64,000 nucleotides of DNA from Hydrocarboniphaga effusa AP103. GTDB taxonomy: Bacteria; Pseudomonadota; Gammaproteobacteria; Nevskiales; Nevskiaceae. The notes under the pieces are model-generated. The model did no database searches. It saw nothing but the letters and a program-made list of their open reading frames with translations, and was not told where the DNA came from. Each line of letters opens with the position of its first letter. Positions within the stretch are counted from its first letter, which is position 1. Positions 1 through 64,000 of this stretch are shown here, piece after piece. The stretch covers positions 1,736,001-1,800,000 of the forward strand of contig NZ_AKGD01000001.1 of NCBI RefSeq assembly GCF_000271305.1, written 5' to 3'. The position numbers were made by a program, and so were the translations under genes.

Positions 1-568
1 CGAGCAGCGAAATGCCGAGCGCATAGCGCAGGCCGACGAAGAACGACGGCAGCGCGCCGGGCAGGATCACGTGCCAGATCAGTTCGAGCCGATTGAGGCC
101 GAGCGTTTCCGAGGCTTCGACGAGCTTGGCGTCGACGCCGCGGATGCCGCCGTAGAGCGTCAGGTAGATCGGCGTCTTCGTCGCGAGCGCGATCAGCGCG
201 ACCTTGGTCAGCTCGCCGATGCCGAACCACAGGATGAACAATGGAATCACGCCGAGAAACGGCAGCGCGCGCAGCACCTGCATGAGCGGATCGGTGGCCG
301 CCTCACCGCGGCGCGAAAGCCCCGCGATCAGCGCGAGCACGGTGCCGAACGACACGCCGATCAGCAGCCCGAGGCCGGCGCGATGCAGCGAGACGAGCAG
401 ATGCTCGATCAGGCGGCCCGAGAACAGCAGATCACCGAAGGTGCCGACGAGCGCGGACGGTGCCGGCATGATCAAGGTTGGAATCAAGCCCAGTCGCGAT
501 CCGAGTTCCCACAGCACAAGCACAGCGATCGGGCTCAGCAGGCGCGAATCGAGCAGACGCGCGCTCAT
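1..568 (-). CDS. ABC importer permease, SsuC/TauC type (partial)
   Basis: Inner-membrane permease of an ABC importer of the nitrate/sulfonate/taurine group. The 189 visible codons begin MSARLLDSRLL, hold several hydrophobic segments and contain the cytoplasmic EAA loop (EASETLGLNRLELIW, from residue 151) through which such permeases contact their ATPase. The C-terminus lies outside the window, so the gene is partial. Its ATG overlaps the stop of the ATPase gene by four bases (ATGA), so the two are very likely co-translated. The periplasmic binding protein that would tell the substrate is not in view; sulfonate, taurine or another small organic anion are all possible. Confidence 0.9.
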   Translation of the reverse strand, partial: MSARLLDSRLLSPIAVLVLWELGSRLGLIPTLIMPAPSALVGTFGDLLFSGRLIEHLLVSLHRAGLGLLIGVSFGTVLALIAGLSRRGEAATDPLMQVLRALPFLGVIPLFILWFGIGELTKVALIALATKTPIYLTLYGGIRGVDAKLVEASETLGLNRLELIWHVILPGALPSFFVGLRYALGISLL

Positions 569-1386
569 CGCAGGGCTCCGGGCGCCAGGCGCGCAGGCGC
601 AGCGGCGATGGCTTCGTCGGCGACTTCGACGCCCAGACTCGTGAGCAGGCGACGACGCAGCGCACGAAACTCCGGCTGATCGACCGAGCGAACCGCCGGC
701 AGCACGATGCGTTCTTCGTGCTCGATGCGGCCCTGCGACAACACCAGCACGCGATCGGCGAGCAGTGCGGCCTCGTCGACATCGTGCGTGACGAGCAACA
801 CCGCCAGACGATGCGTGCGCCAGAGCTTCTGCACGAGCTTGTGCATGCTCATGCGCGTAAGCGCATCGAGCGCGCCGAAGGGCTCGTCGAGCAGCAGCAA
901 CTTCGGATCGCGCACCAGCGCACGTGCGAGCGAAACGCGCTGCGCCTGTCCGCCCGAGAGCGTCGCAGGCCAGGCTTGCGCGTGTTCGGCGAGACCCACT
1001 TCATTCAGAGCGTCGAGCGCACGCCGGCGTGCATCGGGCGCCCGCAAGCCCAGCGCGATGTTCTGCCAGGCGCGCTTCCACGGCAGCAGGCGCGGCTCCT
1101 GGAACACCGTCGCAACAGCGGCTGGCGTTTCGAGATGACCTTCGCTGATGCGATCGAGGCGGCCGAGCGCGCGCAGCAGGGTGGTCTTGCCCGAGCCGCT
1201 GCGTCCGAGCAGGGCAACGAATTCGCCCGGCGCGACGTCGAGATCCAGGCCGTCGAGAACGGCTCGCGTGCCGAAGCGACGCGTCAGCCCGCGCGCGCGA
1301 ACGGCTCGCTGGGCCTCGTCGGCGACGGTGGTCTGCCGGTTGCGATCGATTGGCGTGGGCACGTCGAGCTCCGATGCATCATGCAA
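565..1386 (-). CDS. ABC importer ATP-binding protein, SsuB/TauB type
   Basis: Cytoplasmic ATPase that drives the neighbouring permease. All nucleotide-binding motifs are visible: Walker A GRSGSGKTT (61-69), Q-loop Gln96, signature LSGGQ (143-147), Walker B LLLLDEP (163-169) and H-loop His201. The 273-residue length is normal for the family, with about 30 extra polar residues at the N-terminus, so a later start is possible. A palindrome 40 bases upstream of the ATG (1426-1446) may be its operator. The LysR gene upstream in the same direction is the obvious candidate regulator. The substrate cannot be read from the ATPase. Confidence 0.92.
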   Translation of the reverse strand: MHDASELDVPTPIDRNRQTTVADEAQRAVRARGLTRRFGTRAVLDGLDLDVAPGEFVALLGRSGSGKTTLLRALGRLDRISEGHLETPAAVATVFQEPRLLPWKRAWQNIALGLRAPDARRRALDALNEVGLAEHAQAWPATLSGGQAQRVSLARALVRDPKLLLLDEPFGALDALTRMSMHKLVQKLWRTHRLAVLLVTHDVDEAALLADRVLVLSQGRIEHEERIVLPAVRSVDQPEFRALRRRLLTSLGVEVADEAIAAAPARLAPGALR

Positions 1387-1425
1387 GCGCCGAATGGCGT
1401 GGAGCTCAAATTAGTCATTCTGCGC

Positions 1426-1446
1426 ATAAAGGTGAAAGACCTTTAT
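1426..1446. promoter_or_regulatory. inverted repeat, candidate LysR operator
   Basis: A perfect inverted repeat ATAAAGG-N7-CCTTTAT lies 40 bases before the start codon of the ABC ATPase. It also satisfies the loose T-N11-A pattern of LysR-type sites. It sits in an AT-rich stretch unlike its surroundings. That the LysR protein encoded upstream binds here is inference. Confidence 0.4.
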
Positions 1447-1506
1447 TAGCCATCCATATGTTGTTTCGGAAGCAACAGTCCGATCACGAATGTCGCTTTG
1501 TCTTTT

Positions 1507-1522
1507 CTAAATAAATGTTTAG
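1507..1522. promoter_or_regulatory. second inverted repeat in the ABC operon promoter region
   Basis: CTAAA-N6-TTTAG lies about 80 bases upstream of the first palindrome, just after the LysR gene ends. Together the two palindromes make a plausible recognition/activation pair in the 165-base gap between the LysR gene and the ABC operon. No clear -35/-10 pair was resolved. Confidence 0.3.
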
Positions 1523-1551
1523 CCAAACAGAAATGCACTGGGGGCACGGCG

Positions 1552-2472
1552 TCAGGTGCCGGTTTTTACCTGCATGGGAGATACGACTGCGAAAGCGGGT
1601 TCGATCGCATCGGCCAGCCTTTGCAGCGGCCGCTGCAGCTTGCCGATCAGCTTGGGATGCAGCATCACGAGATCGAGCGTGGGCTTGAAATCGCCGAGCG
1701 GAAGCGCGCGCAGCTGATCGCGCCAGGCGCTGCGTTCGAGCAGCGGCTCGGCCATGAGCCCCAGGCCCATGCCGCCGGCGACCAGCCCGAGCTGTAGTTC
1801 GGCACCGAAGATTTCGAGATTGGTACGCATCGCCAAACCCTGCGCGGTCAGCATGCGATGCAAGGTGGCTCGAAAGCCGCAGCCGTCCGGGTTGAGGATC
1901 CAGCCGCGATCGGCGCAATCGGCGAGCCGGTACGCGCGCTTCGGAAAATCGTCCTTGCGCGCAACCACGCGCAGCGGTACCTGGCCGAGCGGGCGCACGA
2001 CCCATTCCTCGGGATAGTTGCGTCCGGGCGGAAACAGCGCGATGGCCGCATCGAGTTCGCCATCCTTGAGCCGGTCGAGCAGCGCGCTGCTCCAGCCCGT
2101 CGACACCTGCACCGACAGATCGGGGAATTCGAGCTGCAACTCGGGCAGCGCATCGAGCAGGGCGATGTCGCCGACCATCTGCACCACGCCGAGCCGCAGG
2201 CTGCCGCTCGGCTGCGCATCGCTGGTGACCAGGTGACGCAGGCCTTCGACTTCGCGCATCACCTGCAGGCAGCGCTCGTAGACGAGCTTGCCCATCGCGG
2301 TCGGGCGCGGCGGTTTGGTGTTGCGATCGAGCAGCACCACACCGAGCGCTTCCTCGAAGTTCTGGATGCGCCGCGTGACCGCCGGCTGCGTGAGCTCCAA
2401 CACCTGCGCCGCCGCGCTGATCGACTGGCAGCGCACCACCGTCACGAAGGCTTCGATGTCGTCAATTTTCAT
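1552..2472 (-). CDS. LysR-family transcriptional regulator
   Basis: DNA-binding regulator with the standard LysR layout in 306 residues. An N-terminal winged helix-turn-helix spans roughly residues 1-60 (SISAAAQVLELTQPAVTRRIQ is the recognition region), followed by a linker and a two-lobed effector domain from about residue 90. It is encoded directly upstream of, and in the same direction as, the SsuBC-like importer, with a 165-base gap holding two palindromes, so it probably controls that importer in response to the transported compound or its metabolite. The effector is not known. The ATG overlaps the stop of a possible 41-codon reading frame by four bases. Confidence 0.9.
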   Translation of the reverse strand: MKIDDIEAFVTVVRCQSISAAAQVLELTQPAVTRRIQNFEEALGVVLLDRNTKPPRPTAMGKLVYERCLQVMREVEGLRHLVTSDAQPSGSLRLGVVQMVGDIALLDALPELQLEFPDLSVQVSTGWSSALLDRLKDGELDAAIALFPPGRNYPEEWVVRPLGQVPLRVVARKDDFPKRAYRLADCADRGWILNPDGCGFRATLHRMLTAQGLAMRTNLEIFGAELQLGLVAGGMGLGLMAEPLLERSAWRDQLRALPLGDFKPTLDLVMLHPKLIGKLQRPLQRLADAIEPAFAVVSPMQVKTGT

Positions 2473-2594
2473 GGGCCGACGAGTTTAGCGCGCCAAAACC
2501 GCGGGTCTAAGCTCATGCCGCAAACGTCGCGGCTGAGTCCGAACACCAGGCCAACGACGATGCCGAGCCCGACGCCAAGCAGCTGCGTCAGCAT
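2469..2594 (-). CDS. possible small hydrophobic protein ahead of the LysR gene
   Basis: A 41-codon frame starting MLTQLLGVGLGIVVG has one hydrophobic segment (about residues 4-20), and its TGA overlaps the LysR ATG by four bases. It fills most of the gap between the quinone oxidoreductase and the LysR gene. There is no convincing ribosome binding site and no family was recognised. It could be a real coupled small membrane protein or chance. Confidence 0.25.
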   Translation of the reverse strand: MLTQLLGVGLGIVVGLVFGLSRDVCGMSLDPRFWRAKLVGP

Positions 2595-2606
2595 CGCGGA
2601 CTCGGG

Positions 2607-3581
2607 TCAGGGAACCAGAATCGTCGAGCCCGTGGTCTTGCGCGCTTCGAGATCGCGATGCGCCTGCGCCGCGTCGGCGAGCGCGTAGCGCTGGCCGATG
2701 CTGGCCTTGACCTTGCCGCTGCCGACGACCTCGAACAGGCGCGCGGCCATCTGGTCGAGCGAGGCGCGCTCGGCCGTGTAGTGGAACAGCGTCGGACGCT
2801 GCACGTACAGCGAGCCGCGCGAGGACAGATCGTTGAGCGTGAACGGAGGGACCACGCCGGAGGCGTTGCCGAACGACACCAGCGTGCCGAACTTGGCGAG
2901 GCAGTCGAGCGATATCTTGAAAGTGTCCGCGCCGACGCCGTCGTAGACCACCGGAACACCGCGTCCGCCGGTGATTTCCTTCACGCGCTCGACGACGTTC
3001 TCGCTGCGGTAGTTGATCAGGTGCGTTGCGCCATGCGCCTTGGCGAGATCGAGCTTGTCCTGCGTGCTCGCGGTGGCGATCACGGTGACGCCGAGCGCGC
3101 GCGCCCATTGGCAGGCGATCAGGCCGACGCCGCCGGCGGCCGCGTGAAACAGGATCGTCTCGCCGCCCTTGAGCGGAAAGCTGCGGTTGAACAGATAGTC
3201 CACCGTGAGGCCTTGCAGCATCATCGCGGCCGCGGTGTCGTGCTCGATCGAGTCGGGCAGTTTCACGAGCAGCGATGCGGGCACCAGGCGCTCGGTCGCA
3301 TACGCGCCGAGCGGTCGACCCGTGTAGGCGACGCGATCGCCGACCTTGAAGTCGCCGACACCCGCGCCAACGGCCTCGATCACACCCGAAGCTTCGAGCC
3401 CGATGCTGCCGGGCATCGGCTGCTCGTAGGTTCCGTCGCGAAAATACACGTCGATGTAGTTGAGGCCGACGGCGTGATGCTTGATACGGACTTCGCCCGC
3501 ACCGGGTTCGCCGACCTGCACGTCGACGTACTGCATGACTTCGGGACCGCCGGCTTGGTTGATGCGGATGGCTTTGGGCAT
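2607..3581 (-). CDS. qorA: NADPH:quinone oxidoreductase, zeta-crystallin type
   Basis: Zinc-less medium-chain dehydrogenase that reduces quinones with NADPH in the cytoplasm. From the ATG at 3581 (MPKAIRINQAGGPEVMQYVD) it has 324 residues, matching the ~325 of bacterial Qor. The GroES-like N-terminal half includes GLNYIDVYFRDG. The Rossmann half carries the AAAGGVG nucleotide loop (147-153). The catalytic and structural zinc cysteines of alcohol dehydrogenases are absent, as expected. The frame stays open upstream of this start, but that extension is arginine-rich and does not match the family. It stands as a single gene between the LysR unit and the lolE unit. Confidence 0.9.
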   Translation of the reverse strand: MPKAIRINQAGGPEVMQYVDVQVGEPGAGEVRIKHHAVGLNYIDVYFRDGTYEQPMPGSIGLEASGVIEAVGAGVGDFKVGDRVAYTGRPLGAYATERLVPASLLVKLPDSIEHDTAAAMMLQGLTVDYLFNRSFPLKGGETILFHAAAGGVGLIACQWARALGVTVIATASTQDKLDLAKAHGATHLINYRSENVVERVKEITGGRGVPVVYDGVGADTFKISLDCLAKFGTLVSFGNASGVVPPFTLNDLSSRGSLYVQRPTLFHYTAERASLDQMAARLFEVVGSGKVKASIGQRYALADAAQAHRDLEARKTTGSTILVP

Positions 3582-3672
3582 TGCGATGTTGTCCAGACGA
3601 TTGCGAATTCGGATTGTGATCAAGCGTCGTCGGCGAGCGCGGGCCGCACGAGGACCAGGCGCAGTGGCTCGA

Positions 3673-4923
3673 TCATTCGTAGCGCAGCGCTTCGGCCGGC
3701 TGCATTTTCGACGCGCGCCAGGCCGGATACAAAGTCGATCCAAGCCCGAGCAGCAGCGACATGAGACTGATGCGGATCACGTCCCAGGCCGCCAGATCCG
3801 AAGGCAGCTCGCCGAGATCGTAGACCTCGGCCGACATCAGCTGATGCCCGCTGATGGCCTGGAACGCGCTCGCGAGCGACTCCAGGCTCAGCGACAGCGC
3901 GATGCCGCCGGCCGCGCCCGCGAGCGTGCCGATCGCGCCGATCAGCGTGCCCTGCACCATGAAGATCAGCATGATCGAGCGCGGCGTCGAACCGAGCGTG
4001 CGCAGGATCGCGATCGCGGCCTGCTTGTCGTGCACCACCATCACCAGCGTCGACACGATGTTGAACGCGGCCACCGCGACGATCAGCGAGAAGATGATGA
4101 ACATCACGCTCTTGGTGCTCGCGATCGCGCGAAAGAAATTGTCGTGCGAGCGCGTCCAGTCGTCGACGTAGAACAAACCTTGCAGCGACGAGGCCACTTG
4201 CATCGCGATGCTCGGAGCGCGCAGCGGATCGCTGAGCTTGAGATGCAGGCCGGTGACGCCCTCGCCGGCGCCGAACAGCGCCTGCGCATCGGCAAGATGA
4301 ATGTAGGCGGCCTTCATGTCGACTTCGTAAAGCCCGGCATTGAAGATCGCGACCACCGCGAACTGGCGCAGCCGCGGCAGGAAGTCACCGTTGGGCTTGG
4401 TCTGCAAGGTCAGCAGGCCGATCTTGTCGCCGATTCCGACCTTGAGCTTCTTGGCGAGCTCATGTCCGATGACGATGCCGTAGCCACCGGCGACGAGCCC
4501 GTCGAAACGGCCATCGACGATGTATTTCGCGATGTCGGTGACTTGGGTTTCCTCTTCGGGCAGCACGCCCTGGAACGCCGGAACGCCGAGGTTTTCGTTG
4601 CCCGCGCGAACCAGCACTTCGCCGCTCACGAACGGCGCCACCGCGACCACGTCCCCGTTGCTTCGCGTCTGATCCGCAAGCTGGCGCCAGTTCTGGAGAT
4701 GGCCTTCGAACGCATAGATCGACGCATGCGCGGACATCGCGAGCACGCGCGATTTCAGCTCGCGCTCGAAGCCATTGACGACCGACAGCACGGCGATCAG
4801 CGTGGCGACGCCGATGGCGATGCCGAGCATCGAGGCCAGCGAAATGAACGAGACCAGGCGATTGCGTCGGCGCCCGGCCGTGTAGCGCAGGCCGATCCAG
4901 AGCTCGTAGCGTTGCGGACTCAT
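3673..4923 (-). CDS. lolE: lipoprotein-releasing ABC permease, LolC/LolE family
   Basis: Inner-membrane subunit of the LolCDE machine that extracts outer-membrane lipoproteins from the inner membrane. The 416 residues show the family order: a positively charged N-terminus (YELWIGLRYTAGRRRNRLVS), a first transmembrane helix from about residue 25, a large periplasmic domain, and three C-terminal helices ending in an FtsX-type domain (WRASKMQPAEALRYE). Only one LolC/E-type gene is here, with no lolD beside it, so the partners must be elsewhere. Whether this is LolC, LolE or a fused homodimeric LolF-like form cannot be decided from one copy. Its ATG overlaps the stop of the chorismatase gene (ATGA). 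Confidence 0.88.
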   Translation of the reverse strand: MSPQRYELWIGLRYTAGRRRNRLVSFISLASMLGIAIGVATLIAVLSVVNGFERELKSRVLAMSAHASIYAFEGHLQNWRQLADQTRSNGDVVAVAPFVSGEVLVRAGNENLGVPAFQGVLPEEETQVTDIAKYIVDGRFDGLVAGGYGIVIGHELAKKLKVGIGDKIGLLTLQTKPNGDFLPRLRQFAVVAIFNAGLYEVDMKAAYIHLADAQALFGAGEGVTGLHLKLSDPLRAPSIAMQVASSLQGLFYVDDWTRSHDNFFRAIASTKSVMFIIFSLIVAVAAFNIVSTLVMVVHDKQAAIAILRTLGSTPRSIMLIFMVQGTLIGAIGTLAGAAGGIALSLSLESLASAFQAISGHQLMSAEVYDLGELPSDLAAWDVIRISLMSLLLGLGSTLYPAWRASKMQPAEALRYE

Positions 4924-5867
4924 GCGCGCTGCCCGATGCGCTGCACGTTGCGCTGTTCGCTTCGTTGCTCGAACAGGCCTTCGATCTCGACCATCAGGCC
5001 GCGCCGGCAGACTTCGCCGTTGAGCACGAGCAGAGGCGCCTCGGCGCCGAAGCGCGCGAGCACGGCGGCCCTGGCGGCGGGCGCATCGGCCGGATCGAAC
5101 ACGTAGAGCTTCAGCAGGCTCGGCGTCCACGCGCCACCGGCCTGGGTCAGCAGTGCGTCGACGTTGGCGAGCATCTCCTGCGCCTGCGCGACTGCGTCGT
5201 AGGCGTGACGGGTCTCATGGCCGACGATCGCGGCGGTGCCCGAGACGAGCAGCTGCGAGCCGTAGCGCGTGGCGCGCGAAAAGCTCGGCGATCGCGGCCC
5301 GAATTCGCGTGGGTAGCGAAACGCGCTGGTCTGGCGCGGATTCTCGATCTGCTCGCCGGCCTGCTTCGACGCGAAACCGAACAGGTGCAGGCCGGCGCGC
5401 GTGGTTCCGATCACGGTCGCCGCGGGCAGCCGACGCTCGAAATCCGGCGCGACGATCGCGCGATGGCGGCCGAGACAGAAGCGCCGATAGCGCTCGTCGT
5501 CGCCTTCGCCAACGGTCAACTCGTCGAAGTAATTCCAGATGCGCAGCAGCTCGCGGTAGCCGCTGTCTTCGAGCAAGGCGAGCAGATCGCGATAGGCGTG
5601 CTCGGCGGCGGCTTCGATGTCGCTCGCGGCGGTGTCGAGGCGGCGAAAGAACAGATGCGTGCCGTCGTCCGCGCAGGCGTAGCCATGGCGTTCGAAGCGC
5701 CGCAGCTCGTCGTTCTGCGCGAACCACCATTCGCAGCGCGGCTCCGACAACGGCGGCAACGGCACGAGCACGTCGGCCACGCCTCGGCCCGGTGCGTCGC
5801 CGAAGCACACGCGCGCCAGCAGCGGTGCCGAAGGCGTCGCATCGAGCGGCGACAGCGCGACATTCAA
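4920..5867 (-). CDS. xanB2: chorismatase, XanB2/FkbO/Hyg5-like
   Basis: Predicted chorismate-cleaving enzyme yielding hydroxybenzoates. In Xanthomonas, XanB2 makes 3- and 4-hydroxybenzoate for xanthomonadin pigment and ubiquinone. The chorismatase hallmark run is visible around ENPRQTSAFRYPREFGPRSP, preceded by TTRAGLHLFGF, and the C-terminal RidA-like half (GTAAIVGHETRHAYDAVAQ to PLLVLNGEVCRRGLMVEIEG) is intact. The start chosen is TTG at 5867, because AGGA lies six bases upstream; GTG at 5882 is the alternative. This gives 315 residues. The gene follows corA and overlaps lolE by four bases. The 3- versus 4-hydroxybenzoate product ratio cannot be predicted here. Confidence 0.85.
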   Translation of the reverse strand: MNVALSPLDATPSAPLLARVCFGDAPGRGVADVLVPLPPLSEPRCEWWFAQNDELRRFERHGYACADDGTHLFFRRLDTAASDIEAAAEHAYRDLLALLEDSGYRELLRIWNYFDELTVGEGDDERYRRFCLGRHRAIVAPDFERRLPAATVIGTTRAGLHLFGFASKQAGEQIENPRQTSAFRYPREFGPRSPSFSRATRYGSQLLVSGTAAIVGHETRHAYDAVAQAQEMLANVDALLTQAGGAWTPSLLKLYVFDPADAPAARAAVLARFGAEAPLLVLNGEVCRRGLMVEIEGLFEQRSEQRNVQRIGQRA

Positions 5868-5889
5868 TTCACGTCCTGACACGGAAGCC

Positions 5890-6852
<963 letters not shown>

Positions 6853-7122
6853 TCAATACTCGCCTTCGTTGAGCTGGACCTGGATTTGTCCGTTGGGCGG
6901 CATCTGCAGGTAAAAGCCCGGCCCGGCGAGCTGCTCGATGACGCGGTTGACGTCGACGCGTGCGAGCCTGCGCTGAGGGCTCAGCTCGATCCGCATGACC
7001 TCGGTGAGCCGGCCCGTGCGTACCAACAAGGGCTCGGGCAGCGTCTCGGGCGCGAGCCCGGCGCGCAGGTACAGATACATCTCCTGCTGCTTGCTGCAGC
7101 GATAAACCACGCAGGCGGGCAT
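6853..7122 (-). CDS. ycgL: YcgL-domain protein
   Basis: Small conserved protein of 89 residues, beginning MPACVVYRCSKQQEMYLYL, the typical YcgL start, and including LARVDVNRVIEQLAGPGFYLQMPP. YcgL proteins are widespread in gammaproteobacteria, and I know of no firmly assigned biochemical role. The frame is open further upstream, but that part is basic and unlike the family, so ATG at 7122 was chosen. The gene ends exactly where corA begins, so the two form a unit. Confidence 0.85.
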   Translation of the reverse strand: MPACVVYRCSKQQEMYLYLRAGLAPETLPEPLLVRTGRLTEVMRIELSPQRRLARVDVNRVIEQLAGPGFYLQMPPNGQIQVQLNEGEY

Positions 7123-7192
7123 GTGGGCGCGCTCGATTCGAAAGCCAGCGCGCATTTTACGCGGCCGTGGTGAACGCGCAGATTTCGGTGCT

Positions 7193-8077
7193 TCAGCCCT
7201 GAGCGGGCAGCTTGCGCATCGGCCTGGGGGCGAAGCCATGGTCGAGCGGCCCGTGACCGCGCCCCGTGCGCACGGCTGCGCCCGATTCGATGGCCTTGCG
7301 CACGTAGTCGCGCGCCGCGCCGACCGCTGCGACCAGATCGTCGCCGAGCGCCAGCTGCGCGGCGATCGCCGAAGACAACGTGCAGCCGGTGCCGTGCAGG
7401 TTGCGGCTGTGGATGCGCGAGGCCCGCCAGATCTGGCGGCTACCGTCGGCGGTCAGCAGCAGGTCGACCACGTCCTCGCCGGGCAGGTGACCGCCCTTGA
7501 GCAGTACCGCGCGCGCTCCGCGTGCGATCAGGCGCTCGGCCGCGCGCTGCAGCGTGATGTCGTCGTGGATCGCGAAGCCGACGAGCAGGGCGGCCTCGTC
7601 GAGATTCGGCGTCACCAGGCTCGTGCGCGGAAACAGTTCCTTCACCAGCACTTCGACCGCCGGCTCGTCGATGAGCCGCGCACCACTCGTCGCGACCATC
7701 ACCGGGTCGAACACCACGTTCGGCAACCGGTGACGCACGATCGCCCCGGCGACCGTGCGCACGATCTCGGGCGAATGCAGCATGCCGATCTTCACCGCGT
7801 CGACACCGATGTCCTCGACGACCGCGTCGATCTGCTGGCTCAGGAACTCGGGTGGCGTCGCGTGGATCGCGCGCACGCCGGTGGTGTTCTGTGCGGTCAG
7901 CGCGGTGATCGCGCTCATGCCGTAGCAGCCGAGCGCGGCGAAGGTCTTGAGATCGGCCTGGATACCCGCGCCGCCACCGCTGTCGGAACCGGCGATCGTG
8001 AGCAGGCGCGCATAGCGCGATTCGGCGGAGGGCTGGGGCATGGCGCTCGGACGCTGAGGCGTTGAAAGGCCGGCCAT
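7193..8077 (-). CDS. thiD: hydroxymethylpyrimidine/phosphomethylpyrimidine kinase
   Basis: Thiamine biosynthesis kinase that phosphorylates hydroxymethylpyrimidine and then its monophosphate, giving HMP-PP. Ribokinase-fold features are clear: N-terminal LTIAGSDSGGGAGIQADLKT, the central VKIGML and FDPVMVATSG segments, and the C-terminal anion-hole motif HGTGCTLSSAIAA with its catalytic Cys/Gly run. The length is 294 residues from ATG 8077. A second ATG at 8041 gives 282 residues and a start closer to the family; neither has a strong ribosome binding site. No TPP riboswitch is visible, and a terminator lies just upstream (8104-8129). No other thi gene is nearby. Confidence 0.92.
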   Translation of the reverse strand: MAGLSTPQRPSAMPQPSAESRYARLLTIAGSDSGGGAGIQADLKTFAALGCYGMSAITALTAQNTTGVRAIHATPPEFLSQQIDAVVEDIGVDAVKIGMLHSPEIVRTVAGAIVRHRLPNVVFDPVMVATSGARLIDEPAVEVLVKELFPRTSLVTPNLDEAALLVGFAIHDDITLQRAAERLIARGARAVLLKGGHLPGEDVVDLLLTADGSRQIWRASRIHSRNLHGTGCTLSSAIAAQLALGDDLVAAVGAARDYVRKAIESGAAVRTGRGHGPLDHGFAPRPMRKLPAQG

Positions 8078-8103
8078 TATCCACGCACCGTCCCGCCTCC
8101 ATG

Positions 8104-8129
8104 AAAAAGCCCCCGCCGATGCGGGGGCT
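8104..8129 (-). terminator. rho-independent terminator after the 8147-8605 gene
   Basis: On the minus strand the stem AGCCCCCGC/GCGGGGGCT with a four-base loop is followed by TTTTTC. It ends transcription of the small secreted-protein gene before thiD. Confidence 0.85.
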
Positions 8130-8146
8130 GGCGCTTCATGCGTTTT

Positions 8147-8605
8147 TCACCGGGCGCTGGCGTAGTTCGCGTTGATCGCCTTGAACGAGGGCGACACCAG
8201 CATGCCCTGCGGATCGGCCTGGCCGAGAATGGCCTGACGACGGCGCTCGGCCGATTCGAGCCAGCGCTGGTAGCTCTCGAGCTGCGACTGGTAGTCGGTA
8301 TGCAGGCTCGCGAGGCGGGCCTTGTCCCGGATCTGCGCCTCCATCATCTTGAGATTGAAGGCCGTGGCTTCGAGGCGAGCGCTGCGATCGGCGATCTGGG
8401 CGTTGATTCCGCGCAGCTCGGCCAGCCTCGAATCACCTTCCGGCAGCTGTCCCTGATTGTCCCAGGGTTGGAACTGCGCGCTGCCGCTGGCGACTTTGCC
8501 TTTCTCGTCCGCAGGGTACTCGTAGGCCGAAACATCGAGGCCCGCGGACAAGCCCAGCAGACCCAGGACGATCAGGGCGGCACCGCGAAGAGGCTGCAGT
8601 TTCAT
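8147..8605 (-). CDS. small secreted protein, unknown function
   Basis: The 152-residue product begins MKLQPLRGAALIVLGLLGLS and carries a clear Sec signal peptide with likely cleavage after ...DVSA. The mature part is charged and probably largely helical (residues ~60-140, rich in Ala, Arg, Glu and Gln, with ADRSARLEATAFNLKMMEAQ as a coiled-coil-like stretch). No family was recognised. It has its own terminator downstream and an isolated promoter region upstream, so it is transcribed alone. A periplasmic structural or chaperone-like role would only be a guess. Confidence 0.7.
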   Translation of the reverse strand: MKLQPLRGAALIVLGLLGLSAGLDVSAYEYPADEKGKVASGSAQFQPWDNQGQLPEGDSRLAELRGINAQIADRSARLEATAFNLKMMEAQIRDKARLASLHTDYQSQLESYQRWLESAERRRQAILGQADPQGMLVSPSFKAINANYASAR

Positions 8606-8760
8606 GGCGAGTGACTCGCGAAGTGGATTCGGTGTGAGCTCATGGTGCTCGATCACCGCGTTGCCGCCTGTAGACAAAACTTCACGAGCCGGACGAATCC
8701 GCGGCCATCGGTATGGTTTGTCTAGGCGTCGGGGCACCCCGAGTCGAACTTTTCGAAACG

Positions 8761-8792
8761 AAAAACCCCGCCGGAACGATCCGGCGGGGTTT
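8761..8792. terminator. bidirectional terminator after mdh
   Basis: Perfect 12-bp stem AACCCCGCCGGA/TCCGGCGGGGTT with A and T tracts on both sides. It lies just downstream of the malate dehydrogenase gene on the minus strand. Confidence 0.9.
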
Positions 8793-8839
8793 CGATACAG
8801 CCCGCGACCGGTAAAGGTCGCGGCAGCAAGCGGAATGGC

Positions 8840-9817
8840 TTACTTGAGCAGGTCTTCGATCGCGGCGCGCTCTTCACGCAGCTCGGTTTCGGTGACGGTC
8901 ATGCGGGCGCGGCTGAACTCGTCGACCGACAAGCCCTGCACGATCTCGTACTGGCCGTTCTTGCAGGTGACCGGGTAGCCGTAGACCACACCCGGGGCGA
9001 TGCCGTAGCTGCCGTCGGACGGAATGCCCATCGACACCCACTTGCCATCGGTGCCGAGCGCCCAGTCGCGCATGTGGTCGACCGCGGCCGAGGCGGCCGA
9101 AGCGGCCGACGACAGGCCACGCGCCTTGATGATGGCGGCACCGCGCTGCTGCACGACCGGAATGAAGTCCTTCTCGATCCATTCCTGCGACACCAGGCTC
9201 TTGGCCGGCTTGCCGCCGATGGTGGTGTGGCTGATGTCCGGGTACTGGGTGGCCGAGTGGTTGCCCCAGATGATGACCTTGTCGATGTCGTTGCCGGAGG
9301 TGCCGGTCTTGGTGGCCAGCTGGCTGATGGCGCGGTTGTGGTCGAGGCGGACCATGGCGGTGAACTGCTTCGGGTCGAGCTTCTTGGCGGCCGACGCGGC
9401 GATCAGCGCGTTGGTGTTGGCCGGGTTGCCGACCACCAGCACCTTGACGTCGCGGCTGGCGTTGTCCGACAGCGCCTTGCCTTGCGGAACGAAGATCGCG
9501 CCGTTGGCCGAGAGCAGGTCCTTGCGCTCCATGCCCGGGCCGCGCGGACGCGCGCCGACCAGCAAAGCGTAATCGGTGCCGTCGAAGGCTTCGTTGGCAT
9601 CGGCGGTGGCGACCACGCCGGACACCAGCGGGAAAGCGCAGTCGTCGATTTCCATGACGGTGCCCTTGAGCTTTTCGAGCGAATCCGGAATGTCGAGCAG
9701 CTGCAGGATCACCGGCTGGTCGGGGCCGAGCATGGAGCCGGACGCGACGCGGAAGATGAGGGAGTAGGCGATCTGGCCGGCGGCGCCGGTGATGGCGACC
9801 TTGACGGGCTTCTTCAT
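8840..9817 (-). CDS. mdh: malate dehydrogenase
   Basis: Cytoplasmic NAD-dependent enzyme that interconverts malate and oxaloacetate in the TCA cycle. The 325 residues show the Rossmann loop [11 protein letters not shown] (near residue 10), substrate arginines in [16 protein letters not shown], the NAD-side [18 protein letters not shown], and the catalytic histidine in [11 protein letters not shown]. This is the cytosolic MDH type, as in Xanthomonas, not the E. coli type. ATG 9817 is preceded by a strong AAGGAAGG ribosome binding site. It is a single gene with a terminator directly downstream. Confidence 0.96.
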
Positions 9818-10056
9818 GAGAGAAAAACCTTCCTTCGTTGAAAAGAGCGGGCGGAACAACGAGCAGCTACGGCTCACGAATCGGAGCCTTCAACCTGGAA
9901 TCAGGTGGCCCAAGGGGCTGCAATCTCGTCCAGCCGTCGTCCTCGGGCGCGGAATTCTACCTGCTTTGGCCAGCGGAACCGAGCGTCGGGTAACGCTCGT
10001 GCCTCGGCGGTGAGGCCGATTCTGCCTCCGGGCGGGTCACACCGACGGCCGTGCAC

Positions 10057-10086
10057 AAAAAAAGGCGGCCCGGAGGCCGCCCTTCT
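10057..10086 (-). terminator. terminator after the Ig-like lipoprotein gene
   Basis: Stem GGCGGCC/GGCCGCC with a CGGA loop, followed on the minus strand by a run of seven T. It lies 17 bases downstream of the large lipoprotein gene. The rest of 9818-10102 holds the mdh upstream region; nothing else was seen there. Confidence 0.88.
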
Positions 10087-10102
10087 TGTTGCCGTTACCG
10101 GC

Positions 10103-13057
10103 TTACGGCGCCGCGGGCTCCGGATTCGTCGCCGGGCAGGCCGAGTAGACCGGCACCGAGTAGGTGACGCCGGCCAGCGAGCTCACGCGCAGTTCCACCG
10201 TATCGAAGGCCTTGGTGGTCGGCTGCGCACTGCGGAACAGCCGGGTATCCGGCGTCAGGTCGACGTTCAGGCCGAGCAATTCGAGATCCAGCAGTCCGGC
10301 CTGCGTCCAGCTTTCCTGGACCGCGCCGTTGCGCAGCGTGCGGATCTCGTACTGCGACAGCAGATCAACACTGAGTGCCGTAGTCGGATCACCGATCAGG
10401 AAGCCGACGGGCTGACCCGGGGTGTACGCCGAACCGTCCTTCGAGCTGACGCTGAGCGAGGTGCCGCCGAGCACCGCGAGATTGACGTTCATCTTCGCCG
10501 GCGAAGCACCCGGCGAGCTGTCGATGACATTGTTCCTGTCGGTGACACTGCAGAGCAGGCAGAGGCCAAACGCGCCGGAATCGACCTTCGCGTTCTCCGG
10601 CGTCAGCGGCGCTGAGCAATAGTTCTGCACGACGGTCAACGTGTAGCTGGCCGAGCATTTGCCCAGGCACTGCGACTGGTCCTTCAGCGTGGCGGTGATG
10701 ACCGTGGTGCCTGCGGCCAGAGCCTTGCCGGAGGCGCCGCCTCCGCCGCCGACGGCCGGGTCGGCCAGTACGCTGTGGTTGCTGCTGGTCCAGGTGACCG
10801 CGTCGGCGTAGATCGCCTGGCCGGTGAGATCCCGTGCGATGAAGGTGACCGGGCTGCCGACCTGCAGCTGCTTGCCCGGCAGTTCCGGCTCGGTAACGAT
10901 GCTGTCGATGCCGACCAGCTCCGAACCGGACGGCTCGCTGTCCGCGCAGGCGTCGAACACGTTAATGGTCTGCAGCGCAGTGGCGGTTCCGGAACGCAGA
11001 CGCAGGCGCAGGCCGTCGAAGCTCTCGGAGGTATCCATCGCCACCAGGGCCTGTTCGTACCGCTTGCCGCCGATCAGCGTAATGCCGAGCAGGTCGACAC
11101 GCAGGCCGATACCCTCGGCGCTGCTCTCCTTCACGTTGCCGTCGCTCAGCGTGCTGACTTCGAGCTGCGCAAGGACATTGGCGAGCACCAGCGGGCCCGC
11201 CGGGGCGCTGACGATGAAGCCCGGCTTGGAACCGGCGGCGCCGCCCTGGCTACCCAGTTTGATGTCGAAGCCGCGGTAGGTATTCAGCAGGCCCACACCG
11301 ACATTGATCTGGCCGAAATCCGCATCCGTGTCGTTAATGACGTTGAGCCCGTTGTTGACACCGCAGAGCAGGCAAACGCCGAGCGGCTCGGTTTCCTGGA
11401 TGGTCGCCCCATCGGCCTCGCGCACCGGGATCGAGCAGCCGCCGTTGGTGACGACAAAGTCCGCCTCGGCTGTCGAGCCGTTGAGGCTGGCCTTGATCTT
11501 GGTGGCCGGCAGCGGCGAACCCGCGACCGGCGCCTGCAGCGCGGTGGCGGTGCCGGCACTGGCCCCGGTCTTCACCACCGAGGCGATGGTCTCGTCATCC
11601 GAACTCCAGCTCACACTGGTGACCGGCAGATCCGCTGCGGTGCCGTCGCTGAACTTGCCGACCGGAATGAACTGCTTCTGGCGATTCAGGGCCACGTAGG
11701 CCTTGCTCGGGCGCAGCGCCAGCAGCGACTGCACGGCAGCATCCGTCACCTCGATGCTGATGGTGTCGGTGCAAGACTTGCGCACGGCCGGATCTTCGGG
11801 ATCGGCGCAGACGTTGCCGGTGGTGGCGGTCAGTGACGAAGTGCCCTTGGCGCTGGAAACCACCTGAGCCTGGTTGGTCCCGCTATCCACCGCGAGCGAA
11901 ATGATGGTGCTGGAGGCAGGGATCGACCAGTTGACCTTGTCGGCATCGCTGCGCGCGCCGCCGGTGATGCCGTCGGTGTAGGTGTAGTCGACAGCGAAGC
12001 TCGGACCGGCGCCCAACGGGATCTTGGCGACGCGCGTTGCGCTGATCGGCACGCTCGGATCGAGCGACTTGACCGCAATGCTGCTCAGAATCGCCTCGGT
12101 GACGTCGAGGTTGGCGTCGGCGCTGAACGTCAGATACGAGGCCGTGACCTTGACCTTGCCGGCCGATTTCCCGGTAACGGTGCAGCTGGAGATGCCGGTG
12201 CTGCAGCTGCTGTCGACGGTCGGATCGGTGGTGCCATCGACCAGCGTCGCGGTCCAGACGGCGGGAACGGCCTGATCCGGGATCGCGGTGCCGCCGCTGG
12301 GCGTGCGGAACGAGGCGATGGCGGTGAAGGAAGCCCCGACGCCGACCGGGCGACTGAGGGTAGCCGGATCGACTTTCAGGGCCGAAACCTGGCCAACGAC
12401 GAACCGGGCGGTGCCGGTCACGTTCTGCGGGCTGCCTTCGGTGCCGATATCCACCGTCGCGGTCAGCGTGGCGATACCCTCCTCCGTACCGGCGGTGACC
12501 GTGACCGGGGTACCGGTGGAGTTGCTGAGCGTGCCGAGGCTGTCGATGGCCCAGGTGATCGTCCGGTCGGCGGGCAGCGCGCGCGGGGTCGGGCTGTCGC
12601 TGAAGATTCCCTGCGCCGCATAGCTCACGCTGCCGTTCGGCGTCGTCACGCCGGTCTGCGGCGTGATGACCACTTGGCGCAGCACGACGCCGAGACCGTT
12701 CACCGTCGACGTGGCGGTCTTGCCATGGAAGCTGGCGCTGATCGTGGCGGTGCCCGCCCCGACTCCGGCGACCAGGCCCTCACCGGTGACGGTGGCGACG
12801 TCGGCCGCGCTGCTGGACCAGTTGACCTTTTTGGTCACGTCCTCGACGGACGTCGGGCTGCTGCTGCCGGGCGGCGTGGAGAAGGTGGCAGTCGCGGTCA
12901 GCTGCCGATCTTCGCCGGTCGCCAGCGTGAAGCTCGTCGGCGTGACCTGCAGAGATTGAAGCTCGGGCGTGAATGCCGGGCTTTGGACGCTACCGCTTCC
13001 GCAAGCCGTCAATACAAGCGCCATGCAGGCGCCCACCCACCCTTTGATTCCCTTCAT
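10103..13057 (-). CDS. large Ig-like lipoprotein with duplicated CLLC domain
   Basis: Predicted surface or periplasmic lipoprotein of 984 residues. The start MKGIKGWVGACMALVLTAC has a lipobox LTAC with lipidated Cys19. The body is a chain of bacterial Ig-like (BIG2-type) domains, shown by repeated W-S-S...A-x-V signatures such as VNWSSSAADVATV, VSWSSDDETIASV and VTWTSSNHSV. Two related C-terminal modules begin CLLCGVNNGLNVIND (residue 562) and CLLCSVTDRNNVIDS (about residue 833); each is ~140 residues and ends FDAC or YSAC, and one Ig-like domain separates them. No enzyme motif is seen. A role in adhesion or surface structure is inferred. It is transcribed alone, with an AT-rich upstream region (13160-13270) and its own terminator. 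Confidence 0.85.
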   Translation of the reverse strand: MKGIKGWVGACMALVLTACGSGSVQSPAFTPELQSLQVTPTSFTLATGEDRQLTATATFSTPPGSSSPTSVEDVTKKVNWSSSAADVATVTGEGLVAGVGAGTATISASFHGKTATSTVNGLGVVLRQVVITPQTGVTTPNGSVSYAAQGIFSDSPTPRALPADRTITWAIDSLGTLSNSTGTPVTVTAGTEEGIATLTATVDIGTEGSPQNVTGTARFVVGQVSALKVDPATLSRPVGVGASFTAIASFRTPSGGTAIPDQAVPAVWTATLVDGTTDPTVDSSCSTGISSCTVTGKSAGKVKVTASYLTFSADANLDVTEAILSSIAVKSLDPSVPISATRVAKIPLGAGPSFAVDYTYTDGITGGARSDADKVNWSIPASSTIISLAVDSGTNQAQVVSSAKGTSSLTATTGNVCADPEDPAVRKSCTDTISIEVTDAAVQSLLALRPSKAYVALNRQKQFIPVGKFSDGTAADLPVTSVSWSSDDETIASVVKTGASAGTATALQAPVAGSPLPATKIKASLNGSTAEADFVVTNGGCSIPVREADGATIQETEPLGVCLLCGVNNGLNVINDTDADFGQINVGVGLLNTYRGFDIKLGSQGGAAGSKPGFIVSAPAGPLVLANVLAQLEVSTLSDGNVKESSAEGIGLRVDLLGITLIGGKRYEQALVAMDTSESFDGLRLRLRSGTATALQTINVFDACADSEPSGSELVGIDSIVTEPELPGKQLQVGSPVTFIARDLTGQAIYADAVTWTSSNHSVLADPAVGGGGGASGKALAAGTTVITATLKDQSQCLGKCSASYTLTVVQNYCSAPLTPENAKVDSGAFGLCLLCSVTDRNNVIDSSPGASPAKMNVNLAVLGGTSLSVSSKDGSAYTPGQPVGFLIGDPTTALSVDLLSQYEIRTLRNGAVQESWTQAGLLDLELLGLNVDLTPDTRLFRSAQPTTKAFDTVELRVSSLAGVTYSVPVYSACPATNPEPAAP

Positions 13058-13286
13058 CGCATTCCCCAAGTGTCTCGGCCCGCCCCAGCGCGGCCCGATT
13101 TTCGGCCCCGCGCAGCGGAACCGTCCCCCAAAAAACTGAATCGGCCGCAAAGCCGAACCCTGAAAACCGAAAGCAATGGACAGAAAAATTACTTAATCAT
13201 TGCTTACCAGCATCTTATCCTCCAGTCATCATGCTTCTCTGTAGGAAATTGCTGGCACGAACAGGCTTCGGGCGATTTATTTGAGC

Positions 13287-13682
13287 TCAACCGGCCGGAA
13301 CGACGGCCAAAGTGCAGCGCGAGATGCAGACCGGCTTGCCAGCCTCGTCGCGGATGTCGATGGCCCAGACCTGGGTGCGGCGGCCGACGTGCACCGGCGT
13401 GGCGACCCCGATCACGTGGCCCGAGCGCACGCCGCGCAGGTGGTTGGCGTTGATTTCGAGCCCGACCACCATCTCGCCCTCGCCGACGTTGAGCTGGCCG
13501 GCAAGCGAGGCCAGCGTCTCGGCCAGGGCCACCGAGGCGCCGCCGTGCAGCAGCCCGAACGGCTGGTGCGTGCGGCGGTCGACCGGCATGCGGCCGGCGA
13601 CGCGCTGCGGCGTGGTCTCGGTCAGCTCGATGCCGAGGGCGGCGAGCAAGGTGTCCTGGGTGGCGACGGGATAGGCGGACAT
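13287..13682 (-). CDS. hotdog-fold acyl-CoA thioesterase, PaaI/YdiI type
   Basis: 131-residue hotdog thioesterase of the PaaI/EntH/YdiI group, which hydrolyses aryl- or acyl-CoA thioesters in the cytoplasm. The active-site segment QPFGLLHGGASVALAETLAS (residues ~40-60), with its HGG motif and following glutamate, and the second-half NANHLRGVRSG are visible. Neighbours do not fix the substrate; no menaquinone or phenylacetate genes are present. The 229 bases between this gene and the lipoprotein gene hold an AT-rich likely promoter and a weak hairpin, nothing more. Confidence 0.88.
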   Translation of the reverse strand: MSAYPVATQDTLLAALGIELTETTPQRVAGRMPVDRRTHQPFGLLHGGASVALAETLASLAGQLNVGEGEMVVGLEINANHLRGVRSGHVIGVATPVHVGRRTQVWAIDIRDEAGKPVCISRCTLAVVPAG

Positions 13683-13744
13683 GGGCGCTCCGAATGAAGG
13701 ATGGGGATCGCCGCAAGCTTAGCGCCGTACCGGATCGCGAGGGC

Positions 13745-14242
13745 TCAGCCGTCGGTCGCGCGCCGGTTCGCCCCGCGCTCCAGCAAGGGCCGCAGCAGCG
13801 CATAGACGAGCAGCGCCCAGAGCGGGGCCGCCACCGCCCAGGCGCCGATGCCGCCGAGCGCGATGACGCCGAATTCGCGCAGGCTCGCCCACGGCGCCTC
13901 GCTGAAACGCGCCTGCAGTTCGGGCAGCGACAGGCTCAGATGCGGAGCACCGAGCCATTCGCCGGCCTTGAGCAGCGGAACCAACGCCAGCAGCTGCAAG
14001 CCCGAGAGCAGGTAGTTCACGAACTGCATGAGCGGGTGATTGAGCTTGAGCGCCGACCCGAGGGCCAGGCACAGCACGGTCGTCGTGCCGAGCACGGGGA
14101 ACAAGGCCAGCGCCGAGGCGATGGCGACCGACAGCGCGAGCCTGTGCGGCGTGGCGCCCTGTCGCAGCTGGGCGAGCACGAGCGCCTGGGCGCGTCGCCA
14201 CAGGTTCGTGCGCGGGACTTCGGGCTCAACCCTGGCCTGCAC
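13745..14242 (-). CDS. DUF2062 membrane protein
   Basis: 165-residue membrane protein of the DUF2062 family, with hydrophobic segments near residues 37-62 (SVAIASALALFPVLGTTTVL), 70-95 and 120-150. Members are often encoded next to glycosyltransferase or lipid genes; their biochemical role is not known to me. It lies one base after the CFA-synthase-like gene and in the same direction, so it is the last gene of the membrane-lipid operon. Confidence 0.75.
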   Translation of the reverse strand: MQARVEPEVPRTNLWRRAQALVLAQLRQGATPHRLALSVAIASALALFPVLGTTTVLCLALGSALKLNHPLMQFVNYLLSGLQLLALVPLLKAGEWLGAPHLSLSLPELQARFSEAPWASLREFGVIALGGIGAWAVAAPLWALLVYALLRPLLERGANRRATDG

Positions 14243-14243
14243 G

Positions 14244-15476
14244 TCAGCGCGGCTTCACGAGATCGATCTGCATCAGATCGCAGCTGCCGGTGCGAAAACC
14301 GCATTCGCAGTACGCCAGGTAATAGCGCCACATGCGCAGGAAGCGCTCGTCGAACTGCTGCACCACCTGCTCACGCACCGCGAGTACGTTGCGATGCCAG
14401 TGCGCAAGCGTCTCGGCGTAATCGAGCGCATGGAAGCGCGTGTTCTCGGGCACCAGCCCGGCGCGGCTCGCGAGCTGCTGGAACAGCGTCGGCGTGCACA
14501 GCATGCCGCCCGGGAAGATGTATTTCTGGATGAAATCGCGCTTGTTTCGGTATTGATCGAAGATCGCTTCATCGATGGTGATGCCCTGGATCGCCGCGCG
14601 ACCGCCCGGCTTGAGCGCCTGCTCGATGGCCTTGAAATAGCCCGGCCAGTAGCGTTCGCCGACTGCCTCGTACATTTCGATCGAAACCACTCGATCGTAT
14701 TGCTCATGCACGTCGCGATAGTCGCGAATCTCGAAGCGCACGCGATCGGCCACGCCGGCCGCCTGCGCGCGGCGCTGCGCTTCGGCGAGCTGCTCGTTCG
14801 ATAAGGTGATCGAATGCACCGTGCAGCCGTAATGCTGGGCCGCATAGATCGCGAAGCCGCCCCAGCCCGAACCGATTTCGAGCAGATGATGCCCGCGTTC
14901 GAGCTGCAGTCGCTCGGCCATCAGGCGGAATTTGTTGAGCGAAGCGTCACGCAAACTTTGCTCGGGCGACTCGAACACCGCACTCGAATACGCCATCGTC
15001 TCGTCGAGCCAGAGTTCGTAGAACGCGTTGCCGAGATCGTAGTGATATTCGATGTTGGCCTTGGACCCACGCCTGGTGTTCGCGCGCCGCTGGTGCTGGA
15101 TCCAGCCGTACAGACGGCCGAGCGCGTTGAACTCGAACGGGCCCTTGTAATACGGCTCGTTGCGATAGAGCACCATCAGCAAACGCGTCAGGTCGGGCGA
15201 ATCCCAGCAGCCGGCCAGATAGGCGTCGCCGAAGCCCACTTCGCCGCCTTGCAGCACGTGCCTGACGAGCGCCGCATCGTGGATGACGAGCTGCCCGTGC
15301 GGCCCCGGCTCGCTGCCGCGAAACGAGCGCTGCTCGCCGTTGGGCAGGCGCACGTCGAGGCTGCCGATGCGCAGGCCACGCAGCATGTACAGCAGTACGC
15401 GCAGGCTGATCGCAAGCGAACGCGCTTTCTTGGGCAGGCTCAGGCTCAGCTCTTCGGTCGCTTCGTTTTCGTTCAC
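14244..15476 (-). CDS. cfa: cyclopropane-fatty-acyl-phospholipid synthase-like methyltransferase
   Basis: SAM-dependent enzyme of the CFA synthase family, which acts on unsaturated acyl chains of membrane phospholipids. The 410 residues show the N-terminal lipid-binding part, ANIEYHYDLGNAFYELWLDE, the SAM loop LLEIGSGWGGFAIYAA, SIEMYEAVGERYWPGYF, and the C-terminal YLAYCECGFRTG. The start is GTG at 15476 and overlaps the DUF1365 stop (GTGA). Clustering with an FAD oxidoreductase and DUF1365 is a recurrent arrangement. It may make a modified acyl chain other than plain cyclopropane, for example methylated or furan-type; the sequence alone does not show which. Confidence 0.88.
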   Translation of the reverse strand: MNENEATEELSLSLPKKARSLAISLRVLLYMLRGLRIGSLDVRLPNGEQRSFRGSEPGPHGQLVIHDAALVRHVLQGGEVGFGDAYLAGCWDSPDLTRLLMVLYRNEPYYKGPFEFNALGRLYGWIQHQRRANTRRGSKANIEYHYDLGNAFYELWLDETMAYSSAVFESPEQSLRDASLNKFRLMAERLQLERGHHLLEIGSGWGGFAIYAAQHYGCTVHSITLSNEQLAEAQRRAQAAGVADRVRFEIRDYRDVHEQYDRVVSIEMYEAVGERYWPGYFKAIEQALKPGGRAAIQGITIDEAIFDQYRNKRDFIQKYIFPGGMLCTPTLFQQLASRAGLVPENTRFHALDYAETLAHWHRNVLAVREQVVQQFDERFLRMWRYYLAYCECGFRTGSCDLMQIDLVKPR

Positions 15477-16252
15477 GTCATCTCCGCGGAAGGTGGCGGC
15501 GGCTTGCGGTGATAGCGGCCGCCGCGTAGCCAGATCTTGAGTGCCTGCCAATGGATGCCCGCCACGACTTTGAGCGTCATCCACGGCATGCGCAGCACTT
15601 GCAGCAGCAAATTGCGATCGCTCAGCGCGATGCGCGAACCCGACAACGTCGCATCGAGGATCGGCGTGCCCTCGCGCGACTCGTGGATCACCACGCGCAA
15701 GCGCTCGGCCGGTTCGTCGATCTCGAACTCGTAGCGCCCGGCCAGATCGAAGAACGGCGACACGTGGAAGCACTTGTCCTTGCCCTGCCGCAACGAATAC
15801 GCGGCCGCGTCGGCCACGGATGCAACCGGCAGCAGGTAGGCGTGCGTCTCGCCGAAGGTGTTGTTGACCTCGGCGATCACCGCGCGCAGCTCGCCGCCCG
15901 CGTGCTCGCAATACCAGAGATTGATCGGGTTGAACGCGAAGCCGAGCAGGCGCGGCAAGGTCAGCAGGCGAACGCGCCCGCCTTGCAGATCGATCCCGGC
16001 CTGCGCGAGATGGCGCTCGGCCCAGCCGCGCAAGGACACCCCGCGCTTGCGATCACCGTAGTCGGCGTCGTGCAGCGCGAGCAGATTGAATCGGTTGCGC
16101 GAAAAGCCGCGCAGTTCCGCTGCGAGTTCGTCGATGCGGTCGACGTCGACGAGCAGGTAGAACAGCCGATACGTGAAGCGATAGATCGGCGCGACGCGGC
16201 GCCGGTGCATGAGCTGCGCGGAATACAGGCAGCCCGCAGCTTCGCCATGCAC
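15473..16252 (-). CDS. DUF1365 protein
   Basis: 259-residue member of DUF1365, a family almost always found with CFA-like synthases and an FAD-dependent oxidoreductase; its chemistry is unassigned. The family opening LYSAQLMHRRRVAPIYRFTY and the core FNPINLWYCEHAGGELRAVI are visible. GTG at 16252 gives this opening eight bases after the FAD gene ends. The first ATG (16210) would cut into it. The open frame runs far upstream through the FAD gene in another frame and is not coding there. Confidence 0.85.
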   Translation of the reverse strand: MHGEAAGCLYSAQLMHRRRVAPIYRFTYRLFYLLVDVDRIDELAAELRGFSRNRFNLLALHDADYGDRKRGVSLRGWAERHLAQAGIDLQGGRVRLLTLPRLLGFAFNPINLWYCEHAGGELRAVIAEVNNTFGETHAYLLPVASVADAAAYSLRQGKDKCFHVSPFFDLAGRYEFEIDEPAERLRVVIHESREGTPILDATLSGSRIALSDRNLLLQVLRMPWMTLKVVAGIHWQALKIWLRGGRYHRKPPPPSAEMT

Positions 16253-16260
16253 GGGCGGAC

Positions 16261-17538
16261 TCACAGGCGCGCCCAGCCCGGCAGGCAGTCGCGATCGATG
16301 CCGGCGACGGCGCGCAAGCCCGACGTGAAACCGTCTTCGTGGAAGCCGTAGCGCGTCCAGGCGCCCGCCCACCAGGTGCGGCGACGACCCTGGATCGCCG
16401 GCAGGCGCTGCTGCGCGGCGACGGTCTGCGTGTCGTAGAGCGGATGTTCGTAACGCGCGTGGTACAGCACGGTGGCCGCGCGCGGCTCGTGCGGCGGATT
16501 CAGCGAGACGATGTAGGGCGTGCGGCCGGGCAGGTTCTGCAACCGGTTCATCCAGTAGCTCACGCCGATGGGCTCGTCGCTGAGCGTATCGCGCGCGAGC
16601 AAGGCGTTCCAGGCCGACCAAGCCAGGCGACGACGCGGCATCAGCGAGGCATCGGTGTGCAGCCAGGCGTGGTTGTCGGCGTAGCGGATGCACCGCAGGA
16701 CATCGCGTTCGTCGTCGTCGGCATCGCGCAGCAGGCGCAGCGACTGGTCGCCGTGCGTCGCGCAGATGACCGCGTCGAAACGGGTCTCGCCGCCGGCGGT
16801 GAAGACGCTCACACCCTCGTGATCGCGCTCCAGCGCCTGCACCGGCGTATTCGCGCGCAGCTGGCCGCGAAAGCCCGCAATCAGCTTGTCGACGTAGACG
16901 CGCGAGCCGCCCATGATCGTCTGCCATTGCGGGCGTTCGTAGACGTTGAGCAGGCCGTGGCTGTCGAAGAAGCGCGCGAAGAACGGAAACGGAAACGCCA
17001 TCACACCGCGCGTCGAAGTGCTCCAGATCGGCCCGGCCATCGCGGCGACGTAGCGCACGCGCAGGCTCATCGGGTAGTGGCCGCGCTCGAGGAACTCGCC
17101 GAGCGTGATGTCGGGCAGCCGGTCCTCGGTGATGAGCTGCTTCACTTCCTTGTTGAAGCGCAGCACCGCGAGCAGCATGCGGATGTGCTCGGGCGAGAAC
17201 ATCAGCGAGGGCTGGGCGAAGATCTTGGCCAGGTTTTCGTCGCCGGCCCATTCGACGCGCCCGTTGTCGACGCTGACGCCGAGCGACATGTCGGTGTCCT
17301 GACGCGCGACGCCGAGTTCGTCGAGAAACGGATAGAAGTTCGGGTAGTTGACCGGGTTGCAGACGATGAAGCCGGTATCGATGGCCAGCTTGCCGCCGCG
17401 GCCGTCATCGACCTCGACGGTGTTGGTGTGCCCGCCGATGCGGGCGCTGGCCTCGAACAGCGACACCTCGTGCCGCCGGGACAGATAGTGCGCCGCACCG
17501 AGTCCGGAGATTCCACTGCCGATGACTGCGATCTTCAT
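16261..17538 (-). CDS. FAD-dependent amine oxidase-like oxidoreductase
   Basis: 425-residue flavoprotein with an N-terminal dinucleotide-binding motif GSGISGLGAAHYLSRRHEV (residues 7-25) followed by ASARIGGHTNTVEVDD, as in amine oxidase and phytoene desaturase-like enzymes. It is the first gene of the operon with DUF1365, CFA-like synthase and DUF2062, so it probably oxidises or desaturates an acyl chain handled by the synthase. Similar trios are induced by light or singlet oxygen in some bacteria; whether that holds here is unknown. A 13-base palindrome overlaps its likely promoter. Confidence 0.86.
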   Translation of the reverse strand: MKIAVIGSGISGLGAAHYLSRRHEVSLFEASARIGGHTNTVEVDDGRGGKLAIDTGFIVCNPVNYPNFYPFLDELGVARQDTDMSLGVSVDNGRVEWAGDENLAKIFAQPSLMFSPEHIRMLLAVLRFNKEVKQLITEDRLPDITLGEFLERGHYPMSLRVRYVAAMAGPIWSTSTRGVMAFPFPFFARFFDSHGLLNVYERPQWQTIMGGSRVYVDKLIAGFRGQLRANTPVQALERDHEGVSVFTAGGETRFDAVICATHGDQSLRLLRDADDDERDVLRCIRYADNHAWLHTDASLMPRRRLAWSAWNALLARDTLSDEPIGVSYWMNRLQNLPGRTPYIVSLNPPHEPRAATVLYHARYEHPLYDTQTVAAQQRLPAIQGRRRTWWAGAWTRYGFHEDGFTSGLRAVAGIDRDCLPGWARL

Positions 17539-17544
17539 GTGATT

Positions 17545-17578
17545 TTGTGTCGTATATTATTTTCATTGTGACTCACAA
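17545..17578 (-). promoter_or_regulatory. promoter with palindromic operator for the FAD-DUF1365-CFA operon
   Basis: The perfect palindrome TTGTGA-C-TCACAA lies at 17566-17578. On the minus strand its TTGTGA half can act as a -35 element, followed after 16-17 bases by TATACG or ATACGA (around 17551-17556) as a -10 element. The region is AT-rich and ends a few bases before the ATG at 17538. A repressor or activator using this site is inferred; none is encoded nearby. Confidence 0.5.
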
Positions 17579-17670
17579 ACCACAACGACGGATCGCCTCG
17601 CGATCCGTCCTGCTGTCTACGCGGCGCCGCGTCCAGAGGATGCAGCGGCGCGCCTGGACCCGATGAAAAC

Positions 17671-18381
17671 TTACGGATTCAAGGTTTTCAGCAGCGGCTC
17701 GAGGCGGGGCCAGACCGCTTCGAGCATGAGCGGCTGCGAGGCCGCCGACGGATGGATGCCGTCGTCCTGGAAGGCCCCGTCCTTGCCGACCAGCGGGAGC
17801 AGGAAGAACGGCACGAGCGGCACCTGCTTGGCCTCGGCCACCTGCTTGAAGCTGTCGGAGAAGCCCTTGGTGTAGGCGGCACCGTAGTTCGGCGGAATCA
17901 TGATTTCGAACAACAGCACCTGCGCCCCGCCCGCGCGCGCCTTGTCGACGAGCGTCGAGAGGTTCTCGCGCATGGCCTTGAGCGGCAGGCCGCGCAGGCC
18001 GTCGTTGCCGCCGAGCTCGATCAGAACGATCTGCGGCTGGTTCCGGTCCAAGGCCGCAGGCAGTCGGGCCAGGCCGCCCGAAGTGGTATCTCCGGAGATG
18101 CTCGCGTTGGCGACCCTGTGCGGAAACCCTTCGGCCTTGAGCTTGCTTTGCAGCAAGCTGACCCAACCCACTTGAGCATCGAGCCCGTAACCGGCGGACA
18201 GGCTGTCGCCGAGCACCAGGATCGTCGGCTGATTCGCCGGCGTCTTTTCGGCGGCGACGGCCCGCATCGGCAGCGCAGCGAACGCAGCACCACACCACAC
18301 GGCAAGGATCAGGATGAGCAAACGGGAGCTGGAACCTAAGCTGGAACCTACAGCGGAGACGGCGCGAGACCAGGCGGGCAT
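17671..18381 (-). CDS. tesA: periplasmic GDSL esterase/thioesterase I-like
   Basis: TesA-type SGNH hydrolase (multifunctional thioesterase, arylesterase, lysophospholipase) exported to the periplasm. The catalytic blocks are GDSLSAGYG (Ser), GGNDGLRG and DGIHPSA (Asp-His). An export signal is clear (LLILILAVWCGAAFAALP followed by cleavage near AVAAEK). ATG 18381 supplies two arginines ahead of the hydrophobic core and gives 236 residues. TTG at 18321 would give 216 residues without a charged start. Neither has a good ribosome binding site. The gene diverges from, and overlaps the 5' end of, the ABC ATPase gene, as tesA and ybbA also do in E. coli. Confidence 0.85.
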   Translation of the reverse strand: MPAWSRAVSAVGSSLGSSSRLLILILAVWCGAAFAALPMRAVAAEKTPANQPTILVLGDSLSAGYGLDAQVGWVSLLQSKLKAEGFPHRVANASISGDTTSGGLARLPAALDRNQPQIVLIELGGNDGLRGLPLKAMRENLSTLVDKARAGGAQVLLFEIMIPPNYGAAYTKGFSDSFKQVAEAKQVPLVPFFLLPLVGKDGAFQDDGIHPSAASQPLMLEAVWPRLEPLLKTLNP

Positions 18382-19060
18382 GAAAGGGTCCGGGCGGGCG
18401 GTGGTGGAAGCGGTCGACGTGAGCAAGCGCGTGCGCAGCGGGCAGACCGAGCTGACGATACTGGAGGCGGTGGACTTGCGCATCGCTGAAGGCCAGAGCG
18501 TCGCCATCGTCGGCAGCAGCGGCTCGGGCAAGACCACGCTGCTGTCCCTGCTCGCCGGGCTCGACCTGCCGACGCACGGCGAGATCAGGCTCGACGGCCA
18601 GTCGCTGTCGGGCCTCGACGAGGACGCGCGCGCCGCCTTGCGTGCCGGGCGCGTCGGCTTCGTGTTCCAGTCGTTCCAGCTGCTCGGCGGCTTCACCGCG
18701 ATCGAAAACGTGATGCTGCCGGCCGAACTCGCCGGCCTGCCCGATGCGGGCGATCGCGCCAAGGCGGCGCTCGATCGCGTCGGCCTGTCGGCGCGCCTGA
18801 ATCACTATCCGTATCAGCTGTCGGGCGGCGAGCAGCAGCGCGTCGCCATCGCCCGCGCCTACTGCAGCGAGCCGCGCATCCTGTTCGCGGACGAGCCGAC
18901 CGGCAATCTCGACCACGACACCGGCGAGCGCATCGTCCAGCAGCTGTTCGAGCTCAATCGCGTTTCGGGCACCACGCTCGTGCTCGTCACGCATGACCGC
19001 GCGCTCGCGGCGCGCTGCGATCGCCAGCTCACCTTGAGCCACGGGCGGCTCGTCGAATGA
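18314..19060 (+). CDS. ybbA: ABC transporter ATPase, YbbA/LolD-like
   Basis: 248-residue cytoplasmic ATPase of the MacB/LolD/FtsE group, partner of the FtsX-type permease that follows with a four-base overlap. Motifs: Walker A GSSGSGKTT (near residue 73), signature LSGGEQQR, Walker B ILFADEPTGNLD, and the H-loop in VLVTHDRALA. ATG 18314 has AAGGA five bases upstream and was chosen; ATG 18380 would trim 22 polar residues. The first ~80 bases overlap the opposite-strand tesA gene and include a 12-bp tandem repeat. The substrate of this family is uncertain. Confidence 0.88.
   Translation: MSKRELEPKLEPTAETARDQAGMKGSGRAVVEAVDVSKRVRSGQTELTILEAVDLRIAEGQSVAIVGSSGSGKTTLLSLLAGLDLPTHGEIRLDGQSLSGLDEDARAALRAGRVGFVFQSFQLLGGFTAIENVMLPAELAGLPDAGDRAKAALDRVGLSARLNHYPYQLSGGEQQRVAIARAYCSEPRILFADEPTGNLDHDTGERIVQQLFELNRVSGTTLVLVTHDRALAARCDRQLTLSHGRLVE
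18327..18350. repeat. tandem 12-bp direct repeat at the tesA/ybbA divergence
   Basis: AGCTGGAACCTA occurs twice back to back (18327-18338 and 18339-18350). It lies within the overlap of the two divergent genes and encodes repeated residues in both. It could be an operator for both promoters or simple slippage. Confidence 0.7.
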
Positions 19061-21573
19061 GCGCTTCGACTTCCGCCAACGCCGGCTGGCTCGCAGCGCT
19101 GCGCTTCTCGGCGCGGCGTCTGCGACGCGGCTGGCGCAGCGGCGAGCTGCTGATCCTCACGCTGGCGCTCGTGGTCTCGGTGGCGTCGGCATCGGCGGTC
19201 GGGCTGTTCAGCGATCGCGTGCGTCGCGCGGTGACGCAGCAGAGCGGCGACGCGATCGGCGCCGACGCGATCATCAGCAGCCGCAGCGCATTGCCCGATT
19301 CCACGCTCGACGAACTGCGCGCGCTCGGCCTGCGCACCGCGCGCATCACCGAATTGCAGTCCGTGATCCTGTCCGGCGACGACACGCTGCTGGTCGCGGT
19401 GAAGGCGGCCGAGCCGGGCTATCCGTTGCGCGGTGCCCTGCGCATCGCCGCGCAGCCGTTCGCGCCCGCGCACGAGACGCGCGAGGTTCCGGGCCTCGAT
19501 GAAGTCTGGGTCGATGCGCGCGCCTGGCAGACGCTGCAATTGCAGCCCGGCGCGAGCCTGCAACTCGGCGAATCGACCTTCCGCGTCACCGGCGTGATCG
19601 AGTACGAGCCCGATCGCGGGGCCGGCTTCACCGATCTGGCGCCGCGCGCGCTGATCAATGCGCAGGCACTGCCTGCGACGCAGCTCGTCGGCGTCGGCAG
19701 CCGCACGCAGAACGCGGTGCTGCTCGCCGGCGAAGCCGCGCAGCTCGACGCGGCCGAGAAGCTCGAACTGCCGCAAGGCGTGCGCTTCATGCGCCCGGAC
19801 CAGGCGCGGCCCGAAGTGGGTCGCGCGCTCGGCGCCGCGGGCCAGTTTCTCGACATCGCGGTGCTCGCTGCGATTCTGCTGTCGGCCGCGGCGGTCGCGC
19901 TGTCGGCGCGCCAGCATGGCCAGCGCCAGCGCGATGAAGTCGCGCTGCTCAAATGCCTGGGCGCGAGCTCGGCCTATGTCGGCGCGGTGCTGGTTTCGCA
20001 GTTGTTCCTGCTCGGCGCGATCGCGGGCCTGGTCGGCGCGATGATCGGCTTCGCGGGCCAGGCCGTGCTCGCCGGCTTGCTCGCCGCGCTCGTCGACACG
20101 CCGCTGCCGGCGCCCGCGATCGCGCCGCTGCTGACGGCCTGGGCGCTCGAACTGGTGCTGCTGCTGGGCTTTGCGCTGCCGCCGGTGCTGCGTGCGCGCA
20201 GCGTTCCGCCGGTGCGCGTGTTCCAGCGCAATCTGGGCGAAGACCGCAGCCTCGTCGTCGGCCTGCTCGCGCTGGCGAGCGCGATCGGCCTGCTGTGGTG
20301 GCAGGCCGGCGATACCAAGCTCGCGGTTTCGGTGCTCGGCGGCGCGGTCGGCACCGCGCTCGTGCTCGGGGCGATGGCCTGGGGCCTGGTGTGGGCGCTC
20401 ACGCCCTTGAGGCGCGCCGGCCGCACGGCGCTGCGCTTCGGCCTCGGCAACGTCGCGCGCCGGCGCGGCGCGAGCGTCGGCCAGGTGGTCGCGCTGGGCG
20501 CCGCGCTGCTGTCGCTGCTGCTGCTCGCGGTGGTCCAGCGCGATCTGCTCGAGGCCTGGCGCAACCGCGTGCCGGCCGATGCGCCGAACCAGTTCCTGAT
20601 CAACATCCAGCCCGAGCAGGTCGAGCCGCTCAAGCAGTTTTTCGCCGGGCGCGGCTATCCGGGCATCGAGCTCTGGCCGATGGCGCGCGGACGCCTGACC
20701 GCGTTCAACGGCAAGCCGGTGACGGCCGATTCCTTCGACGATCCCGAAACGCGGCGCTGGATCAATCGCGAATTCAACCTGTCGTGGACCGAGCGCTTCG
20801 GCGACGACAATCGCCTGGTCGAAGGCCAGTGGTGGGATGCGTCCGCGGCCGGCAAGCCCTGGCTGTCGGTCGACGATTACGTGGTCGAGCGCCTGCACGC
20901 GAAGATCGGCGACAAGCTCACGCTCGCGATCGCGGACCGCGAGATCGAGCTCGAAGTCGTCAACGTGCGCGAGGTGAAGTGGGAGAGCTTCAAGCCGAAC
21001 TTCTTCCTCGTGACGCCGCCCGGCACGCTCGATTCGGCCGCCGGCATGGCGCAGTACCTGACCGCGGTGCACGTCGGCGCGGACCAGCGCGGGCTGCTGC
21101 GCGACCTGATCAAGGCCTTCCCGAACGTCACCGCCTTCGACATCGAGGCGACCATGAACCAGGTGCGCGGCATCGTCGACCGCGTGGTGCAGGCCGTGCA
21201 GTTCCTGTTCGCGTTCGCGCTCGCGGCGGGCGCCTGCGTGCTGCTGGCCGCGATCGAGAGCACGCGCGCCGAACGGGTGCGCGAAACCGCCCTGCTGCGC
21301 ACGCTCGGTGCAGCGCGGCGCACGATCGCGATCGGCCTGGTCACCGAATACCTGGTGCTCGGCCTGCTCGCCGGGCTCGTCGCGGCAGCGGCGGCGCAGA
21401 TCATTGCCTGGGTGCTGGCGCGCGAAATCTTCGAGCTGCCGTACACCTGGAGCCCGCTGCTGTGGATAGTCGGGGCCGTCGGCGGCGCGCTGCTGGTGGT
21501 CGCGCTCGGCTGGTGGTCGCTGCGCAAGGTGCTCGACACGCCGCCGCGCGTGGTGCTGTCGGCCGGCGGTTGA
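19057..21573 (+). CDS. ybbP: FtsX-domain ABC permease, YbbP-like
   Basis: 838-residue inner-membrane permease. The topology is one helix near residue 30 (ELLILTLALVVSVASASAVG), a periplasmic domain, three to four helices around 260-380, further helices near 400-500, a second periplasmic domain (550-680), and three C-terminal helices with RVRETALLRTLGAARRTI, typical of FtsX. YbbP-type permeases pair with YbbA ATPase and the divergent TesA; a role in envelope lipid or metabolite export has been suggested but not settled. It overlaps the ATPase gene by ATGA. A hairpin lies 30 bases downstream. Confidence 0.87.
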   Translation: MSASTSANAGWLAALRFSARRLRRGWRSGELLILTLALVVSVASASAVGLFSDRVRRAVTQQSGDAIGADAIISSRSALPDSTLDELRALGLRTARITELQSVILSGDDTLLVAVKAAEPGYPLRGALRIAAQPFAPAHETREVPGLDEVWVDARAWQTLQLQPGASLQLGESTFRVTGVIEYEPDRGAGFTDLAPRALINAQALPATQLVGVGSRTQNAVLLAGEAAQLDAAEKLELPQGVRFMRPDQARPEVGRALGAAGQFLDIAVLAAILLSAAAVALSARQHGQRQRDEVALLKCLGASSAYVGAVLVSQLFLLGAIAGLVGAMIGFAGQAVLAGLLAALVDTPLPAPAIAPLLTAWALELVLLLGFALPPVLRARSVPPVRVFQRNLGEDRSLVVGLLALASAIGLLWWQAGDTKLAVSVLGGAVGTALVLGAMAWGLVWALTPLRRAGRTALRFGLGNVARRRGASVGQVVALGAALLSLLLLAVVQRDLLEAWRNRVPADAPNQFLINIQPEQVEPLKQFFAGRGYPGIELWPMARGRLTAFNGKPVTADSFDDPETRRWINREFNLSWTERFGDDNRLVEGQWWDASAAGKPWLSVDDYVVERLHAKIGDKLTLAIADREIELEVVNVREVKWESFKPNFFLVTPPGTLDSAAGMAQYLTAVHVGADQRGLLRDLIKAFPNVTAFDIEATMNQVRGIVDRVVQAVQFLFAFALAAGACVLLAAIESTRAERVRETALLRTLGAARRTIAIGLVTEYLVLGLLAGLVAAAAAQIIAWVLAREIFELPYTWSPLLWIVGAVGGALLVVALGWWSLRKVLDTPPRVVLSAGG

Positions 21574-21603
21574 ACTGCGTTCTGCGAGACGGGAATAAAA
21601 GAA

Positions 21604-21626
21604 GGGCGGGTCTTTCGGACCCGCCC
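21604..21626. terminator. terminator between ybbP and amtB
   Basis: 9-bp stem GGGCGGGTC/GACCCGCCC around a short loop. On the minus strand it is followed by TTCTTTTATT, so it can end the amt operon and possibly also the convergent ybbP transcript. Confidence 0.8.
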
Positions 21627-21747
21627 TGAATACAACACCCCTAGGAGATGAGCGATCCGCAACCGAAGGGTGCGCGGACCGCGATCCGAGACTGGTTCTG
21701 CAAAAGGCTTACCAACATCGGCGACCGCGAGGGGCGAAATTCGAAGC

Positions 21748-23274
21748 TCAGGGGTTGTAGGCCTTTTCGCCATGCTCGGCGACGTCGAGGCCTTCGCTCT
21801 CGGCTTCTTCGCTCACGCGAATGCCGATGGTGAATTTGAGCAGCAGCAGCGTGACCGCGGTGACCACCGCGCTCAGCACGATGGCGACCAGCACGGCCTT
21901 GATCTGGATCAGGATCTGCGACGACGAATAGCCCGCCACCATCTCGACCCAGTTGTTGTAGACACCGACGCCGCCCTTGTCCGGATCGACGTAAACGCCG
22001 GTCAGCACAGCGCCGATGATGCCGCCGACCGCGTGCACGCCGAAGGCATCGAGCGCGTCGTCGTAGCCGAGCCATTTCTTGATGTAGGCGACCGCGAAGA
22101 AACAGACCGCGCCGCAGAGCAGGCCGATCACCAGCGCGCCGTTGACGCCGACGAAACCGCAGGCCGGCGTGATGCCGACGAGCCCGGCGATGGCGCCCGA
22201 GATGATGCCGAGCAGCGACGGCTTGCCCTTGAACAGCCACTCGGCGAAGAACCACGACACACCGGCCGCGGCAGTCGCGAACGCGGTGTTCGCAAACGCC
22301 AGCACCGCGTAGCCGTTGGCCTCGAGATTGGAGCCGGCGTTGAAGCCGAACCAGCCGAACCACAGCAGCGAGGCGCCGATCATGCTCATGACCAGGCTGT
22401 GCGGAGCCATCTGCACTTTGCCGTAGCCGCGGCGCTTGCCGAGGATGATCGCGGCGACCAGGCCGGCGACGCCCGCGTTGATGTGCACCACCGTGCCGCC
22501 GGCGAAATCGAGCGCGCCCATCTTCCACAGATAGCCGGCGGTTTCGTTGAGGCTGTCGACTTTTTCGAGGCTCGTATAAGCGTCCGGACCCGGCCACCAC
22601 CAGACCATGTGCGCCATCGGCAGGTACGAGAATGTGAACCAGATCACCGAGAAGATCAGCACCGCCGGGAACTTCATGCGCTCGGCGTAGGCACCGGCGA
22701 TGAGCGCCACGGTGATGCAGGCGAAGGTCATCTGGAACACCGCGAACAGCAGTTCGGGCAGCACCACGCCTTTCGAGAACGTGCCGGTCGCAGCGAAGAA
22801 ATTATTGGCGTCGTAGACCACGCCCTTGAGGAACATCTTGTCGAGCGTGCCGACGAAAGCGTCGGTGCCGCTGAACGCGACCGAGTAGCCGTAGACCACC
22901 CAGAGCACGCCGATCAGGCAGAAGATCGCGAAGGTTTGCGTCATCGTCGACAGCATGTTCTTGCTGCGCACCATGCCGCCGTAGAACAAGGCCAGGCCGG
23001 GCAGCGACATCAGCAGCACGAAGGCCGTCGATGTGAGCATCCAGGCGATGTTGCCTTCGTTGAAAGTCGGCGCCGTGGCGGCCGCTTCTTCGGCCGAAGG
23101 CTCGGTGACCGCAGTTGCCGGAGCGGCAGGAGTTTCGATCGCCGGAGTTGCCGCGGCCGCCGGAACTTCGGCAGCAGCCGCTGGAGACGGGCTGCTCGCC
23201 GGCTCCTGCGCAAACGACAGGCCCGAGGCCAGACACAGGATCAACGCAAGAAGCGACAGCAGGCGATTCGGCAT
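21748..23274 (-). CDS. amtB: ammonium transporter Amt/AmtB (first copy)
   Basis: Inner-membrane ammonium channel of 508 residues. A signal peptide (MPNRLLSLLALILCLASGLSF) precedes about 50 Ala/Pro/Glu/Thr-rich residues, then the eleven-helix Amt core from about residue 75. Core markers: GLALFYGGMVRSKN, LDFAGGTVVHINAG with the pore Asp and His, and DAFGVHAVGGIIGA with the second pore His. It is the last gene of glnK-amtB-amtB. A strong hairpin and a 10-bp direct repeat lie in its 153-base upstream gap. The long low-complexity N-terminus is unusual for Amt. Confidence 0.93.
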   Translation of the reverse strand: MPNRLLSLLALILCLASGLSFAQEPASSPSPAAAAEVPAAAATPAIETPAAPATAVTEPSAEEAAATAPTFNEGNIAWMLTSTAFVLLMSLPGLALFYGGMVRSKNMLSTMTQTFAIFCLIGVLWVVYGYSVAFSGTDAFVGTLDKMFLKGVVYDANNFFAATGTFSKGVVLPELLFAVFQMTFACITVALIAGAYAERMKFPAVLIFSVIWFTFSYLPMAHMVWWWPGPDAYTSLEKVDSLNETAGYLWKMGALDFAGGTVVHINAGVAGLVAAIILGKRRGYGKVQMAPHSLVMSMIGASLLWFGWFGFNAGSNLEANGYAVLAFANTAFATAAAGVSWFFAEWLFKGKPSLLGIISGAIAGLVGITPACGFVGVNGALVIGLLCGAVCFFAVAYIKKWLGYDDALDAFGVHAVGGIIGAVLTGVYVDPDKGGVGVYNNWVEMVAGYSSSQILIQIKAVLVAIVLSAVVTAVTLLLLKFTIGIRVSEEAESEGLDVAEHGEKAYNP

Positions 23275-23295
23275 GAGAACCCACTCCCGAACTGA

Positions 23296-23319
23296 TTTCA
23301 GATAAGAAGTTTCAGATAA
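23296..23319. repeat. 10-bp direct repeats upstream of the first amtB
   Basis: TTTCAGATAA occurs at 23296-23305 and 23310-23319, four bases apart, between the intercistronic hairpin and the ribosome binding site of the downstream amtB gene. This could be a regulatory site in the leader; function unknown. Confidence 0.5.
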
Positions 23320-23320
23320 C

Positions 23321-23367
23321 AAAAAGGCATGCGCCGATGGACTTTCATCCACCGGCGCACGCCTTTT
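23321..23367. terminator. strong intercistronic hairpin between the two amtB genes
   Basis: A ~17-bp stem (AGGCATGCGCCGATGGA against TCCACCGGCGCACGCCT, with a few G-T or mismatch positions) has A/T tracts on both sides. It looks like a terminator in either direction. It may limit read-through from the glnK-amtB messenger into the second amtB. Confidence 0.8.
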
Positions 23368-23427
23368 TACTGCATTTTCACTGCGCTCGAATCGGGAGCC
23401 GAGAAAGCCTCCCGATCCAAGTGAGGC

Positions 23428-24885
23428 TTACAGGATGTAGCCGCGCTCACCGTGCTGCGTGATGTCGAGGCCTTCTTCTTCGGAGTCCGGCGTGACGCGC
23501 AGGCCGAAGATCATGCCGACGATCTTGAGCAGGATGAAGCTGCCGATGCCGGTCCAGACCACCGTGAGCAGCACGCCCTTGATCTGGATCAGAACCTGAG
23601 CGCCGATCGACACGCCTTCGGCGGTGCCGACGGTGCCGAAGCCACCGAGCGACGGAGCCGCGAACACACCGGTCAGGATCGCACCGATGATGCCGCCGAC
23701 GCCGTGGACGCCGAACACGTCGAGCGAGTCGTCATAGCCGAGCGCCTTCTTGAGCGAGGTCGCGGCGAAGAAGCAGATCACGCCAGCGGCCAGGCCGATG
23801 ACCAGCGCGCCCTTCGGACCGCAGGTGCCGGCAGCCGGGGTGATGGCGACCAGACCGGCGACGGCGCCCGAGATGATGCCGAGAACCGACGGCTTCTTGT
23901 GGACGATCCACTCGACCAGCATCCAGCCCACGGCGGCGGTGGCGGTGGCGATCTGCGTCACGGCCATGGCCATGCCGGCGGTGCCGTTGGCGGCAACAGC
24001 CGAACCGGCGTTGAAGCCGAACCAGCCCACCCACAGCAGCGAAGCGCCGACCAGTGCATAGCCGACGTTGTGCGGCGGCATGGCGACGGTGCCGTAGCCC
24101 TTGCGCTTGCCGAGCACCAGGGCAGCCACCAGACCGGCGATACCGGCGTTGATGTGCACCACGGTGCCGCCCGCGAAGTCGAGCACGCCCCAATCCCAGG
24201 CCAGACCACCGTCGCCGCTCCAGACCATGTGGGCCATCGGGGCGTAGCAGAAGGTGAACCAGAGAACCATGAACACCAGCATCGCCGAGAACTTCATGCG
24301 CTCGGCGAAAGCGCCGACGATGAGGGCGGGGGTGATGATCGCGAACGTGCACTGGAAGGTGAAGAACACGGCTTCCGGAATCGTCAGCGTCAGCGAGTCG
24401 GTGCCGACGCCGGCCAGGAAGGCCTTGCTGAAACCACCGAAGAAGCTGGCGAAGTTGATAACGCCCTTCTCCATGCCGGTGGTGTCGAACACCAGGCTGT
24501 AGCCGTAGACGGTCCACAACACCGTGATCACCGAGCAGATGGCGAAGCACTGCATCATCACCGAGAGCACGTTCTTGGAACGCACCAGGCCCGAGTAGAA
24601 CAGGGCCAAGCCCGGGATCGTCATCAGCAGCACGATGGCGGTCGCGGTGAGCATCCAGGCGGTATCACCGCTATCGAGCGTCGGAGCGGCTTCTTCAGCG
24701 GCGGCTTCGGCCGGAGCGGCCTCTTCGGCAGCCGGGGCGGCCTCGGCGGCAGGCGTTTCGGCCGGAGCGGCAGCTTCGGCGGCGGGCGCCTCGGTAGCGG
24801 CGGCGGGTGCTTCGTCCTGAGCCCAGACCGTGGCCGAGCCGCAGGACGCGGCCAGCATCAAGGCCAGTACAAATTTACGAATCAT
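23428..24885 (-). CDS. amtB: ammonium transporter Amt/AmtB (second copy)
   Basis: 485-residue ammonium channel, directly downstream of glnK. GGGGAG is nine bases before ATG 24885 but touches the earlier ATG 24894, so 24885 (MIRKFVLALMLAASCGS) was chosen. After the signal peptide comes a ~50-residue stretch of almost only Ala, Glu and Pro, then the Amt core: GLALFYSGLVRSKN, LDFAGGTVVHINAG (pore Asp and His), and DVFGVHGVGGIIGA. GlnK binding would occur on the cytoplasmic face. It differs from the other copy along its length, so this is an old duplication and not a recent one. Confidence 0.94.
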   Translation of the reverse strand: MIRKFVLALMLAASCGSATVWAQDEAPAAATEAPAAEAAAPAETPAAEAAPAAEEAAPAEAAAEEAAPTLDSGDTAWMLTATAIVLLMTIPGLALFYSGLVRSKNVLSVMMQCFAICSVITVLWTVYGYSLVFDTTGMEKGVINFASFFGGFSKAFLAGVGTDSLTLTIPEAVFFTFQCTFAIITPALIVGAFAERMKFSAMLVFMVLWFTFCYAPMAHMVWSGDGGLAWDWGVLDFAGGTVVHINAGIAGLVAALVLGKRKGYGTVAMPPHNVGYALVGASLLWVGWFGFNAGSAVAANGTAGMAMAVTQIATATAAVGWMLVEWIVHKKPSVLGIISGAVAGLVAITPAAGTCGPKGALVIGLAAGVICFFAATSLKKALGYDDSLDVFGVHGVGGIIGAILTGVFAAPSLGGFGTVGTAEGVSIGAQVLIQIKGVLLTVVWTGIGSFILLKIVGMIFGLRVTPDSEEEGLDITQHGERGYIL

Positions 24886-24913
24886 GTTGGACATCTCCCC
24901 TGGATGATGAAGT

Positions 24914-25336
<423 letters not shown>

Positions 25337-25340
25337 CTAA

Positions 25341-25357
25341 AGCATGGAATATGCCAA
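25341..25357 (-). promoter_or_regulatory. sigma-54 promoter for glnK-amtB-amtB
   Basis: On the minus strand TTGGCATATTCCATGCT matches the sigma-54 pattern with GG and GC exactly ten bases apart. It lies ~90 bases before the glnK start, the place expected for nitrogen-regulated transcription. Confidence 0.65.
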
Positions 25358-25385
25358 TGGAATGAAACCTCCATCGGAGGCGCGC

Positions 25386-25402
25386 TGCAAACAGATGGTG
25401 CG
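25386..25402. promoter_or_regulatory. NtrC-like enhancer site
   Basis: TGCAAACAGATGGTGCG matches 9 of 12 defined bases of the NtrC consensus TGCACC-N5-GGTGCA. It lies 30-60 bases upstream of the sigma-54 promoter. The rest of 25253-25488 is the glnK leader with two short hairpins. Confidence 0.4.
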
Positions 25403-25488
25403 TTGCGCACCAACAAAGAACATATGAGCCCAAAATGGGGCTTGTGACATCCAAAAGCGGGCAAGCGCCCGCTCGACCAAAGACGGAA

Positions 25489-26370
25489 TCAGCGTTTGAG
25501 GCGCTCGTAAGGATTCTTGGATCCGGCCGGTTGCCGGCGATAGCGCTTGTAACTCCACCAATACTGCTCAGGCAGGTGGGTCAGCACCGATTCGATGCCC
25601 TGATTGAGGGCCGCGACACCGCGCACCGGATCGTCGACCTGGCTCGGGGCCGGCGTCATGTGGAAGCGGTAGCCACTACCGTGGCCGAGGCGCTCGGCAT
25701 AGCAGAACCACACCGGTGCGCCGGTGCGTGAAGCCAGTCGCGTGACAAGTTCGGGCGTGTGCGCCGGCAGTCCGAACAGCGGGGCGAAGGCCCCGGCACC
25801 CCAGGGCGGATCCTGGTCCGGCAGGATGCCGACCATCTGCCCGGCCTTGAGCGCCTGCAGCAGCGATTTCACGCCGCCGCCGGTGGTCGGCACGAGCTGG
25901 GCGCCGAGGCGCGAGCGGCCTTCGAAAATCACCGGGTCGACCGAGCCGCCCTGCGGCTTGTACAGCGAGGTGATGCGTCCGACCGAGGCGCAGAACATGC
26001 CCGCGAGTTCCCAGCTGCCGATGTGCGGACACAGGATGATCGCGCCCTTGTTGTCGGCCAGTATTCCGAGCAGCTGCCGGCGCGCGTCGGCGTCGTCGAG
26101 CCAGGACAGCAGCCGCGCCTTCGGGCCGAACCAGATCGCCGGTGCCTCGGCCACGGCCTTGGCCATGTGGATCAAACTGGTCTTGGCGATGGTCTCGCGG
26201 TCGGCTTCGGGCAGCTCGGCCAGGCACAAGTCCAGGTGCAACAGCGTCACGCGCTTGAGATCGTTCGGGACATACCAGGCCAGCCGTCCGACCAGCACGC
26301 CGAGCCCGTGCAGCAGGGGCAAGGGCAGATGGCCCAGGAGGATGAAAAGGGCGCGCAGAATGGAGGACAT
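25489..26370 (-). CDS. lpxL: lipid A biosynthesis lauroyl acyltransferase-like
   Basis: 293-residue inner-membrane acyltransferase of the LpxL/HtrB family, which adds a secondary acyl chain to lipid A. There is one N-terminal membrane anchor (LRALFILLGHLPLPLLHGL). The catalytic HX4E motif is HIGSWE near residue 118, followed by the TSLYKPQ and GILPDQDP regions. ATG 26370 was chosen; ATG 26379 adds three residues. LpxL versus LpxM or a glycolipid acyltransferase cannot be separated here. It diverges from dtd across a 118-base gap. Confidence 0.88.
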   Translation of the reverse strand: MSSILRALFILLGHLPLPLLHGLGVLVGRLAWYVPNDLKRVTLLHLDLCLAELPEADRETIAKTSLIHMAKAVAEAPAIWFGPKARLLSWLDDADARRQLLGILADNKGAIILCPHIGSWELAGMFCASVGRITSLYKPQGGSVDPVIFEGRSRLGAQLVPTTGGGVKSLLQALKAGQMVGILPDQDPPWGAGAFAPLFGLPAHTPELVTRLASRTGAPVWFCYAERLGHGSGYRFHMTPAPSQVDDPVRGVAALNQGIESVLTHLPEQYWWSYKRYRRQPAGSKNPYERLKR

Positions 26371-26488
26371 TGCCGTCATTCTAGTGCCAGTTCCCGAGTT
26401 GTCGCTGGTCACTCGCCTTTTCTTCGCGAGGCCGCTCGCCATCATCGGCGCCCACACCACCAATCAGTACTCAGGAGTTCCACGAAAC

Positions 26489-26926
26489 ATGATCGGCCTG
26501 TTGCAGCGCGTGAGTTCGGCGCGTGTCCTCGTCGACGGCGAGGTCACCGGCGCCATCGAGGCCGGCCTGCTGGTGCTCGTCGGCGTACAGCGCCACGACG
26601 ACGCAGCGAGCGCCGCCCGCCTGCTCGAGCGCCTGCTCGGCTATCGCGTCTTCACCGACGGCGAAGGCCGCATGAACCGCTCGCTCAAGGACGTCGGAGG
26701 CGGACTGCTGCTGGTTTCGCAATTCACGCTCGCGGCCGACACCGGCAAGGGCACGCGCCCGGGCTTCAGCACGGCAGCCCAGCCAGGCCCCGCGCGCGAG
26801 CTATTCGATCACCTCGTCGGCCTCGCCCGACAGGCGCATCCGGTCGTCGCCACCGGGCGCTTCGGGGCTCATATGCAGGTGAGCCTGACCAACGACGGCC
26901 CGGTGACGTTCTGGCTCGAAACCTGA
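26489..26926 (+). CDS. dtd: D-aminoacyl-tRNA deacylase
   Basis: 145-residue Dtd, which removes D-amino acids (and glycine from tRNA-Ala) from mischarged tRNA in the cytoplasm. The two signature segments are present: [17 protein letters not shown], and the C-terminal [13 protein letters not shown] with the Gly-cisPro-type GP pair. ATG 26489 follows AGGAG at 11 bases. The neighbours lpxL and hisB are unrelated. Confidence 0.95.
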
Positions 26927-26969
26927 ACCGGCGCAAAAGCGAGAAGCCGGTCACGAAAAACAGCGGCAT

Positions 26970-26997
26970 TTGAAGTCGGCCCGGCGCGGAGTATCCT
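26970..26997 (+). promoter_or_regulatory. sigma-70 promoter for the his genes
   Basis: TTGAAG, 16-base spacer, TATCCT. Predicted start of transcription is near 27004, about 40 bases before the hisB ATG. The leader is too short for a histidine attenuator peptide. Confidence 0.5.
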
Positions 26998-27041
26998 GTG
27001 CGCCCTTTTCGTACCCGCTCGTCATCGGACAGCCGTTGGGA

Positions 27042-27635
27042 ATGCCAGCCCGCACCGCCAGCATCAGTCGCGACACCCGCGAAACGCAGATCCAGGTGTC
27101 GATCAATCTCGACGGCAGCGGCCGCTCGGAACTCGACACCGGCGTTCCGTTCTTCGACCACATGCTCGACCAGGTCGCCCGCCACGGGCTCATCGACCTG
27201 AGCATCAAGGCGGTCGGCGATCTGCATATCGATGCGCACCACACGGTCGAGGACGTCGGCATCACGCTCGGCCAGGCGCTCGACAAGGCGCTCGGAGACA
27301 AGCGCGGCGTGCGCCGTTACGGCCACGCCTACGTTCCGCTCGACGAAGCGCTCGCGCGTGTCGTCGTCGATCTGTCGGGGCGTCCGGGCCTGACCTATAA
27401 CGTGGAGTTTCCGCGTTCGATGATCGGCACGTTCGACGTCGATCTGCTCAGCGAGTTCTTCCACGGCCTGGTCAACCACGCCAGGATCACGCTGCACATC
27501 GACTCGCTGCGCGGCGTCAACGCGCACCACGTCGCCGAAACCTGCTTCAAAGCCTTTGGCCGCGCCCTGCGCGCGGCGGTGGAAATGGATCCGCGTGCCG
27601 CGGACGCCATGCCATCGACCAAAGGCAGCCTCTAA
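27042..27635 (+). CDS. hisB: imidazoleglycerol-phosphate dehydratase
   Basis: 197-residue HisB dehydratase, without the phosphatase domain that E. coli HisB carries. The metal-binding histidine clusters are present: [18 protein letters not shown] and [11 protein letters not shown] in the first half, [14 protein letters not shown] and [17 protein letters not shown] in the second. A separate histidinol-phosphatase is therefore needed elsewhere. It is first in hisB-hisH-hisA-hisF-hisE; hisG, hisD, hisC and hisI are not adjacent. Confidence 0.96.
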
Positions 27636-27664
27636 ATACTCCCTCATCGTTTTTCCGAGCGCGC

Positions 27665-28306
27665 ATGGCCAGCATTGGCGTCATCGATTACGGGATGGGC
27701 AATCTGCATTCGCTGGGCAAGTCGCTCGAACGCGTCGCCGACAACCAGCGTATCGAGATTTCCTATGATCCCGAGAAGCTGCTCAAGTGCGACCGGCTGG
27801 TGCTGCCGGGCGTGGGCGGCGTGCTCTGCTGCATGAACGAGCTGCGTCGTCTGGAACTCAATGACCTCGTGATCGAGGCGAGCAAGAAGGTGCCGATGCT
27901 CGGCATCTGCCTCGGCATGCAGGTGATGCTCGAGCATTCGAACGAGAACGGCGGCGTCGACGCGCTGGGCTTGTTTCCGGGCAAGGTCGTGCGCTTCCCC
28001 GACCCGCCGGCCGATGCGCCCGAGCGCCTCAAGGTGCCACACATGGGCTGGAATCGCGTGCATCAGTCCAAGGCGCATCCGCTGTGGAAAGGCATTCCGG
28101 ACGACAGCTGGTTCTATTTCGTGCACAGCTATCACGCCGAGCCGAGCAACCCCGAGCACACGCTCGGCGTGGCGGATTACGTCAGGCCGTTCGCGGCCGC
28201 CATCGCGCGCGACAATCTCGCCGCGTTCCAATTCCACCCGGAAAAGAGCCAGGGCGCCGGACTGCAGCTGCTGGCCAATTTCACCGAGTGGAACGGAGCG
28301 GCCTGA
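27665..28306 (+). CDS. hisH: imidazole glycerol phosphate synthase, glutaminase subunit
   Basis: 213-residue class I glutamine amidotransferase that supplies ammonia to HisF. The triad is visible: the nucleophile Cys in GICLGMQ (near residue 82) and the His-x-Glu pair in FQFHPEKS. The N-terminal IGVIDYGMGNLHSL is typical. It follows hisB by 29 bases. The next gap of 142 bases to hisA holds one small hairpin (28335-28350) and nothing else recognisable. Confidence 0.96.
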   Translation: MASIGVIDYGMGNLHSLGKSLERVADNQRIEISYDPEKLLKCDRLVLPGVGGVLCCMNELRRLELNDLVIEASKKVPMLGICLGMQVMLEHSNENGGVDALGLFPGKVVRFPDPPADAPERLKVPHMGWNRVHQSKAHPLWKGIPDDSWFYFVHSYHAEPSNPEHTLGVADYVRPFAAAIARDNLAAFQFHPEKSQGAGLQLLANFTEWNGAA

Positions 28307-28448
28307 GGCCCCACCCGCAGATGGCTTGCCAAGCGCCGCACGGATGCGGCAGAGTCGAGCCATCACCCTTGGAACTTTCAACTCCGCCATCTGTCGCGAC
28401 TCATCGCGCTGATCCGCTTCCCTGCCTTCCGGCCGCTGCCCTCCTCCC

Positions 28449-29174
28449 ATGCTGTTGATACCCGCCATCGATCTCAAGAACGGCCATTGCGTGCGACTTC
28501 GCCAGGGCCGCATGGATGACGTCACCATCTTTTCCGAAGACCCCGTGAGCGTCGCCCAGCGCTGGGCCGACGAAGGGGCCGAACGCATTCACATCGTCGA
28601 CCTCGATGGCGCCGTCAAGGGCCAGCCGGTCAACCTCAAGGTGGTCGAGGCGATCGCCGCAGCGGTCGACGTGCCGGTACAGATCGGCGGCGGCATTCGC
28701 GACGAAGAAACGATCCAGCGGTATCTCAACGCCGGCGCGGCCTACGTGATCATTGGCACCAAGGCCATCAACACGCCGCACTTCCTGCGCGACGTCTGCC
28801 TCGAGTATCCGCGCCACATCATCGTGAGCCTCGATGCGAAGGACGGCCGCCTCGCCCTCAACGGCTGGGCCAAGGTCACCCATTTCGACGCCATCGAAGC
28901 CGCGCAGCACTGCGAGCGCGACGGCGTCGAGGCGATCGTCTACACCGACATCAGCCGCGACGGCATGATGGCCGGCTTCAACGTCGAATCCACGCGCGCG
29001 CTCGCCCAGTCCGTGAAGACGCCTGTGTTCGCGAGCGGCGGCGTTTCCACGCTCGATGACATCCGCAAGCTCAGGGAAATCGAAGGCGATGGCGTGGTCG
29101 GCGCGGTGATCGGCCGTGCCCTCTACGAAGGCGGCTTCTCGCTTGCGGATGCCGTGAAGATCGCCAAAAGCTGA
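28449..29174 (+). CDS. hisA: ProFAR isomerase
   Basis: 241-residue TIM-barrel isomerase of histidine synthesis. The catalytic aspartates are in LLIPAIDLKNG (Asp8) and VYTDISRDGM; phosphate-binding loops are at PVQIGGGIRDEETI and PVFASGGVSTLDD. Downstream, between hisA and hisF, lies the 119-base inverted-repeat element (29178-29296). Confidence 0.96.
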   Translation: MLLIPAIDLKNGHCVRLRQGRMDDVTIFSEDPVSVAQRWADEGAERIHIVDLDGAVKGQPVNLKVVEAIAAAVDVPVQIGGGIRDEETIQRYLNAGAAYVIIGTKAINTPHFLRDVCLEYPRHIIVSLDAKDGRLALNGWAKVTHFDAIEAAQHCERDGVEAIVYTDISRDGMMAGFNVESTRALAQSVKTPVFASGGVSTLDDIRKLREIEGDGVVGAVIGRALYEGGFSLADAVKIAKS

Positions 29175-29177
29175 GAT

Positions 29178-29296
29178 GCCGGGAGACGGGGAACGGGAGA
29201 CGGGAGACGAACACGGCACGCTCGAAGGCTTCGAGCATCGTTCGCAAACCCGAGCCTGCTTTTACGTCTCCCGTCTCCCGTTCCCCGTCTCCCGGC
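29178..29296. repeat. perfect 32-bp inverted repeat element in front of hisF
   Basis: The left arm 29178-29209 and right arm 29265-29296 are exact reverse complements over 32 bases and are built of GGGAGACGG-like units. The 55-base centre carries its own perfect hairpin GCTCGAA-GGC-TTCGAGC (29220-29236). The element ends eight bases before the hisF ATG. A third copy, differing by one base, is at 45035-45066. It resembles the short dispersed intergenic repeats of xanthomonads. Confidence 0.9.
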
Positions 29297-29304
29297 TGTA
29301 AGAC

Positions 29305-30099
29305 ATGCTCGCCAAACGCATCATCCCCTGCCTGGACATCGACCGCGGCCGCGTGGTCAAGGGCGTCAAGTTCGCCGAGATCCGCGATGCCGGCGATCCG
29401 GTCGAAGTCGCCCGTCGCTATGACGCCCAGGGCGCCGACGAACTCGTCTTCCTCGACATCACCGCGAGCGCCGAAGACCGGCCGACGCTGTTCGCGACCG
29501 TCGAAGCGGTGGCTCGCGAGATCTACATTCCGCTGACCGTCGGCGGCGGCGTGCGCACGAGCGCCGATGTTCGCGCCCTGCTCAAGGCGGGCGCGGACAA
29601 GGTCTCGATCAACACTGCGGCCGTGCAGAAGCCCGACTTCGTCACCGAAGCGGCCGAGCGCTACGGCGTGCAGTGCATCGTCGTCGCCATCGACTGCAAG
29701 CGCGTGAGCAAGAAGAAGGAACCGCCGCGCTGGGAAATCTTCACCCACGGCGGACGCAAGGCCACCGGCCTCGATGCGATCGAATGGGCCGCCAAGATGG
29801 TCGACAAAGGCGCCGGCGAGCTGCTCGTGACGAGCATGGACCGCGACGGAACCAAAGAGGGCTACGACCTCGAAGTGCTGCACGAGATCAGCAAGATCGT
29901 AACCGTGCCGGTGATCGCCTCAGGCGGCGTCGGCAATCTCGAACATCTCTACGAAGGTTTCTCGCAGGGCGGCGCCGATGCGGTGCTCGCCGCGAGCATC
30001 TTCCACTCGGGCACCTATTCGGTGAACGATGCCAAGACCTACCTCGCGAGCCGCGGCGTGCGCGTGCGTCAGGGCGATATCCGCAGCGCGGTCATCTGA
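29305..30099 (+). CDS. hisF: imidazole glycerol phosphate synthase, cyclase subunit
   Basis: 264-residue TIM-barrel cyclase that works with HisH to make IGP and AICAR. The catalytic pair is [13 protein letters not shown] (Asp11) and [16 protein letters not shown] (about Asp130). The ribosome binding site is poor (TAAGAC just before ATG), because the repeat element ends eight bases upstream. A stem formed by the repeat could therefore affect translation. Confidence 0.96.
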
Positions 30100-30121
30100 C
30101 CCCGTTCGCACGCGACTCTCA

Positions 30122-30460
30122 ATGACGATCCAGACCGACCTTGGCGCCGTGCTCGACCAGCTCTACGCCACGCTGCTGTCGCGCAAGTCGGCCGACCCGG
30201 ACTCCTCGTACGCGGCCTCGCTGTACGCCAAGGGGCTCGACGTCATTCTCAAGAAGCTCGGTGAAGAGGCCACCGAAACCGTCATCGCGGCCAAGAACCA
30301 AGACCCGTCCAAGCTGGTCTATGAACTCGCCGACCTGTGGTTTCACTGCTTCGTGCTGATGGCAGAACGCGGATTGACGCCGCAACAGGTCGCAGACGAA
30401 CTGGCTCGCCGTCACGGCCGCTCGGGACTCGACGAAAAAGCCTCGCGGCCGAAAGGCTGA
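30122..30460 (+). CDS. hisE: phosphoribosyl-ATP pyrophosphatase
   Basis: 112-residue stand-alone HisE, which hydrolyses phosphoribosyl-ATP. The all-alpha MazG-like signature is visible: [14 protein letters not shown] and [14 protein letters not shown], with Glu/Asp metal ligands. In many gammaproteobacteria HisE is fused to HisI; here it is separate and no cyclohydrolase gene is adjacent. It starts 22 bases after hisF and is followed after 113 bases by tatA. Confidence 0.94.
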
Positions 30461-30573
30461 CCACGACCCGATTTCGGGACTGCACCGCAAAACAAGCTGC
30501 CGATCGGAATTGCAGGCAGAATTGCGAAGTCCAAAGATGCCGGCTACGGCCTCACACTATCAGGAGACGCATC

Positions 30574-30801
30574 ATGGGTTCATTCAGCATCTGGCATTGG
30601 CTCATCGTGCTGGCTATCGTGGTGCTCGTGTTCGGCACCAAGAAACTGCGCAATCTCGGCGGCGACCTCGGCGGCGCGATCAAGAACTTCAAGGGCGCGA
30701 TGAAGGACGGCGAGGCCGAAGCCGACAAGCATTCGGCCGAACTGATCGACCAGCACCGCGAAAGCCGCAAGAGCGAATCGCAGGAAAAGTCCGAAGTCTG
30801 A
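30574..30801 (+). CDS. tatA: Sec-independent translocase subunit TatA
   Basis: 75-residue TatA, which forms the protein-conducting part of the twin-arginine export system. It has an N-terminal transmembrane helix ([17 protein letters not shown]), an amphipathic helix starting [18 protein letters not shown], and a charged tail. CAGGAG precedes the ATG. It opens tatABC. Confidence 0.95.
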
Positions 30802-30817
30802 GCGATAGGCGACGGCC

Positions 30818-31168
30818 TTGTTCGACATCAGCTTCTCGGAGCTCGCGCTCTGCTTCGTCGTCGCCCTGGTGGTGCTGGGCCCCGAGCGCCTGCCCAAAGT
30901 CGCGCGCGCGCTCGGCCGCTGGAGCGGCCAGGCCAAGTCGTACATGCGCAACCTGACCGCCGAACTCGAGCGCGAAACCAACGTCGCCGAGATCAGGAAG
31001 CAGTTCGCCGATGCCGAGCGCACGATTCGCGAGAATCGCGACGAGGTGGAACGCTCGATCCGCGCGACCGGCGACGACGTGCGCAACAACCTCTCGCCGG
31101 AACCCGAGCACAGGCCCGCAATCTCCGAACCCGCTGCGCCCGCCAGCGACGACAAGCCCAAAAGCTGA
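30818..31168 (+). CDS. tatB: Sec-independent translocase subunit TatB
   Basis: 116-residue TatB, which with TatC forms the twin-arginine signal receptor. The TTG start gives MFDISFSELALCFVVALVVL, the normal TatB N-terminus; then LGPERLPKVARALGRW and a long charged amphipathic helix. It lies 16 bases after tatA. Confidence 0.94.
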   Translation: MFDISFSELALCFVVALVVLGPERLPKVARALGRWSGQAKSYMRNLTAELERETNVAEIRKQFADAERTIRENRDEVERSIRATGDDVRNNLSPEPEHRPAISEPAAPASDDKPKS

Positions 31169-31184
31169 TCAGAACTGACCGACG

Positions 31185-31946
31185 ATGGCCGACGCCTCCA
31201 CCGAAAACGAGTTGCCGCTGATCGGGCATCTGCTTGAGCTGCGCACCCGCTTCATTCGCATCCTGCTCGGTATCATCGTGGTGTTCGCTCCGCTGGCCTA
31301 CTTCGGCAAAGAGATCTACGCGCTGCTCGCGCATCCGCTGCTCGCGCTGCTACCGGCCGGGGCAACGATGATCGCCACCGAAGTCGCCTCGCCGTTCTTC
31401 GCCCCGATGAAGCTCGCGGGCATCCTGGCCGCGGCCGTGTCGATGCCCTGGACGCTGTACCAGGTCTGGGCCTTCGTCGCGCCGGGCCTCTACAAGAACG
31501 AGCAGCGCCTGGTGATGCCGCTGCTGGCTTCGAGCACCTTGCTGTTCTATGCAGGCATCGCCTTCGCGTACTTCCTGGTGCTGCCGGCAGTGTTTCACTT
31601 CATGGTCGGCGTGGCGCCCGACGGCGTGTCGGTGATGACCGACATCAACAAGTACCTCGATTTCGTGCTTTCGCTGTTCTTCGCCTTCGGCGTCGCGTTT
31701 GAAACACCGGTGGCAATCGTGCTGCTCGTGCTGACCGGCTTCGTCACGCCCAAGCAGCTGCGCGCCCAGCGCCAGTACGTGCTGGTCGGCGCCTTCGTGG
31801 TCGCCGCGGTGCTGACCCCTCCGGACGTACTCTCGCAGCTGCTGCTCGCGATTCCGGCCTATCTGCTGTACGAAGTCGGCATCGTCGCGGCCTCGTGGGT
31901 GGCGCCTAAGAACGACGACTCCGGCGAGTCGACCGACTTGGTCTGA
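31185..31946 (+). CDS. tatC: Sec-independent translocase subunit TatC
   Basis: 253-residue six-helix receptor for twin-arginine signal peptides. Conserved features include the N-terminal LIGHLLELRTRFIRI, the ALLAHPLLALLP loop, and YQVWAFVAPGLYKNEQR. It ends the tat operon, 15 bases from the convergent TraB/GumN gene. Confidence 0.96.
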   Translation: MADASTENELPLIGHLLELRTRFIRILLGIIVVFAPLAYFGKEIYALLAHPLLALLPAGATMIATEVASPFFAPMKLAGILAAAVSMPWTLYQVWAFVAPGLYKNEQRLVMPLLASSTLLFYAGIAFAYFLVLPAVFHFMVGVAPDGVSVMTDINKYLDFVLSLFFAFGVAFETPVAIVLLVLTGFVTPKQLRAQRQYVLVGAFVVAAVLTPPDVLSQLLLAIPAYLLYEVGIVAASWVAPKNDDSGESTDLV

Positions 31947-31961
31947 CGTTTTCTCGGCGAC

Positions 31962-32951
31962 TCAGCGTAGCGCCGCGGCTTTGGCCTTTGGCTCGCGCGT
32001 CGGCACCGCTGGCGGCCCGGCCGTGAGCGCCTTGATTTTCCAGCCGCGGGCCTCCAACAGTGCGGGCACGCCGTCGGGCCCGACCAGGTGCGCCGAGCCG
32101 ACCACGATCAGCTGGGTCTGCGGCCCGCGCAGCAAGACTTCGAGTGGTGCGACCCACGCGCGGTTGCGTTCGCCCAGCAGGTGCTCGTAGGTCAGCGGAT
32201 AGTCGCGCTTCATCTCGATCACGACCTGTTCCATGCCGGCCCGGTCGTCGTTCTGCCACTGCTTGATCAGATACGTGCTGCTGCGATCGGTCGAGCCGAG
32301 TTCGGCGACGGTCGAGGCCAGAAACTGGGCACTCAGCGGATCGCCCATCTGGGTGAACAGGCTCAGCTGCGATTCGGGCGATTCGAGCCAGCTTACCGGG
32401 CGATCGTCATTCACCGAGCGCTCGTAGAAGTACCGGTCGAGCCCGAAATCGCCGCTGATGCCCTGGGTTTGCAGCGAGAACAGTTCGAGCGACAGCGCGC
32501 AAAACCAGGCCTTGAACGGATCGCAGAGCGTCATCGGCAGTTTGGCGGCGCGTGCGCGCTGCTGCAGCTGCGTGTAAAGCTCGGGCGGGATGGTCGACTT
32601 GAGGCCGGCCGGGGCACGTGCCGCGTCGAGCATGCGCTTCTGGAAATCCGCCTCCTGCAATACCGCCGGGTCGGTTTCGAGCACCAGGCCCTCGGCGTTG
32701 GCGTAGGCCTGTTCGAGCCCCTGCGGCAACGGATACGCCGACTCGGGCAGCACGTGCACCGAGCCGATCAGGTAGTGCCGCACCGGTTTGCCGTCCGGAG
32801 CGGATTCGACGATCCACGAAAACGGAGCCGGATCGACCGGCGGCGGCGGCGCTGTCAGCGCCCAAGCTTCGCCATAAAATGAAGCGCAAGCGCCCCAAAA
32901 TAGAGCAACCACCCTGTTCGATGTGAACCGCGACGCGGCTCTATTCGGCAT
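31962..32951 (-). CDS. TraB/GumN family protein, exported
   Basis: 329-residue member of the TraB/TIKI/GumN superfamily, which includes metal-dependent proteases. Motif residues: GSVHVLP (GxxH), VLETDP, and [33 protein letters not shown] looks like a signal peptide, so the protein is probably periplasmic. ATG 32951 overlaps the end of ttcA by 11 bases. The function of bacterial members is unsettled. Confidence 0.82.
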
Positions 32952-33807
32952 CGGGCATGAGCCAGCGGGCCGACATCGCGCGGTCACCGCCGAGCGTGGC
33001 GAAATCGAACAGATTGCGGTCCGCGAGCTGGGACGGCGCGACGTTCGACAGCGCCTTGAAGATGGTCTCCGAACGCCCCGGATGCTCGGCCTCCCAGGCG
33101 TCCATCATGCGGCGCACCTGCTTGCGCTGCAGGTGCTCCTGCGAGCCGCAGAGATTGCACGGAATGATCGGGAACTGGCGCTCGGTCGCGTACGCGGCGA
33201 TGTCGGACTCGCGGCAATACGAAAGCGGGCGAATCACCACGTTGCGGCCGTCGTCCGACAGCAGCTTGGGCGGCATCGCCTTGAGGCTGCCGCCGAAGAA
33301 CAGGTTCAGGAAGAAGGTGGCGAGGATATCGTCGCGATGATGGCCGAGCGCGATCTTGGTGAAGCCCTGCTCCTGCGCGTACGTATAGAGCGCCCCGCGA
33401 CGCAGGCGCGAGCACAGCGAGCACAGGGTCTTGCCCTCGGGCACCACGCGCTTGACCACCGAATAGGTGTCCTGCTCGAGGATGTGGAAGGCCACGCCGC
33501 GCGAAGCGAGATATTCCGGTAACACATGCTCCGGAAAATCGGGCTGCTTCTGGTCGAGGTTGACCGCCACGAGCTCGAAACTCACGGGCGCTTTCTGCTG
33601 CAGCTGCAGCAGCATGTCGAGCATCGTATAGCTGTCCTTGCCGCCCGACAGACACACCATCACACGATCGCCGTCGACGATCATGTTGTAGTCCTGGATC
33701 GCCTGGCCGACGTTGCGGCGCAGCCGCTTGGCGAGCTTGTTGGACTCCAGCCTGGCGCGTTCGACTCGCGTTGCGCTGGGGGTGAAAACGACAGGGGTTT
33801 CGATCAC
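32941..33807 (-). CDS. ttcA: tRNA 2-thiocytidine synthetase
   Basis: 288-residue PP-loop ATPase that thiolates C32 in certain tRNAs. PP-loop SGGKDS (near residue 54), the CSLC pair and the CNLC pair supply cysteines for the 4Fe-4S cluster. It stands first in a two-gene unit with the TraB/GumN gene. The 238-base gap 33808-34045 to the next gene holds an AT-rich promoter region and an 8-bp hairpin TTGGAGCC/GGCTCCAA (33903-33928); no gene is supported there. Confidence 0.94.
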
Positions 33808-34045
33808 GGCGAGGTATTGACGACTTGAAAGCGGCTGATGAGCGCCTAGTGTAAATCCATCGCGCAGGTGCGCAAGAACGCTTCTTGCTTGATTATTTTG
33901 GGTTGGAGCCGTGACAAAAGGGCTCCAAAACTGTTCTCATAAGTAGCGTCGTCCAGCGACGGTCCGGGAATTTTTTTGCAGGTCGCTGGTCCATGCCACT
34001 CAGTTTCAACACCGTTCACCAAGAGAGTCACGCTTAATTCGTCCT

Positions 34046-34414
34046 ATGCGTTCGTCGATTTTCGATCTCCGGGTGGTGCTTCGCTGCTGCGGCCTCGTGC
34101 TGCTGGCGTCGCTCTGGCTGGCCTCGATGACGAACCTCACGATCACCAGCGTCGACCCTTCGAGCGACACCAGCAGCCCGGCCTATCTGCTCGCTGCGGC
34201 CAGCATGGTCGACGACGAGGTCGACGGTGACCTGCCCGAACCCGAAGCCGATCCGCTTTCCGATGACCTGACGTTCGACGATCACGGCGAGCACGTCGGT
34301 CCCGATCTGATGCTGCCTTGGCTGCCGCATCCCGTTTCATCGTTCGCCTCGCTATCGGGTTCGCCGATACGCGTCGACGCCTTCCTGCATCGCCCTCCGA
34401 TTCTCCTCGGCTGA
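34046..34414 (+). CDS. hypothetical exported protein ahead of carbonic anhydrase
   Basis: 122-residue frame MRSSIFDLRVVLRCCGLVLL with an N-terminal hydrophobic segment (about residues 9-28), then an acidic Pro/Asp/Glu-rich region (DDEVDGDLPEPEADPLSDD) and a Pro-rich tail. Codon choice is G/C-ending like its neighbours. No family was recognised, and there is no strong ribosome binding site. It may be the first gene of the carbonic anhydrase-SulP unit, 135 bases upstream. Confidence 0.5.
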   Translation: MRSSIFDLRVVLRCCGLVLLASLWLASMTNLTITSVDPSSDTSSPAYLLAAASMVDDEVDGDLPEPEADPLSDDLTFDDHGEHVGPDLMLPWLPHPVSSFASLSGSPIRVDAFLHRPPILLG

Positions 34415-34549
34415 GTCTGTCGCGCCGGCCCCTACAACGGCCCGGCGCCCTCGCAATTCCTGTTTTTCGAGTCCCGCGCTCTCCGGTGGACGCTTGGCCG
34501 TCCCTGCACGCGCGCGACTTCTTCAGACCCAGACTACAGAGAGAACTCC

Positions 34550-35260
34550 ATGGAACGCCTGATCAAAGGTTTCGAACAATTTCGCCGCACGGCCTTTCCT
34601 GAAAAGCGCGAGCTTTTCGAAAAGCTCGCCGGCGGGCAGACCCCGCACACGATGTTCATCACCTGCGCCGACTCCCGTGTCGCGCCGGAGCTGTTCACTT
34701 CGTCCGAGCCGGGCGACATCTTCGTCTGCCGCAACGTCGGCAACATCGTGCCTCCGTACGCCCAGTTCACCGGCGGCGTGTCGGCCGCCATCGAGTACGC
34801 GGTCGCCGCGCTCAAGGTGCAGAACATCGTCGTCTGCGGTCACTCCGACTGCGGCGCCATGAAGGCGACGCAGGATCCGTCGAAGGTCGCCTCGCTGCAG
34901 GCCGTCAGCGCCTGGCTGCGTCACTCGCATATCGCCAAGGTCGTCGTCGACGCCAATTACACCTTCCACGATCCGGCCGAGCATCTGGCCAAGATCACCG
35001 AAGAAAACGTGGTGGCCCAGCTCGATCACCTGCGCACGCATCCGTCGGTGGCGGCCAAGCTGATGGCCGGCCAGCTGCAGATTCATGGCTGGGTCTTCGA
35101 TATCGAAGCCGGCTCGATCAAAGCCTACAGCGCCAAGCAGGGCCGCTTCGTCCCACTCGAGGATTCGCTGCTCGAGACCGATGATCTCGGCACCCTGCCG
35201 CACGCCACGCCGCCGTCCCGCCTGAGCGCCAACGGCGCCACCGCCGGAGACACCCTGTGA
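34550..35260 (+). CDS. can: beta-carbonic anhydrase
   Basis: 236-residue beta-class zinc enzyme that interconverts CO2 and bicarbonate. Zinc ligands Cys39, His98 and Cys101 lie in TCADSRVAPEL and VVCGHSDCGAM, with the Asp41-Arg43 dyad. It overlaps the SulP gene (GTGA), so the pair probably couples bicarbonate transport to hydration. Confidence 0.95.
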   Translation: MERLIKGFEQFRRTAFPEKRELFEKLAGGQTPHTMFITCADSRVAPELFTSSEPGDIFVCRNVGNIVPPYAQFTGGVSAAIEYAVAALKVQNIVVCGHSDCGAMKATQDPSKVASLQAVSAWLRHSHIAKVVVDANYTFHDPAEHLAKITEENVVAQLDHLRTHPSVAAKLMAGQLQIHGWVFDIEAGSIKAYSAKQGRFVPLEDSLLETDDLGTLPHATPPSRLSANGATAGDTL

Positions 35261-36813
35261 GCCAGGCTCCGACTACGATGAAGGCGAGCATCCTCGCCCC
35301 CGGGCAGATCGCGCCCAATATCCTCTCCTCGATCGTCGTGTTTCTGGTGGCGCTGCCGCTGTGCATGGGCATCGCCATTGCTTCCGGCGTTCCACCGGCG
35401 GCCGGTCTGATCACCGGCGTCATCGGAGGCATCGTCGTCGGAGCATTCGCCGGTTCGCCGCTGCTCGTCAGCGGCCCGGCGGCAGGTCTGGCGGTGCTGG
35501 TGTTCGAGCTCGTGCGCGATCACGGCCTGGTCGCGCTCGGGCCGGTGGTGCTGCTGGCCGGTGCCATGCAGCTCGCCGCCGGCCTGTTCAAGGTCGGCCT
35601 GTGGTTTCGCATGGTCGCTCCGGCGGTCATTCACGGCATGCTCGCGGGCATCGGCATCCTGATCGTCGCCTCGCAGCTGCACGTGATGGTCGACGCCAAG
35701 CCGCTTGCGGGCGGCCTGCAGAACTTCGGCGCCCTGCCGGGCCGTATCTGGGACGTCGTCACGAGCAAGCAGGGCCTCGAGGCCGGGCTGCTCGGCCTCG
35801 GCGTGATCGCGGTGATGATCGGCTGGGAGAAGTTCAAGCCGGCCAAGCTCAAGCTGGTTCCGGGCGCCCTGCTCGCGATCATCCTGGCGACCGCCATCGC
35901 CCAGGTCGCTCAGCTCGACGTGGCGCGCGTGGACCTGCCGGCGAACCTGTTCGGCTCGATCGAATTCGTCGGCTCATCGGGGCTGGCGATGCTGCTCGAC
36001 CCGACGCTGCTCGGCATCGCGCTGGCCTTCGCCTTCATCGCGAGCGCCGAAACACTGCTCTCGGCGGCGGCGGTGGACAGCATGCACACCGGCCCGCGCA
36101 CCAAGTACGACCGCGAGCTCTGTGCTCAGGGCATCGGCAACATGCTCTGCGGCGCCGCTGGCGCCCTGCCGATGACCGGCGTGATCGTGCGCAGTGCGGC
36201 CAACGTACAGGCCGGCGCCACTTCGCGTCTGTCGACGATCCTGCACGGTACCTGGCTGCTCGGCTTCGTCGTGCTGTTGCCCTGGCTGCTGCGCATGGCG
36301 CCGATCGCGGCGCTCGCGGGCATTCTCGTGTTCACCGGCTTCAAGATGGTCAACCCGAAGCAGCTCAAGGAGCTGGCGCACTTCGGCAAGGGCACGCTGG
36401 CGGTGTTCCTCGCCACCGCGCTGATGATCGTCGCGACCGACCTGCTCATGGGCGTGGCCGCCGGTATCGCCCTGTCGCTGCTGCTGATGGCCCTGCGTGC
36501 GGCCTACCTGCACGTGAGCCTGAAGAAGGACGAAGCCAACAAGACGGCGGTACTGCGCCTGACCGGCTCGGCCACCTTCCTCAACGTGCCGCGCCTGTCC
36601 GAAGTGCTCGACAGCGTTCCGGACGGCACCACGGTGACGGTCGACATGGACAAGCTGCGCATGATCGATCACGCCTGCCTGGTGCTGCTGCAGGACTGGA
36701 ACCGTACCGCACATGCGCGTGGCTGCAAGCTGGTGGTCGATTGGCAGGCCCTCGAAGCACTCAGCGAAGCGGGCAGTAAGCGGGGGCGGGTTCAAGGACT
36801 GACCACGACCTGA
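35257..36813 (+). CDS. SulP-family anion transporter with STAS domain
   Basis: 518-residue transporter of the SulP (SLC26) family, in the inner membrane. The core starts ILSSIVVFLVALPLCMGIAI and runs to about residue 415. A cytoplasmic STAS domain follows (about 430-510: TAVLRLTGSATFLNVPRL, VTVDMDKLRMIDHACL). GTG start, overlapping the carbonic anhydrase gene by four bases. That context suggests bicarbonate as substrate, but sulfate is possible. Confidence 0.9.
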   Translation: MSQAPTTMKASILAPGQIAPNILSSIVVFLVALPLCMGIAIASGVPPAAGLITGVIGGIVVGAFAGSPLLVSGPAAGLAVLVFELVRDHGLVALGPVVLLAGAMQLAAGLFKVGLWFRMVAPAVIHGMLAGIGILIVASQLHVMVDAKPLAGGLQNFGALPGRIWDVVTSKQGLEAGLLGLGVIAVMIGWEKFKPAKLKLVPGALLAIILATAIAQVAQLDVARVDLPANLFGSIEFVGSSGLAMLLDPTLLGIALAFAFIASAETLLSAAAVDSMHTGPRTKYDRELCAQGIGNMLCGAAGALPMTGVIVRSAANVQAGATSRLSTILHGTWLLGFVVLLPWLLRMAPIAALAGILVFTGFKMVNPKQLKELAHFGKGTLAVFLATALMIVATDLLMGVAAGIALSLLLMALRAAYLHVSLKKDEANKTAVLRLTGSATFLNVPRLSEVLDSVPDGTTVTVDMDKLRMIDHACLVLLQDWNRTAHARGCKLVVDWQALEALSEAGSKRGRVQGLTTT

Positions 36814-36844
36814 AGCCGTCAGCTGCACCGTTGCAGAAAGCATC

Positions 36845-36882
36845 AAAAAAACCCGGCCTTCGCAAGAAGGCCGGGTTTTTTC
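36845..36882 (+). terminator. strong terminator after the SulP gene
   Basis: Stem ACCCGGCCTTC-GCAA-GAAGGCCGGGT followed by six T. A similar run on the other side makes it bidirectional. Confidence 0.95.
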
Positions 36883-36996
36883 TTCGGTTGCCGCAGGATG
36901 GGTTGGCTGTCTGGTCACGTCAGCCACGCTTGCGCCTTCCGACGAGTAGCGGTGGGTTACGGGCCCTTCGGCGCCATCCACCCTGCCGCACAGAAC

Positions 36997-38811
36997 TCAG
37001 CCGTCTTCGCGCACGTAGGTCTGCTCCTTGAACCAGGCAGCGAAGAACACGAACAGCACCGCCACCGAGCCCATGAGTCCGGCAAAGAACAGGAAATACA
37101 CCGGACCGACGAGCGCGTACGTTGACACCTCCGAAGCGTTCGCGACGTAGCGGCCGCTGCTGGCGACGCTCTGGCGGCTGACCTTGTCCATGAGCCGCAC
37201 TCGGCTGCCGCCCGCATCGACTTCGGCAACCAGGAAGGTGCCGGCCAGCGGGCCGTTCTTGCCCCCTCCGTCGCTGACCGTGATGCCGTTGTCACCGGCG
37301 AAGTCGATCTTCTGCCCGGTGACGAAGTCGGCGGCGTTGGCGAGGCCGACCCAGGTCTGCTCGCCGGTGCTGATCTCGGTGGCCTGCAGCGGCTCGATCA
37401 TCAGCGAGTTCACGGCCGCCGTGAACGCGTTGCCCACGCTCGTCGACAGCAGGAACAGGCTCATGATGAAGCTCTTCATGTACAGCGGAGCCTGCTTGTA
37501 GCTGTATTCGAGTGCGGTGATCGAGACCAGCACCTCGCCCGCGGTGAGCACCGAATAGGCGGCGATCTGCCACCACATGCTCACCATCTCGCCACTTTGG
37601 ATGCGCTGCTCGATCGACGCCACGATCAGGAACGAACTCGCGGTCACGAACAGGCCGATGCCGATCTTGCGCAGCGGCGTTACCGTCCAGAACCGGCCGA
37701 TCAGCGGATAGATGCCGAACGTGAAGACCGGCACCAGCAGGATGATGAAAATGCCGTTCACCACCTGCACCTGGCTCGGCAGCATTTCGTAGGCGGCGAG
37801 CTTCTCGAAGCCCGCGACGCCGCCGAGAAAGCCGAACAGGTGCTTGTCCATCAGCGCCGACTGCGCCTGCACGGTCCAGCTGTTGCCGTTGCTCTGGTCC
37901 CACAGCGACCAGAAGAAGGCGACGAACAGGTACAGCAGCGCCAGCTTGCCGACGATGCGCAGGCCTTCGCCGGTCAGCGAACGCTCGAGCCAGGCGCGCA
38001 GCTCGGGCGGCAGGACATGGCGCAGCCCGGTCTTGAGGAACAGCGCCGCCACGGCGGCCAGCGACGCGAGCAAGGTGAAGGTCGCGAGCAGGATGTTGTT
38101 GCCGCTGGCGGTGAACACGAACACCGTGAACGCGAGCACCGCGAAGAACACCAGCAGAAAACCCGGCAGCGCCAGGCCGGGCCTGCTCATCGCCGCCGGC
38201 ACCACCGCGAACCTCGAGCGCCCGAGCCAGAACACCAGCGTGGCGAAGGCCATCATCACGCCCGGCATGCCGAAGGCGTAGCGCGGACCGTATTCCGGAT
38301 CGGCCAGCAGCACCGGGCAGAAATAGATCGAGAACGCCGAGCCGATGTTGATCGCCAGATAGAAATACGAGAACGCGCGCTCGATCAGGTGCGCGTTGGC
38401 GCTCGTGAACTGGTCGCCCACGTTGGTCGACACGCAAGGCTTGATGCCGCCGGTGCCGAAGGCCATCAGCAGCATGCCGAGCACCATGCTGGCCTCGCCG
38501 GTGGAGAAGGCGATCATGAAGCAGCCGATCACGTAGACGATCGAGAAGCTGATGATGGTGCGGAACTTGGCGAGAAAGACGTCGGAGACGATGGCGCCGA
38601 GCAGCGGGAAGAAGTACGCGCCGGCCTTGAACAGCGCCTGCCAGGTCTGCGCCTTGGCGTCGCCGAAGTGCAGGAACTGGATCATGTACTGCACGAGAAT
38701 CGCGTTGACGCCGTAGAAGCAGAAGCGCTCGGCGAATTCATTGGCGATGATGAAGGGGATGCCGGCGGGCATCCTGTCGGTGCGCACGGGCGCCGCGGCG
38801 GGGCTGGTCAT
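36997..38811 (-). CDS. POT/PTR family oligopeptide transporter
   Basis: 604-residue proton-coupled peptide importer of the MFS. The E1xxE2R signature of the POT family is visible in NEFAERFCFYG (near residue 25), followed by about 12 to 14 membrane helices. A periplasmic insertion, AGDNGITVSDGGGKNGPL, lies late in the sequence between helices. ATG 38811 was chosen; no other start fits better. It is a single gene with its own promoter region. Confidence 0.92.
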   Translation of the reverse strand: MTSPAAAPVRTDRMPAGIPFIIANEFAERFCFYGVNAILVQYMIQFLHFGDAKAQTWQALFKAGAYFFPLLGAIVSDVFLAKFRTIISFSIVYVIGCFMIAFSTGEASMVLGMLLMAFGTGGIKPCVSTNVGDQFTSANAHLIERAFSYFYLAINIGSAFSIYFCPVLLADPEYGPRYAFGMPGVMMAFATLVFWLGRSRFAVVPAAMSRPGLALPGFLLVFFAVLAFTVFVFTASGNNILLATFTLLASLAAVAALFLKTGLRHVLPPELRAWLERSLTGEGLRIVGKLALLYLFVAFFWSLWDQSNGNSWTVQAQSALMDKHLFGFLGGVAGFEKLAAYEMLPSQVQVVNGIFIILLVPVFTFGIYPLIGRFWTVTPLRKIGIGLFVTASSFLIVASIEQRIQSGEMVSMWWQIAAYSVLTAGEVLVSITALEYSYKQAPLYMKSFIMSLFLLSTSVGNAFTAAVNSLMIEPLQATEISTGEQTWVGLANAADFVTGQKIDFAGDNGITVSDGGGKNGPLAGTFLVAEVDAGGSRVRLMDKVSRQSVASSGRYVANASEVSTYALVGPVYFLFFAGLMGSVAVLFVFFAAWFKEQTYVREDG

Positions 38812-38981
38812 CGGGAGTCCTGAGGATCGAGCGTGATGCAAACGAGAAGGCCGCATCGACTGCGGCCCGGCCGAAGTCTAGCCAATGCCCTGCGCGGTCG
38901 CGTGGGGGAATCCCCCAGCGCGGCTTGTCGTAACCTTGCTTTTTCCCGGGCGCACGATCGCCCGCCTCACTGGAGTCTTCG

Positions 38982-39749
38982 ATGAAACCGCGTCATCTCG
39001 TCGCCCTGGCCTTGCTCGCGCTCGCGGCCTGTTCCAAATCGCCCGAGCCGCCCGCCGCGGAAGCGCCCGCCCCGGCCGCGGCGCCCTCGGCCGAGTCCAC
39101 CACCGCAGCCTCGCCCGCACAGACCGAAGCCAGGCCCGCAGCCGGCAGTGGTACCGAAGCCGCGCCGCTGCTGACCGCGGGGCTCGTCGCCGGTCGCGAC
39201 TACATTCTCATCGGCGATGGCAGCCCGTTCGACACCGCCGCCGGCAAGGTCGAACTCGTGGAGTTCTTCAACTACGCCTGCCCGGCCTGCAATGCGTTCA
39301 ATCCGCAGTTCTCGGAATGGAAGAAAAAGCTCGGCGCGGATGTGCACCTGGTCTACGCGCCGCTCGATTTCCGTCCGGACTTCGTGCAGTACGCGCGCGC
39401 CTACTACGCGGCCGAAGCGCTCGGCGTGGCCGACAAGGCGCACGATGCGGTCTACGACGCGATCCACCAGCTGCACACGCTGCCCGGCGAAGGCCAGCCG
39501 CCCGATCAGGCCAAGATCGCCGAGTTCTATGCGAAGTTCTACGGCGTCAAGCAGGATGAATTCCTGCAGCTCATGGACGGCTTCGCGGTCAACGCCAAGA
39601 TCGGCCGCGCACGAGCGTTCGCGATGAAAAGCCAGGTGCGTTCGACGCCCTCGCTCGTCATCAACGGACGTTATCTCGTGAAAGGCGAAAGCTGGGAAGA
39701 CATGCTCAGAATCAGCGACCAGCTGATCCAGAAGGAACGCGCGAACTGA
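38982..39749 (+). CDS. dsbA: DsbA-like thiol:disulfide oxidoreductase lipoprotein
   Basis: 255-residue thioredoxin-fold protein with a lipobox (ALLALAACSKSPEP, lipidated Cys17), an Ala/Pro-rich tether of about 45 residues, then the DsbA domain. The active site is CPAC in FFNYACPACNAFNPQF; the cis-Pro loop is VRSTPSLVIN. It would introduce disulfides into periplasmic proteins, held to a membrane by its lipid. It stands alone, convergent with the YggU gene. Confidence 0.93.
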   Translation: MKPRHLVALALLALAACSKSPEPPAAEAPAPAAAPSAESTTAASPAQTEARPAAGSGTEAAPLLTAGLVAGRDYILIGDGSPFDTAAGKVELVEFFNYACPACNAFNPQFSEWKKKLGADVHLVYAPLDFRPDFVQYARAYYAAEALGVADKAHDAVYDAIHQLHTLPGEGQPPDQAKIAEFYAKFYGVKQDEFLQLMDGFAVNAKIGRARAFAMKSQVRSTPSLVINGRYLVKGESWEDMLRISDQLIQKERAN

Positions 39750-39756
39750 TCCGGTT

Positions 39757-40029
39757 TCAGAGCCAAGCCGTGATGCGGCGCTTGATCTCGCCGTCATCGA
39801 GCGCCGCGATTTCGACGATCTTGTCCTGCGCGGTTTCGCCGTGCACGAGCGTGATCGACTGACGAGGCACGTCGAGCGCCTCGGCGAGCAGGCCGATCAC
39901 CGCATCATTGGCCTTGCCGCGTTCGGGCGCAGCCGTCACGCGCAGCTTGAGCGCCTCGCCATGCCAGCCGACGAGACGGTTCGACGAGGCTTTGGGGCTC
40001 ACGCGCAGGCGCAGGCGCGTCGCGCTCAT
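39757..40029 (-). CDS. yggU: YggU/DUF167 family protein
   Basis: 90-residue DUF167 protein. Family signature LRVSPKASSNRLVGWHG and RVTAAPERGKANDAVIGLLA. Function unknown. Its start overlaps the stop of the M20 peptidase gene by four bases. Confidence 0.92.
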   Translation of the reverse strand: MSATRLRLRVSPKASSNRLVGWHGEALKLRVTAAPERGKANDAVIGLLAEALDVPRQSITLVHGETAQDKIVEIAALDDGEIKRRITAWL

Positions 40030-41504
40030 TGAGCGCCGAGGCTGTTGCGCAGCAGCTGCGCATAGAACTGGATCATGCGCTCGTAATCGGCGATGGCGAT
40101 GCGCTCGTCGACACCGTGGATGCGGCCCGCATCCTCGTTGGTATACGGCATCGGCGAGAAGTTGTAGCCCTGCTCGCGCACGCTCGCGTAGTGTCGGTTG
40201 TCGGTCGCCCCGAGCACGATGCCGCTCGCGACGATGGCCTCCGGAAACACTTCGCGTATCGACCGTGCGATGAGCTTGTATTGCGGCGCGTGCACGTCGG
40301 ACGCCGGCGGAGCCTCGCTGCCGAAACCCGCCATCGCTTCGACGACGATACCTTCGTCATCGATGACTTCGCGCACGTGCGCGAGCACGGCGTCGATGCC
40401 GTCGCCCGGCAGCAGACGGAAATTGACGATCGCCTCGCCTTCGGTCGGCAGCACGTTGTCCGCTTCGCCGGCCTTGAACACGGTCGGCGCGGTGGTGGTG
40501 CGGATCAGCGCATCGGTCGTGCGCGAGCCTCCGAGCGCGGCGAACAGCACCGGCGACAGCCAATCGCGATTGGCGACGACGATGCGTGTGGGCCAATCCA
40601 TCTCGGGCGCGATCTCGCCGAGCAGCGCATCGACGGGCTCGATCAGCCGCGCCGGCATCGGCTCGTCTTCGAGCTTGGCGATCGCCGCCGCGAGCCGGCC
40701 GATCACCGTGTGCCGCGGAGGCGTCGACGAATGGCCGCCATCGCCCGTCAGCCTGAGCTTCACCGACAGATAGCCTTTCTCGCCGGCCATCAGCGATGCG
40801 ACCGGACGCTGCACGCCGGCAACCACGCCGCGCGTCACCGCGCCGCCTTCGTCGAGCGTGTACGAGGCCTTGATTCCGCGCTCCGCGAGCTTGGCTGCGA
40901 TCGCCTTGGCGCCACGCTCGCCGCCGACTTCCTCGTCATGCCCGAACGCGAGCAGCAATGTGCGCTTGGGCTGGTAGCCGAGGCCGATCAGCGCCTCCAC
41001 GGCTTCCATGATCGCCATCACGCTGTTCTTGTCGTCGAGTGCGCCGCGGCCCCAGACGAAGCCGTCGGCGATCACGCCGTCGAACGGCGGATGCGTCCAG
41101 CCCTCGGTCGCTGCGGGAACGACGTCGTAGTGCGCGGCGAGGAGCACCGGCGGCAGTTCGGGCTGCGAACCCTTCCAGGTGTAGAGCAGACCGAAATCGT
41201 TGAAGGTCTCGACACTCAATGTCTGGTGCGTGCGCGCGAAGCGTGCCTGCAAAAAGCGATGAAAATAGCGAAAGGCGCCGACGTCGACCTTGGCCGGATC
41301 GGTGCTCGAAACCGTCGGCACGCCGATCGCCTGCGACAGTCCATCGGCGACAGCGGCCGCATCGACGCGCATGAGCGCCGCCGCCTGCACATCCTGCGAC
41401 TGCGATTGCAGCAGCACCGCACGGTACGAGGCGTAGCCGATCACACCGACCAGCGACAGCAGAACCAGCGCGAGCAAGAGCTTCTTGAGCATGAAAAAAC
41501 GCAT
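40026..41504 (-). CDS. M20-family peptidase, PM20D1-like
   Basis: 492-residue dinuclear zinc hydrolase of the M20 family. An N-terminal membrane anchor is visible (KKLLLALVLLSLVGVIGYAS). Metal ligands: AAHYDVVP (His), WGRGALDDKN (Asp), GHDEEVGG (Glu-Glu), and ATDNRHYASV (His). The sequence resembles the animal PM20D1 enzymes that join or split N-acyl amino acids, but the bacterial substrate is not known. It may act in the periplasm, tethered to the membrane. Confidence 0.88.
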   Translation of the reverse strand: MRFFMLKKLLLALVLLSLVGVIGYASYRAVLLQSQSQDVQAAALMRVDAAAVADGLSQAIGVPTVSSTDPAKVDVGAFRYFHRFLQARFARTHQTLSVETFNDFGLLYTWKGSQPELPPVLLAAHYDVVPAATEGWTHPPFDGVIADGFVWGRGALDDKNSVMAIMEAVEALIGLGYQPKRTLLLAFGHDEEVGGERGAKAIAAKLAERGIKASYTLDEGGAVTRGVVAGVQRPVASLMAGEKGYLSVKLRLTGDGGHSSTPPRHTVIGRLAAAIAKLEDEPMPARLIEPVDALLGEIAPEMDWPTRIVVANRDWLSPVLFAALGGSRTTDALIRTTTAPTVFKAGEADNVLPTEGEAIVNFRLLPGDGIDAVLAHVREVIDDEGIVVEAMAGFGSEAPPASDVHAPQYKLIARSIREVFPEAIVASGIVLGATDNRHYASVREQGYNFSPMPYTNEDAGRIHGVDERIAIADYERMIQFYAQLLRNSLGAQ

Positions 41505-41559
41505 CCGGGTCAGTGCGCAACACTAACCCGAATCGCTCGCGAACGAGCGCAGCAGGGCT

Positions 41560-41898
41560 TTACTTGGCGGCGAGCAGACCGCCGATCAGCGCCCCGAGCA
41601 CCATCGCCGCCGCACCGCCGACTGCAACCGCGAAAATGCCGAAACCCGCGAGCCAGGCCACCCAGGCCACGCCCGTGAGTGCCTTGATCAGAAAGCCGAG
41701 TATCGCGCCCAGGGCGATGCTCGGAATGATCGAGGCGATGAACGCCCGGCCGACACCGCCTGCAATCTTGCCGCCGACCACCCCGGCGACGAGGCTGCCC
41801 AGACCCGGCAGCCAGAACAGCAGCACCGACAGCACGAGCATCCAGAACGAGCCCCAGAAAATGCTGCCTTCGTCGCGCACTTGCAGATCGTTTGCCAT
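41560..41898 (-). CDS. small glycine-rich membrane protein
   Basis: 112-residue membrane protein with three or four hydrophobic helices rich in Gly and Ala (SFWMLVLSVLLFWLPGLGSL, ASIIPSIALGAILGFLIKAL, and a last helix ending GALIGGLLAAK). No family was recognised. It stands between the M20 gene and the RND operon with its own ribosome binding site. Confidence 0.7.
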   Translation of the reverse strand: MANDLQVRDEGSIFWGSFWMLVLSVLLFWLPGLGSLVAGVVGGKIAGGVGRAFIASIIPSIALGAILGFLIKALTGVAWVAWLAGFGIFAVAVGGAAAMVLGALIGGLLAAK

Positions 41899-41960
41899 GT
41901 CCCTTCTCCTGTCGATGACTTCTTGTTGTCGGATGCTGGTCGGAATGACGCGAGCCTGAC

Positions 41961-44900
41961 TCAGGGTAACTGAACGCCGCGTGGCGACAGTGCCTGGCCA
42001 CGCGCCTTTGCGACGACACGCGCGCCCCAGACGCGCAGATCGTCGAGCATGCAGTAAGTGCTCGGCAGCACCCCCAGGCTGACGACCGTCGAGAACGTCA
42101 AGCCGCCGATGATCGCGCGCGCCATCGGATAATACGGCGGCCCGTTGCCGCCGACCGAAGTTTCACCGAGTGCGAGCGGCACCATGCCGAGCGTGGCCGT
42201 GGCCACCGTCATCAGGATCGGCCGCAGGCGATCGCGCGAGCCCTGGATCACCGCTTCCTCGCGCGGCATGCCCGAAGCACGCAGCTGATGCACGTGGTCG
42301 ATCAGCACGATGCCGTTGTTGACGACCACTCCCATCAGGATCAGCAAGCCGATCATGGCCATGAACGACATCGTCGTCGCGGTGATCATGAAGAACCAGA
42401 ACACGCCGACGAACGAAAAGAAGATGCCCGTGATGATCGCGCTCGGCTCGAGCGTGGACTCGAACAGCGCCGCCATCACCAGATAGATCAGCGCCATCGC
42501 GAGCAGCATGTTCACGAGCATGCCCTGCATGTTCTGCGCTTCGTCGTCGAAGGCCTGGCTGTAGCCCCAGCTGTAGCCGGGAGGGAACTGCAGATCGTTG
42601 AGCACGTTCTCGACCGACTTCTTCGCATCCTCGGAGGTCACGCCTTCGGCGGTGCCGAACTGCACCTTCAGCGAGGCCATGCGATTCTCGCGCGTGATGT
42701 TGCCGGGCGTGTTGCCGACATCGACCTGGGCGACCGAGCCGAGCGTGATGCGCGCCCCGTCCGGACGCAGGATCGGCATCGACAGGATCGCCTCGAAATC
42801 CGCGCGATCCTGCTTGCGGAACTCGACGATCATGTCGACCTCGCCGGTGGCCGTGCGGAACGGACGCAGCTCGGTGCCGCGCATCGCCGCGGCCACCGCG
42901 TCGGCGACCTGCTGGCTCGAAAGCCCGTTCTGGCGCGCTCGCTCGCGATCGATGCGGATGCGCACTTCCTGGTCTTCGGCCTCGGCGATCACACGCACAT
43001 CGGTGAGCCCCTTGACGAGGCGCAGCGTGCGCACGACATCGTCGGCGACATCGCGCAGATGCTCGGCCGATTCGCCGAACACGCGCACGCCCAGCTTGTC
43101 CGCGGTGCCCGATCGGTTCTGCTCGAAGCTCACACTGCCGATCGCGAGCTTGGGCATCTGCGCGCGGATCTCCTCCATCACCGAAGCATTGCTGCGCTTG
43201 CGCAGCTTCTTCTCGGGCATGATCAGCACGGTCTGCGCGCTGCTGACATCGAAATAACTGTAGACCGAGTCGAAGCCCAGCGAGGCCTGGTTCGCGAACA
43301 GGTAATTCTCGATGGTGCTGACGGCCTCCTCGACCTTGTCGACCCGATAGACGCCGTTGAGGTTGTACTGCATGAGCAGGCGCGTGCCGTCTTCGGCCGG
43401 GAACATGTCGGTCTTGACGAACTTGAGCGGCACGATCACCGAGCCGAGCAGCACCACGATCATCAGCGAAGTCCAGCCGCGATGGCGCAAGGTCCAGCCC
43501 AGCGTTCTGGCGTAGAAGGCCGACAGCACAACCAGAAAGCGCGCACCGCCGCTCGCGTCGCCCGAGACCATGCGCGTGGTCAGCTGCGGAATCAGCGTCA
43601 CCGCCACGAGCAGCGACGCGGCCAGCGCGATGGTGATCGTGAACGCCACCTGGCTCATGAACACGGTGATTTCGTTCTGCGCGCCGAATACGTTGGGTAG
43701 AAACACGATCGCGGTCGTCAGGGTGCCGGCGACCACCGCCATGCCGACCTTGCGCACGCCCGACAGCGTGGCCTCGACCGCATCGCCGGTTTTCAGACGC
43801 TCGGTGAAGATGCTCTCGGTCACCACCACCGCATTGTCGACGAGCATGCCGACCGCGAGCATCAGGCCCATGAGCGTGAGAATGTTGAGCGTAAGGCCGA
43901 GGAAGTACATCGCCGCGAGCGTCATGCACAGCGACAGCGGTACCGACAGCGTCACGATCAGCGTCATGCGGATATCGCGCAGGAACAGCCACAGCACGAG
44001 CACCGACAGCACCGCGCCGATGGCACCGGCTTCGAGCAAGTCGGCCAGCGATTGCTTCACTTCCTGCGACTGGTCCTGCATGGGGAACAGGCGAATGCCC
44101 TTCATCTCGGGCAATTCCTTGATGCGCTCGATTTCGGCCTTCGCGCGCTCGCCGACCTCGACGAGATTCGCCCCGGTTTCCTTGAACACATTGACGCCGA
44201 TCGCGAAGCGCCGATTCAGATGGCGTCCGTAGGTCAGCTCCGGATCGGTGTACTGCACCTCGGCGATGTCGCCCAGGCGCAGGCCGCTCGCATCGATGAC
44301 GACATTGCGTACCGCATCGAGCGTAGTGAGCTCGCCTTCGGGTCGCACCGTGTAGCGCAGCCTGCCATCGGTGATCTGGCCCGCCGACAGCGCGAAGTTG
44401 GCCTTCTGCAGTTGCGCGCCGAGCTTGGCGATGTCGATGCCGTGGCTCGCGACGCGATCGGCCGCAAGCATGATGCGGACCTGCTTTTCCTCGACGCCGT
44501 AGAGCTCGACTTTCGAAACGCCGGCAATGCGTTCGAGCCTGCGCTTGAGATTGCGATCGAGCATTTCGTAGGCGCCCGACAGATCGCGGTCGGCCGAGAT
44601 GCGCAGCTGCAGCATCGGCTGGTCCGAGCCCGAGAACTTGAACACCTGCACGCGCTGCACGTCGTCGGGCAGCTTGTCGCGGATCGAATCGATCTTGTCG
44701 CGCGCCTCGACGCCTTTGACGGCCAGATCGGCGCCCCAGTCGAGTTGCAGCTCGATCTCGACGCCGTCGTCGCGCGATTTGGATTCGATGCGCTTGAGTC
44801 CCGGCAGGGTCGCGATCGCTTCTTCGACCGGACGCGTGATGCGCCGCTCGACTTCCTCGGGCGTCGAGTTGCGATACGGCACGTTGACGACCATGAACGG

Positions 44901-45026
44901 AAACTCGATGTCGGGTAGCGATTCGAGCGGCAATCGTTGCCCGGCGATGAGCCCGATCAAGGTCATGCAGACGAAGAACATCGCCACCGTGACCGGCCGC
45001 TTGAGCGACAGCGCGGTGAGGTTCAT
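41961..45026 (-). CDS. RND-family efflux permease (downstream copy)
   Basis: 1021-residue inner-membrane pump subunit of the HAE-1/AcrB type, driven by proton influx. The start MNLTALSLKRPVTVAMFFV is typical; there are twelve helices in two repeats with large periplasmic loops. Helix 4 has GMLVDNAVVVTESIF, with one Asp of the usual DD pair replaced by Asn, as in many related pumps. ATG 45026 overlaps the PAP2 stop. It shares the operon with an adaptor and a second RND pump, but no outer-membrane channel gene is adjacent. Confidence 0.93.
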   Translation of the reverse strand: MNLTALSLKRPVTVAMFFVCMTLIGLIAGQRLPLESLPDIEFPFMVVNVPYRNSTPEEVERRITRPVEEAIATLPGLKRIESKSRDDGVEIELQLDWGADLAVKGVEARDKIDSIRDKLPDDVQRVQVFKFSGSDQPMLQLRISADRDLSGAYEMLDRNLKRRLERIAGVSKVELYGVEEKQVRIMLAADRVASHGIDIAKLGAQLQKANFALSAGQITDGRLRYTVRPEGELTTLDAVRNVVIDASGLRLGDIAEVQYTDPELTYGRHLNRRFAIGVNVFKETGANLVEVGERAKAEIERIKELPEMKGIRLFPMQDQSQEVKQSLADLLEAGAIGAVLSVLVLWLFLRDIRMTLIVTLSVPLSLCMTLAAMYFLGLTLNILTLMGLMLAVGMLVDNAVVVTESIFTERLKTGDAVEATLSGVRKVGMAVVAGTLTTAIVFLPNVFGAQNEITVFMSQVAFTITIALAASLLVAVTLIPQLTTRMVSGDASGGARFLVVLSAFYARTLGWTLRHRGWTSLMIVVLLGSVIVPLKFVKTDMFPAEDGTRLLMQYNLNGVYRVDKVEEAVSTIENYLFANQASLGFDSVYSYFDVSSAQTVLIMPEKKLRKRSNASVMEEIRAQMPKLAIGSVSFEQNRSGTADKLGVRVFGESAEHLRDVADDVVRTLRLVKGLTDVRVIAEAEDQEVRIRIDRERARQNGLSSQQVADAVAAAMRGTELRPFRTATGEVDMIVEFRKQDRADFEAILSMPILRPDGARITLGSVAQVDVGNTPGNITRENRMASLKVQFGTAEGVTSEDAKKSVENVLNDLQFPPGYSWGYSQAFDDEAQNMQGMLVNMLLAMALIYLVMAALFESTLEPSAIITGIFFSFVGVFWFFMITATTMSFMAMIGLLILMGVVVNNGIVLIDHVHQLRASGMPREEAVIQGSRDRLRPILMTVATATLGMVPLALGETSVGGNGPPYYPMARAIIGGLTFSTVVSLGVLPSTYCMLDDLRVWGARVVAKARGQALSPRGVQLP

Positions 45027-45649
45027 GGGGTGAGGCCGGGAGACGGGGAACGGGAGACGAGAGACGTACCAGCCACAGCAAAACACAGCGCGATAAACGC
45101 AGAGCCGATGACATCCCCGAGGTAATGATCGCCTTCGACCACGCGCGCGAATGCGAGCAGGCTCGCGATTACGACCAAGGGCCAACGCCAACGCGCAAAC
45201 ATCAGCGCCGGCGGAATCAGCAGGCCCATGTAGACCGCCGTATGACCCGACGGAAACGAATCGTGGCCCGCGACGAAGAAATCGGCGAGCCGTGGATCGG
45301 CCAGGTATTCGAACGGACGCACGCGCTCGAACACGCTCTTGAGCCAGGTCACGCTGATGCGCGTCGCGAACAGCACGACGGCCGTAATCGCGAATGGCCG
45401 CAACCAGGCCCGGCCGGTGAACCGGGTCAACGCGCCACCGAGGACGACGAGCACGAGCGGATGTACCCATTTCGGCAGCCAGGGCAGCACGAGCCAGGTG
45501 ATCGCATCGGTGAACGTGCGCGCGATCGGCACCAGCGCGGAGGCGTGCTCCGCAAGCCATAGCGAGACCAGGCGGTCGAAGCCGAGCGTACAGACAAGCA
45601 TTGCGGCGAACAGGCCGGCCAGTGCGACGTAACCGCTGCGCAGGCTCAT
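45023..45649 (-). CDS. PAP2-family membrane phosphatase
   Basis: 208-residue PAP2 (phosphatidic acid phosphatase type 2) protein with six predicted helices. The active-site motifs are KSVFERVRP, SFPSGH, and ARVVEGDHYLGDV. It would act on lipid phosphates such as undecaprenyl-PP or phosphatidylglycerol-P. It overlaps both RND genes by four bases (ATGA on each side). The last ~12 residues (SLVSRSPSPGLTP) come from a dispersed repeat copy (45035-45066). Confidence 0.85.
   Translation of the reverse strand: MSLRSGYVALAGLFAAMLVCTLGFDRLVSLWLAEHASALVPIARTFTDAITWLVLPWLPKWVHPLVLVVLGGALTRFTGRAWLRPFAITAVVLFATRISVTWLKSVFERVRPFEYLADPRLADFFVAGHDSFPSGHTAVYMGLLIPPALMFARWRWPLVVIASLLAFARVVEGDHYLGDVIGSAFIALCFAVAGTSLVSRSPSPGLTP
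45035..45066. repeat. third copy of the 32-bp dispersed repeat, inside the PAP2 gene
   Basis: Matches the left arm of the hisA-hisF element at 31 of 32 bases (one G to A change). It lies in the coding 3' end of the PAP2 gene, just before the stop that overlaps the RND start. Confidence 0.9.
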
Positions 45650-48600
45650 GCGCGCGCTCCCTGGTGCTGGTTCCGCACGGCGGCATCCGGCCGGCGATCG
45701 AGCACGGTATAGAGCACCGGAATCACCACGAGTGTCAGCAGCGTCGACACCGTGAGCCCGCCGATCACGGTGATCGCCATCGGCTTCTGCATTTCGCCGC
45801 CCGCGCCCATGCCGATGGCGATCGGCATCAGACCCAGCACGGCGGTGGCCGTCGTCATCATGATCGGGCGCAGGCGCGTGCGCCCGCCGATCAGGATCGC
45901 TTCGGCGCGCGCGTAGCCCTCTTCGCGTTTGCGGTTGACGAGGTCGATCAGCACGATGCCGTTCTTCACCACGATGCCGGCCAGGATGATCATGCCGATC
46001 AGCGCGACCACGTTGATGATCGAGCCGGTGACGTAGAGCGCGACGATGGCCCCGATCGCGGCGAGCGGAATGGTGAACAGGATGACGAACGGATGCACCA
46101 GCGATTCGAACTGCGAGGCCATCACCAGATAGACCAGGAACACCGCGAGCGCGAGCGCGAATTGCAGCGAGCGGAACGAGACTTCCATTTCCTCGCTCTG
46201 CCCGGTGACGTTCGCGCTGGTGCTCTGCGACATCGGCGTTGCCGCGACGATGCGATCGAGCTCGGCGACCGCATCAGCCAGATCGCCATGCGCGAGCTGG
46301 GCCGAGATCACCACGACGCGCGACTGGCTGATGCGCCGGATCTCCGAAGGCCCGCTGCGCAGCTGCACGTTGGCAACCGCCTCGAGCGTCACCGGACGTG
46401 CCGAATCGGGATTGATGATGAGCCGACGCACGTCTTCAACACTCGCACGATCGCGCTCCGAGCCGCGTACGAGCACATCGATCTCGCGATCGTTGAGCCG
46501 ATAACGCGTCGCAACAACGCCCTGCACCGAGTTGACCACGCGATTGGCGAGATCGGCCGTATCGAGCCCGAGCGCGGCGGCGCGCTCCTGATCGAACAGG
46601 ATCTGGATCTCCGGGTTTCCGGGTGCCTGCGTGGTTTCGATTTCGGTGAAGCGCCCGCTCTTTCGCATCTGCTGGCGGATCGATTCCGAAGTGCGCGCGA
46701 GCGTGTCGAGGTCGTAGCCCGAGATTTCGACTTCGAGTGGTGCCTTGAGCGTGAACAGAGTGGGACGCGTATAGCGATACGTGAGTCCCGGCACGGTTTG
46801 GAGCGGCTTGGCGAGCGCTGCGATGATGCGGGCCTCGTCATCGTAGCGGCCCGCCTTCAGGCCGAGATTCAGCACGCCGTTGTTCTCCCCGCCTTCGTCT
46901 GCCGAGACGTCGAGCCGGTTGCCCTGGCCGGCGACCGAGAACACCGCGGCGAGCGCGCCGTCACCGTCGATGCCGCGCGCAAGATCGCGCAGCACGCTAT
47001 CGGTACGCGCGAGCGGCGTGCCGGGCGGCAGCTCGATCTCGGCATGCAGCTCGCCCTGGTTGAACGGCGGAATCAGTTCGACGCCGATGCGCGTCAGCAG
47101 CCACAGGCTCGCCGCGAACATCGCGAACGCCACGCCGAGCACCAGCGCGCGATGCGAGAGCGCCCAGCCGAGCAGGCGTTCGTAGCCGGATTCGCAGCGA
47201 TCGAAGAAAGCCTGGAAGATTTTCGACAGCGGACGGAACACCAGGCCGAGCAGATAGCCGATCGCGCGGAACAGCTTCACGAACACCCACAGCACGCCGA
47301 CCGGCGCCTGTTCGAACACACCATGGCGCGTCGCCGACAGGCCGCGTTGCAAGGCGTTGCCATCGCGATGAACCGGCTGCGCTTCGGGCGGTGGCGTCTT
47401 GCGGTTGCCGCGCGCCGCGAGCATCGGAATCAGCGTGAACGAGACGATCAGCGAGAAGATCAGCGCGCCGGTGACGACCATTGCCTGGTCGGAAAACAGC
47501 TGGCCGGCGATGCCTTGCACGAACACCATCGGAAAGAACACCGCAACCGTCGTCAGCGTGGATGCGACTACCGCGGCCGCCACTTCCGATGCGCCCGCGA
47601 CCGCCGCTTCGGTCGGCGCGAGCCCGTCTTCGCGCTTGCGCATGATGTTTTCGAGCACCACGATCGCATCGTCGACGACCAGGCCGATGGCGAGCGCGAT
47701 GCCGCCGAGCGACATGATGTTGAGCGTCAGCCCGGCGCCGTACATGACGTTGAAAGTGGCGATCACCGAGACCGGAATCGAGATCGAGATGACCGCCGTG
47801 ATCCAGGCGCTGCCGAGGAACAGATAGACGATCAGCACGGCGAGAATGCCGCCGATGATCGCGGCCTCCATCACCTCGTCGATCGCGCTTTCGATGAACA
47901 CGCTCTGGTCGTAGAGCGGCTTGAGCTCCATGTCGCCCGGCAGCGACTTGGTCAGCGTCTCGAGCCGCTTGTGCACGGTCTTGGCGGTCTCGACGGTATT
48001 GCCGTCGCCTTCCTTGTAGATCGCGATTTCGACCGCCTCGTCGCCGCCGATGCGGATCACCGCTTCGCGCTCCTTGTAACCGCTGCGCACTTCGGCGACA
48101 TCCTTGAGGTACACCGGGCGATTGTCGCCACCTTCTGCAGTCGAGCGCGTCTGCAGGATCACTTCGCGCATCTGCTGCAGATCGCGAAACTGGTTCAGGG
48201 TGCGCACGAGATAGCGGCTCGCGCCCTGCTCGACGCGTCCACCCGAAAGATTCACGTTCTCCGCAGTCAACCGAGCGCCGACCTGTTCGAGCGTGAGGTT
48301 CTGCTGCGCGAGCTTGTGCAGGTCGACGAGCACCTGCACCTCGTCTTCGAGTCCACCCGAAATCTTCACCGCGGCAACGCCGGTGACCGCTTCGAGCGGC
48401 TTCTGCACGAGGTCTTCGGCGACTCGGCGCAAACGCTTGAGGGCGGCTTCATCGGGCTTGGCCGCCGCGTCGCCCTTGAGCGCGAGGCCGAGCTTGAGCA
48501 CCGGGTCGGACGAAGGATCGAAGCGCAGCACGATCGGCCGCTTGGATTCCTTCGGCAGCTCGAGCGTGTCGAGCTTCTCGCGCACGTCGAGCACCGCGTA

Positions 48601-48900
48601 ATCCATCTTCGTGCCCCAGTTGAATTCGAGGGTCACGTCGGAGGTGCCCGCGCGCGATACCGAGGTCACGCGGCGTACGTTCTTGATCACGCCGACCGCT
48701 TCCTCGATCGGCTTGGAGAGCAGCGTCTCGATCTCGGTCGGTGCGGCACCTTCGAGTTCGGTGCGCACGGTCAGCGTCGGATACGACAGATCGGGCAGCA
48801 GGGTCACCGGCAGCCGGCTCAGCGAGACCATGCCGAACAGCAGCACCGCGAGCGTGAACATGACCACGGCGACCGGGCGCCGCGTAACGAAGCCGAGCAT
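45646..48900 (-). CDS. RND-family efflux permease (upstream copy)
   Basis: 1084-residue HAE-1-type RND pump subunit. Start MLGFVTRRPVAVVMFTLAVL. Helix 4 has GLVVDDAIVVLENIM with the usual Asp-Asp pair. The family core runs over the whole length with two periplasmic porter regions. It follows the adaptor gene after seven bases and overlaps the PAP2 gene. The two RND copies differ widely (clearly different sequences), so they are not a recent duplication; they may form a heteromeric pump, as MdtBC does. Confidence 0.93.
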   Translation of the reverse strand: MLGFVTRRPVAVVMFTLAVLLFGMVSLSRLPVTLLPDLSYPTLTVRTELEGAAPTEIETLLSKPIEEAVGVIKNVRRVTSVSRAGTSDVTLEFNWGTKMDYAVLDVREKLDTLELPKESKRPIVLRFDPSSDPVLKLGLALKGDAAAKPDEAALKRLRRVAEDLVQKPLEAVTGVAAVKISGGLEDEVQVLVDLHKLAQQNLTLEQVGARLTAENVNLSGGRVEQGASRYLVRTLNQFRDLQQMREVILQTRSTAEGGDNRPVYLKDVAEVRSGYKEREAVIRIGGDEAVEIAIYKEGDGNTVETAKTVHKRLETLTKSLPGDMELKPLYDQSVFIESAIDEVMEAAIIGGILAVLIVYLFLGSAWITAVISISIPVSVIATFNVMYGAGLTLNIMSLGGIALAIGLVVDDAIVVLENIMRKREDGLAPTEAAVAGASEVAAAVVASTLTTVAVFFPMVFVQGIAGQLFSDQAMVVTGALIFSLIVSFTLIPMLAARGNRKTPPPEAQPVHRDGNALQRGLSATRHGVFEQAPVGVLWVFVKLFRAIGYLLGLVFRPLSKIFQAFFDRCESGYERLLGWALSHRALVLGVAFAMFAASLWLLTRIGVELIPPFNQGELHAEIELPPGTPLARTDSVLRDLARGIDGDGALAAVFSVAGQGNRLDVSADEGGENNGVLNLGLKAGRYDDEARIIAALAKPLQTVPGLTYRYTRPTLFTLKAPLEVEISGYDLDTLARTSESIRQQMRKSGRFTEIETTQAPGNPEIQILFDQERAAALGLDTADLANRVVNSVQGVVATRYRLNDREIDVLVRGSERDRASVEDVRRLIINPDSARPVTLEAVANVQLRSGPSEIRRISQSRVVVISAQLAHGDLADAVAELDRIVAATPMSQSTSANVTGQSEEMEVSFRSLQFALALAVFLVYLVMASQFESLVHPFVILFTIPLAAIGAIVALYVTGSIINVVALIGMIILAGIVVKNGIVLIDLVNRKREEGYARAEAILIGGRTRLRPIMMTTATAVLGLMPIAIGMGAGGEMQKPMAITVIGGLTVSTLLTLVVIPVLYTVLDRRPDAAVRNQHQGARA

Positions 48901-48907
48901 GGAGGTC

Positions 48908-49999
48908 TCAGCCTTCTTGCGCGGCTGCGGCGGGAGCGGCTCCGGCCGCCGGCTCGTCCTTCAGCGGCGTCACCACCTGCACCTTGGCGCCATCCTTGAG
49001 GCTGGCCTGGCCCGTGGTGACCACCTGCTCGCCGGCTTTCAGGCCTTCGAGCACTTCGAAGTTGCCCGCATCGCCGTAGCCGATGCGCACCACGCGCCGG
49101 CGCGCATGATCGGAGGCAACCACGTAGACCGATTCGGCGGCGTCTTCGGTGATCACCGCGTCGCGCGGAATCAACAAGGCCTGCTCGCGATGGTCGTAGA
49201 GAATCTCGGTGCGCGCGAACATGCCCGGACGCAGCTCGGACTGCTTGGCGTCGATGTTCACGGTGACCTTGACCGTGCCGGTGCTGGCGTCGATCACCGG
49301 ATTGATCAGCAGCACGGCGCCGGTGAAGACCTTGCCGGGCCAGGCGTCGACCGTGAGCTTCACGAGGTGCTCGGTCTTGAGCTTGTGGATGTCGCGCTCG
49401 GGCACGTAGACGGCGGCGCGCAGCCGGTCCATCTGGGTGATCCGGAAAGCCTGCGCATTCGGCTGGATCAGGTTGCCGCGCTTGATGTAGCGCGCGCTGA
49501 CGATGCCGTCGAACGGGGCGCGCACTTCGGATTCGCGCAGCGCCAGCGAAGCCAGATCGGCCGCGGCGCGTGCGGCCGAGAGTTCGTACTGGGTCTTGTC
49601 GTAGGCCTCACGCGACACCAGGTTGCGCTGGTAGACCGATTTCAGGCGCGTGAAATCCTGCTCCAGCCGGTCGACGTCGGCCTGGGCGCGCGCGCGCTCG
49701 AAGCGCAGTTTGTCGGACTCGAGCCGGGCGAGCAGCTGGCCGGCGCGGACGCGATCGCCCTCCTCGACCAACACCTGCTCGACCGTGCCGCTCTGCTTGC
49801 TCAGCACGGTGGCCTCGTTCTCGGCTTCGAGCGTCGCGGTGCCGCGATAGGCGGCGTCGATGGTCCCGAGCGTGACGGTGGCGACCTCGACCGGAATGGC
49901 CGCTTCTTCCTTCTTTTCTTCGGCCTTGCTGTCAGCCTTGCAGCCGGACAGCAGGGCAAGGCCCAGCAGTACAGGGACAGCGGTGCGGATCATGTTCAT
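48908..49999 (-). CDS. RND efflux periplasmic adaptor lipoprotein
   Basis: 363-residue membrane fusion protein. Lipobox LLSGC puts the lipid on Cys20. A charged linker (KADSKAEEKKEEAA) is followed by a lipoyl-type half EVATVTLGTIDAAYRGTATL, a coiled-coil hairpin (residues ~90-150), then ESEVRAPFDGIVSARYIKRG and a beta-barrel and membrane-proximal domain. It ends in an Ala/Pro-rich tail. First gene of adaptor-RND-PAP2-RND, diverging from the SlyD-like gene. Confidence 0.94.
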   Translation of the reverse strand: MNMIRTAVPVLLGLALLSGCKADSKAEEKKEEAAIPVEVATVTLGTIDAAYRGTATLEAENEATVLSKQSGTVEQVLVEEGDRVRAGQLLARLESDKLRFERARAQADVDRLEQDFTRLKSVYQRNLVSREAYDKTQYELSAARAAADLASLALRESEVRAPFDGIVSARYIKRGNLIQPNAQAFRITQMDRLRAAVYVPERDIHKLKTEHLVKLTVDAWPGKVFTGAVLLINPVIDASTGTVKVTVNIDAKQSELRPGMFARTEILYDHREQALLIPRDAVITEDAAESVYVVASDHARRRVVRIGYGDAGNFEVLEGLKAGEQVVTTGQASLKDGAKVQVVTPLKDEPAAGAAPAAAAQEG

Positions 50000-50068
50000 G
50001 CGAATTGGAAAACCCCCGGTTCGACCGCCAACGTTTCATGCTCCATGCCAGCGTCACCATCACCCAAG

Positions 50069-50089
50069 TAATTGATTGCTATGTAATTA
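50069..50089. promoter_or_regulatory. AT-rich palindrome upstream of the efflux operon
   Basis: TAATT-N11-AATTA in the AT-rich start of the 327-base gap (50000-50326) between the adaptor gene and the SlyD-like gene. Another perfect inverted repeat, AAATCCGC-N10-GCGGATTT (50117-50142), lies next to it. Such sites suit a repressor of the pump, but no regulator gene is adjacent. The remaining bases to 50326 hold only the likely SlyD-like promoter; no gene is supported. Confidence 0.35.
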
Positions 50090-50326
50090 TTTTTCATGTG
50101 GCGTTTATATTCCGCCAAATCCGCCGCTTTGTACGCGGATTTGACGATTCAGTGGCGTAATTCGCCGGCGGTCGTGCCTGCGATGTTGAAGGCCTTGGAT
50201 GCGGGCGGTCGCCGCAAGGTTTGCAGCCCGACGTTTTCTGGCTCTGCGGATGGCTTGGGCTACCATAGCGGTTCGATTTCGTCCTGCCGTCCTATCGGCG
50301 GGTCCATTTTTCAGCCGAGCTCAGAC

Positions 50327-50809
50327 ATGCAGATCGCCGACCGCAGCGTCGTTTCGTTCCATTACACCCTCACGAACGATCGTGGCGAAGTTCTCGATTC
50401 CTCCAGCGGCGGCTCCCCGCTGGCCTACCTCCACGGCTCCGGCAACATCATCCCGGGCCTCGAAAAGGAACTGCTCGGCAAGGTCGCCGGCGACAAGCTC
50501 AAGGTCACCGTCGCCCCGGCCGAAGGCTACGGCGAACGCGACGCCCGCCTGGTGCAGGAAGTGCCGCGCCGTGCCTTCCAGGGCATCAAGGACATCAAGC
50601 CGGGCATGAGCTTCACCGCCCAGGGTCCGCAGGGCCCGACCCGCGTCACCGTGACCCGCGTGGCCGGCGACATGGTCACCGTCGACGGCAACCATCCGCT
50701 GGCCGGCGAGACGCTCAACTTCGACGTCGAGATCACCCAGGTTCGCGAGGCCAGCGAGGAAGAACTCGCCCACGGCCACGTCCACGGCGAAGGCGGCCAC
50801 CACCACTAA
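50327..50809 (+). CDS. slyD: FKBP-type peptidyl-prolyl isomerase, SlyD-like
   Basis: 160-residue cytoplasmic prolyl isomerase and chaperone. FKBP part: VVSFHYTLTNDRGEVLDSS and GSGNIIPGLEKELLGKVAGD; the insert-in-flap domain is VQEVPRRAFQGIKDIKPGM. The C-terminus is His-rich (HGHVHGEGGHHH), as in SlyD, and could bind nickel or zinc. ATG 50327 was chosen because the family N-terminus begins there. Confidence 0.93.
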   Translation: MQIADRSVVSFHYTLTNDRGEVLDSSSGGSPLAYLHGSGNIIPGLEKELLGKVAGDKLKVTVAPAEGYGERDARLVQEVPRRAFQGIKDIKPGMSFTAQGPQGPTRVTVTRVAGDMVTVDGNHPLAGETLNFDVEITQVREASEEELAHGHVHGEGGHHH

Positions 50810-50833
50810 GCGTCGGGTTTTTCAAACAAAGGC

Positions 50834-51709
50834 ATGTCGATGCGCAGTCTCGTTTCCGTCGCGGTCGTCGCGACGGCCCTGCTGCTGGGCTCCTGCGCGC
50901 AGGAGCCGGCTCCCAGGCAGTTCCAGCCACCGGTCATCACGCTCGAACAGGCGATCGCCGCGCCGTACCGCGAGCAGAACCGGCCGCGCGACCGTTACCG
51001 TCATCCGCTCGAGACGCTGCAGTTCTTCGGCATCGAGAGCGACATGACGGTGGTCGAGATCTGGCCGGGCGGCGGCTGGTATTCGGAGATCCTCGCGCCG
51101 TTCCTGGCCGCGCGCGGGCGCTACATCGCCGCCCAGTTTCCGGACACGCCGTCGGCCCCGGACTACCAGAAGCAGACGCTGGCCGCCTACCGCAAGGCGA
51201 TCGCCGCGCATCCGGAGCTCTATTCGCGCGTCACCGTCAGCGCGATCGGCGCGCCGAACTTCTGGCAGCCGGCGCCGCCGAATTCGGCCGACCTCGTGCT
51301 GAGCTTCCGCAACGTGCACAACTGGCTGCAGAACGACACCGAGCGCGAGATGTTCGCCGCGTTCTATCGCACGCTGAAGCCGGGCGGCGTGCTCGGCGTG
51401 GTCGAGCACCGGGCCGTCGCCGACGAAATTCCGCGCTCGCAGATCGTCCGCACCGGCTACGTGCCGCAGGACTACGTGATCGAACTCGCCACCGCGGCCG
51501 GCTTCGCCTACGTGGGATGGGAAGAGATCAACGCGAATCCGAAGGACACCAAGAACTATCCGGCCGGCGTCTGGACGCTGCCGCCGACCCTGCGCCTCGG
51601 CCAAACCAATCGCGACCAGTACCTCGCGATCGGGGAGTCGGACCGCATGACGCTCAAGTTCGTGAAGCCCGATCCGAATGCGCCGGCGCCGATGCCGAGC
51701 GATCGCTAG
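50834..51709 (+). CDS. exported methyltransferase-like lipoprotein (COG4798-like)
   Basis: 291-residue protein with a lipoprotein signal (VAVVATALLLGSCAQE; lipidated Cys near residue 20) followed by a class I SAM methyltransferase fold: motif I-like TVVEIWPGGGWYSEILAPFL, ADLVLSFRNVHNW and LKPGGVLGVVEHRA. It starts 24 bases after the slyD gene. SAM is not normally found in the periplasm, so the protein may have another function or a substrate brought in. Alternative start ATG 50840. Confidence 0.8.
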   Translation: MSMRSLVSVAVVATALLLGSCAQEPAPRQFQPPVITLEQAIAAPYREQNRPRDRYRHPLETLQFFGIESDMTVVEIWPGGGWYSEILAPFLAARGRYIAAQFPDTPSAPDYQKQTLAAYRKAIAAHPELYSRVTVSAIGAPNFWQPAPPNSADLVLSFRNVHNWLQNDTEREMFAAFYRTLKPGGVLGVVEHRAVADEIPRSQIVRTGYVPQDYVIELATAAGFAYVGWEEINANPKDTKNYPAGVWTLPPTLRLGQTNRDQYLAIGESDRMTLKFVKPDPNAPAPMPSDR

Positions 51710-51750
51710 CGAGGTATCGGGCGGTTTGGCGGGGGACGCGGCGTCGGCCG

Positions 51751-51841
51751 CTTTCCGGCTCGAGGCGCCGTTGCATCGACTGCTTCCCGGCTCGAGGAGC
51801 CGTTGCATCCATTGCTTCCCGGCTCAAGGAGCCGGGAAGGG
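51751..51841. repeat. 32-bp tandem repeat ending in a hairpin
   Basis: Two full copies of 32 bases (51751-51782 and 51783-51814, few differences) and a third, partial copy (51815-51841). The last forms a perfect 11-bp hairpin CTTCCCGGCTC-AAG-GAGCCGGGAAG (51815-51839) that may be a terminator between the convergent genes. The stop codon of the minus-strand gene lies inside it. Confidence 0.8.
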
Positions 51842-52486
51842 TATCGCCCCGAATTTCGCGTCCCAGTCGTTACGCTCGCGGATCAGGCGCTGATCCTGCC
51901 AGAGCACGTAGGGCTCGGTGCGCAGGCTGCGGCCGACGCTGCTGATCGCCAGGTCGACGTTGCTCGCAATGCGCAGATCGCCCTCGCTACGCTCGGCCCG
52001 GCCGTTGCGGTCGCGGCGCAACTGCGGCTCTTCATGCTTGAGTTCGGCCGCGCAGATGCTGGCGTCCTCGGGCGTGTAGCCGATTTCGTAGAGCCGGTCG
52101 TTGAAGAATTCGAGCGTCATCCGGCCCTTGGTGCCGAGCAGGGCGTAATCGAGGCTCAGCGTGTCGAGCACGTGCATCGGATAGCGCGGGCTGGTTGGCC
52201 GGGCGATGCGACGGTGCGCCGCCTCCACGCCCTGCTCGGCGAGCCTGGCGGCCACCGCATCGACGCTCTGGTAGCTCGCGAAACCGGCCGTGAGCGCGAT
52301 TCCGGACTGCCGATCGGTGTAGGCCGCGGTCTCGGCATGCGGAGGCTCGGGCTGACCGATCAGGGCCAGGGCGCCGGCGGTCACCGAGCACAGGCCGACC
52401 ACCATCAGAACCCAGGCCACGCGCTTGCGCATCGGCGCAGCGGTGCTGGGTTCGGGCGGATCGGCTTGTTCGGTCAGAAGGCTCAT
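51824..52486 (-). CDS. hypothetical membrane-anchored protein
   Basis: 220-residue protein with one membrane segment near residues 22-44 (VAWVLMVVGLCSVTAGALAL), then an outside domain starting QSGIALTAGFASYQSVDAVA and including TLEFFNDRLYEIGYTPED. No family was recognised. Its last residues PFPAP* come from the third tandem repeat. It stands alone upstream of metH in the same direction reading. Confidence 0.65.
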   Translation of the reverse strand: MSLLTEQADPPEPSTAAPMRKRVAWVLMVVGLCSVTAGALALIGQPEPPHAETAAYTDRQSGIALTAGFASYQSVDAVAARLAEQGVEAAHRRIARPTSPRYPMHVLDTLSLDYALLGTKGRMTLEFFNDRLYEIGYTPEDASICAAELKHEEPQLRRDRNGRAERSEGDLRIASNVDLAISSVGRSLRTEPYVLWQDQRLIRERNDWDAKFGAIPFPAP

Positions 52487-52600
52487 GCGGGGACGCAGTC
52501 AGCGGATAGGCGATGGTACGTCCGCCGCGCCGCCTTGCAGCACGCCAGGCCCGCCCACAGGTCGATTGGCGGCGACGAACGTCGCCCGACAGCGGCCAGT

Positions 52601-52628
52601 CTTGCGAGGCCGCCCAAGCCCTCGCAAG
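52601..52628. terminator. hairpin after metH
   Basis: Perfect 9-bp stem CTTGCGAGG-N10-CCTCGCAAG, 42 bases past the metH stop, without a T run. It lies in the 183-base gap 52487-52669, where I see no gene. Confidence 0.45.
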
Positions 52629-52669
52629 TCCGATCGCGGATCACCTCGGCATGACTGCTGCGACCCGAC

Positions 52670-56503
<3,834 letters not shown>

Positions 56504-56609
56504 GCGCGAATTTTATCTCTTTATGCGGATAGACGGATACGATCGAGTCCGCTTGGTCGGGCGCGAGCGCCGGCGCGCATACTGGACCTCCACATTCCTC
56601 CTGTCGCCG

Positions 56610-57995
56610 ATGACCGCTTCCGCCCCGCCGGACACGCTGCGCAACTGGCTGCAGACCGAGCACGAAGCCCTGCTCGCGCCCGCGCTCGGCGGGCTGTCGA
56701 AGCCGGCGCAGGAGGCGCTGAGCCGCCGCTATCGCCGGCTGCTGCTCGCCCACCTCGAAGCCACGCCGGCCCCACTGCAAGGCGGCAGCGAACAGCGCGC
56801 CCTGCAGCGGCTCGCGCTGACGCCTTCAGAAGCGCTCGAACTCGATCTGCGCCGCAATGCGCTCGACCAATCGCTGCAGCCGGTGATCGCGGCCCCGCTG
56901 CAAGCCTGGCGGCGGCGCATCCAGGCCGGCAATGCACGCGGCACAGCGCTGGCCGCTTCGGCGCTGTCGCCTGATGCGCTGCTGCGCTGCTTCGTCGAGG
57001 CCTTGCAGGAGCTGCCGCTGACGCTCGATGCGCGCCTGGCCCGGCTCGAAACGCATGCGGTGACGCTGGGTGAGCGCCTGCCCGCGCTGCTGGCCACCGC
57101 GCTGAGCCTCGTGCCGCTCGCCGAAGCACCGGCCAGCGCCGATCTGGCCATCGATCCGCGTCTCTCGGCGCTGCTCGAGCGCATCGCGGCCCGCAGCGGA
57201 GCCGACGCCGAACTCGCGGCCCGACTGCTCGCCGAGGCGCCCGAATCGCCCGCGATCGCGCAGCGCCTGGCCTTGCTCGGACGCATCGTCGAAGGCCTCG
57301 CCGAGCTGTCCGACGAGGCGCTGTTCGCGTTCGCCAAGCTCGCGCTCGCCGACCCGGATTTTCTCGTCAACACCGCGCATCCCGTGCGCCTGAGCCTGCA
57401 CCGCCCAGCCGAACTCGAACGCCTGCTCGGCAGGCTGAGCCTCGGTGCGGGCTTCGTCGCGCTGGGGCTGGCGCAATTGCCGATGATCGCGAGCGAGCGC
57501 ATCGCCGGCGCGCTCGACCAGCTGCAGACCCTGCGCCGCGAACAACAGGACGCCCGGCTCGGCGAAGCGCGCCGGCGCGTCGCCGACGAAATCACGCGCA
57601 TCGGCGTCGTTCACGCCTTGCCGTCCAGCGGCCAGCGCTTTTTGCAGGACGTCTGGGCGCCCTTGCTGACGCGCGCCTGGTTGCAGCAGAACGGCTCCGG
57701 CGACGAGTGGAACGAGGCGATCGCCACACTCGAACCCGTGCTCGCGACGCTGGCCGATCGCCAGAACGCCCGCGTGCGCGACCTCGAAGCCCAGCTCAAT
57801 CGCATGGCCGAGGTGCTGTTCCGCGCGGGCCTGCAGCGGGCGCGCATCGACGAGGCGCTGCAGTTCCTGCGCGAGGCCTACGACGAGCTGCGCAGCCTGC
57901 CGGGCACCACGAGCGCCGTCGCCCAGCCCGACGCGAGTGCGCCGAGCAGGCCCGAGTTTCCGGGCGTGAGCCGCATCGAGCTGCCGGATCTCTGA
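56610..57995 (+). CDS. DUF1631-like helical protein
   Basis: 461-residue mostly helical protein, Ala/Leu/Arg-rich throughout. The region from ~370 (LPSSGQRFLQDVWAPLLTRA, then DEWNEAIATLEPVLATLAD) recalls the C-terminal part of DUF1631 proteins of xanthomonads; the resemblance is from memory and not measured. No enzymatic motif is seen. ATG 56610 follows CAGGAGGAA-like bases on the other strand only, so the start is tentative. It converges with the gene that follows. Confidence 0.6.
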   Translation: MTASAPPDTLRNWLQTEHEALLAPALGGLSKPAQEALSRRYRRLLLAHLEATPAPLQGGSEQRALQRLALTPSEALELDLRRNALDQSLQPVIAAPLQAWRRRIQAGNARGTALAASALSPDALLRCFVEALQELPLTLDARLARLETHAVTLGERLPALLATALSLVPLAEAPASADLAIDPRLSALLERIAARSGADAELAARLLAEAPESPAIAQRLALLGRIVEGLAELSDEALFAFAKLALADPDFLVNTAHPVRLSLHRPAELERLLGRLSLGAGFVALGLAQLPMIASERIAGALDQLQTLRREQQDARLGEARRRVADEITRIGVVHALPSSGQRFLQDVWAPLLTRAWLQQNGSGDEWNEAIATLEPVLATLADRQNARVRDLEAQLNRMAEVLFRAGLQRARIDEALQFLREAYDELRSLPGTTSAVAQPDASAPSRPEFPGVSRIELPDL

Positions 57996-58001
57996 AGCGG
58001 C

Positions 58002-58643
58002 TCACGCCGTCGCGAACGGCGCCTCGTGCACGTGGGCGCCGGGCCGCTCGCTGACCGCGGCCTGCAACAGCGCGGCGGCGACGGTGTCGGCTTCGATCGG
58101 TCGGTAGCGCGCCGGCAGCAGCCCGCCGATCACCGGCGCGAGGCGCTGGCCGAGGCCCTCGAGCGTGCGGCTTTCGGCGCGCTCGCCGAGCAGCAGCGAG
58201 GGCCGGAAAATGTGCAGCGAGGCAAAGCCGACCGTGCGCAGATCGCGCTCGACGCGGCCCTTGACCTGGCTGTAGAAGGCCAAGGAGTTCGCATGCGCGC
58301 CCATGGCCGACACGACGAGGAACTGCCGGCTGCCGGCCGCCTTCGCCGCGCGCGCGAGCCGCATCACGAGTTCGTAGTCGACCGCTTCGAAGGCCTGCTT
58401 CGATCCGGCCTTGGCGCGCGTGGTGCCGAGGCAGCAGAACACGTCGTCGGCCTGCAGCGCGGAGCCGAGGCCTTCGAGATCGCCAAAGTCGGTGACGATG
58501 GCCGTGAGCTTCGGGTGCGTCTGCGCAAGCGGCTTGCGCACGAGCACGCTGATTCGATCGAAGCGCGCATCGGCGAGCAGGCGGCGCAGCAAGTGCGAGC
58601 CGATCAGGCCGGTGGAACCGGCGACGAGCGCGTGTCGGGTCAT
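58002..58643 (-). CDS. NAD(P)-binding oxidoreductase, HTATIP2/YbjT-like
   Basis: 213-residue atypical SDR. N-terminal Rossmann motif VAGSTGLIGSHLLRRLL (residues 7-23), VFCCLGTTRAKAGS, and FYSQVKGRVERDLRTVG in the catalytic position. Members act as NAD(P)-dependent reductases or as redox sensors; substrate not known. ATG 58643 gives the normal family start. Confidence 0.85.
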   Translation of the reverse strand: MTRHALVAGSTGLIGSHLLRRLLADARFDRISVLVRKPLAQTHPKLTAIVTDFGDLEGLGSALQADDVFCCLGTTRAKAGSKQAFEAVDYELVMRLARAAKAAGSRQFLVVSAMGAHANSLAFYSQVKGRVERDLRTVGFASLHIFRPSLLLGERAESRTLEGLGQRLAPVIGGLLPARYRPIEADTVAAALLQAAVSERPGAHVHEAPFATA

Positions 58644-58734
58644 CGAAATTCCGGATGAAGTCGCAAGGCCTGCATGATGCCACCGGCTCGGGTCATCATG
58701 GCCGCCTCTTCTTCCGCACCGGACGCGCCCGCCC

Positions 58735-59160
58735 ATGACCGATTTCGTGCTGCATCCGCAGCTCGCTGCCGACAGCTTCGCCCTCGCCGACGCGCCGCTG
58801 AGCCGGCTGCTGCTGAGCAAGGACGCGCGCTACCCATGGTTCATCCTGGTTCCGCGGCGCAGCGACATTCGCGAAATCTACCAACTCGACGCCGCCGACC
58901 AGGCCCAGCTGCTGCTCGAATCGAGCACGCTCGGCCGGGCGGCGATGCAGGCCTTCGGCGGCGACAAGCTCAACGTCGCCGCGCTCGGCAACCTGGTTCC
59001 GCAGCTGCACGTGCATCACATCGTGCGCTTTTCGAGCGATGCGGCCTGGCCGGGCCCGGTGTGGGGCCGGCATCCGGCGGTCGCCTACGATGAGGCTGCA
59101 CGCGAGCAGCGCATTCAGGCCTTGAAAACCCGGCTTACCGCAGGCTGGCACTGGCTATAA
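58735..59160 (+). CDS. HIT-domain protein
   Basis: 141-residue histidine-triad hydrolase-like protein. Active-site segment QLHVHHIVRFSSDAAWPGPV carries the triad in the form H-V-H-H-I-V. Similar short HIT proteins of Pseudomonas and xanthomonads act on nucleoside phosphate conjugates, as inferred from the family. It diverges from the previous gene. Confidence 0.87.
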   Translation: MTDFVLHPQLAADSFALADAPLSRLLLSKDARYPWFILVPRRSDIREIYQLDAADQAQLLLESSTLGRAAMQAFGGDKLNVAALGNLVPQLHVHHIVRFSSDAAWPGPVWGRHPAVAYDEAAREQRIQALKTRLTAGWHWL

Positions 59161-59296
59161 AACCGCCCAGGTCCTGGCGGCACCGACATTGCAGCGTCTT
59201 CGGCCGTGCCTACACTGCGCGCAGCCGGCCACACTGCGAGCTTGAATTTGCTGCACCCCGCACGACCGCGGCTCTCACCACGATGGAGCGAATCGG

Positions 59297-60124
59297 ATGG
59301 ATAGCGTTGCAGGCAAGAAGGTTCTGATCACCGGCGCGGCGATGGGCATGGGCCGGCTCTACGCCGATCTCGCGGTGCGCGAGAAAGCCGCCGCGGTGGT
59401 GCTCTGGGACGTCAACCAGGCCGCGCTCGACACTGCGGTCGCCGAACTCAAGGCGGCCGGCGGCACGGTGTTCGCGTACACCGTCGACGTCTCGAACCTC
59501 GAGAGCATCGAGCAGGCCGCCGCGCAGGTGCAGCGCGAGGCCGGCGACATCGATCTGCTGTTCAACAACGCCGGCATCATTCGTGGCAAGTTCTTCTGGG
59601 AACACGACAACCGGCGCGACATCTGGCCGACGATGGCGATCAACACGCTGGCGATCATGTACATCGCGCGCGCCTTCCTGCCCGCGATGATCGCCAACAA
59701 GCGCGAGAGCCGCATCGTCAACATCGCCTCGGCCGCGGGCACCGTGGCCAATCCGCGCATGAGCGTTTATTGCGCGAGCAAGTGGGCCGCGATCGGCTGG
59801 AGCGATTCGCTGCGGCTCGAGCTCAAGCAGGCCGGCCACGTGCACGTGAAGGTGACGACCGTCTGCCCGAGCTACATTTCCACCGGCATGTTCAGTGGCG
59901 TCAAGGCTCCGCTGCTGACGCCGATCCTGACGCCCGAAGTGGTGACGAATCGCGTCTGGCAGGCGATGAAGGCCGGCAAGCCGCTGCTGACCATGCCCTG
60001 GACCGTGCGCCTGGCGATGCTCGCGCGCGGCCTGCTGCCGCTGGCGCTGTGGGATTTCGTCGCCGACCGCATCTTCGGCATCTACCACAGCATGGATGAC
60101 TTCGAAGGCCGGCCCAAAAGCTGA
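59297..60124 (+). CDS. short-chain dehydrogenase/reductase
   Basis: 275-residue classical SDR. Cofactor motif TGAAMGMGRLYADL, NNAG (LLFNNAGIIRG), catalytic Ser in NIASAAG, and YCASK. A hydrophobic C-terminus (LAMLARGLLPLALWDFVADR) may bind membranes or lipids. It lies 92 bases ahead of the fatty acyl-CoA reductase, same strand, and may act in the same lipid route. Confidence 0.87.
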   Translation: MDSVAGKKVLITGAAMGMGRLYADLAVREKAAAVVLWDVNQAALDTAVAELKAAGGTVFAYTVDVSNLESIEQAAAQVQREAGDIDLLFNNAGIIRGKFFWEHDNRRDIWPTMAINTLAIMYIARAFLPAMIANKRESRIVNIASAAGTVANPRMSVYCASKWAAIGWSDSLRLELKQAGHVHVKVTTVCPSYISTGMFSGVKAPLLTPILTPEVVTNRVWQAMKAGKPLLTMPWTVRLAMLARGLLPLALWDFVADRIFGIYHSMDDFEGRPKS

Positions 60125-60216
60125 AGGCCTGGCGATAAGATCGGCCCTAACGACACGCTCATAACAACAGTGCCCGTCCGGCCCTCCGCCGGGCCGCAAG
60201 AACACCAAGGAGAACC

Positions 60217-62202
60217 ATGAACTACTTCGTCACCGGCGCGACCGGCTTCATCGGCAAGTTTCTGCTCGAGTCGCTGCTCGCGCGTGAAGGGGCCATCGTT
60301 CACGTACTCGTGCGCGAGGGCTCGCGCGACAAGCTCGAAAACCAGCTGCTGCGCTACGGCGACGACGCCTCTCGCATCGTGCCGGTGGTCGGCGACGTGA
60401 CCGAGCCGGGCCTGGTCAGCGCGGCCGATTTCAAGAAGCTCGCCGGCAAGATCGACCATGTGTTCCATCTGGCCGCGCTCTACGACATGACGATGAGCGA
60501 CGAGCTCGCCGATCGCATCAACAACGAGGGCACGCGCAACGTCGTCGCCTTCGTCAACGACCTCGGCGGCAACGTGAAGCTGCATCACGTGTCGAGCATC
60601 GCGGTGGCCGGCGGCGAGCACGTCGGCAAGTTCACCGAAGACATGTTCGACGTCGGACAGAGCACCGATCACCCGTACTACCGCACCAAGTTCCAGTCCG
60701 AAGCGATCGTGCGCAACGAGAGCAAGGTGCCGTTCCGCGTCTATCGTCCGGGCATCGTCGTCGGCCACAGCGTGACCGGCGAAATGGACAAGATCGACGG
60801 CCCCTACTATTTCTTCAAGGCGCTGCAGACGGTCAGCCACAAGGTGCCGAAGTGGATTCCGCTGCTCGGCATCGAAGGCGGCCGCATGCCGATCGCCCCG
60901 GTCGATTTCGTCGCCAAGGCCATCGATGCGATCGCGCACCAGCAGGGCCTCGACGGCCAGTGCTTCCATCTGATGCAGAACAAGTCGCCGACGGTCGGCG
61001 AGCTGCTCGCCATCTGCATGGAAGTGGCGCACGGCCCCGAATTCGCGGCCAAGATCCAGCTGCCGGCGATTCCGAGCTCGGTGCGCGCGCTCGGCTCGCA
61101 GGTCGCCAAGGTGGTGCCGAAGGCCGTGCAGAAGCGCATCGCCGATACCATCGGCGTACCGATGTCGGTGATCGGCTATGCCTTCAACCGCACCGCCTTC
61201 GACAACAAGAAGGCACGCGCCGCGCTCAAGGGCACGGGCATCGACTGCCCGGACATCCGCGACTACGCCGACAAGCTCTGGGCCTACTGGGAGCTGTTCC
61301 TCGACCTGCGCGTGAAGATTCCGGCGCAGGCCATGCAGCGCCTCGCCGGCAAGGTCGTGCTCGTCACCGGCGCGAGCTCGGGCATCGGCTTCAACGCGGC
61401 GAAGAAGTTCGCCGCCGCGGGCGCCAAGGTGATCCTCGTCGCGCGCACACTCGAAAAGCTCGAAGAAGCCAAGTCCGTCATCGAGAAGGCCGGCGGCGAA
61501 GCGCATGTCTACAGCTGCGATCTCACGAGCATGGAAGACATCGATCGCATGGCGGATGAAGTGCTCGCCGACTTCGATCACGTGGACGTGCTGATCAACA
61601 ACGCGGGCCGCTCGATCCGCCGCGCGGTGATGGAATCGACCACGCGCTTCCATGATTTCGAACGCACGATGGAGCTCAACTACTACGGCGCGGTGCGGCT
61701 GATCATGAAGCTGCTGCCGAGCATGGCCAAGCGCAAGAGCGGGCACATCGTCAACATCAGCTCGATCGGCGTGCTCGCCAACGCGGCGCGCTTCTCGGCC
61801 TACGTGGCGAGCAAGGCGGCGCTCGATGCGTTCACGCGCTGCCTGTCGGCCGAAGTGCGCAGCCACAACATCCACACCACGGCCATCTACATGCCGCTGG
61901 TGCGCACGCCGATGATCGCGCCGACCAAGATCTACGACTACGTGCCGACCTGGAGCCCCGACGACGCCGGCGACACCGTGATGCGCGCGGTGCTCGAACG
62001 TCCCAAGTCGATCGCCACCACGCTCGGCACCGCGGCCTCGGTCAGCTACGCGCTGTGGCCCAAGCTCAACGACTACGTGCTGAGCTGGGGCTTCCGGCTG
62101 TTCCCGTCGTCGTCGGCCGCCCGCAAGGGCCGTCGCGAAGGCGCCAAGCCGACGCTCGAGCAGGTGGTGTTCGCGAACGTGTTCAAGGGCGAGCACTGGT
62201 AA
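60217..62202 (+). CDS. farA: alcohol-forming fatty acyl-CoA reductase, two-domain (Maqu_2507-like)
   Basis: 661-residue enzyme with two fused Rossmann domains. The N-terminal extended SDR (MNYFVTGATGFIGKFLLESL, HPYYRTKFQSEAIV, YRPGIVVGHSVTGEMDKIDG) reduces acyl-CoA or acyl-ACP to aldehyde; the C-terminal classical SDR (VTGASSGIGFNAAKKF, NNAGRSIRR, YVASKAALDAF) reduces the aldehyde to alcohol. Length, order and motifs match the Marinobacter enzyme Maqu_2507. AAGGAG precedes the ATG. It suggests fatty alcohol and wax ester formation. Confidence 0.9.
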   Translation: MNYFVTGATGFIGKFLLESLLAREGAIVHVLVREGSRDKLENQLLRYGDDASRIVPVVGDVTEPGLVSAADFKKLAGKIDHVFHLAALYDMTMSDELADRINNEGTRNVVAFVNDLGGNVKLHHVSSIAVAGGEHVGKFTEDMFDVGQSTDHPYYRTKFQSEAIVRNESKVPFRVYRPGIVVGHSVTGEMDKIDGPYYFFKALQTVSHKVPKWIPLLGIEGGRMPIAPVDFVAKAIDAIAHQQGLDGQCFHLMQNKSPTVGELLAICMEVAHGPEFAAKIQLPAIPSSVRALGSQVAKVVPKAVQKRIADTIGVPMSVIGYAFNRTAFDNKKARAALKGTGIDCPDIRDYADKLWAYWELFLDLRVKIPAQAMQRLAGKVVLVTGASSGIGFNAAKKFAAAGAKVILVARTLEKLEEAKSVIEKAGGEAHVYSCDLTSMEDIDRMADEVLADFDHVDVLINNAGRSIRRAVMESTTRFHDFERTMELNYYGAVRLIMKLLPSMAKRKSGHIVNISSIGVLANAARFSAYVASKAALDAFTRCLSAEVRSHNIHTTAIYMPLVRTPMIAPTKIYDYVPTWSPDDAGDTVMRAVLERPKSIATTLGTAASVSYALWPKLNDYVLSWGFRLFPSSSAARKGRREGAKPTLEQVVFANVFKGEHW

Positions 62203-62245
62203 GCAGCTGCTGCGCTCCGCATGCCGCACGAGGGCGGTACGCGTT

Positions 62246-62278
62246 CGGGCCAGCCGATGCTTCGCTTCGGCTGGCCCG
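62246..62278 (+). terminator. hairpin after the acyl-CoA reductase gene
   Basis: Perfect 12-bp stem CGGGCCAGCCGA/TCGGCTGGCCCG with a nine-base loop, 44 bases past the stop. No T run. Confidence 0.5.
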
Positions 62279-62381
62279 GCCCTCACCCTCACGCGCCAAT
62301 CGTACGCTCCGGTTCCTGCGCTCCGTCCTCATCAGACCTGCGTTCGCTCGCGACGCTTCTTCAGAATCAAAGACTGCGCGG

Positions 62382-62427
62382 GTGGATCACGCGACAACGC
62401 GCGCTGATCCACTCATCCTTATTTTTT
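62382..62427 (+). terminator. second terminator candidate in the same gap
   Basis: GTGGATCA/TGATCCAC stem (62382-62389 and 62405-62412), followed by TCATCCTTATTTTTT. The 281-base gap 62203-62483 holds these hairpins and no gene. Confidence 0.5.
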
Positions 62428-62483
62428 GAGATCAGCCGCTCGCGCGACACTCCGCAGAAGAATCCTTAATCTGTGGGGTGCAA

Positions 62484-63746
62484 ATGACCACCCTGCGCCT
62501 GCAAGCCCCGCCATCGATGCGCCTGCCAGCCTCGCTGGCACTGGCGATGGGCTTGCACATGCTCGCGCTGGTCGCGCTGCCTTCGCTCTGGCAGCTCGGC
62601 GGCACGCTGGCCGAGCGCATCAAAGGCCGCGCAGTCCCGCCGCCCGCCGAGGCGCACGGCGAGGTCGTGCCGATCAGGCTGCCGACGATGAACAAGTTCG
62701 AGCTCGTCACCGAGCTGGGCTCCATCGCCAGATCGACTTCCGGCCAGAAGGCCGACACCCTGCCTTCGGCGCAAGCCGCGCGCGGCACCGCGATGAGCCT
62801 GAGCCAGAGCCTTGCCGATGCGGCGCGCCAAGCCCAGGCGGCCTACGAACGCCTGCATCCGCAAGCCGAAAAGCTGCGCTTCGTCGCCGAACTGCGGCTT
62901 GCCGATGGACCGACTCGCGCGATCGCGAGTGAGGCCAGGAAACCCGCAGCAGCAGTCACCGCCAAAACCCCGGAGCCGGCAACCAAGCCCGCCGCGCCGC
63001 CCGCGACACCGAAACCGGCCGACGACGCCGAACGCAAAGCCGAAGAGGCGCAGCAACGCGAACAAGCCCGCCAAGACGCGCGCCAGGCCCAGGAAGCCCG
63101 CGACAGGCTCGCCCAGGCCCAGCGCATGGCCGACGAGCAGGCGCGTCGCGACCAGGACCGGGCGCGGACCGAAGACCGCGCGCGCCAGCAGCGCGCCCTG
63201 CAGCAGGCGATCGAGCAGGCGTCGCGCCAGCCGCTCACGCGCCGGCCGGATGCCACGCCCGCTCCGCGCACGACGCCGCGCGCCGAAGACCCGCATCCGC
63301 AGGTCTTCGACCCGGCCGAGCCGTATCGCGGAGCGGTACCCGACGTCATCGCCGAAGCGCCGCCGCTGCCCGACCAGACCGGCGCCCCGATGACGGCCGG
63401 CGGCGCGGTGCTCGGCCAGGGTGCGGCTCCCGAGCGCGGTCCGGGCGAGGCGGTCGCCGACCGCGGCGCCTTTTTCCAGCGCCTTACGAACCACCTGTTC
63501 CAGATCAATCAGGTGATGCTTGCCGAGGCGATCCGGGCGACGCCGAGGATGACTGTCGAGGTGCACTTCGCGATCGATCGCAACGGCCGTGTGATCGAGG
63601 CTGCGGTCACCCGGAGCACCGGCGACCCGCAGCTCGACGACAAAGCGGTGGCCGTGATTCAGCGGGCGTCGCCGGTTCCGCGCCTATCGTCGGACATGCC
63701 GCAGCAAAAACTCGAACTGAGCTTCCCGGTGCAGATCTACCGCTGA
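62484..63746 (+). CDS. TonB/TolA-like energy-transducing protein
   Basis: 420-residue protein. N-terminal membrane anchor (ASLALAMGLHMLALVALPSL), long Ala/Arg/Glu/Gln-rich coiled-coil-like stem (residues ~120-260), Pro-rich region, and a C-terminal TonB-type domain (about 335-420: MTVEVHFAIDRNGRVIEAAV, TGDPQLDDKAVAVIQRASPV). It would span the periplasm between inner and outer membranes. GGGG five bases before ATG 62484 sets the start. ExbB/D partners are not in view. Confidence 0.8.
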   Translation: MTTLRLQAPPSMRLPASLALAMGLHMLALVALPSLWQLGGTLAERIKGRAVPPPAEAHGEVVPIRLPTMNKFELVTELGSIARSTSGQKADTLPSAQAARGTAMSLSQSLADAARQAQAAYERLHPQAEKLRFVAELRLADGPTRAIASEARKPAAAVTAKTPEPATKPAAPPATPKPADDAERKAEEAQQREQARQDARQAQEARDRLAQAQRMADEQARRDQDRARTEDRARQQRALQQAIEQASRQPLTRRPDATPAPRTTPRAEDPHPQVFDPAEPYRGAVPDVIAEAPPLPDQTGAPMTAGGAVLGQGAAPERGPGEAVADRGAFFQRLTNHLFQINQVMLAEAIRATPRMTVEVHFAIDRNGRVIEAAVTRSTGDPQLDDKAVAVIQRASPVPRLSSDMPQQKLELSFPVQIYR

Positions 63747-63767
63747 GTCGTCAGCGGCCTATTGGCA

Positions 63768-64000
63768 ATGCCCGAACTCCTCCCGCAACAGAATTCGGTC
63801 CCGAGCCCCAACGCCAATGCGCGCGTGCGCTGGTCCTGGGTGCGCCGGTTCGTCACGCGCGTGCTCGTGCTGTTCGAACGTTACCCCTGGCTGCTGCCGC
63901 TGGCCTCGTTCCTGGCCGGCGTGCTGAGCTTCGTGCTCGTACGCCGCGGCGAAGGCATGGCCCGCTACATCGCTTTCACCGCCCTGCTCGGCTGGCCGTG
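63768..64000 (+). CDS. membrane protein, partial
   Basis: The 77 visible codons begin MPELLPQQNSVPSPNANARV, then a basic patch (WSWVRRFVTRVLVLFERYPW) and a first membrane helix LLPLASFLAGVLSFVLV. The gene runs beyond the window edge. The family cannot be named from this part. It starts 21 bases after the TonB-like gene. Confidence 0.6.
   Translation, partial: MPELLPQQNSVPSPNANARVRWSWVRRFVTRVLVLFERYPWLLPLASFLAGVLSFVLVRRGEGMARYIAFTALLGWP

Follow-up and report, generated by a model that had tools for sequence, protein, structure and literature searches.

Inverted tandem-heptad arms suggest a relation of a hairpin between hisA and hisF of Hydrocarboniphaga effusa to elements that carry S23/IVP genes

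The hairpin that lies between hisA and hisF in Hydrocarboniphaga effusa AP103 is likely to belong, as a 119-bp copy without a gene, to a family of hairpin elements with inverted tandem-7-mer ends, whose gene-carrying members hold an S23/IVP gene (PF05635, encoding a four-helix-bundle protein) at gene junctions or as an intervening sequence (IVS) in 23S rRNA. The window, that is, the whole stretch of DNA analyzed around it, comprises 64,000 nucleotides (positions 1,736,001 to 1,800,000 of NZ_AKGD01000001.1), and the assembly (G000) comprises 5.19 Mb in 4 contigs. A sequence-only reading of this DNA had interpreted the feature as an inserted inverted repeat of a dispersed family. That interpretation is partly supported, and it missed that the arms are tandem 7-mers, that a heptad family is already in print for Xanthomonas (PMC4692102), and that there is a tie to S23/IVP genes. 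The features in the window are as follows.

28449..29174, + strand: hisA (context), named from the sequence-only reading and from reading of the sequence
29178..29209, + strand: left arm, GCC followed by the heptads GGGAGAC GGGGAAC GGGAGAC GGGAGAC and a final G, with the G-rich strand running inward
29210..29264, no strand: loop of 55 nt, without an S23 gene
29220..29236, no strand: perfect 7-bp hairpin with a 3-nt loop inside the 55-nt loop, found by reading; the fold prefers other pairing
29258..29265, no strand: GCTTTTAC, the reverse complement of the inner-end motif GTAAAAGC common to many copies
29265..29296, - strand: right arm, the exact reverse complement of the left arm
29305..30099, + strand: hisF (context), with homologues in 41 of 41 genomes
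45036..45066, + strand: single arm GGGAGAC GGGGAAC GGGAGAC GAGAGAC, at one end of a called minus-strand ORF (45023-45649)

The sequence-only reading had described a perfect 32-bp inverted repeat with a 55-base spacer, ending eight bases before hisF, and this description proved exact. The arms (29178-29209 and 29265-29296) are 32 nt each, 100% complementary, and separated by 55 nt, and only 3 nt after the end of hisA (29174) and 8 nt before the hisF ATG (29305) lie outside the 119-bp element. Each arm consists of four tandem 7-mers of the GGGAGAC type. The long RNA stem that had been expected just ahead of hisF is also predicted: the fold of the transcript 29172-29310 (-96.7 kcal/mol, z = -12.5) retains the 32-bp stem in full. 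The nested hairpin (GCTCGAA-GGC-TTCGAGC, 29220-29236) is perfect by sequence, as had been noted, but the minimum-energy fold pairs the loop otherwise. An Rfam search of the window returned no known RNA family at the gathering score.

The element is one of many in its genome. The pattern GGGARACGGGARACG, which represents two heptads with at most one mismatch, matched the genome 95 + 113 times and, when read backwards, 0 times, so the heptad pattern is not a product of chance. The genome has about 40 heptad places, mostly inward-facing pairs, which bears out the suggestion of a dispersed family, and the genome-wide pattern search excludes a total of only three copies. The recurrence that had been reported at 45035-45066 does belong to this family, but it is a single arm at 45036-45066 with one base different from the hisA-hisF arm, its fourth heptad being GAGAGAC instead of GGGAGAC. 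We analyzed 34 stretches of the genome, with two or more additional places, among them C2:475741 and C2:512857, lying outside this set, and left L010, which duplicates L009 exactly, out of the counts of arm pairs and arm variants. Pairing of arms within 160 nt gave 25 convergent and 0 divergent pairs and left 17 other arms. Loops of the pairs ranged from 18 to 103 nt (median 54), and half of the paired arms (25/50) contained exactly four heptads, with 2 to 24 units per arm seen. Inner arm ends were often GTAGAAGC or GTAAAAGC, and the outer end was GCC in 24 of 37 four-heptad arms. Among 35 gene-less arms, the variant GGGGAAC was heptad 2 in 11, heptad 1 in 2, and heptad 3 in 3, and the copies thus share a positional consensus. 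The idea of arm-specific coevolution within this genome was rejected: arms were no more similar to their own partners than to the arms of other copies (identity of 0.703 versus 0.704, with 2604 of 5000 permutations as high), and per-element pairing is therefore not visibly selected in G000.

Comparison with relatives agreed with the proposed insertion between hisA and hisF. In three genus mates, alignment shows a hisA-hisF gap of 24-27 nt from which the element is absent, and the GGGAGAC unit is nearly absent from these genomes (1-2 matches each). From this pattern of presence and absence we infer that the element is mobile; movement itself was not seen, and neither a donor nor a recombinase was identified. 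Across the order, a heptad pair adjoining GTARAAGC occurs in 9 of 85 genomes. Copies of this type outside G000 have mostly GGGAATC or GGGAGGC heptads, and GGGAATC with the same inner end GTARAAGC occurs in related genomes of the family. An S23 gene was found in only four of these nine genomes, so S23 is not needed for the present occurrence of the copies. The hisA-hisF gap itself holds a heptad element at 4 of 30 hisF loci, namely, in G000 (GGGAGAC) and in 3 of 29 relatives (GGGAATC in G021, GGGAGTC-like in G020, and GTGATTG-like in G024). We also considered a reverse transcriptase as a partner and rejected it, as the copies show no dependence on one: across the order, RVT_1 is present in 29 of 85 genomes, in 5 of the 9 with GTARAAGC-type copies, and in 6 of the 18 with S23.

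The tie to S23/IVP genes starts from another copy in the same genome. Arms at C1:1910791 and C1:1911193 enclose an ORF that matches PF05635 (E 2e-35) and is the only S23/IVP gene of G000; its product matches the structure of XCC0516 (PDB 2gsc) with an E value of 3.7e-42. The hisA-hisF copy shares the inverted arms of tandem 7-mers with the S23/IVS elements, but its 55-nt loop has no S23 gene, it encodes no protein of the PF05635/2gsc kind or any other, and it does not lie in 23S rRNA. Other S23 genes proved to be flanked by inverted arms built from different 7-mers, an association that we measured in 200-bp flanks at 96 S23 loci, drawn from the order (22 of 22 rows), the class (29 new of 68), the phylum (29 new of 92), and plasmid records (16 of 29), where those from the class and the phylum are the top-scoring matches, so that weak ones are under-sampled. 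The controls were 86 hisF loci, comprising 30 plus 56 of another 80, those below 6,700 bases being left out; the contig search for hisF gave mostly distant phyla, which were used as controls only.

Flanks of S23 genes differed sharply from those of hisF. A period-7 self-match of at least 17/21 was found in 97 of 192 S23 flanks versus 5 of 172 hisF flanks, and both flanks reached at least 16/21 at 45 of 96 S23 loci versus 0 of 86 hisF loci. Among the hisF flanks with heptads, three owe them to the hisA-hisF elements found in G000, G021, and G020. Period 7 dominates; apart from a few period-8 loci, no other period between 4 and 13 rises above background. An inverted match between the flanks of at least 18/24 occurred at 80 of 96 S23 loci, compared with 2 of 86 hisF loci and 29 of 288 mispaired flanks. 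With 13 loci removed as redundant and the threshold raised to at least 20/24, the counts were 51 of 83 for S23, 0 of 86 for hisF, and 0 of 124 for windows displaced by 900 bp within the same S23 loci. These 83 loci come from Pseudomonadota, Cyanobacteriota, Bacteroidota, and Gemmatimonadota, and arms were absent from four of them (L173, L182, L183, and L262). The S23 loci include cyanobacterial plasmids (Anabaena, Nostoc, Calothrix, Geminocystis, and others), Azospirillum, Riemerella, and Gemmatirosa, the last with a period of 8. The strong arms have 74 distinct consensus heptads and, read inward, contain more G than C in 107 of 120 cases. A general bracketing of S23 genes by inverted heptad arms seems to be new: in open-access PMC we found no report of an S23-heptad-arm link beyond the Coxiella heptads described below, and none of dispersed heptad pairs as gene-less relatives of S23 elements.

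Gene-less copies share the arms of their own genome's S23 element in two genomes. In G000, the 5' arm of the S23 element reads GGGAGAC GGGGAAC GAGAGAC GGGAGAC, with the position-specific variants of the gene-less copies. In G021, the heptad of the S23 element, GATAGTA, is also found in six other closely spaced convergent pairs, and it is absent from G000 and G069; in the four of these six pairs that were read, the third heptad varies in a like manner (GTTGGTA/GTTTGTA/GTCGGTA), and inner ends of the set include GAAAAAGCGG. One other genus has AGGCAGT arms in 7 of 8 genomes, several of them away from the S23 gene, and two of these proved on reading to be gene-less pairs. Against shared arms, the S23 heptad of G052 is GTGAGGG versus GGGAGGC in its one matched gene-less copy, and G021 also carries a GGGAATC set.

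Heptads of this kind are already in print. Xanthomonas campestris and Xanthomonas axonopodis carry dispersed GGGAATC repeats, mostly of four units, in 70 and 75 convergent inverted pairs (Rehm et al. 2015, PMC4692102); these are mostly intergenic, near ORFs, and generally not associated with mobile elements, and the terms S23, four-helix, intervening, and IVS do not occur in the retrieved text of that paper. The G000 copies resemble them in having tandem G-rich 7-mers, usually four (25/50 arms), and convergent inverted pairs (25 convergent, 0 divergent), but the unit is GGGAGAC/GGGGAAC instead of GGGAATC (PMC4692102). The TAACTGA heptads of Beggiatoaceae are likewise intergenic and near start codons but, with one exception, are direct, whereas the hisA-hisF arms are inverted (PMC4679880); the retrieved text has no mention of S23. 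One alternative to an S23-related family is that all such heptads are simple sequence repeats that exist for regulatory G-quadruplexes of the G-rich strand, as proposed for Xanthomonas GGGAATC, with the S23 link being incidental. The four G-runs per arm, the exactly four heptads in half of the G000 arms, and the four-unit preference and in vitro quadruplexes of the Xanthomonas repeats (PMC4692102) would fit this explanation. Yet a three-tetrad quadruplex is possible, on one strand or the other, in only 27 of the 105 non-redundant strong S23 arms, which means that the elements are not united by quadruplex formation; the heptads GATAGTA, AAGTTTC, and AGTCTAA are incapable of it, and inverted pairing and period 7, not G-runs, are what the elements have in common. 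We consider this explanation improbable.

Related elements do not resemble each other in the sequence of their ends. We built a protein tree of S23 (92 rows with few columns, in which many forks are unsure and L181, L186, and L217 are short or partly left out) and named junctions by reading the flanking translations. S23 genes from one junction group with support, and their heptads differ. The ahcY-metF clade (98/94), to which the long-branched L183/L184 are also joined, has GGGAGAC, GGGAATC, GTGAGGC, GGGAGGC, and GTGAGGT; the nuoI-nuoJ clade (99/95) has GGAAACC, AGTGGCC, GATAGTA, and one degenerate heptad; and same-site pairs with differing heptads were found at four other sites. The two arms match at a mean of 18.9/24 within a locus (n=22) versus 15.1 between loci of one site (n=128), with a rank test giving 1e-6 over cells that are not independent. 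Two courses of events could account for this: a resident element whose two arms change jointly, or renewed entry of related S23 elements with other arms at one site. In both, the arm sequence is decoupled from the gene. An ordinary MITE, with terminal inverted repeats moved in trans by a DNA-transposon transposase and heptads as a quirk of its ends, would account for dispersed copies, inverted ends, and absence in genus mates, but it is a poor candidate given that end sequences are wholly different between related elements, that the gene between the arms is S23 and not a recognized transposase, and that no target-site duplication is visible at hisA-hisF against the three empty genus-mate sites.

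Membership of an S23-related family also brings in the intervening sequences of rRNA. Most S23 genes lie outside rRNA by reading of their flanks; the S23 locus L217 lies inside a 23S rRNA gene, with an Rfam LSU match at 277-2799 around it, and has arms of GAAGACA heptads, so the classical rRNA intervening sequences belong to the family. The Coxiella IVS, which RNase III cleaves in vitro, has a 28-bp inverted-repeat stem, and its tandem GACAGAT heptads differ in number from strain to strain (PMC4990558). It has in common with the family of the hisA-hisF copy a stem of about 28 bp, tandem heptads by the ORF, and an S23/IVP gene inside; the heptads are noted there solely as direct repeats upstream of the ORF, and the hisA-hisF copy differs in having no S23 gene and in lying between two protein genes (PMC4990558). 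Such rRNA intervening sequences with S23 ORFs are thus in print (PMC4990558), as are the Xanthomonas heptad pairs (PMC4692102) and S23 genes between cas genes (PMC3936711).

We give least credence to the view that the element is an intercistronic regulator under selection, acting on translation of hisF or on decay of the mRNA. The very stable predicted stem 8 nt before the hisF start and the heptad elements of other sequence in the same gap of 3 of 29 relatives (G020, G021, and G024) could speak for it, but genus mates manage without the element, and copies occur at many other junctions. Of 36 G000 elements whose context was called, the hisA-hisF copy included, 19 were codirectional, 8 tail-to-tail, 2 head-to-head, and 7 overlapping an ORF, typically 2-10 bp from the neighboring stop or start, according to a codon-model caller that recovers the his genes and is crude, with start sites unsure. 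Because most of these copies sit at other junctions, a hisF-specific function is unlikely, and nothing was found that points to a role in balancing HisA against HisF. The hisA-hisF copy is probably close to neutral for hisF, since its flush-paired base would put the hisA stop and the hisF start 11 unpaired nt apart.

As a gene-less member of the S23-related family, the hisA-hisF copy could have been derived from S23 elements or have spread along with them. In RNA, its 32-bp stem would be a substrate for RNase III, by analogy with the rRNA intervening sequences. Hairpin-templated correction is known from quasipalindromes. Slippage within an arm would alter the number of units and keep the heptads uniform, copying from arm to arm through the hairpin would keep both arms alike, and together these processes could let the structure and the 7-nt register persist while the sequence drifts. 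More tentatively, S23/IVP genes may define one class of hairpin elements throughout bacteria, with ends recognized by their 7-nt register and not by sequence; the pentameric S23 ring (or the copying machinery that it serves) would hold one 7-mer per step and so let both arms change to a new 7-mer in place. In that case, a single system would have given rise to the rRNA intervening sequences, the heptad repeats of Xanthomonas and cyanobacteria, and the hairpin between hisA and hisF. What S23/IVP does, where rRNA intervening sequences come from, and what the heptad repeats of Xanthomonas and Nostoc mean have so far been puzzles apart, and the controlled association turns these three into one question. 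It raises the questions of whether S23 binds heptad arms, whether RNase III acts on mRNA copies as it does on rRNA copies, and how both arms come to have a new 7-mer at one site, and it provides an annotation rule: a small four-helix-bundle gene with inverted 7-mer arms around it.

Several S23 loci had features of their own. Flanks at L230, L244, L247, and L255 are tandem with period 8, not 7 (for example, TAGGGGAG at L230), and L230 and L244 encode sister proteins in the tree. At L177 and L179, which by reading lie at the dnaK-dnaJ junction, spaced GTGAGG units flank the S23 genes, with small GC-rich hairpins between the units and no plain heptad arrays. S23 genes with tandem-repeat arms lie between CRISPR genes on cyanobacterial plasmids at L248, L257, and L255 (cas6-cas4 twice and cas10-cmr3 once), and the S23-Cas association in print may reflect insertion of the element, not function.

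Within G000, the loci L009 and L010 (C1:51900-55100 and C1:255400-258600) are identical over all 3169 compared bases, heptad element included, which represents either a recent duplication or an assembly artifact (the stated contamination of the assembly is 8.28%). The heptad pairs of L014, L019, and L028 seem to lie inside long ORFs, not between genes. At L013 (1495-1641; C1:501394) and L021 (1657-1970; C1:2353056), 20-24 perfect GGGAGAC units stand in a row, in one arm of pairs that are otherwise ordinary.
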